34,047 nt of DNA from Acidobacteriota bacterium (lineage in GTDB: Bacteria; Acidobacteriota; Blastocatellia; HR10), in assembly GCA_030550025.1 (NCBI GenBank), contig JAUQQC010000019.1, positions 1 to 34,047 of the forward strand. The letters are read 5' to 3'. A model generated the notes under the pieces. It made no database searches. It saw nothing but the letters and a program-made list of their open reading frames with translations, and was not told the origin of the DNA. Below are positions 1 through 34,047 of the stretch, piece by piece. Every line of letters begins with the position of its first letter. Within the stretch, counting starts at the first letter, position 1. Position numbers and translations under genes: made by a program.

Positions 1-1367
1 CCTGTCAGCTCGAACGATTCGAGCGTCCGCTTGATGTGCGCCATGAACTGGTCAGCGATGGCGCCGTCAATGAGCCGATGATCGAAAGAGAGGGAGAAAT
101 AAGCCATCGCCCGGATCGCGATCGCATCGTCCTCGACGACGACTGGGCGCTTGGTGATCCGCCCGACGCCCAAGATCGCGACCTGGGGTTGATGAATCAC
201 CGGCGTCCCGAAGAGCGAGCCGAAGACGCCCGGATTCGTGATCGTGAACGTCCCGCCTTGGACCTCTTCCGGTTTGAGCTGCTTGTTCCGAGCGCGCGTG
301 GCCAAATCGTGCACCGCTTTGGCCAATCCGACGAGGCTGAGCGCATCCGCGTTCTTGATGACGGGGACGATGAGGCCCCACTCCAGGGCGACGGCGATGC
401 CGATGTTGATATCCTTCTTGTAGACGATCTTGTCTTCGGCGACCGACGCGTTGAGCAGAGGGAAGGCCTTCAGGGCGCTCACGCAGGCTTGAATGATGAA
501 GGGCAGGTAGGTGAGCTTGATGCCGTGTCGTTGCTCGAAATCCGGTTGTAGCTGTTCCCGCAATCGGCTGACGCGCGTCATGTCGATCTCGAAGAACGTC
601 GTCACATGAGGGGCGACGCGCTTGCTGTAGACCATGTGCTCGGCGATCTTCTTCCGCATGACGCTCATCGGGACAATCTCGACGCGCTCTCCAGGGAGAT
701 AGGGGGGATAGAGCGGCGTCTCCAGCTCCGGGGCTTCCGGTGAGGGAGCTTCAACCGGCTGCGGACGCACTTCGGAAGGGTGAGCAGCGCGCTCCTCCAG
801 GTACCGGAGGACATCGCGCTTGGTGACCCGTCCACCGCGTCCCGTCCCTTCGACCTGCGTGAGGTCAATGCCGTACTCTTGCGCCAGCTTCTCCACGACC
901 GGCGACGAACGCACGGCCTTCCGCTCGGCACGCTCGGCCGGGATGGTAATGCGGATCTCCTGCTTCTGCTTCTCCCAGGGATGAGGGGGGAGGATAATCT
1001 CGCGCATGGGCGATGGTTCGGTCGTGGGGGGGACGGCGCGCGTCGGTTCGGGTGCCGGCTCTCTCGGCGGCACGGCTTCCGTCGCCGCGCGCTCGCTCAC
1101 CTCACGCGGCGGTGCCTCAACGGCCTCCTTATCCGTCTCGATATAGGCGACTACGGTTTGAATGGGGACGGTCTCCCCTTCGTGGACGAGGACCTCAGCC
1201 AGGACGCCTTCGGCTGGCGAGGGGATCTCCGCGTCCACCTTATCCGTGGAGATCTCAAAGAGCGGTTCATCGCGGCGAACGTAGTCGCCCGGTCTCTTGA
1301 GCCACTTGGTGACCGTCCCTTCGGCGATGCTCTCACCCATCTGGGGCATGATGACTTCGACTTTCAT
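1..1367 (-). CDS. 2-oxoacid dehydrogenase E2 (dihydrolipoamide acyltransferase), partial at 3' end
   Basis: E2 core of a pyruvate or branched-chain 2-oxoacid dehydrogenase complex; it moves the acyl group from lipoyl-lysine to CoA in the cytoplasm. The ATG at 1367 has an excellent ribosome site (AAGGAGGTG, about 5 bases upstream of it). 455 codons are visible. An N-terminal lipoyl domain (about 1-78) has its lipoylation lysine at K43 in TDKVDAE. A Pro/Glu-rich linker follows, then an E3/E1-binding domain (about 150-190, beginning RSSPVVEKLA), a second linker, and the catalytic domain from about 235. The active-site HRLIDG motif is present (H430, D434). The frame is open to the left edge, and by comparison with the family only a few C-terminal residues are missing. 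It is the last visible gene of the E1-alpha/E1-beta/E2 operon, 51 bases after E1-beta. No E3 gene is in the window. The substrate cannot be fixed from E2 alone. Confidence 0.95.
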   Translation of the reverse strand, partial: MKVEVIMPQMGESIAEGTVTKWLKRPGDYVRRDEPLFEISTDKVDAEIPSPAEGVLAEVLVHEGETVPIQTVVAYIETDKEAVEAPPREVSERAATEAVPPREPAPEPTRAVPPTTEPSPMREIILPPHPWEKQKQEIRITIPAERAERKAVRSSPVVEKLAQEYGIDLTQVEGTGRGGRVTKRDVLRYLEERAAHPSEVRPQPVEAPSPEAPELETPLYPPYLPGERVEIVPMSVMRKKIAEHMVYSKRVAPHVTTFFEIDMTRVSRLREQLQPDFEQRHGIKLTYLPFIIQACVSALKAFPLLNASVAEDKIVYKKDINIGIAVALEWGLIVPVIKNADALSLVGLAKAVHDLATRARNKQLKPEEVQGGTFTITNPGVFGSLFGTPVIHQPQVAILGVGRITKRPVVVEDDAIAIRAMAYFSLSFDHRLIDGAIADQFMAHIKRTLESFELT

Positions 1368-1418
1368 GCGACACCTCCTTGGGAGCGCGCAAGAGCGCTC
1401 TTCGGCCTTTCTCCCTCT

Positions 1419-2393
1419 TCAATAGTTGGCGACCCATCGGACGGCTTGGACGATCTCCTCCACTTGGGGGAGGAAGAATTCCTCCAGCGGAGGACTGAAC
1501 GGGATCGGCGTGTCCGGGGCCGTGACGCGAACGACGGGCGCTTCGAGGTACTCGAAGATGCGCTCGTTGATACGCATGGCGATCTCCCCGGCGATCCCTC
1601 CCGTGCGCGTATCCTCATGAACGATGACGGCGCGTCCCGTTTTCGCCACCGAGCTGAGGATGGTCTCGTCGTCCAAGGGCAGGAGCGTGCGCAGATCTAC
1701 GACCTCGACCTCGATGCCTTCCTGCGCGACGATCTCGGCTGCTTCGAGTGACTTGTGCAGCATCCATCCGTAGGTCAGGATGGTGACATCCCGGCCCAGA
1801 CGCTTGATGTCCGCTTTCCCAATGGGGACGATGTAGTCGCCCTCAGGCACTTCCCCTCGGATGCGACGATAGAGATATTTGTGCTCGAAGTAGAGCACGG
1901 GGTCCTCGTCCCGAATGGCAGCCTTGATGAGGCCCTTGGCGTCATACGGCGTGGCGGGCTCCACGATCTTCAACCCAGGCGTGTGGAAGAAATACGCTTC
2001 GACGTTCTGCGAATGGAAAGGGCCCCCGTGCACGCCGCCGCCGCAAGGGCCGCGCACGACAATGGGGACGCCCGCGCCCCAGCGATATCGGCACTTCGCG
2101 GCGAAGTTCGTCAGTTGGTCGAAAGCGATGGAGATGAAGTCAATGAATTGCATCTCGGCGACCGGACGCAAGCCCACTAGGGCCGCTCCGATGGCCGCGC
2201 CCACGATGGCCGCCTCCGAGATCGGCGTGTCGATGACGCGCTCTTCGCCGAAACGTTCGAGGAATCCTTCGGTGACCTTAAACGCGCCTCCATAGACGCC
2301 GATGTCTTCGCCGAGCAAGAAGACGCGTTCATCGCGCTCCATTTCCTCCCAGAGCCCTTGGCGAATGGCTTCCAAGTAGGTCAACACGGGCAT
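1419..2393 (-). CDS. 2-oxoacid dehydrogenase E1 beta subunit (branched-chain-like)
   Basis: Beta subunit of the thiamine-diphosphate-dependent E1 component, which decarboxylates a 2-oxoacid and acylates the E2 lipoyl arm. At 324 aa it is full length for the family. The N-terminal half carries the transketolase-like pyrimidine-binding fold (GEDIGVYGGAFKVT, then DTPISEAAIVGAAIGAA) and the C-terminal half the transketolase C-domain (VDLRTLLPLD, HEDTRTGGIAGEIA). The segment VLYFEHKYLYRRIRGEVP resembles branched-chain E1-beta more than pyruvate E1-beta, so a branched-chain substrate is favoured but not proven. It starts 16 bases after the E1-alpha stop, behind a GAGGAGG ribosome site, so the two subunits are co-translated. 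If branched-chain, the complex supplies isobutyryl-, isovaleryl- and 2-methylbutyryl-CoA for catabolism and as primers for iso/anteiso fatty acids. Confidence 0.95.
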   Translation of the reverse strand: MPVLTYLEAIRQGLWEEMERDERVFLLGEDIGVYGGAFKVTEGFLERFGEERVIDTPISEAAIVGAAIGAALVGLRPVAEMQFIDFISIAFDQLTNFAAKCRYRWGAGVPIVVRGPCGGGVHGGPFHSQNVEAYFFHTPGLKIVEPATPYDAKGLIKAAIRDEDPVLYFEHKYLYRRIRGEVPEGDYIVPIGKADIKRLGRDVTILTYGWMLHKSLEAAEIVAQEGIEVEVVDLRTLLPLDDETILSSVAKTGRAVIVHEDTRTGGIAGEIAMRINERIFEYLEAPVVRVTAPDTPIPFSPPLEEFFLPQVEEIVQAVRWVANY

Positions 2394-2409
2394 AAGCGGT
2401 GGTACCTCC

Positions 2410-3438
2410 TCAGGATCGAGTCCTCACCGCGTGCTCGCGCGGCAGAGGAGCGACTTCCGAAACGGAAGGCGTCTCGGCATAGACCCCCTCCAAGGCGATT
2501 CGCGGATCAGGCATCGGCGACTGCTCCGCATACTGCAGATCGGCCTCGATCTCCTGTTCGATGCGATGGGTGATGGCCTCGAAATCGGTCTCATCGGCCA
2601 TGCCGTGCTCTTTCAGATAGGTCTCCAGGCGAAGGATCGGATCGCGCTTCTGCCAATACTCGAGCAGCTCGCGGGGGACGTACCAAGCGTCGTCATGCTC
2701 GGCATGACCGCGCATGCGGAAGGTCTTGACCTCCAGCAACGTCGGCCCCAATCCTTCGCGCGCTCGCTCGACGGCGCGACGCGTGGCGTGATAAACGGCG
2801 ATGACGTCGTTGCCGTCCACCGTCTCGCCGAAGATCCCGTAGCCGATGGCGCGATCGGCGATATTCTCAATGGCCATCTGTTTATGTTTGGGCGTCGAGT
2901 AGGCGTAGCCGTTGTCCTCAGCGATGACGATCAAGGGGAGCTTCAAGACGGCGGCGAAGTTCAGGCCTTCGTGGAAAGCTCCCGTGCTGGTCCCCCCGTC
3001 GCCAATATAGGTGAGAGCGACCGAGCGCTTTCGCTGCATCTTCGAAGCCAGGGCGATTCCGGCCATCACCGGGATGAGATCACCGAGATGGCTGATCGGA
3101 GGGATGATGCCGCGTTCTACGCTCCCGAAGTGAACGATATTATCCTTGCCGCGCGTCGGGCTCGTCCCCTTGCCCATGTACTGAGTGAAAACTTCCCAGG
3201 GGCGAACGCCCCGCACAAAGAGCGCGCCGAGGTTCCGGATCATCACCGCCAGGAAATCCCCCTCTTCGAGAGCGTAAGCGCTGGCGACGGATTCGCCCTC
3301 CTGTCCGAGACTGCGATAGAGACCCCCTACGATCTTCCCTTGCCGGTAGAGGCGCTGCAGCCGTTCCTCCACCATTCGGGTCAGTTTCATGTAGTAGTAC
3401 ATGTCCAGGAGCTGCTCGCGGGTCAGCGTCTCCTCCAT
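2410..3438 (-). CDS. 2-oxoacid dehydrogenase E1 alpha subunit
   Basis: Alpha subunit of the E1 component and partner of the E1-beta encoded just downstream. I chose the ATG at 3438 (342 aa, beginning MEETLTREQ) because GGAGAGAG lies about 7 bases before it; the open frame extends 22 codons further upstream into sequence without family similarity. The thiamine-diphosphate motif is intact: GDGG at 146-149 and the closing asparagine at N176 (AEDNGYAY). The loop RMRGHAEHDDAWYVP corresponds to the substrate/phosphorylation loop of the family. It is the first gene of the E1-alpha, E1-beta, E2 operon, preceded by a plausible promoter (3570-3599) divergent from greA. The separate alpha and beta chains rule out the homodimeric AceE type of E1. 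Substrate (pyruvate versus branched-chain) remains open; the E1-beta sequence leans to branched-chain. Confidence 0.95.
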   Translation of the reverse strand: MEETLTREQLLDMYYYMKLTRMVEERLQRLYRQGKIVGGLYRSLGQEGESVASAYALEEGDFLAVMIRNLGALFVRGVRPWEVFTQYMGKGTSPTRGKDNIVHFGSVERGIIPPISHLGDLIPVMAGIALASKMQRKRSVALTYIGDGGTSTGAFHEGLNFAAVLKLPLIVIAEDNGYAYSTPKHKQMAIENIADRAIGYGIFGETVDGNDVIAVYHATRRAVERAREGLGPTLLEVKTFRMRGHAEHDDAWYVPRELLEYWQKRDPILRLETYLKEHGMADETDFEAITHRIEQEIEADLQYAEQSPMPDPRIALEGVYAETPSVSEVAPLPREHAVRTRS

Positions 3439-3569
3439 ACGTGGCTCTCTCCATCTGAGACGGGAACGGATTGCAAGGGCGGGCCGAAAGACCGCGCCCC
3501 ACACGTCCTTTCTCTCCCGCTTCGCTCACAAAGGCGTGGCCTCATGCCGTCCTCGCGAAGTCGCCTATT

Positions 3570-3599
3570 ACTATAGCGGAGGCGGTGCGGCGGCGACAA
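3570..3599 (-). promoter_or_regulatory. Putative promoter of the 2-oxoacid dehydrogenase operon
   Basis: On the minus strand, TTGTCG (3594-3599) and TATAGT (3570-3575) are separated by 18 bases and lie about 130 bases before the E1-alpha start. They match the sigma-70 consensus at 4/6 and 5/6 positions. It diverges from the greA promoter. Prediction only. Confidence 0.4.
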
Positions 3600-3627
3600 G
3601 CTCCGGTTTCAAGAGAGTGGCCTCCTC

Positions 3628-3655
3628 TTGAATTCCTGCGCGAGCCGGCTATACT
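3628..3655 (+). promoter_or_regulatory. Putative greA promoter
   Basis: TTGAAT (3628-3633) and TATACT (3650-3655) with a 16-base spacer give a good sigma-70-like promoter. The predicted transcription start, near 3662, leaves a leader of about 28 bases carrying the greA ribosome site. Confidence 0.55.
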
Positions 3656-3689
3656 TAAGGTGAAAAAAACCAACGCGGGAGGAACGGAC

Positions 3690-4178
3690 GTGCTCACAAA
3701 GCTCAAGGAACGGCTTGAGGCCGAATTGCGCGCTTTAGAGAATGAGTTGAAGTTCGAGTTGCCCAAGGAGTTGCAGAAGGCTTTGGCGCATGGCGACTTG
3801 CGGGAGAACGCGGAGTATCAAGCGGCCCTTCAGCGTCAGGAATTCGTCCGCGCGCGCATCGCGCAGATTCGCAAACAGCTTTCCGATCTCTCGATGCTCA
3901 ACGTGAACGCGCTCCCTCGAGATCGAGTGGCCTACGGTTCGACGGTCACACTCCTGGACTTGGATACCGGCGAAGAGGTGACCTATCGGTTGGCGCTCGG
4001 CGATGAGGTGGATCCCGAGCGCGGGATCATCTCCGTCTCTTCCCCCATCGGCTCGAGCCTTTTGGGGAAACGGGAGGGCGATGAGGTGATCGTTCACACG
4101 CCGGCGCGTAAACGCCGGTTCGAGATCATCCGGCTCATCACCTTGCCGCAAGAGCTGGAAGGAGGAGAAGCGTCCTGA
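3690..4178 (+). CDS. greA: Transcription elongation factor GreA
   Basis: GreA rescues backtracked RNA polymerase by stimulating cleavage of the transcript 3' end through the secondary channel. The GTG at 3690 was chosen because GGGAGGA lies 5 bases upstream and it yields 162 aa, close to the usual 158; the longer open frame has no GreA similarity. The N-terminal coiled coil (about 1-75) has the acidic tip in GDLRENAEY, with D36 and E39 at the catalytic tip positions. The C-terminal FKBP-like domain ends with the typical segment SPIGSSLLGKREGDEV. It is monocistronic, with its own promoter upstream and the convergent thiC gene 33 bases downstream. Possession of the tip acidic pair argues for a true GreA/GreB function rather than a Gfh-type inhibitor. 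Confidence 0.95.
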   Translation: MLTKLKERLEAELRALENELKFELPKELQKALAHGDLRENAEYQAALQRQEFVRARIAQIRKQLSDLSMLNVNALPRDRVAYGSTVTLLDLDTGEEVTYRLALGDEVDPERGIISVSSPIGSSLLGKREGDEVIVHTPARKRRFEIIRLITLPQELEGGEAS

Positions 4179-4211
4179 GGCGTGGTCGGTGCGCGCCCGT
4201 CGGACGCTCCC

Positions 4212-6240
<2,029 letters not shown>

Positions 6241-6346
6241 TTTTGAGTTGCTTGTGACCTGAGCGCTCATCGCTTTGGCCCGGAGTTTGCTTTCAAGAAT
6301 GATGTCAAGGGGTCTTTTTGCCCAAGACTGGTATGGGAGGAGGCCT

Positions 6347-7972
6347 ATGGGGGGAGGAATCGTGCGAGAAGGAAGCGGGTGGACCTATTGCGGGGCGCCT
6401 GTGGCTCCGCTGCCCAAAGGGTTACCGAAGCTCGTCGAGTCCATCTGTCCGGAATGTCGTCGCATCATCCCCGCGCGCATCTTCGAGCACGAAGGACGGG
6501 TGATGATGGAGAAGCGATGTTCGGAGCACGGCGAATTTCGAGACATCGTCTGGTCCGATGTTCGACTCTATCTGAAAGCCGAGCAATGGGCCTTTGAGGG
6601 AGGGCGTGGGGTCTCCAATCCGGCTGTGCCGGATGCCGTGCTCTGCCCGCAGGATTGTGGCCTCTGTCAGATGCATTTGAGCCACACGGGCTTGGCGAAC
6701 ATTGACCTGACGAACCGTTGTAATTTGACCTGTCCCGTCTGCTTCGCCAATGCGAACGTAGCGGGGTATGTCTATGAGCCTTCGCTCGAGCAGGTCTATC
6801 GGATGCTGCGGCAATTGCGCGAGATGCGCCCGGTCGCAGCTCGGGTCATTCAATTCTCGGGCGGGGAGCCAACGATCTATCCTCATTTCCTCGAGGCTGT
6901 GCGAATGGCGCGGGATTTGGGGTTCTCGCATATTCAGGTCGCCACAAACGGCCTTCGATTCGCCACCGAGCCCGGCTTCGCCGAGAGGTGCGCTGAGGCT
7001 GGATTGCATACGCTCTATCTGCAGTTCGATGGCTTGAGCGACGAGATCTATCGTAAGACGCGCGGGCAGCCGCTCTGGGAGTTGAAGCAGCAGGCCGTTG
7101 AGGCTGCCCGTCGGGCGGGATTGAAGATCGTCTTCGTCCCGACGATCGCGCGTGGGGTGAACGATCATGAGGTCGGCCGCATCCTGCAGTTCGCCCTCGA
7201 GAATATTGACGTCGCGTCGGGCATCACGTATCAACCGGTGACGTTCACCGGGCGCATCGCTCAGAAGAAACGGGAGCAAATGCGCTATACGCTCACCGAC
7301 TTGGTGAAGGACCTGGCCGAGCAGACCGGAATCGTGGACACGTACTACGATTGGTATCCCACGCCCTGCACCGTCTCGTTCTCGCAGTTCTTGAGCGCCT
7401 TGCAGGGAGAGGAGACGATCGCCCTCACCTGCCATCCCCATTGTTCGCTGGCGACTTATCTCTTTGTGGACGCGCGGACGAAGACGGCGATCCCCGTCAC
7501 ACGCTTCGTGGACGTGGAGGGGATGCTGCGAGCGTTCCGCGAGTGGGCGCCACGAATCCGTCAGCTTCCTTCCAAGAAACTCCGGGCGATGATGGCGTAT
7601 GTTGTCCTGCGGCGGTTCTTCCGCTCGGAGGCCGCGCCACCGGGATTGACTTACGTGAAGTTCCTCCGAACGCTCGAAGGGCTCGTGGACAAGCGCATCG
7701 GGCGCGGGGAGAACGAGGAGCGGCTCACCTATCGAACGCTCATGGTCGCCGGGATGCATTTCATGGACGCCTACAACTATCAGCTCGATCGCGTCATGCG
7801 CTGCGTCATTCACTATTCGGCTCCCGATGGGCGAATCTACCCCTTCTGCACGTACAACTCGGGGATCACATTCCGCGAGAGGATCGAGCAGAGCTTCTCG
7901 ATCCCCTTGGAGGCGTATATCGCGGCTTCCGAGAAGGGACCCGTAACGACGAGAACCGTCTTGAAGGTGTGA
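6347..7972 (+). CDS. Tes/MJ0619-type radical SAM protein (candidate membrane-spanning lipid synthase)
   Basis: Radical SAM enzyme of 541 aa from the ATG at 6347, which has GGGAGGAGG just upstream; a longer frame from a TTG at 6275 has no ribosome site. The radical SAM motif is CNLTCPVC (C125, C129, C132), followed by FSGGEPT. Extra cysteines match the multi-cluster layout of archaeal tetraether synthase Tes: CPEC (34, 37), C58, CPQDCGLC (100, 104, 107), CHPHC (362, 366), C486 and C501. Tes joins two lipid tails carbon to carbon at unactivated methyl ends; MJ0619 was earlier annotated as a pterin dimethyltransferase. Bacterial homologues are proposed to make iso-diabolic acid and other membrane-spanning lipids, notably in Acidobacteriota. 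Family membership is clear from the sequence; the lipid role here is inference. An adenosine-specific kinase follows 64 bases downstream. Alternative: a related radical SAM enzyme with another substrate. Confidence 0.85.
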   Translation: MGGGIVREGSGWTYCGAPVAPLPKGLPKLVESICPECRRIIPARIFEHEGRVMMEKRCSEHGEFRDIVWSDVRLYLKAEQWAFEGGRGVSNPAVPDAVLCPQDCGLCQMHLSHTGLANIDLTNRCNLTCPVCFANANVAGYVYEPSLEQVYRMLRQLREMRPVAARVIQFSGGEPTIYPHFLEAVRMARDLGFSHIQVATNGLRFATEPGFAERCAEAGLHTLYLQFDGLSDEIYRKTRGQPLWELKQQAVEAARRAGLKIVFVPTIARGVNDHEVGRILQFALENIDVASGITYQPVTFTGRIAQKKREQMRYTLTDLVKDLAEQTGIVDTYYDWYPTPCTVSFSQFLSALQGEETIALTCHPHCSLATYLFVDARTKTAIPVTRFVDVEGMLRAFREWAPRIRQLPSKKLRAMMAYVVLRRFFRSEAAPPGLTYVKFLRTLEGLVDKRIGRGENEERLTYRTLMVAGMHFMDAYNYQLDRVMRCVIHYSAPDGRIYPFCTYNSGITFRERIEQSFSIPLEAYIAASEKGPVTTRTVLKV

Positions 7973-8036
7973 AGCTTGCTTCCGACCTTCGCGCTCGGGC
8001 AGAATATGGCTCTACCTTCGAGTGGAGGAGGGAAAT

Positions 8037-8522
8037 ATGGAGTTGAAGGTCGTTCCCTTGGAAATTCCGTCCGGATGTAACCTCATCGTCGGGCAGGCAC
8101 ACTTCATCAAGACGGTCGAAGACCTCTATGAAGCGATGGCGACCAGCTCACCGCACGTCAAGTTCGGGCTGGCGTTCTGTGAGGCTTCTGGACCATGTCT
8201 GATTCGGTTTGAGGGGAATGACGCGGAGCTGACAGAGGTGGCGGTCCGGAACGCGCGCCAGTTGAGTGCCGGGCATGCGTTCGTGATCCTCTTGCGAGAG
8301 GGATATCCGATCAACGTCCTCAATGCGATCAAAGCGTGTCAGGAAGTGTGTACGATTCACTGCGCGACGGCTAATCCCGTCCAGGTTATTCTCGTGGAGA
8401 CTGAGCAAGGGCGAGGAATTCTTGGCGTTGTGGATGGATTCGCATCCAAGGGGGTTGAGGGGGAGGAAGAAAAGGCGAAGCGGAAGGAGCTGCTGCGAAA
8501 GATCGGGTACAAGCTCTCGTAA
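8037..8522 (+). CDS. Adenosine-specific kinase family protein
   Basis: A 161-aa protein of the small adenosine-specific kinase family (DUF355-type), first characterised in a hyperthermophilic archaeon and unrelated to ribokinase-type adenosine kinases. Length and conserved segments fit: SGCNLIVGQAHFIKT near the N-terminus, GLAFCEASGPCLIR in the middle, ATANPVQVILVETEQGRGILGVVDG in the C-terminal half (given here only as a landmark), ending in a charged helix. I chose the ATG at 8037, behind GGAGGAGGG; an in-frame ATG five codons earlier overlaps that ribosome site. It follows the Tes-like radical SAM gene by 64 bases on the same strand and is probably co-transcribed. It would phosphorylate adenosine to AMP; adenosine is also released by AhcY, encoded at 32284-33546. 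The functional link to the radical SAM enzyme is untested. Confidence 0.88.
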   Translation: MELKVVPLEIPSGCNLIVGQAHFIKTVEDLYEAMATSSPHVKFGLAFCEASGPCLIRFEGNDAELTEVAVRNARQLSAGHAFVILLREGYPINVLNAIKACQEVCTIHCATANPVQVILVETEQGRGILGVVDGFASKGVEGEEEKAKRKELLRKIGYKLS

Positions 8523-8727
8523 GCTCGCCTTCGGGGTTTGTGAGGAAGCCGTGTTTCATGAATGATCTTTCTCAAGCCTGAGGCGTCGCCGTTATGTGGG
8601 GAATTGGAGACTCGCGTCCGATAACGAAGGGCTTTTTCCTTCAGTTTCCTTACACTGAGCATTCCTGTGCTGAGTCTTCCCGTACGGCTCTTTGCCCCGA
8701 AGTTGCATGGGCGTTTCTTAGGGGAGT

Positions 8728-9222
8728 TTACTCTTCGAGCTGAGGTTGAAAACGGGGGAAGTGTTGGGTGGCCAGTCGGCCGATGATAGTGGCGCCGCGA
8801 GCAAGATAGGGAGATGTGAAGCTCTCTCGCAGCAGATCGAAGCGCCATGGGAAGACGTTCAGGGCGAGATAGATGACCGAGCACAAGGCCCATCCACGCA
8901 GTAGGCCGAAGAGACCGCCCATACCCTGATCGAGCCAACTCAAGTGAGCTCGACGCAAGCCCGAATGAAGCGCGCGCGCAAGCAGGAGGCCGATGAGGAG
9001 CACCAGCAGGTACGTGCTGAGAAAAGCGAGCAGATGCGCCATCGTCTCCGATTCGACGAGAGGACGGAGGAGCGGAACAGCGCCGCGATAGGACGAGCTG
9101 GCGAGGAAAAAACCACCGATGGTGGCGGTCGTTGTGATGACGCTTCGCGCGAATCCGCGCGAGAGCCCTCTGAGTGTCGAGAGGCCGACCACGAAGAGGA
9201 CGATGGCATCCAGGACCGTCAT
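8728..9222 (-). CDS. cvpA: CvpA family membrane protein
   Basis: A 164-aa integral membrane protein of the CvpA family (colicin V production protein; precise biochemical role unresolved, often placed beside purine genes). Four hydrophobic segments are visible, about residues 5-20, 27-45, 62-85 and 101-122. The family-typical N-terminus MTVLDAIVLFVVGLSTLRG includes the Gly-rich turn leading into RGFARS. Its ATG overlaps the purC stop codon (ATGA), so translation is probably coupled to purC. In Escherichia coli cvpA sits upstream of purF; here it follows purC, preserving the purine association. Downstream lie 205 bases without a recognisable gene, facing the convergent adenosine-specific kinase gene. 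Confidence 0.88.
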   Translation of the reverse strand: MTVLDAIVLFVVGLSTLRGLSRGFARSVITTTATIGGFFLASSSYRGAVPLLRPLVESETMAHLLAFLSTYLLVLLIGLLLARALHSGLRRAHLSWLDQGMGGLFGLLRGWALCSVIYLALNVFPWRFDLLRESFTSPYLARGATIIGRLATQHFPRFQPQLEE

Positions 9223-10121
9223 GAGAGCATATCCTCACCCGTCAGGAGGCGATAGGCCATCAGATACCGCTGGGCCGTTTGGGCGATGATGGATTCGGGA
9301 AGGCGGGGAGCCGGAGGCCTTTTGTCCCATCCGATGGACTCCAGGTAGTCGCGGAGGAATTGTTTGTCAAAGGACGGTTGCGGACGTCCGGGAGCGTACT
9401 GATCGGCGGCCCAAAAGCGCGAGGAATCCGGCGTCAGTGCCTCATCGATCCACAAGAGCGTTTGATCTCGCCATCCGAATTCGAACTTCGTATCGGCGAG
9501 GATGAGGCCTCGGGCGAACGCGTACTCAGCCGCCCGCATGTAGAGAGCGAGGCTCAGGTCCTTGAGCCGACGAGTCAACTCGGTCCCGATGCGATCAGCC
9601 ATCTCGGCTTCAGAGATATTGATGTCATGTCCTTCGGTGGCCTTGATCGCAGGGGTGAAGATCGGTTCCGGGAGTTTCGCCGCTTCGACCAATCCGGGGG
9701 GCAGGCGGAGACCGCCAACGGTTCCGGACTGTTGGTACTCTCTCCAGGCCGATCCGGCCAGATACCCGCGCACGACGCATTCGATGGGAATCGGGTGCGC
9801 GCGATGCACGAGCATGCTGCGGGAGCGAAGCGTCGTGCGTTCCGTCTCCGTGAGCCCGTCGAGCGCATGGAGATCGGTCGCGATCAGGTGATGGGGGGCG
9901 ATGGATTCCAGACATCGGAACCAGAATGCGGAGAGCTGAGTGAGAACGGCTCCTTTGCCAGGGATGCCATCTGGCAGGACGACATCGAAGGCCGAGATGC
10001 GATCGGTCGTGACGATCAAGAGGCGGTCATCGCCGACGGCGTAGATATCGCGGACCTTTCCTCGTCGGAGGAGGGGATAAACCGTGAGATTCGTCTCCAA
10101 GAGGATCGGGGGAAGACTCAT
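9219..10121 (-). CDS. purC: Phosphoribosylaminoimidazole-succinocarboxamide synthase (SAICAR synthetase)
   Basis: PurC condenses CAIR with aspartate using ATP to form SAICAR, a middle step of de novo purine synthesis. At 300 aa it belongs to the longer, yeast-like form of the family rather than the ~240-aa Escherichia coli form. Recognisable segments are LRRGKVRDIYAVG at the N-terminus, TTDRISAFDVVLPDGIPGKG, the substrate-binding IECVVRGYLAGSAW, FTPAIKATEGHDINIS, and LADTKFEFG. The start at 10121 overlaps the stop of the upstream tlpA-like gene (ATGA), and its own stop overlaps the cvpA start in the same way. The gene order tlpA-like, purC, cvpA is thus a single translationally coupled unit. 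No other purine gene lies in the window. Confidence 0.96.
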   Translation of the reverse strand: MSLPPILLETNLTVYPLLRRGKVRDIYAVGDDRLLIVTTDRISAFDVVLPDGIPGKGAVLTQLSAFWFRCLESIAPHHLIATDLHALDGLTETERTTLRSRSMLVHRAHPIPIECVVRGYLAGSAWREYQQSGTVGGLRLPPGLVEAAKLPEPIFTPAIKATEGHDINISEAEMADRIGTELTRRLKDLSLALYMRAAEYAFARGLILADTKFEFGWRDQTLLWIDEALTPDSSRFWAADQYAPGRPQPSFDKQFLRDYLESIGWDKRPPAPRLPESIIAQTAQRYLMAYRLLTGEDMLS

Positions 10122-10606
10122 GGCTTGAGCAGCGCGTCGAGCGTTTTCATCAGTTCGCTCCGGTAGCTCTCCGGATCTGCGAATCCCACATGCGGAGCGC
10201 CGATAGGCTCTCCGTTGCGATCGAGGATGAGGAGGGCGGGGACGCCATCGGTCTTGAACTCTTGCAGGATGCGCGCTTCGGGATCGCGGAGCACGGGCAG
10301 GCGCACGCCCAAGCGGGAGACGAACTGCCGGAGCTGGTCATTGGAGACCTCGGGATCGTCGATGCTGATCCAGAAGAAAGCGACCGGGCGTCCTGTATAG
10401 TGATCGGCGATCTTTTGCAAGACGGGCAACTCCTCCCGGCAGGGTGGGCACCAGGTGGCGCCGAAGGAGAGGACGACGACCTGTCCGCGATAGTGCGTCA
10501 GGTCCACCGTCCGACCATCGAGCGCAAGCAGCGAGAAGGATCGTTTCTGCGCGGGCATCTCGTAAAGGGCGAGCACGACGAGGGCGAGCGCGAAGATTTT
10601 TCTCAT
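10118..10606 (-). CDS. TlpA/ResA-like secreted thioredoxin-fold protein
   Basis: A 162-aa thiol-disulfide oxidoreductase of the AhpC/TSA-Redoxin (TlpA/ResA) group, acting outside the cytoplasmic membrane. The ATG at 10606 follows GGAGGAG by 7 bases; an in-frame start 14 codons upstream lacks a site. An N-terminal signal peptide (MRKIFALALVVLALYEMPAQ) lacks a lipobox cysteine, so export to the periplasm is likely. The catalytic motif is ATWCPPCREE (C53, C56), with the family's cis-proline segment at DGVPALLIL. Such proteins reduce or isomerise disulfides during cytochrome c maturation or envelope protein folding; which client applies is not visible. It lies 63 bases after the uvrA stop and overlaps purC by 4 bases. 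A weak -10-like TACAGT at 10630-10635 might give a separate promoter. Confidence 0.9.
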   Translation of the reverse strand: MRKIFALALVVLALYEMPAQKRSFSLLALDGRTVDLTHYRGQVVVLSFGATWCPPCREELPVLQKIADHYTGRPVAFFWISIDDPEVSNDQLRQFVSRLGVRLPVLRDPEARILQEFKTDGVPALLILDRNGEPIGAPHVGFADPESYRSELMKTLDALLKP

Positions 10607-10669
10607 AAGTGTCTCCTCCCAAGCCATGTACTGTAGCACACCGGGCATCGGTCGAAAAGGCCGTGGACG

Positions 10670-13477
10670 TCATCGGAGGGCTCGCCCCTCACTCCGGAGA
10701 TAGGCGGCGAGGAACTGCCCCGTATAGGATTCTGGGACGCGCATGATCGCTTCCGGGGGGCCTTGAGCGACGACGTATCCGCCACGCTCTCCGCCTTCGG
10801 GGCCGAGGTCGATGATCCAGTCGGCACATTTGATGACGTCCAGGTTGTGCTCGATGATGATGACCGATCCGCCAGCGGCGATCAAACGGCGGAAGGCAGT
10901 GATCAACTTTTGGATGTCGTCGAAGTGCAGGCCGGTCGTCGGTTCGTCGAAGAGATAGAGCGTGCGGGCGCTGGTCTCTTTTGCCAGGTGGGCGGCGAGT
11001 TTGAGGCGTTGGGCTTCCCCGCCGGAGAGCGTCGTTGCCGATTGTCCGAGGCGGATGTACCCGAGGCCGATCTGATCGAGGATCTCCAACCGTCGCGTGA
11101 TCTTCGGCACATCGGCGAAGAAGTGGAGAGCTTCGCGGACCGTCATGTTGAGGACCTCGTGGATGGTCTTTCCTCGGTAGCGGATCTCCAGCAGTGCGGG
11201 TTGAAAGCGCATCCCTTGGCATTGCTCGCAGACGAGTTCGACATCAGCCAGGAATTGCATCTGGACGGTCACGACGCCGTTGCCTTCGCAGGCCTCACAG
11301 CGGCCGCCGGGCACATTGAAGGAGAAGTGCGCTGGGGTGAAGCCGCGCGCTTGGGCCTCGCGCGTGGCGGCGAAGAGTTCGCGGATGGCGTCGAAGACCT
11401 TCAGGTACGTCGCCGGGTTCGAGCGAGGCGTGCGCCCAATAGGGGATTGATCCACGAGGATGATCTCGTCCAGCCATTCTCCACCTTCGATCTTGCGAAC
11501 GGGACCGACCGATTGATTCCACTCTCCGCGCTGCTTCTTGAGATTGGCGTAGAGGACGTCGTAGACGAGAGTGGACTTGCCGGAGCCGGAGACACCCGTG
11601 ATGCAGACCATCAGCTCCAGGGGGATGTCCACGTCAATATCCTTGAGGTTGTGGGCGCGCGCGCCGCGGATCGCGAGGCGGCGCTCGGTCGGGGAGAGGC
11701 GCTGCGTTGGGGTGGGAATGCTCAGTTCGCCGCGCAGGTATTTCCCAGTCAGCGAGGAGGGAGCGCGTTGCAATGCTTCGGGCGTCCCCTGGAAGACGAC
11801 CTCGCCACCGTGTTCGCCGGCGCCGGGTCCCAGATCGATGACGTGATCGGCGGCCAGGATCATCTCGCGATCGTGCTCGACCACAAGCACCGTGTTCCCG
11901 AGGTCACGTAGGTGCTTGAGCAGGCGGATGAGGCGCTGCGTATCTCGCGGATGCAGGCCGATGCTCGGCTCATCTAGGACGTAGAGGGTGCCGACCAGGG
12001 AAGCGCCGAGGCTCGTCGCCAGTTGAATACGCTGGGCTTCGCCGCCGGAGAGGGTGAAGGTATGCCGATCGAGCGTCACATAATCGAGGCCGACATCCAC
12101 GAGGAAGGCAAGCCGCTGGCGGATCTCCTGAAGCAACCGGCCGGCGATCGCCTCTTCTTGGGGCGTGAGAGTGAGTGCGGCGAAGAAAGCGGCGCATTCA
12201 CCGATGCTCATGGCGCAGACTTCCGGGAGCGTCTTCCCGCCGACGCGCACGGCTAGGGCTTCGGGTCTCAAGCGCGTGCCCTTGCAGGAGGGACAAGTCG
12301 TATAGCCGCGATATTTGCTCAGGAAGATGCGCACGTGCAGCTTGTACTTCTTCGTCTCCAACCATTCGAAGAAGCCGCGGATGCCGGGGAAATCGCCCTT
12401 CCCTTGGATGATCCAGCGCTGGTGTTCTCGGGAGAGGTGAGAGAAGGGGACATCGGTGGGGATCTTCATGCGGCGGCAGAAGGCGAGCAGTTCCTCCTGT
12501 GCCCACTCGAACTGGGGCTTCGTCCAGGGTTCGATCGCCCCCTCTTGCAACGAGCGCTCGCGATCCGGGATGACTAGATCCAGATCGAGTCCGATGAGGT
12601 TGCCGAAGCCCTGACAGCTGGGACAGGCGCCATGGGCGCTGTTGAAGCTGAAGAGCTGCGGTTCGGGCTCGATGTATCGGGTTTGGCATTGCGGGCAGGT
12701 CAGGTGCGCCGTGAACGTGAACTTCTGCGGGGGATCGCTGAGGAGCACGATTTCGGCGACACCCTCACCTTCGCGGTAGCAGAGCTCCAGCGAATCGATC
12801 AAGCGCGACCGAATATCGGGACGGAGGACGAGGCGATCCACGAGGACGCTCGTCTCGTCGAGGACGGGAGGGGTCTGGAGATCCGCGATCTCCACGACCT
12901 GGCCCCGCACGTAGAGGCGTGTGAATCCGCGCTGCTGCAGGGCCAGCAGTAGCGCCTTTGGCGAGATATCGCTCCGCTGGGAGCGTCCATTCTCGGCTTT
13001 GCGAGCCAGCGGGAAGAGGACGTAGAAGCGGAGTCCTTCGGGGAGTTGCAAGAGGCGATCGGCGATCGTTTCCGGGGTCTGGCGAATGACCTCGTTGTGG
13101 CAAGTCAGGCAATAGACGCGGCCGATTCGGGCGAAGAGCAACCGCAGATAGTCGTAGATCTCCGTCTGCGTGGCGACGGTGGAGCGCGGGTTACGGCTGA
13201 GGGGTTTTTGCTGGATGGCGATCGTCGGGCAGAGACCCGTGATCTCGTCCACGTCTGGCCTCCTCATGCGCTCGAGAAACTGACGGGCATAGGCGGAGAG
13301 GGACTCCACATACCGGCGCTGGCCTTCGGCGTAGATCGTGTCGAACGCGAGGCTCGATTTCCCCGAGCCGGAGACCCCGGTGATGACGGTCAGGCTCCCG
13401 TGCGGGATCTCACAAGTGATGTTCTTGAGGTTGTGTACGCGCGCGCCGCGCACGATGAGCGCCGTGTGCTCACTCAT
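10670..13477 (-). CDS. uvrA: Excinuclease ABC subunit UvrA
   Basis: UvrA is the damage-recognition ATPase of nucleotide excision repair; it loads UvrB on lesions. The ATG at 13477 gives 935 aa (typical 930-950). Two ABC ATPase modules are complete: Walker A GVSGSGKS at 34-41 and again at 629-636, and signature LSGGEAQR in both halves with the downstream DEPSIGLHP and DEPTTGLHF. Two zinc modules are visible: C261, C264, C285, C288, and C727, C730, C750, C753. No Shine-Dalgarno sequence precedes the ATG; a TATACT box ends 9 bases upstream, suggesting a leaderless or nearly leaderless mRNA. An in-frame TTG 13 codons upstream overlaps the promoter and is unlikely. The gene is divergent from gdhA and heads a run of same-strand genes continuing to cvpA. 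Confidence 0.97.
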
Positions 13478-13486
13478 AACCAAAGA

Positions 13487-13516
13487 AGTATAGATCGGCC
13501 TCTCGCGGATAGGCAA
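13487..13516 (-). promoter_or_regulatory. Putative uvrA promoter close to the start codon
   Basis: On the minus strand TTGCCT (13511-13516) and TATACT (13487-13492) are separated by 18 bases. Only 9 bases lie between the -10 box and the uvrA ATG, so the predicted transcript begins within about 3 bases of it. It is back to back with the gdhA promoter, 15 bases between their -35 boxes. Confidence 0.5.
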
Positions 13517-13531
13517 CGTGGGGGCGGCACA

Positions 13532-13559
13532 TTGTCTTGGCGAATGGGTGTGCTAAAAT
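13532..13559 (+). promoter_or_regulatory. Putative gdhA promoter
   Basis: TTGTCT (13532-13537) and TAAAAT (13554-13559) with a 16-base spacer lie 44 bases before the gdhA ATG, leaving a leader of roughly 37 bases that carries AAGGGGGGA as the ribosome site. Confidence 0.5.
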
Positions 13560-13603
13560 CTTGTTCGAAGATAGTGCGGACGCTTCATCGCAAGGGGGGA
13601 CCG

Positions 13604-14878
13604 ATGAGGGAATTCGAGCGAGTCGAAGAGGTGAAGGAGGAGAATCCGCTCGACTCGATGCTTTACCATTTCGATCAAGCGGCACAGCTCCTCCGTTTGG
13701 AACCGGACCTGTACACGTTCATGCGGCATCCGAGTTTGGAAGTGACCATCTACATTCCCGTGATCATGGATGACGGGCATTTGGAGGTATTCGTCGGGTA
13801 TCGCGTGCAACACAACTTCGCGCGGGGACCGGCCAAGGGGGGGATTCGCTTCGCGCCCGATGTGACATTGGACGAGATTCGGGCTCTGGCGGCGTGGATG
13901 ACGTGGAAGTGCGCAGTCGTGAACATCCCGTTTGGGGGAGCGAAGGGCGGAGTCGTCTGCAATCCGGCCGAGTTATCGCGAGGGGAGTTGGAGCGATTGA
14001 CGCGACGCTACACGGCGCAACTTCTGGACATCTTGGGGCCAGAGCGGGATGTGCCGGCGCCGGACTTGAACACGGACGAGCAAGTCATGGCGTGGATTAT
14101 GGACACCTATTCGATGCATGCACGGCATGTGGTGACGGCTTCGGTGACGGGCAAGCCGATTGGGTTGGGGGGATCGGCGGGGCGGCGCGAAGCGACCGGG
14201 CGCGGGCTTTTGATCGTGGCCAACGAAGCCTTTCGGCATCTCGGACTTTCGCCCAAAGAAGCGCGAGTCGTCATCCAAGGGGCGGGCAACGTGGGCGGGG
14301 TTGCGGCCCGGCTCTTCCACGAGGCCGGATATAAGGTGATCGCCATCTCGGACGTGCATGGTGGTATCTTCAACCCCCAGGGCTTGAATATCCCTGAGGT
14401 TTTGGAGTACCACCGCGTGGAGAAGAGCTTTCGCGGATATCCGCACGCCGAACCGATCCCCAATGCGGAACTGTTGGAACTGGAATGCGAGATCCTCATT
14501 CCGGCGGCCGTCGAGAACCAGATCACTTCGCGGAATGCCGAACGCCTGCGTTGTCGGATCCTCTGCGAAGGGGCGAACGGGCCGACGACCGCGCAGGCGG
14601 ATCGGATCCTCCAGGAGCGAGGGGTCTTCGTGCTGCCGGACATCTTGGCCAATGCCGGCGGGGTGACGGTGAGTTACTTCGAGTGGGTACAGAATCGGAT
14701 GGGCTATTACTGGAGCGAACGGGTCGTGAATCACCGGTTGAAGGAAGTCATGACCAACAGCTTCCGCGACGTGCTCGCCTATGCGACGCGTTATGGCGTG
14801 AGCATGCGGACGGCGGCATACATGCTGGCGATCGATCGAGTGGCGTATGACGTGCGGATGCGCGGCATCTACGCTTGA
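13604..14878 (+). CDS. gdhA: Glutamate dehydrogenase (Glu/Leu/Phe/Val dehydrogenase family)
   Basis: Hexameric-type amino acid dehydrogenase interconverting glutamate with 2-oxoglutarate and ammonia. The ATG at 13604 follows AAGGGGGGA and gives 424 aa, the usual length of bacterial and archaeal hexameric enzymes; the open frame extends upstream without similarity. Substrate-binding K78 (GPAKGGIRF), catalytic K114 (GGAKGGV) and catalytic D154 (PAPDLNTD) are all present. The dinucleotide-binding GAGNVGG motif lies at 226-232, with an acidic residue at the end of the following strand (AISD), a pattern often linked to NAD rather than NADP. The phenylalanine/leucine dehydrogenases of the same fold are shorter, so glutamate is the most likely substrate. 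A secreted Asp-box protein gene starts 18 bases after the stop, apparently in the same transcript. Confidence 0.93.
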
Positions 14879-14896
14879 GGACCCGCGGAGGGAACT

Positions 14897-16834
14897 ATGC
14901 GACGATGGCTCGCACAGGGCGTCATAGGGATGCTGTTTGCGGTGGAAGTGGTGACGGGAGCGCAAGCGGAAGTGGGATTCAGTTGGCAGTGGAGTCCGAT
15001 GGGACCGTATGGAGGGGAAGCGCGGCGACTGGCCGTTGATCCGCGGCATCCGGATCGCGTCTTCGTCGGGACGTGCGACGGACAGCTCTATCTCTCCGAA
15101 GACGGTGGAGAGCAGTGGACGAGGCTCACTGGGTTCCATCGCCCGGGGTTCTGCATCTCTCGGATTCTCGTGGACGCCGAGGATTCAAGGACGATCTATG
15201 TGGCCGGGTGGCAGGTGTCCGTCGAACAAGGTGGGGGGATTTACCGAAGTCGCGATGGTGGACGGACATGGACGCTGCTGCCGGGAACGGAGATGCATTC
15301 AGTGCGCGCTTTGGCGCAAGCGCCGAGCGATCCCCGCGTGCTGATTTTCACGGCATTGGATGGAGTCTTTCGTAGCGAGGATCGGGGAGAGTCATGGCGG
15401 CGCATCTCGCCGGCTGAGGACCTGGAGATTCGGAACGTGGAATCCATCGCCATTGATCCACGTTCGGATCAAACGCTCTATGTGGGGACGTGGCACTTGC
15501 CATGGAAGACCACCAATGGGGGGCGGACGTGGACGAAGGCGGGGAGTCGAGAGACGGGGATCATTGACGATTCGGAGATCTTCAACATTCTCATTGACGA
15601 GCGAAATCCGGATCTTTTGTGGCTGAGCGCGTGCACAGGGGTCTACCGTTCGACAGATGGAGGGCGGAGTTGGCGTCGAATGGCGGGATTGCCGTCGCGA
15701 AGTCGTCGGGTGTTAGCGTTGGCGAAGCCGGTCGGGCAAAGGGATGTGCTCTTTGCAGGGACAACGGAGGGGTTATGGCGGACTGGGGATGGCGGGGCGA
15801 CATGGCGTCTGATAACAAGTAGAAGGTTAACCGTGCAAGATATCGCTCTTCACCCGCAGCGACCGCAATGGGTATTCATCGCGACCGAGGAGGCGGGCGT
15901 TTGGATCAGCCGGGATGGAGGGATGACGTTCCGCCCCTCGAATCAAGGGTTTTCGAGCTGGGTGATCACTGGTATTCTTCCGGATCGCGAGATCCCTGGG
16001 CGCATCTACTGCGGCGTGGTGGGAGGGGGGCTAGAAGGGAGCTTTTTCATCAGCGAAGATGGGGGAAGGAGCTGGCGAGCGCGCTCCCTCAGGGGAGTGA
16101 GGGCAATTCTCCAATCGCGGCGGGACGGACGACGGCTCTTCGTCCTGACCGAGGATGGGATCTTTCTCTCGGAGGATCGTGGGGAGAGTTGGCGGAAGGG
16201 ACCGCCTTTGGAGGAGGTCATCTCGCAGATTGCCGAGGCGAGCGATGGGGGACTTCTGGTCCTGACGTCGCGCGCACTCCTTCGATATGATGAATCGCGG
16301 GGAGGGTGGGAGCGCGTGCGCTCGGTCGACGGGCAGTCGCTGGCGGCGCTACACGTCGGTCGGAGGATATGGATCGTGGGCCAGGGGCGCATTTGGATGA
16401 GCGAGGATGGAGTTTCATGGGTGGAGCGGGCGTTACCGGATCGCGTGGGGAGAGTTCACGTGATTCTTGAACATCCGAGCGACTCCGATCTTCTCTTCAT
16501 CGGCACGTCGTTTGGCCTGTATCGTTCTCGCAATGGGGGAAGGGATTGGGAGCGATGTGCTCACGGACTTCCTCATGCGGATGTCGTGGCGATCGCCGTT
16601 CATCCGAACGATCCTCGATGGATGTTGGTCACGGACTATCGTACGGGGGCCGTTTATCTGTCCACGGATCGCGGGGAGACGTGGCGGCGGATTGACGAAA
16701 CGGTGGGAGCGCGAGCATGGGTGGGAGCGTTCGATCCTCATGATGGAGAGCGAGTGTTCGTCGGCTCGCGCGGGATGGGCGTTTATATGGGCCGGCGATC
16801 GGTGCAGCTTGTCGAGCGAGAAAATTCCCCTTGA
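14897..16834 (+). CDS. Secreted Asp-box (BNR/sortilin-like) beta-propeller protein
   Basis: A 645-aa exported protein built of repeats. The ATG at 14897 follows GGAGGGA by 4 bases. A signal peptide ends at about AQA-E (residue 24). The rest is a tandem series of about a dozen Asp-box strands of pattern S-x-D-x-G-x-x-W, for example YLSEDGGEQW, YRSRDGGRTW, FRSEDRGESW, YRSTDGGRSW, FISEDGGRSW, YRSRNGGRDW and YLSTDRGETW. Each is preceded by a strand such as VFVGT or LFAGT. This is the architecture of ten-bladed sortilin/Vps10 or BNR propellers. There is no sign of sialidase catalytic residues and no C-terminal anchor. A role in ligand binding, protein scaffolding or photosystem-like assembly (YCF48 relatives) is possible; none can be assigned. 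It follows gdhA by 18 bases. Confidence 0.9.
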   Translation: MRRWLAQGVIGMLFAVEVVTGAQAEVGFSWQWSPMGPYGGEARRLAVDPRHPDRVFVGTCDGQLYLSEDGGEQWTRLTGFHRPGFCISRILVDAEDSRTIYVAGWQVSVEQGGGIYRSRDGGRTWTLLPGTEMHSVRALAQAPSDPRVLIFTALDGVFRSEDRGESWRRISPAEDLEIRNVESIAIDPRSDQTLYVGTWHLPWKTTNGGRTWTKAGSRETGIIDDSEIFNILIDERNPDLLWLSACTGVYRSTDGGRSWRRMAGLPSRSRRVLALAKPVGQRDVLFAGTTEGLWRTGDGGATWRLITSRRLTVQDIALHPQRPQWVFIATEEAGVWISRDGGMTFRPSNQGFSSWVITGILPDREIPGRIYCGVVGGGLEGSFFISEDGGRSWRARSLRGVRAILQSRRDGRRLFVLTEDGIFLSEDRGESWRKGPPLEEVISQIAEASDGGLLVLTSRALLRYDESRGGWERVRSVDGQSLAALHVGRRIWIVGQGRIWMSEDGVSWVERALPDRVGRVHVILEHPSDSDLLFIGTSFGLYRSRNGGRDWERCAHGLPHADVVAIAVHPNDPRWMLVTDYRTGAVYLSTDRGETWRRIDETVGARAWVGAFDPHDGERVFVGSRGMGVYMGRRSVQLVERENSP

Positions 16835-16859
16835 CTTTTTGATGGGATTCGGGCAAGAT
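16831..16859 (+). promoter_or_regulatory. Weak putative promoter before the Ig-like membrane protein gene
   Basis: TTGACT (16831-16836) and CAAGAT (16854-16859) are 17 bases apart. The -35 box is strong, the -10 weak (3/6). The -35 overlaps the stop codon of the preceding propeller gene. Confidence 0.3.
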
Positions 16860-16923
16860 GCTCGCGGACATATGCGGATGTGGTGGCACAAGCGAAGGAT
16901 CCTATGGCGAAGGAGGGGTGATG

Positions 16924-17634
16924 ATGCGCGTGCGACGTCTTGGGCTTGTGGGAGTTGCTGTGGTAGTGGTCGCGGGAATGTGGACCGTTCGATGGTGGTC
17001 GTTTTTCCCTCTTGATGAGTTTTCGGAGATCGCCCGATCTTCGGAAGAACGGTCGCACGATGTGGGGACGCCGGCGCTTCGGCTCTCGGCCTCTGAGGTC
17101 GATTTTGGAGAGGTTCCCTTAGGCGGTGTTCGGGAAGCGTCGCTGCTGCTGACGAACGTGGGAACAGCGCCGCTACGGATCTCGGAGATTCGGACGGAGG
17201 GGCGCTTCTGGCTTGTTCGGGCGCCGTTACTTCCGGCGCGGATCGGTCCGGGCGTGAGCGTGAGGGTGAACGTGGCGTTTGCTCCTGCTGGGCCCGGTGT
17301 AGCGTCGGATTGGCTGCAGATCACGAGCGATGCTCCTTCGGGCATGCTCTCGGTTCCGTTGCGGGCGGTTGCTGTTGGGAATCTTGCCCACAAGGCGGAG
17401 GGGAAACCGGCGACGAAATCCGCGGCACGTGTGGCCAAGCGTGCGCTTAAGAGCGAGGGGCTTACGGCTGAGGTTCGGCTCCCGCTTCCGACGGCCGATC
17501 CCGGGGTGCTTCCGGTCGTTCGGTCGCTGACCGAACTGACTTCGTTTCTCCGAGCGGAGGATATAGGCGCCCTTCAACCGGTGTCTGATGAGGCATCGCT
17601 TGAAGTCGGGGCAAAGGTTGATCTCAGGCCATGA
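16924..17634 (+). CDS. Membrane-anchored Ig-like (ASH/HYDIN-type) domain protein
   Basis: A 236-aa protein of unknown function. AAGGAGG (16910-16916) is 7 bases before the ATG at 16924; the ATG at 16921 is the alternative and adds one Met. A hydrophobic segment at about 6-24 acts as a signal anchor or uncleaved signal peptide, placing the rest outside the cytoplasm. Residues about 52-130 form one Ig-like domain of the ASH/HYDIN or DUF1573 kind. Its hallmark pattern is a strand ending VDFGEVPLGG, followed by LLLTNVGTAPLRISEI and later VNVAFAPAGPG. The C-terminal 100 residues are Ala/Lys/Arg-rich then acidic, and probably disordered. It follows the propeller protein gene by 89 bases on the same strand and is convergent with ssb. 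Confidence 0.8.
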   Translation: MRVRRLGLVGVAVVVVAGMWTVRWWSFFPLDEFSEIARSSEERSHDVGTPALRLSASEVDFGEVPLGGVREASLLLTNVGTAPLRISEIRTEGRFWLVRAPLLPARIGPGVSVRVNVAFAPAGPGVASDWLQITSDAPSGMLSVPLRAVAVGNLAHKAEGKPATKSAARVAKRALKSEGLTAEVRLPLPTADPGVLPVVRSLTELTSFLRAEDIGALQPVSDEASLEVGAKVDLRP

Positions 17635-17718
17635 GGTTCATGAAGAGGGTGAGGGAGACAGAAGAGATGGACCTCGAGCACCCTCTCAAGGCCGACGAGC
17701 CAGGCGCACGCATGATAT

Positions 17719-18129
17719 CTAAAATGGGACATCCTCCTCACCGGGCTCGAAGCCGGAGATTGGGCTGAGGGGTTCTTCAGCGACTCCTTCTTCCTCCACG
17801 GGCTTCCGATCGAGGAAGCGCACATCCGAAGCCTCGATGCGAAGCTGCGTTCGGGGCAAACCTTCCCGGTCCGTGTATTCGTCCAAATACAGTCGCCCCT
17901 CGACGTAGACCAGGCTCCCCTTCTTGAGATACTGATGGGTGAGCTCAGCCAATCGGCGCCAGGCGGTCACGCGGAACCAGAGCGTCCGCTCTTGAAGCTC
18001 TCCCGTGTTGTCGCGCCTTCGTTCATTGGTCGCGACCGAGAAGGTGCACACGGGGACGCCTTGGGGGGTGTAACGAAGCTCCGGATCGCGTCCGAGGTTC
18101 CCGATGATGATGATCTTGTTGAACGACAT
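17719..18129 (-). CDS. ssb: Single-stranded DNA-binding protein
   Basis: SSB coats single-stranded DNA during replication, recombination and repair. The ATG at 18129 (MSFNKIIIIGNLGRDPELRY) lies 6 bases after AAGGAG; the in-frame ATG two codons upstream overlaps that site. 136 aa: an OB fold (about 1-108) with the typical strands VPVCTFSVATNER, TLWFRVTAWRRLAELTHQYLKKG (landmark) and YVEGRLYLDEYTD, then a short acidic tail ending EEDVPF. That tip resembles the DDIPF-like C-terminus that recruits partner repair proteins. The tail is short compared with Escherichia coli SSB. It starts 19 bases after the cpoB stop, so it is the last gene of the Tol-Pal cluster, an unusual place for ssb. Confidence 0.95.
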   Translation of the reverse strand: MSFNKIIIIGNLGRDPELRYTPQGVPVCTFSVATNERRRDNTGELQERTLWFRVTAWRRLAELTHQYLKKGSLVYVEGRLYLDEYTDREGLPRTQLRIEASDVRFLDRKPVEEEGVAEEPLSPISGFEPGEEDVPF

Positions 18130-18148
18130 AGCCATCTCCTTAGCGAGA

Positions 18149-19003
18149 TCACCGACGCCGCCGTGGCGGCGTCGGACGGGGTTCCTCAAGGGGGACGCCA
18201 AGTTGTTGGAGTCTCTGACGAGCAGCGTTCACTTCGCTGGAAGGGAGAGGGTGACGGGCGACGGCGCGCAGTTCGGCGATGGCTTCCTCGCGGCGGCCCA
18301 ACTCCAGAAGTGCGAGCGCCTTCTTCAGGCGAGCGGCCAGGGCTTTATCGCTTTGCGGATACGTGCGCAGGAGAGCATCGAATTCGGCCACGGCGTCCTC
18401 ATAGCGGCCGAGGCTGTAAAGGCACTCGCCGATCCAGTATTGGGCGTTGTCGGTCGTCTCCAGAGAGGGGAAGCGTTGCACGTACTGTCGAAACTGATCG
18501 AGCGCCAGCTCATAGTTCCCTTTGAGGTACTCCCCGTAGGCGGCGCTGAAGAGCTGGATTGGATCGGTGGGATCGATGGTCATGGCTCGGCGTTGAGCCT
18601 GGGCGAGATTCTCCGTGAGAGTGGCGATGCGATCATGGAGTTGGGCGAGGCCTTCGGAAGTCGTGCGCAGATGTGTCTCCAGGGCTATGAGTCGGGAGTC
18701 CATCTGGGTGAAGAGGCTACTAGTGCGGGTCTGCGTCTCTCCGAGCGTTTGCTGCAGTGCCGAGAGCGTGCGCTGCAGTGCAGCGACGTTCTCGCCGATC
18801 TGTCCCAGAAGCGCAAGCCATTGTCCATTGCTTCGGTCGAAGGACTCCTGCAAGTCACGAAGCTGCCGTTGAAGGATGAGGACTTCGGCTTGGAGCTTGG
18901 CGATCGCCTCCAGCTCCTTCTTCCCGGCCTGCGAGGGAGAGGAGAGAAGAAGCAAGACGATCGCGGCCAGGCCGAGGCCAAGCGAGAAACTCAATCGTCG
19001 CAT
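18149..19003 (-). CDS. cpoB: Tol-Pal system coiled-coil/TPR protein CpoB (YbgF)
   Basis: Periplasmic protein that in Escherichia coli coordinates Tol-Pal constriction with peptidoglycan synthesis. Three ATG codons lie in a row (19009, 19006, 19003); I chose 19003 because AGGAGG (19011-19016) is then 7 bases away. 284 aa: a signal peptide ending near SSPSQA (residue 26), a heptad-rich coiled coil (about 27-135, with runs such as LQAEVLILQRQLRDLQ), then a TPR region (about 140-255). The TPR region opens with LFSAAYGEYLKGNYELALDQF and contains YWIGECLYSLGRYEDAVAEF. The tail ends in PPRRRR. It follows pal after a strong hairpin and a possible promoter of its own, so it may be expressed partly apart from the tol genes. 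ssb follows 19 bases downstream. Confidence 0.9.
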   Translation of the reverse strand: MRRLSFSLGLGLAAIVLLLLSSPSQAGKKELEAIAKLQAEVLILQRQLRDLQESFDRSNGQWLALLGQIGENVAALQRTLSALQQTLGETQTRTSSLFTQMDSRLIALETHLRTTSEGLAQLHDRIATLTENLAQAQRRAMTIDPTDPIQLFSAAYGEYLKGNYELALDQFRQYVQRFPSLETTDNAQYWIGECLYSLGRYEDAVAEFDALLRTYPQSDKALAARLKKALALLELGRREEAIAELRAVARHPLPSSEVNAARQRLQQLGVPLEEPRPTPPRRRR

Positions 19004-19057
19004 CATCATCCCTCCTGATACGGGGCCTGGTGCGACGGCGACCATGCCCGACGCCAG

Positions 19058-19086
19058 ATGTTACGACAGGTGCGAGCCGAAGGCAA
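19058..19086 (-). promoter_or_regulatory. Putative internal promoter for cpoB-ssb
   Basis: On the minus strand TTGCCT (19081-19086) and TAACAT (19058-19063) are 17 bases apart (4/6 each). They lie just after the pal-distal hairpin and about 55 bases before the cpoB start, so cpoB-ssb may be transcribed separately from the tol genes. Confidence 0.35.
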
Positions 19087-19090
19087 GACG

Positions 19091-19121
19091 GGCGAAGGCC
19101 CTTCGGCGAAGGGCCTTCGCC
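19091..19121 (-). terminator. 13-bp perfect hairpin after pal (terminator or attenuator-like)
   Basis: A perfect 13-bp inverted repeat (arms 19091-19103 and 19109-19121, loop CGGCG) begins 6 bases after the pal stop codon. No U-run follows on the minus strand, so it may act as a partial terminator, a processing or stability element, or a boundary between pal and cpoB. Confidence 0.5.
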
Positions 19122-19127
19122 GAGAGT

Positions 19128-20075
19128 TCAACGTCTTGGTGGCGTGGGATCGCCGCCCTGAATATAGACGAACTCATCGCGCCGATTCAAGGCCCAAGCG
19201 CGCTCATTGCTCTCCGGAACGGCCGGGCGCGTCTCTCCGAAGCTGACTGTCTGAATGCGCTCCGGAGCGACGCCCAGACTGATCAGGAAATCACGAGCTG
19301 CGTTGGCGCGACGATCGCCCAAGGCCATGTTGTACTCCTCCGTGCCCCGTTCGTCGCAGTGACCCTCGATGCGGAAGAGGATCGTGCGATTCTCCGGGCG
19401 ATTCAGCCATTCGGCTGCGCGACGCAGCCGAGCTTGCGCTTCCTCATCTAGCTCCGCGCTATCGAAGGCGAAGTAGATGGTCTTGACCATGTCGGCGAAT
19501 TCAGCCGAGATGTTGCGTGGGGGTGGGGGAGGTGGAGGCGGGGGAGGCGGGGGGAGAGGTTCAATGACCGTAAGCGTCGTGCTGGCGGTGGCTTCGCCGC
19601 CGGGGCCGCGAGCGATGGCCGTATAGGTCGTCGTCTGAGGAGGAGAGACGACGCGGCTTCCGCTCGGTTCGACGGGGCCCAGACCGGTGATCTCCACCGT
19701 TTGGGCATCGGTGCTCGACCACCGCAGCGTCGCTTGTTGACCGCGCTCGATGCGCGCTGGGTCGACGGAGAGGGAGATGGTCGGACGTGGTTGGATGACT
19801 TCAACGCGCGCCAGCGCTCGAGCTTCGCGCTTGCCGCGTCGAGCGACGGCCTCGTAGGTGGTCGTCTCCGTTGGGGTGACCCTCATCGTCCCGGATTTGG
19901 CGACCGGCCGGGCGTTGATCGTCACCGTCTGCGCGTGCTTTGACGTCCAGCTCAACTCCACTTCCTCACCGCGATTGATGCGGTCGCGGGAGGCCGTGAG
20001 CGAGATCTGCGGCCGGCACGCTGACCCGAAGACGATGAGCGAAAGCGGGATGAAGATCCAGAGGTATCGTCTCAT
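19128..20075 (-). CDS. pal: Peptidoglycan-associated lipoprotein Pal with two Ig-like domains
   Basis: Outer-membrane lipoprotein that binds peptidoglycan and TolB. The ATG at 20075 follows AAGGAG by 9 bases. 315 aa, about twice a standard Pal. A lipoprotein signal peptide has its lipobox at FGSAC (C20). Two similar Ig-like domains follow (about 22-96 and 98-172), each with a strand like ISLTASRDRINRG or ISLSVDPARIERG and ending in TTTYEAVA or TTTYTAIA. A run of twelve prolines (175-186) leads to an OmpA-like domain (about 195-305) with EGHCDERGTEEYNMALGDRR, where D241 and R256 fit the diaminopimelate-binding positions. It lies between tolB and cpoB. The insertion of Ig-like domains between anchor and peptidoglycan-binding domain would lengthen the tether. 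Confidence 0.93.
   Translation of the reverse strand: MRRYLWIFIPLSLIVFGSACRPQISLTASRDRINRGEEVELSWTSKHAQTVTINARPVAKSGTMRVTPTETTTYEAVARRGKREARALARVEVIQPRPTISLSVDPARIERGQQATLRWSSTDAQTVEITGLGPVEPSGSRVVSPPQTTTYTAIARGPGGEATASTTLTVIEPLPPPPPPPPPPPPRNISAEFADMVKTIYFAFDSAELDEEAQARLRRAAEWLNRPENRTILFRIEGHCDERGTEEYNMALGDRRANAARDFLISLGVAPERIQTVSFGETRPAVPESNERAWALNRRDEFVYIQGGDPTPPRR
19518..19553 (-). repeat. Twelve-proline codon tract in pal
   Basis: Twelve successive proline codons using CCA, CCC, CCG and CCT, so it is selected as protein rather than a simple DNA microsatellite. Polyproline of this length normally needs EF-P to avoid ribosome stalling. It links the Ig-like part to the OmpA-like domain. Confidence 0.9.
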
Positions 20076-20109
20076 GGCCTTTCTCTCCTTGACCGGTGAG
20101 ATGTACCAC

Positions 20110-21420
20110 TTATCGTGCCCATGCTGGCGAACGTCCTCCGATATGCGTGACTTGTCGGACGCCCGTACCGTCAATATGCATGAGATAAACCTCGAAACGG
20201 CCCGTCCGATTCGACTGGAAGGCGAGATGTCGTCCGTTGGGTGCCCAGCTGGGGCTCTCATTGCTGCCGGGACCATCGGTCAGTTGGACGATCTCTCGGG
20301 TGACGATGTCCATGAGGAAGATATCGAACTGAGAAGCCTGTGGAGGCCGCCAGGCGAAAGCGAGGAATCGCCCGTCGGGGGACCAGGCGGGCGAGTCCGC
20401 GAAGCCCCCACGATCCAGTACGCGGCGCAAGTTGGCGCCGTCCGCATCGATGATGTAGATCTGCGGGGTGCCGCTCCGATTCGAGATGAAGGCGATCTCC
20501 CGCCCCGTGCGCGGATTCCACCGCGGCGAGGAATGGATCACGCCGCGCTCATTGGTGAGTTGTCGGATGATGGAACCGTCGGCCGAAGCGACGTAGAGTT
20601 GCGTACTGTTGCTGTCCTTGCTGGAGCAGAAGGCGATCCATCGTCCGTCGGGAGAAAAGACAGGGGAGATCGTCGTCCCCTGCGGAAAATGGGGGAAGGG
20701 AATGGGCGTGCCGTCCGGGTAGGATCGGATGTGGATATTGGGGACGCCACTGAGCAAAGAGACGTAGGCGATCTTGCGACCATCGGGAGACCAGGAGGGG
20801 AAGAGCGCCGTCGAGCCATCGCGGGTGAAGGGATGGATGCCTGAGCCGTCGTAATCCATGACGTAGATCTCGCTCTGGCGTCCTTGGCCGGAGACGAAAG
20901 CGATGCGGCTTGTGGCGATGCCGTCAAACCCCGTGAGGGTTTTGACGATCTCATCGGCAATGACGTGTGCGGCTCGGCGCACTTGTCCAACCGGGGAGCG
21001 ATGTTGTCGAGCGTAGAGCCGCTGTCGGGCTTGGACATCGTAGAGGTACGTCTCGATGATCAACTCTTGGCCGATGAGGCTCACGTTGCCGAAGACCAAA
21101 TAATCGGCGCGAGCGGGATCGCCGCCCCAGGCGGCGAAATCGACCTGTTCGGGGTCAGCTGGCCGATTCGACGGATGGAGGCTTTGACCAACGAGATTGG
21201 CCACGCGAGCGAAGTCGAGATCTTGCATGAGGACCTGACGGATGAGTGCGGCAGCTGGAACGGCCGGTTCGTTCCGCGGCACGAAGTCCGCGATGGCAAG
21301 GGCTGGGCCGCGCCCCGGAGCGACAATGATCTTCCCGATCTCCTGGCGAAGATTGGACGGTTGTTGAGCCAGCAGGAAGGCGCCGATCAGTAGCAGCGAT
21401 GGTGTTCGCGTCGTGAACAT
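20110..21420 (-). CDS. tolB: Tol-Pal system beta-propeller protein TolB
   Basis: Periplasmic TolB binds Pal and is released by the TolQRA motor during outer-membrane constriction. The ATG at 21420 lies 4 bases after the stop of the TonB/TolA-like gene, so coupling is likely; its own ribosome site is weak. 436 aa, the usual length. An N-terminal signal peptide (LLLIGAFLLAQQPS) precedes a domain at about 20-165 and a six-bladed propeller from about 165. The propeller shows the repeated TolB/WD40-like strand SWSPDGRKIAYVS, VFSPDGRWIAFCS, AWSPDGRFLAFAW and SWAPNGRHLAFQS. pal follows 34 bases downstream. Repeats of this type also occur in other secreted proteins, but the operon context makes TolB secure. 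Confidence 0.95.
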   Translation of the reverse strand: MFTTRTPSLLLIGAFLLAQQPSNLRQEIGKIIVAPGRGPALAIADFVPRNEPAVPAAALIRQVLMQDLDFARVANLVGQSLHPSNRPADPEQVDFAAWGGDPARADYLVFGNVSLIGQELIIETYLYDVQARQRLYARQHRSPVGQVRRAAHVIADEIVKTLTGFDGIATSRIAFVSGQGRQSEIYVMDYDGSGIHPFTRDGSTALFPSWSPDGRKIAYVSLLSGVPNIHIRSYPDGTPIPFPHFPQGTTISPVFSPDGRWIAFCSSKDSNSTQLYVASADGSIIRQLTNERGVIHSSPRWNPRTGREIAFISNRSGTPQIYIIDADGANLRRVLDRGGFADSPAWSPDGRFLAFAWRPPQASQFDIFLMDIVTREIVQLTDGPGSNESPSWAPNGRHLAFQSNRTGRFEVYLMHIDGTGVRQVTHIGGRSPAWAR

Positions 21421-21424
21421 AGGC

Positions 21425-22219
21425 CTAGTACTGGAAGTAGATCTCCGCGATGGCTTCACGCACGCCGGGCAGAAAGTCCGGCGGGAACGGGATGGGATGC
21501 CGATTCAACTCCAGAAGTGCGGCTTCTACGCGTGTGTCCACGATGGGATTACCGCTTGGGCGGATGAAGGCGGCCGGGTCCAAGCGTCCGTTCACGATCG
21601 AGAGGATCCGCCCATCGCGGGCGATTCGAACGCGGACGATGACGAAGCGTTGACCAAGAGCGGCCGTCGGCGTGAGGCGATAGTAGGTGCTGAGAGCCTG
21701 TTGGAGTCGGCGGCCATAGTCGGATCCACCGGGGATCCCGGTGCCGCCTCCTGGGCCCGCGCCAAGACCAACGCCACCGGCCAGAGGAAGCGTCGGGCCG
21801 ACGAGCGCGTGGGTGCTTGTCGCGCCTCCGATCTCCTGACGTCCCGTATATGGGCGGGGGCCGTGCAGGACTGGGCGATCCGTCGTGAGCGTCCTCGGTT
21901 CAGGAGGGTGGGGCTTGCGACCGGGAAGAGCGAGTTCCGGTTGGTCCTCTGCTTCGATCTTCTGCTTGATCCGAACCGTCGAGGGGCCAGGCGCCTCTCC
22001 GAGTGTCCCTGTGATCGGTTGAGGAAAAAGTCGGGCTAGCTCCCATCCTTCGGCGAGGCCGACCTCAATGGCAGAACCGCCGCCCCCTTCCCCTTCAGGG
22101 CCAGCGATCACGAGGAAATCGGCCGTCGGTCCGCCAAAGCGCAGCAGGGCGAGCAGGAGGCCGAGAGCCAGGTGCCCGGCCACTGAGAACGCAAGCCAGC
22201 GATCGAATCGCCACGTCAT
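21425..22219 (-). CDS. TonB/TolA-like energy-transducing protein
   Basis: A 264-aa protein in the tolA position of the operon, linking the inner-membrane motor to periplasmic partners. Its ATG at 22219 overlaps the tolR stop (ATGA). One transmembrane segment is seen at about 9-28 (LAFSVAGHLALGLLLALL). A Gly/Pro-rich spacer spans about 40-175, with a glycine-rich patch GVGLGAGPGGGTGIPGG. A C-terminal TonB/TolA-type domain (about 180-264) carries VIVRVRIARDGRILS and a tail ending EIYFQY. The long helical TolA domain II of Escherichia coli is absent. By sequence it is closer to TonB C-domains, by context to TolA, so I leave the symbol open. Confidence 0.85.
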   Translation of the reverse strand: MTWRFDRWLAFSVAGHLALGLLLALLRFGGPTADFLVIAGPEGEGGGGSAIEVGLAEGWELARLFPQPITGTLGEAPGPSTVRIKQKIEAEDQPELALPGRKPHPPEPRTLTTDRPVLHGPRPYTGRQEIGGATSTHALVGPTLPLAGGVGLGAGPGGGTGIPGGSDYGRRLQQALSTYYRLTPTAALGQRFVIVRVRIARDGRILSIVNGRLDPAAFIRPSGNPIVDTRVEAALLELNRHPIPFPPDFLPGVREAIAEIYFQY

Positions 22220-22647
22220 CGTTCCACGTCCGTCACAAGACTGACAGAAGCCCCGGCTTCCTTGCACAGGCTGAGGACATAGGCGATGACCCGATAAGGG
22301 GTATCGCCATCGCCGCGGACGTAGACGCGTTTCTCCGTGAGCCCGGCTAACTCCTCGCGCAATCGTCGCGGCAGCTCGTTCACGTTGACCGGCGTTTGGG
22401 CCGCGCGTCCGCCGGAGCCGAGGTAGATGTTCCCGTCGCGATCCACCGTCACGAGAATAGCGTTGGCCGAGAGCGTGTGAGACTCGGCGGTCCGCGTGCG
22501 AGGTAGATTCACGTGGATGCCCGTTTGCAGAAGCGGGGCCGTCACCATGAAGATCACCAGCAACACGAGCATGACGTCCACAAGGGGCGTCACGTTGATC
22601 TCCGAGAGCGACGAGTGCACTTGTCGGTCATGACCGATAAACGCCAT
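22216..22647 (-). CDS. tolR: Biopolymer transport protein TolR/ExbD
   Basis: Inner-membrane stator component that uses the proton motive force together with TolQ. 143 aa, typical. A single transmembrane segment (about 22-43) begins INVTPLVDVMLVLLVIFMV and contains the essential membrane aspartate at D24. The periplasmic domain has ILVTVDRDGNIYLG and RVYVRGDGDTPYRVI. The ATG at 22647 lies 20 bases inside the 3' end of tolQ; an AAGGAG about 12 bases upstream may serve it. Its stop overlaps the start of the TonB/TolA-like gene. The TolQ-TolR pair together with tolB and pal argues for the Tol rather than the Exb system. Confidence 0.94.
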   Translation of the reverse strand: MAFIGHDRQVHSSLSEINVTPLVDVMLVLLVIFMVTAPLLQTGIHVNLPRTRTAESHTLSANAILVTVDRDGNIYLGSGGRAAQTPVNVNELPRRLREELAGLTEKRVYVRGDGDTPYRVIAYVLSLCKEAGASVSLVTDVER

Positions 22648-23317
22648 ATTGGGCGGCGCTCCTTTCGGCGATCTCGAGGAATTCGAGCGTGAAATCCTCC
22701 ATGAGCGTCGAGACGGCGCGCAGCCGACTCACGAAATAATTGTATGCCATGTAGGCGGGGACGGCGACGAACAGTCCGAAGGCCGTGGCCACCAAGGCCT
22801 CGGCGATGCCGGGGGCGACAGCTTGGATCGACGTCTGCGCTTGAGTGGAGAGACCCTGGAACGCGAGGATGATGCCGACGACGGTGCCGAAAAGACCAAT
22901 GAATGGAGCCGACGTCGCGATGGAGGCGAGTCCGCTGATGCCCTCCTCGAGATTAGCCATTTCGGTCAAGGCGGCGCGCTTGAGCGCGCGCTCGATCGAG
23001 AGGCGTTCGGGCGAGCGACCGTCTCCAGCCATCTGCTCGCGCAGGCTCTCGTAGCCCGCGCGAAAGATCTCCACAAGGGGGCTCGGGCGATAGCGCGAGC
23101 TCATCTTGTAGACGTGATGGGGATCACTCGTCGTTCGGAAGAGCTCCAGGAAGGCCGCCGATTGTCGCGCGAGGCGACGAAAGAGAGCGTACTTCCTCAG
23201 GATGAGCGCCCAGGAATAGATCGAAAGAAGCGCGAGCAACAACAAGACGAGCTTCGCCGGAAGCGAAGCCTGCGCGATGAGCTGAGAAATGTCGAATGTC
23301 GCCGCCTGCATGGGCAT
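22628..23317 (-). CDS. tolQ: MotA/TolQ/ExbB proton channel protein TolQ
   Basis: Inner-membrane proton channel subunit of the Tol motor. The ATG at 23317 was chosen for GAGGGAGA about 4 bases upstream; the frame is open 13 codons further, into the promoter region. 229 aa with three transmembrane segments (about 19-37, 130-152 and 165-190). The family core includes ISGLASIATSAPFIGLFGTV and AEALVATAFGLFVAVPAYMAYN. It is the first gene of a seven-gene set running to ssb, behind a strong promoter at 23358-23387 that diverges from recN. The downstream tolR start lies inside its 3' end. Confidence 0.94.
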   Translation of the reverse strand: MPMQAATFDISQLIAQASLPAKLVLLLLALLSIYSWALILRKYALFRRLARQSAAFLELFRTTSDPHHVYKMSSRYRPSPLVEIFRAGYESLREQMAGDGRSPERLSIERALKRAALTEMANLEEGISGLASIATSAPFIGLFGTVVGIILAFQGLSTQAQTSIQAVAPGIAEALVATAFGLFVAVPAYMAYNYFVSRLRAVSTLMEDFTLEFLEIAERSAAQYGVYRS

Positions 23318-23357
23318 TCGATCTCCCTCAGTGAGACGTTCACTCGTAAGAACCATG

Positions 23358-23387
23358 ATTGTACCGATCGAATCGTTCGGCTGTCAA
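23358..23387 (-). promoter_or_regulatory. Strong putative promoter of the tol-pal operon
   Basis: On the minus strand a perfect TTGACA (23382-23387) and TACAAT (23358-23363) are 18 bases apart, about 40 bases before the tolQ start. It diverges from the recN promoter, with 18 bases between the two -35 boxes. Confidence 0.7.
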
Positions 23388-23405
23388 TTCGACGGGGGAA
23401 AGGTG

Positions 23406-23434
23406 ATGACAGCGACGACGATCTATGATACACT
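23406..23434 (+). promoter_or_regulatory. Putative recN promoter close to the start codon
   Basis: ATGACA (23406-23411, 5/6) and TACACT (23429-23434) are 17 bases apart. Only 8 bases separate the -10 box from the recN ATG at 23443, predicting a leaderless or nearly leaderless transcript. I see no LexA-like palindrome here. Confidence 0.5.
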
Positions 23435-23442
23435 TGCATCCG

Positions 23443-25104
23443 ATGTTGAGGTTTCTGAAAGTCGCCAACATCGCCGTGATCGAGAACGTGGAGGTGGAGT
23501 TCGAGCCTGGGTTGAATCTGCTCACTGGGGAGACGGGCTCGGGGAAATCCCTGCTTGTGGACGCCGTCACGATGCTGCTGGGAGAACGGGCTGGGGCGGA
23601 TGTCTTGCGTTCTGGGGAAACGAGGGGATACATTGAGGGCATCTTTCGTCTGGAGACGTGGCCGGAGGAACTGGTGGCGCTCTTTCAAGGCGTGGGCATC
23701 GAGGTGGAGGAGGAGATCATCCTCCGGCGGGAGATCTCGGCTTCGGGGCGGAGTCGGATCTTCGCCAACGATCGTCTGGTGACGCAAGCCTTCGTCCGCG
23801 CCCTGCGCCCACATCTGGTGGATATTTACAGCCAAGGTGAAGCGCCGATGGCGCTTGGTGGGGGGAGACCGCTTCGGCTGCTCGACAGCTATGCGCAGAC
23901 GGATGAGCTGCGGCGGCGCGTCGAGGAGCTGGCCTTGGCCTATCGGGAGACCGAGCGGGTCCTGGAGGAACTCTCTCGGGCTGAGGCGGAACGCCTGCGG
24001 CTTTTGGACATCTACCAATTTCAGATTCGTGAGATTGAACGAGTTCGCCCGACGCTTGGTGAGGATGAGGAGTTGGGGCGCGAGCGGGCGCTGCTGGTGA
24101 ATGCGGAGAAGCTCTTTCAACTGGCGCAGGGGGCCTATGCGGAGCTTTACGAGGCTGACGATTCGATGTTGCGCAAGGGGGCGCGCGTTTTTCGGAGGCT
24201 GGAACAGCTGCGGGAGCTGGACGAACGCGCGGCGAGCGCGCTGGAGCTTCTTGAGCGGGCGCGCGTCCTTTTGGAAGAGGTCGCCTACTTCTTGCGAGAC
24301 TATCGAGAGGGGATTCGGTTCTCTCCGGAGCGGTTGGCCGAGGTCGAGGGGCGGTTGGCGGAGTTGGAGCGGTTGAAGCGGAAATATGGGCCAACGCTTC
24401 GCGAAGTGTTGGAGACATTGGCCGAGCTGAAGGCGAAGCACGAGGAGTTGGCCAGCGCTGATATGCGCCGTGGGGAGCTGGAGGAGCGACGGAAGCGGCT
24501 AGGGGCGGAATATCGCCAATTGGCAGGCGAGTTGAGTCGGAAGCGAGAGCAAGCGGCTCGGGCGTTGGAGCGCGCGGTGACGGCCGAGTTGCGAGCGCTG
24601 GCGCTGGAGCGGGGACGATTTCAAGTGGCGCTTGTGCCGGTCGAGGAATTCCCGAGCCCGGAAGGGATGGAGCGGGTGCAATTTCTCGTGGCGCTCAATG
24701 TCGGAGAAGAGCCGCGGCCGGTGACGAAGGTCGCCTCCGGAGGGGAACTCTCTCGGATCATGTTGGCGCTCAAGACGGTGGCCTCGCGGTGGCGGGGACC
24801 GCGCACGTTGATCTTCGATGAGATCGACGTGGGGATTGGAGGGCGAGTGGCTGAGATCGTCGGGGAGCGGCTGAAACAGTTGGGGGAGCGGTATCAAGTC
24901 TTGTGCGTGACGCATCAGCCGCAGATCGCGCGCTTCGCTGATGCGCATTACCGTGTGGTGAAGGAGGTCGCGGGCGGGCGGACGCAGGTTCGGGTGGAGC
25001 GTCTCGGCCAGAGAGAACGCGTGGAGGAATTGGCGCGGATGCTCGGTGGGCGGGAGATCACGGAGACCGCGCGCCGACATGCCCGGGAGCTGATCCGTGG
25101 ATAA
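23443..25104 (+). CDS. recN: DNA repair protein RecN
   Basis: SMC-like ATPase acting in double-strand break repair. The ATG at 23443 (MLRFLKVANIAVIENVEVEF) matches the family N-terminus; an in-frame ATG six codons upstream falls in the promoter. 553 aa, normal. Walker A is GETGSGKS (29-36). A long Arg/Glu/Leu-rich coiled coil occupies about 150-370, and the ABC signature VASGGELSRIMLALK begins near 430. Walker B TLIFDEIDVGIGG is near 455-468, followed by the CVTHQPQIA switch. No Shine-Dalgarno sequence precedes the ATG. miaB follows 45 bases downstream. RecN sits divergent from the Tol operon. Confidence 0.97.
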   Translation: MLRFLKVANIAVIENVEVEFEPGLNLLTGETGSGKSLLVDAVTMLLGERAGADVLRSGETRGYIEGIFRLETWPEELVALFQGVGIEVEEEIILRREISASGRSRIFANDRLVTQAFVRALRPHLVDIYSQGEAPMALGGGRPLRLLDSYAQTDELRRRVEELALAYRETERVLEELSRAEAERLRLLDIYQFQIREIERVRPTLGEDEELGRERALLVNAEKLFQLAQGAYAELYEADDSMLRKGARVFRRLEQLRELDERAASALELLERARVLLEEVAYFLRDYREGIRFSPERLAEVEGRLAELERLKRKYGPTLREVLETLAELKAKHEELASADMRRGELEERRKRLGAEYRQLAGELSRKREQAARALERAVTAELRALALERGRFQVALVPVEEFPSPEGMERVQFLVALNVGEEPRPVTKVASGGELSRIMLALKTVASRWRGPRTLIFDEIDVGIGGRVAEIVGERLKQLGERYQVLCVTHQPQIARFADAHYRVVKEVAGGRTQVRVERLGQRERVEELARMLGGREITETARRHARELIRG

Positions 25105-25149
25105 GTTTTTGATTTTCATGATCTTAACTTCAATGTCGGCGGGCCGACG

Positions 25150-26487
25150 ATGACGCGCTTCTTCATCGAGACCTTCGGCTGTCAGATGAACGTCGTGGAT
25201 TCGGAGAAGGCGGCGGCGTTGCTCCGTCGTCTGGGCTATGAATGGACTGATGATCCGGATCAGGCTGAGGTCATCTTGCTCAACACGTGCTCGGTACGGG
25301 AGAAGCCTGAGGAGAAGGTCTATACGCGAATCCGGCAACTTCGCCGTCGGCGGCGGGATCATGTGCTCATTGGCGTCATGGGGTGCGTGGCGCAGTTGTA
25401 TGGGCGGAGACTACTGGAGCGAGTACCAGGCGTGGATTTCGTCTTGGGAACGCAGGCGCTCACCGATTTACCGAAGATCGTCGAGCACTTGCGTGCAGGA
25501 GGCGAACTCTCGGTCGTTCAGACGCGCACGCCGAATCGTCCGGAGTTTCTGGAGATCTCTCCGGCCGAACGACGTCAGCGTCATGTCGCCTACGTGACGA
25601 TCATGGAGGGATGCGATAAGTTCTGCTCCTTCTGCATCGTCCCCTTCACGCGCGGGCGCGAGCGCAGCCGCTCGCCCGTCCGGATCCTGGCCGAGCTGCA
25701 AGCGCTGGCTGAGGCCGGCTATCAAGAGGTGCATTTGTTGGGACAGAACGTCAATAGCTATGGCCTGAGCGATCGAATCGAGGGAGGCCGACCTCTGGCG
25801 TTCTCCGAGCTCTTGCGCCTTGTGGCTGAGCAATCGGGCCTTCCCCGCATCAAGTTCACGACGTCTCACCCGAAGGACTTCACGCCGGAGATCGTGCGCG
25901 CGATCGAAGCATATCCGAATCTCTGCAATTGGGTGCATCTGCCGCCGCAGGCGGGATCGGATCGGATTCTGGCCAGAATGAACCGTGGGTACACGCGGGC
26001 CGATTATTTGCGTCGCGTCGAGTGGATTCGATTGGCGAAACGGGAGATCGCTCTCACGGGCGATATCATCGTTGGGTTTCCTGGGGAGACCGAGCGCGAT
26101 TTTCAGCAGACGCTTCATTTGATCGAGGAGGTGGAGTTTGACGGATTGTATCTGTTCAAGTACTCGCCGCGACCTGGTACGCCGGCGGCGCGGCTCTCGG
26201 ATCAAGTGCCGGAGGAAGTGAAGACGGAACGATTGCTGCGGCTAGAAGAGCGGCAGCGGGAGATTCAGCTTCGGAGGCTGCAACGATATGTCGGCCGTGT
26301 AGTTGAGGTTTTAGTTGAGGGAAAGAGTGCTAAGTCCGAATTACATTGGGCCGGTCACACGACAGACAACATTGTCGTAAACTTCGAGGATTCAAGAGAG
26401 AACATCGAAGGATCTCTCGTGAAGGTTGAGATCACGAGAGCGAATCCGCATAGTCTATTTGGGCGGAGCCTCGAGGTTCTCCGTTAA
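25150..26487 (+). CDS. miaB: tRNA-2-methylthio-N6-dimethylallyladenosine synthase MiaB
   Basis: Radical SAM methylthiotransferase that adds the 2-methylthio group to i6A37 of tRNAs. 445 aa, normal for MiaB. The N-terminal UPF0004 domain has its auxiliary-cluster cysteines C11 (FGCQMN), C47 (NTCSVRE) and C79 (MGCVAQ). The radical SAM motif is CDKFCSFC (C155, C159, C162), and a TRAM domain closes the protein (about 375-440). NTCSVRE and the CDKFCSFCIVPFTRGRERSR region favour MiaB over MtaB or RimO. The ATG at 25150 lacks a recognisable ribosome site; a 5-bp hairpin (25135-25148) ends 1 base before it. It probably shares the recN transcript. The TRAM-coding end looks richer in A/T than the rest. 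Confidence 0.95.
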   Translation: MTRFFIETFGCQMNVVDSEKAAALLRRLGYEWTDDPDQAEVILLNTCSVREKPEEKVYTRIRQLRRRRRDHVLIGVMGCVAQLYGRRLLERVPGVDFVLGTQALTDLPKIVEHLRAGGELSVVQTRTPNRPEFLEISPAERRQRHVAYVTIMEGCDKFCSFCIVPFTRGRERSRSPVRILAELQALAEAGYQEVHLLGQNVNSYGLSDRIEGGRPLAFSELLRLVAEQSGLPRIKFTTSHPKDFTPEIVRAIEAYPNLCNWVHLPPQAGSDRILARMNRGYTRADYLRRVEWIRLAKREIALTGDIIVGFPGETERDFQQTLHLIEEVEFDGLYLFKYSPRPGTPAARLSDQVPEEVKTERLLRLEERQREIQLRRLQRYVGRVVEVLVEGKSAKSELHWAGHTTDNIVVNFEDSRENIEGSLVKVEITRANPHSLFGRSLEVLR

Positions 26488-26502
26488 GGTGAGGGGCTTG
26501 CT

Positions 26503-26970
26503 ATGGAACGCGAAGTGAAAGTGCGCGGGCTCATCCTCGATCCGGCGAACAACTCGCCGGTGGTCATCCTCAAGGATGTCGCCTCCGAGGCGATGCTGCC
26601 GATTTGGATCGGGGTTTTCGAAGCCAATGCCATTGCGATGGAGATCGAGAAGGCCGTGCCGCAGCGGCCGATGACGCATGATTTGTTGAAGAACGTCATC
26701 GCTCAGCTTGGGGCGAGCGTCGAACGAGTCGTCATCACCGATCTGATCGACAGCACCTTCTACGCCATCATCGTCTTGGACGTAGGTGGGGAGAAGGTCA
26801 TCGTGGACTCGCGTCCGAGCGATGCCATTGCCTTGGCGCTTCGGACCGATAGTCCGATCTTCGTCGCCGAGCATGTGCTGCGCAGCTCGCGCAGCGTGAT
26901 CTCCAGCCGCGAGGTCGAGGAGGAGTGGCCCGAAGATCTCGGAGATGAATTGAGCGGCAGATCGTACTGA
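26503..26970 (+). CDS. Bifunctional nuclease family protein (DUF151)
   Basis: A 155-aa protein of the BFN/DUF151 family, members of which show RNase and DNase activity; the cellular substrate in bacteria is unclear. The sequence covers the family core from near the N-terminus: VRGLILDPANNSPVVILKD, LPIWIGVFEANAIAMEIEK, RPMTHDLLKNVI, then DSRPSDAIALALRTDSPIFV. A short acidic tail follows. The ATG at 26503 is 15 bases after the miaB stop, with AAGGTGAGGGG as a modest ribosome site. parA starts 14 bases after its stop. The tight spacing implies one transcript miaB-BFN-parA-parB. No catalytic residues are firmly established for me to check. Confidence 0.92.
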   Translation: MEREVKVRGLILDPANNSPVVILKDVASEAMLPIWIGVFEANAIAMEIEKAVPQRPMTHDLLKNVIAQLGASVERVVITDLIDSTFYAIIVLDVGGEKVIVDSRPSDAIALALRTDSPIFVAEHVLRSSRSVISSREVEEEWPEDLGDELSGRSY

Positions 26971-26984
26971 GGGAGCTAGGGGGC

Positions 26985-27761
26985 GTGGAGAAGGCGGTTC
27001 GGTCGGCCGTCATTGCGATCGCGAACCAGAAGGGGGGCGTAGGGAAGACGACCACGGCGATCAATCTCTCGGCGGGATTGGCTCGCCGAGGCTATCGCGT
27101 ACTACTTATGGATTTGGATCCGCAGGCCAACAGCTCGCTCTCCTATTTGGACCTGCGTGAGGTCGAAGTTTCGATCTTCGATTGGCTCATGGATCGTTCG
27201 GTGACGGCCGAACAGGTGATCTACGCGACCTCGGTCCCGAATTTGGAGGTCTTACCATCGCGCATCAACCTGGCGAAGTTCGAGAGTGTGCTCCTTGGAG
27301 AGCTGGACGCGCCCTATCGGGTGAAGGATCGGTTGGATCCGATCAAGGGACGGTATCACTTTGTGATCGTGGACACGCCGCCGACGCTCGGGTTGCTCAC
27401 GGTGAATGCCTTGGTGGCGGCCTCGCATTTGATCATTCCGATCCAATCCTCGTATTTCGCCTTAGAGGGGACTGACGATTTGCTGGAGACGGTGGAGAAG
27501 ATCAAGGCGCGGCCGAATCCCAACCTGCTTCTGCTGGGTGTCGTCGTGACGCTGTATGATCGGCGGACGGCTATCGCCCGCGATTCGTTGGAGCAGATCC
27601 GGCAGGTCTTTGGTTCACAGGTCTTCCGAACCGTGATCTCGCGCTCGGTGCGCTTGGAGGAGAGTCCGGCGTATCGAGAGTCGATCTTCACCTTCGCGCC
27701 CCAGTCGACGGCGGCGCTGGAGTACGACCAACTCTGCGAGGAGGTGATCGAGCGTGTCTAA
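26985..27761 (+). CDS. parA: Chromosome partitioning ATPase ParA (Soj)
   Basis: Deviant Walker-type ATPase that, with ParB, segregates chromosome origins. GTG start at 26985; 258 aa, typical of chromosomal Soj proteins without an N-terminal helix-turn-helix. The deviant Walker A is [18 protein letters not shown], with K16 and K21 in the signature positions. Next come [12 protein letters not shown] and the Walker B-like [17 protein letters not shown]. The lack of an extra DNA-binding domain marks it as chromosomal rather than a plasmid type Ia ParA. It overlaps parB by 8 bases and follows the DUF151 gene by 14 bases. In many bacteria parAB sits near the replication origin with rsmG/mnmG; those neighbours are not in the window. 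Confidence 0.96.
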
Positions 27762-28575
27762 GCGAGGACTTCCGGCGAATCTCCGGTTGCGGCATGACGC
27801 GCACTTTGTCGAGCTGCTCGCCTCGCGCACGGGGGCGCCAATTGGACGGATGATCCCCATTGATCGGCTCGATCTGAATCCGGAGCAGCCCCGTGTGGAG
27901 ATCGGCGATCTCTCGGACCTGGTGGCTTCGATTCGGGAGAAGGGCATTTTAGAGCCGCTTCTTGTGCGGCCGCAAGAGAACGGACGCTTCCTGATCATCA
28001 GCGGCGAGCGCCGGTATCGGGCGGCGCTGATCGTTGGTCTTCGCGAAGTCCCGTGCATCGAGATGGACGTGGACGATCAGGCGGTCGCCGAGATCAGTCT
28101 GATTGAGAATCTACAGCGCAAGGACTTGACGCCGTTTGAGGAAGCGCAGGGCTTCAAGATGCTGGTCGAGCGATTCGGCTACACGCACGAGGAAATCGCA
28201 CGCAGGATCGGGAGATCGCGGTCCTCGGTGACGGAGACGCTTGCTTTGGCCGAGATGCCGGAGGAGATCAAGGAGCTATGTCGGCGCGCCGACATTCAGT
28301 CGAAGTCCGTGCTCCTGCAGATCGCTCGGCTCAAGGATGTGGATCAGATGCGGGCGCTCATCGAGCGCATCCGCCGCGAGGGATTGCGTCGCGACGACGT
28401 GCGACGCGAGAAGAAAGCGACGCAGCGCCGACCTCGACCCTTCGTCTATCGGTATCGCACGACCGAATTTCGTTTGGAGATGCGGTTCAAGAAGGCTGAC
28501 GTGAGCCGTGAGGAATTGATCCAGTGTCTGCGCCGGGTGGCTGAGGAGATCGAGCGGTCGGAGGGTTCAGCGTGA
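27754..28575 (+). CDS. parB: Chromosome partitioning protein ParB (Spo0J)
   Basis: CTP-dependent clamp that loads at parS sites and spreads. GTG start at 27754, overlapping parA by 8 bases, with GAGGAGG 8 bases or so upstream. 273 aa. The N-terminal ParB/Srx domain carries the CTP-binding GERRYRAA box (84-91) and [11 protein letters not shown] (117-127). The helix-turn-helix follows (about 143-165, [22 protein letters not shown] region). The C-terminal dimerisation segment ends [10 protein letters not shown]. The last 9 bases overlap the end of a convergent gene on the minus strand. I found no sequence matching the consensus parS palindrome in the window. Confidence 0.95.
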
Positions 28576-29094
28576 TTTCTGGAGTTGTTTCCTCTGCAGC
28601 CAACGGGCGAGCCGTTCGAGCCAGGGGAGGAAGGGACGGATCAACCAAGCCCGAAGGCCCTTACGCGTTCGCGCGTAGAGCGAGAGATGCCGGTCCACGT
28701 AACTTCGGACGGCTTGTTCGTACTGTTCCTTTCGGACGCCGTGTGAGAGCGTCAGATAATAATGCTGCGCGATGAGCGACAGCAATGTGGCGGTCACGTT
28801 GGCTCGCAGGGCCAAACGCGCCGAGAGACGTTTCCAGAACGATCCTTCGGGAGTGAGTGGCTTCAGAGCGATTTCCATCCAGGCCTGCGGCGAGCCGGGC
28901 ATCTTGGGATGATAGAGGCCGGGCAATTCTCGGCGCATCTGCGGATCCACGCGCGAATCCGTGATATAGTCCACCAGGACAAGCTTGCTCACTCCACGCA
29001 TGTGCTCCTTGGGGACGATCTCCAGAACAGAGTGAATGTGAGCCATCAGTTTTTGGTAGTTGAGGTTCACCGTCGCTCGGTTCTCGATCTTCAT
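28567..29094 (-). CDS. Unrecognised 175-aa protein downstream of lpxD
   Basis: Not recognised. The ATG at 29094 lies 3 bases after the lpxD stop with GGAG nearby, so it is coupled to lpxD; its 3' end overlaps parB by 9 bases, convergently. 175 aa, basic, with no signal peptide or membrane segment. The middle has [22 protein letters not shown] (55-80), then a hydrophobic helix and [19 protein letters not shown] (111-129). The C-terminus is a Trp/Arg/Leu-rich amphipathic helix (about 148-172). The arrangement recalls zinc-peptidase folds, where HExxH would sit near residue 109. Here that place reads LIAQHYYL, so if related it is a degenerate, non-catalytic member. This is a weak inference. Codon use looks like that of its neighbours, so it is probably a real gene. 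Confidence 0.75.
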
Positions 29095-29097
29095 CGT

Positions 29098-30120
29098 TCA
29101 CTCCAATCGCTGTTCGAGGCGTTCCAGTCGCTGCCGCATCTCGCGCAGCAGGCGATACATCTCGGGCAGGCGGGCGAAGAGGGCCGAAGCGCGCCGCCAG
29201 AGCTTGTTCTCGATAGCCGGATAGCCGGAGACGACACGATTGGCTTCGATCGAGGAGGGGATGCCCGTCTGCGCCGTTGCGATCACGTTATCCCCGATGC
29301 GGAGATGGCCGGCGACGCCAACCTGGCCGGCCAGCGTGACGTTGCGTCCGATCTCGGTGCTACCGGCCAGGCCAACCTGCGCACACAGCAGCGAATTCTC
29401 GCCCACTTTCGATCCATGGCCAATTTGCACCAAGTTGTCGATCTTCACGTAGCTGGCGATGAGCGTCTCGCCGATGGCGGCTCGATCTATGGTGGTGTTT
29501 GCGCCGATTTCGACCCAATCGTGGATGATCACTCGCCCCGCTTGAGGGATCTTATACCATCGGCCTTCGGGATCGCGGGCGTATCCGAAGCCGTCGGTGC
29601 CGATGCGTGCTCCGTCGTGGATGATGACATGAGCGCCGATGATCGTATTCTCGCGGATGGTCACATGGGAGTGAATGGTCGTATGCGCTCCGATGCGAAC
29701 GTTCGGATAGATCATACAGTGGGGATAAATCGTCACATGGTCGCCGATGTCGCACTCGGCGGCGACGACCGTATAGGCGCCGATTCTGACATGGGCGCCG
29801 AGTTTCGCCGTCGGATGGACGATGGCCGTCGGATGGATCCCTGGCTCCGGCTGCGGGGCGCGATAGAAGAGCTCCAACGCCTTAGCGAAGGCGAAGTAGG
29901 GATTGGGCGTTCGCAGCAAGGCGATGGGAAATTGGGCGAAGTCCTCCGAGACGATCACGGCCGAGGCGCGCGTCGTCTTGATCAGTGGGGCGTATTTGGG
30001 ATTAGCGATGAAGGTCAATTCCCCGGGCTGGGCCTCTGCGATGGGGGCGATACCGGTGATCTCGAGGTCTTCACCGTCGAGCCGAGCGCCGATGTATCGA
30101 GCGATGGCAGAGAGTTTCAT
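29098..30120 (-). CDS. lpxD: UDP-3-O-(3-hydroxyacyl)glucosamine N-acyltransferase LpxD
   Basis: LpxD adds the second acyl chain in lipid A synthesis, evidence of an LPS-bearing outer membrane. 340 aa, normal. The N-terminal uridine-binding domain covers about 1-95. A left-handed parallel beta-helix of hexapeptide repeats covers about 97-285 ([22 protein letters not shown] region onward). A C-terminal helix bundle ends [13 protein letters not shown]. The catalytic base corresponds to H235 in [12 protein letters not shown], close to H239 in the Escherichia coli enzyme. No Shine-Dalgarno sequence precedes the ATG at 30120, but a -10-like TAAATT ends 9 bases before it, suggesting a leaderless mRNA. 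It is divergent from xerD. The neighbouring lpx and fab genes seen elsewhere are absent here. Confidence 0.96.
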
Positions 30121-30129
30121 GGCTGAAAA

Positions 30130-30158
30130 AATTTAAGGGGACTCAGTCGGAGAGTCAA
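30130..30158 (-). promoter_or_regulatory. Putative lpxD promoter close to the start codon
   Basis: On the minus strand TTGACT (30153-30158) and TAAATT (30130-30135) are 17 bases apart. The -10 box ends 9 bases before the lpxD ATG, the same spacing as for uvrA. Confidence 0.5.
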
Positions 30159-30173
30159 GATGGAGGGCGAACC

Positions 30174-31058
30174 ATGTCGCGCGATCTCGTCCGCGAATTC
30201 CTGACGTACCTGCGGATCGAACGCGGGCTCTCGGCCAATACGATCGAGGCCTATCGCCGCGACCTAGAGCGAGTCGCTGCTTGGGCCCAGGCCGAGCGTC
30301 AGAAGGATCTTTTGAGCCTCTCGCGGGAGGACATCCGAGAGTTCCTGCGATGGATGAACGAACAAGGGCTTGAGGCTAAGAGCGTGGCGCGTTGTATCGT
30401 GACGTTGAGAAATTTCTTCAAGTTTTTGATCTTGGATGGCGTCTTAAAGAGCGATCCGACGATAAATCTTGAAACACCAAGATCATGGCAAACGCTTCCG
30501 AGGTTCCTCACGATCGAGGAGGTTAATCTTCTTCTTGAGCAGCCTGATGTCACTCGTGATATTGGGGTTCGCGATCGCGCCATCCTCGAGATCCTCTACG
30601 CGACGGGGTTGCGGGCTTCAGAAGTGATCGCCCTGCGGCTTGGTGATGTTGACCTAGATAAAGGCGTCGTGATCTGCCTGGGCAAGGGGAGCAAGGAGCG
30701 TCTAGTGCCACTTGGACGATCGGCCATCGAGTGGGTTTTGAAATATCTTCCCATACGACAGCGATGGCTCGGGCAGAAGACCTCGCCGTGGTTGTTCATC
30801 TCGCCACGCGGACGTCCTCTGACGCGTCAGGCCCTGTGGAAGTTGGTCGCCCGATATGGACGAACGGCCGGACTGGGGCGAGTCATGCCGCACATGCTGC
30901 GGCATACCTTCGCCACGCACCTTCTGGAGCACGGGGCCGATCTGCGGTCGGTCCAGATGATGCTCGGCCATTCCGATCTGAGCACGACGCAAGTGTATAC
31001 CTACATCACCAACGAGCGGCTTCGGCAGATCTACGATCACTGTCATCCTCGAGCCTGA
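30174..31058 (+). CDS. xerD: Site-specific tyrosine recombinase XerD
   Basis: Tyrosine recombinase resolving chromosome dimers at dif. The ATG at 30174 follows GGAGGG by 6 bases. 294 aa, the usual Xer length. The N-terminal SAM-like domain spans about 1-88. The catalytic set is complete: R147 (GLRASE), K171 (GKGSKER), H240 and R243 ([16 protein letters not shown]), H266 (LGHSDLSTT) and Y275 (VYTYIT). Length and motifs fit XerC/XerD rather than a phage integrase, and no attachment site, tRNA or cargo is near, so I call it housekeeping. XerC versus XerD cannot be fully decided by eye. A stretch at about 30410-30560 is visibly A/T-richer than its surroundings. It is divergent from lpxD. Confidence 0.93.
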
Positions 31059-31070
31059 CCGAGCGTTTTC

Positions 31071-31100
31071 TTGACACGCCGATTATCGGTGTGATAAAGT
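31071..31100 (+). promoter_or_regulatory. Putative metK-ahcY promoter
   Basis: A perfect TTGACA (31071-31076) and TAAAGT (31095-31100) are 18 bases apart. Predicted transcription starts near 31107, leaving about 23 bases of leader containing the GGGGGAGG ribosome site. There is no room for a SAM riboswitch. Confidence 0.55.
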
Positions 31101-31129
31101 CTCGCGCCTGCGAATCCAAAGGGGGAGGC

Positions 31130-33546
<2,417 letters not shown>

Positions 33547-33621
33547 GATAAAGCCTCTTGTGGTGCTTTCATAAGATTTCTTATCGGACTCGAAGGCAAT
33601 CAAACGCCTCACTACCCCCAC

Positions 33622-33652
33622 CTTTTGCGAAGTATTGCCCATTCGCCAAAAG
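33622..33652 (+). terminator. Weak hairpin, possible ahcY terminator
   Basis: CTTTTGCGAA (33622-33631) pairs with TTCG plus CAAAAG (33642-33652) with one bulged C and a 10-base loop. No U-run follows on either strand. It lies between ahcY and the end of the convergent partial gene. Confidence 0.3.
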
Positions 33653-33657
33653 CCAAT

Positions 33658-34047
33658 TCAGCACCCCCACTCAGAAGATCGCGGAGATGTTAGACCGATG
33701 AGGTGATCGAATAGCTCGTCCAGGGCTAAGGGAAAGACTACCAACACCGACACCCCTCGACGCCAGAGCGCGCGCCGACGATCCCACAGCTCCAATGCAT
33801 CCAAGGGTGTGAGACGCACTGCCCTTGTCCACGAGCAAAGCAAAATCCCCCAACGAGGCGGTTCACGATCCTCCAGAAAGTCCACCGGATCTCCATGATA
33901 CCGACACCCAATCCGATAGCGGAGCCCCCGCCGCTCCAACTCCGCGACAACTCGATCAGTGAGAGAATTTCGCTCTACTTCCAGCGCCCCTAAGACGACA
34001 GCCGTTGCGCGCAAAAGCTGCTTGGTCAAGATCAATCGGCGCTCGAA
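33658..34047 (-). CDS. Unrecognised protein, partial at 5' end
   Basis: Not recognised. The frame is open to the right window edge, so the true start probably lies outside; 129 residues are visible, and a TTG at 34035 is the only start-like codon near the edge. The C-terminal part alternates hydrophobic strands and charged segments (TAVVLGALEVERNS, WGILLCSWTRAV, VSVLVVFPLALDELFDHLIGL), consistent with a small alpha/beta domain of flavodoxin- or TIR-like shape. No specific family motif is seen. It ends EWGC. It is convergent with ahcY across 111 bases that hold a 14-bp palindrome and a weak hairpin but no gene. Confidence 0.55.
   Translation of the reverse strand, partial: FERRLILTKQLLRATAVVLGALEVERNSLTDRVVAELERRGLRYRIGCRYHGDPVDFLEDREPPRWGILLCSWTRAVRLTPLDALELWDRRRALWRRGVSVLVVFPLALDELFDHLIGLTSPRSSEWGC

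Follow-up and report, generated by a model that had tools for sequence, protein, structure and literature searches.

Branched GDGTs (brGDGTs) are widely used as temperature and pH proxies, and their producers are poorly known. In archaea, the coupling of lipid tails is catalyzed by the GDGT-MAS of M. jannaschii, MJ0619. This enzyme proceeds through two hydrogen abstractions, a bond between the substrate and a sulfur of the C-terminal cluster, and then C-C coupling; it makes little demand on the head group, and bacterial phosphatidic acid from E. coli was bound in its pockets (PMC9433317). In bacteria, 456 homologues of the tetraether lipid synthase (Tes) were found by Zeng et al. in 2022, brGDGT synthesis was proposed for them, and iso-branched and phytanyl chains are alike at their tail ends (PMC8941075). 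Tes homologues also occur in 281 Black Sea bacterial MAGs, and in the same study bacterial Tes activity is stated to be unconfirmed (PMC11868695); no later assay of any bacterial Tes was found in the literature searched.

S. usitatus makes brGDGTs and possesses two Tes homologues as well as PlsAR (PMC10087280). In Pyrinomonas (class Blastocatellia) iso fatty acids are dominant, with iso-C15, and iso-diabolic ethers are present (PMC4644332). Cultured subdivision-4 strains make iso-diabolic acid, and brGDGTs were not detected in them (PMC13274423). Hot springs harbor polar brGDGTs of in situ origin, in most cases at temperatures no higher than 70 °C, and there is evidence of thermophilic producers (PMC3737515).

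The tes gene and its product

The window, the whole 34,047-nucleotide stretch analysed here, is contig 27 of a 3.17-Mb genome (98.7% complete) from the 'HR10' genus of the Blastocatellia (Acidobacteriota). A sequence-only reading of the window had picked out a Tes/MJ0619-type enzyme from a radical SAM CX3CX2C motif, the cysteine groups CPEC, CPQDCGLC and CHPHC, and two late cysteines. All of these are present and could be aligned to MJ0619. The features of the gene are:

6335..6343, + strand: Shine-Dalgarno-like GGGAGGAGG, found in the sequence ahead of the ATG at 6347; strong
6347..7972, + strand: 541-aa radical SAM enzyme of the Tes type, a tetraether (membrane-spanning) lipid synthase (NF045702, 7TOL match, AlphaFold2 model, VIA)
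6446..6529, + strand: rubredoxin-type iron site C34, C37, C58, H61, aligned with MJ0619 C9/C12/C33/H36; Pfam Zn_ribbon_HMPTM 6e-20
6644..6667, + strand: N-terminal auxiliary [4Fe-4S] cluster C100, C104, C107 (CPQDCGLC), aligned with MJ0619 C73/C77/C80
6719..6742, + strand: radical SAM CX3CX2C motif C125, C129, C132, aligned with MJ0619 C98/C102/C105; PF04055 4.4e-28
7442..7849, + strand: C-terminal auxiliary cluster domain with C366, the labile M470, C486 and C501, and the active-site Tyr490 (column mapping; roles from PMC9433317)
8022..8522, + strand: adenosine-specific kinase family gene, PF04008 5.2e-78

On the + strand the reading frame is open from a TTG at 6275 to the stop at 7970-7972. 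Since the ATG at 6347 has the strong Shine-Dalgarno sequence, 6347-7972 is the likely gene. A promoter scan returned nothing above chance.

The window protein scores 579.3 bits (E 5.7e-174) against NF045702, the NCBIfam model of Tes with a curated cut-off of 450 bits, and the match covers model positions 3-485 of 486. Its best solved relative is GDGT-MAS (7TOL, E 4.7e-137), and its identity to MJ0619 is about 44%; the two E values exclude a chance match. By family membership, as read from the sequence, 6347-7972 encodes a Tes, in agreement with the earlier identification. It is highly unlikely that the protein is instead TrsS-like or another non-lipid radical SAM enzyme with the common domain layout. 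The TrsS model NF045646, the next distinct family after Tes, does match it with 350 bits, but this lies under the cut-off of 490 and the best stretch is confined to residues 54-373, whereas the Tes match is full length and the C-terminal auxiliary domain is intact. Even less credible is a methyltransferase acting on pterin (HMPT), as the MJ0619 family was formerly annotated and as the name of the Pfam zinc ribbon still suggests. That annotation was shown to be wrong by the structure and assays of MJ0619 (PMC9433317), and the window protein has the complete set of residues by which the Tes active site is defined.

Column mapping showed that none of the metal ligands seen in the MJ0619 structure is lost, and that window Tyr490 corresponds to MJ0619 Tyr459. 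The idea that each cysteine group coordinates a cluster had to be amended in one place: in CHPHC only the last cysteine (C366) is a cluster ligand, while the first (C362) matches no MJ0619 ligand. The cysteines of the N-terminal auxiliary cluster were mapped in 43/43 bacterial Tes and in 0/10 of the Tes-like paralogues described below. In about half of the archaeal Tes sampled (loci L069-L115) they are missing or unaligned, so this cluster may be dispensable.

The predicted structure points the same way. An AlphaFold2 model, built from 50 window and locus sequences, reached a pLDDT of 88.8 and a pTM of 0.90. By VIA it aligned with 7TOM over 484 residues at 2.1 Å (Z 52.6), with MoaA as the next family (Z 21.7), and Foldseek against 7TOL/7TOM gave E about 3-3.8e-57 and a TM of 0.84-0.85 of the query. 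In this model the expected overlay on GDGT-MAS holds over nearly the full length, and the region and helices of the lipid pockets superpose.

Proposed reaction

With a probability of about 0.78, the window gene is a bacterial Tes that joins two iso-branched glycerol-3-phosphate (G3P) lipid tails into iso-diabolic chains, a step to branched GDGTs. Because every element is kept, the same chemistry as in MJ0619 would be expected. The two lipid tails would sit in two hydrophobic pockets, and two SAM-derived 5'-deoxyadenosyl radicals would be used in turn, taking hydrogen from the terminal carbons of the two tails. The first alkyl radical would be parked on the C-terminal [4Fe-4S] cluster, followed by formation of an sp3-sp3 C-C bond to the second. 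The substrates would be the host's own iso-branched (probably iso-C15) G3P lipids, and the products iso-diabolic (13,16-dimethyl octacosanedioic) membrane-spanning chains, ester- or ether-bound. Both the activity and these substrates are what we infer by analogy with the described systems.

The genome encodes PlsY, and a search of it for GGGPS (PF01884), in which the positive controls matched, found none; its glycerolipids are therefore taken to be bacterial. PF13685 (G1P dehydrogenase) matches nearly all control genomes and is uninformative for G1P. That this organism makes membrane-spanning lipids, as had been suggested before, is a prediction from its genes. The LPS outer membrane that was also ascribed to it is putative, with OmpA- and TolB-like genes as its basis here.

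Gene neighborhood and the Ger/PlsA-like operon

No lipid gene is adjacent to tes in the window. The PF04008 gene starts 49 bases 3' of tes and is possibly co-transcribed with it; the order of the two is conserved within the HR10 genus. It is conceivable that this kinase serves the disposal of 5'-deoxyadenosine for Tes. In the sister genus the PF04008 gene is grouped with cvpA-purC-uvrA, without tes. Elsewhere in the window, 1419-3504 encodes 2-oxoacid dehydrogenase E1 alpha and beta, the alpha subunit falling under the PDH cut-off; the enzyme may act on branched-chain 2-oxoacids and so supply primers for iso fatty acids. At 30731-33546 a SAM synthetase gene adjoins one for S-adenosylhomocysteine hydrolase, and 14897-16834 encodes a long Sortilin/BNR beta-propeller protein that is above the cut-off of the F510_1955 glycosylhydrolase model.

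Elsewhere in the genome, and missed by the sequence-only reading together with the paralogue and the 2022 catalogue of bacterial Tes (PMC8941075), lies a further candidate for the lipid pathway:

about C29:318803-323730 (L152:4804-9730): split Ger/PlsA-like operon of three adjacent genes (HgdB-like, double BcrAD_BadFG activase, DUF2229), with a TetR gene ahead

In its domains this operon resembles a PlsA/Ger protein in split form. The HgdB-like protein has no Pfam match and was named because it resembles fused Ger-type proteins in their C-terminal portion. Two activase domains have been tied to Ger, the ester-to-alkyl-ether reductase, and Ger and PlsA are indistinguishable by sequence (PMC13274423). 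Such an operon could turn the Tes products into mixed ether/ester or tetraether (brGDGT-type) lipids. It is kept across the window's order, and the sampled members of the class outside that order showed none. In G008, a relative from the same order, a 10-kb stretch (L159:5840-15431) holds the paralogue, a 449-aa radical SAM gene and the split Ger-like operon.

Across the bacterial loci no single conserved neighbor of tes was found except Ger-type genes and the paralogue. Window-type tes has a fused Ger-type gene no more than about 5 kb away in three lineages, namely Acidobacteriota (L061, L168), bacterium L066 and Phycisphaerae (L092); in L168 Ger is directly downstream of tes in the same orientation. 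In Acidobacteriota a PF09989 Ger/PlsA-type protein, a family that also takes in PlsA and other activases, is encoded by 28/38 genomes with tes over the cut-off versus 61/358 without (Fisher 1.3e-12, ignoring shared ancestry). Counted by genus, the figures are 15/20 versus 38/190 (Fisher 1.1e-6, with the same disregard of ancestry).

Phylogeny and distribution

The nearest named Tes records are from an uncultured Blastocatellia MAG (94%) and from Bacterium HR10 and Bacterium HR08 (89%), all with the same gene order. HRbin-type genomes originate from hot springs, and the window's organism is taken to be a hot-spring Blastocatellia. In trees drawn from the best 80 matches, Tes of bacteria and archaea together are split from the Tes-like paralogue outgroup with a support of 100/100. 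Archaeal Tes form their own 100/100 clade; the window's genus falls outside it, among bacterial Tes (Terriglobia, Eisenbacteria, Auribacterota), and not in a clade of non-lipid radical SAM enzymes, as the Tes identification had required. A quick tree with more rows gave the same placement. The node of window Tes has a support of 88/91 and also includes archaea, Eisenbacteria and Auribacterota, so the exact bacterial sister is not fixed. An archaeal origin of window tes was considered as well and is unsupported, given its position among bacterial Tes.

Tes over the cut-off occurs in 38/396 Acidobacteriota genomes. Among 47 Blastocatellia genomes the window type was found in the window's genus only, and a search of 34 closer relatives outside the genus gave 0/34. 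G005, from the sister genus, has both of the gene blocks that flank tes, but on different contigs and without the gene, for which reason no clean empty site could be found there. The patchy distribution, combined with a synteny break exactly at tes, suggests that the gene was gained by transfer between bacteria or repeatedly lost.

The confinement to one genus of the class and the separated flanks in G005 could also be read as a recent transfer without a working role, or as a contaminating contig. This is very improbable, as in G002 and G003 tes lies at the same location with the same neighbors, the protein is 87-94% identical across the HR10 genus, its GC3 of 0.76 is similar to that of neighboring genes, and the functional residues are kept.

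A Tes-like paralogue and the division of labor

The source genome also encodes a Tes-like paralogue (about C13:118512-120581), a protein of 689 aa that reaches 323 bits against NF045702 and thus stays under the cut-off of 450. A 383-aa radical SAM protein is encoded ahead of it on the same strand (the pair at about C13:117309-120581, L007:9310-12582). Paralogues of this type (about 690 aa, 320-350 bits) occur in nearly all Blastocatellia sampled and are widespread in Acidobacteriota. According to column mapping they keep the ligands of the rubredoxin, radical SAM and C-terminal cluster sites and are without the cysteines of the N-terminal cluster. This type is 34-38% identical to window Tes, forms a separate 100/100 clade, and has Trp in place of window Tes His471. 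Some Blastocatellia contain a third, shorter Tes-like type (frames of about 525-590 aa, 35% identity; G014:C57:66061-67401, G020:C2:297052-298476, G028:C2:613283-614704).

Pyrinomonas has iso-diabolic acid apparently without a window-type Tes, so this acid may not need window Tes, and as Blastocatellia without window tes make it (PMC4644332), the paralogue or Mss may be the true coupling enzyme and window Tes could have another function. A possible, if tentative, alternative is that the paralogue (or Mss) makes iso-diabolic acid and window Tes closes the second chain, so that macrocycles of the brGDGT type (tetraesters or tetraethers) arise in place of open lipids with a single bridge. The near-universal paralogue and the window type confined to the HR10 genus are consistent with this, as are the subdivision-4 strains that contain iso-diabolic acid but in which brGDGTs were not found (PMC13274423) and S. 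usitatus, rich in brGDGTs and equipped with two Tes homologues (PMC10087280). Moreover, the two types lie 0.2-6 kb apart in L044, L059, L062, L160, L161 and L162. The identities of 40-42% versus 32% in Zeng 2022 (PMC8941075) fit those measured here for the window type (43-46%) and the paralogue type (30-33%), although the published strains are assigned to a type by these identity values only. Against such a division, MJ0619 closes both bridges by itself, and Edaphobacter aggregans, apparently with the paralogue type only, yields some brGDGT. The reading of window Tes as the enzyme that forms the iso-diabolic chains is preferred.

Implications for brGDGT producers

Judged from its genes, the HR10-genus acidobacterium is a good candidate source of branched tetraether lipids. 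Its genome provides a concrete thermophilic candidate that combines Tes, the Tes-like paralogue and a Ger-like operon. A bolder proposal, which we consider somewhat unlikely, is that the HR10 genus is a thermophilic hot-spring producer of true brGDGTs, and that window-type Tes with the paralogue and Ger separates brGDGT-making acidobacteria from those with iso-diabolic acid only. The Tes type present suggests itself as a simple gene-based predictor of the two outcomes. The prediction of brGDGT production is testable, since hot springs contain brGDGTs made in place (PMC3737515). Bacterial Tes homologues have been known since Zeng 2022 (PMC8941075), and window Tes is a further case. We found no description of a thermophilic genus of the Blastocatellia in which the two Tes types occur together with a Ger-like operon, or of the gene linkage between tes and Ger.

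Comparison with known systems

Window Tes resembles the MJ0619 GDGT-MAS (7TOL, 7TOM; PMC9433317) in its domain layout, four metal sites, active-site Tyr and fold. The difference lies in the host, which is bacterial, has G3P fatty-acyl lipids and lacks GGGPS; archaeol is therefore an unlikely substrate. The archaeal isoprenoid GDGT pathway, in contrast, uses G1P ether lipids made via GGGPS, and PF01884 is missing from the window's genome. Mss of Thermotogota and Bacillota (PMC13274423) is, like Tes, a proposed chain-coupling radical SAM enzyme of bacteria. The literature regards it as a bacterial synthase in its own right. The acidobacterial Tes homologues (Ca. Solibacter, Ca. Koribacter; PMC8941075, PMC10087280) share a bacterial Tes group with window Tes, which is 55-63% identical to sequences of Bryobacterales, Solibacteraceae and Terriglobia. 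Unlike these acidobacterial enzymes, window Tes belongs to a thermophilic Blastocatellia genus and forms its own branch outside the Terriglobia cluster.
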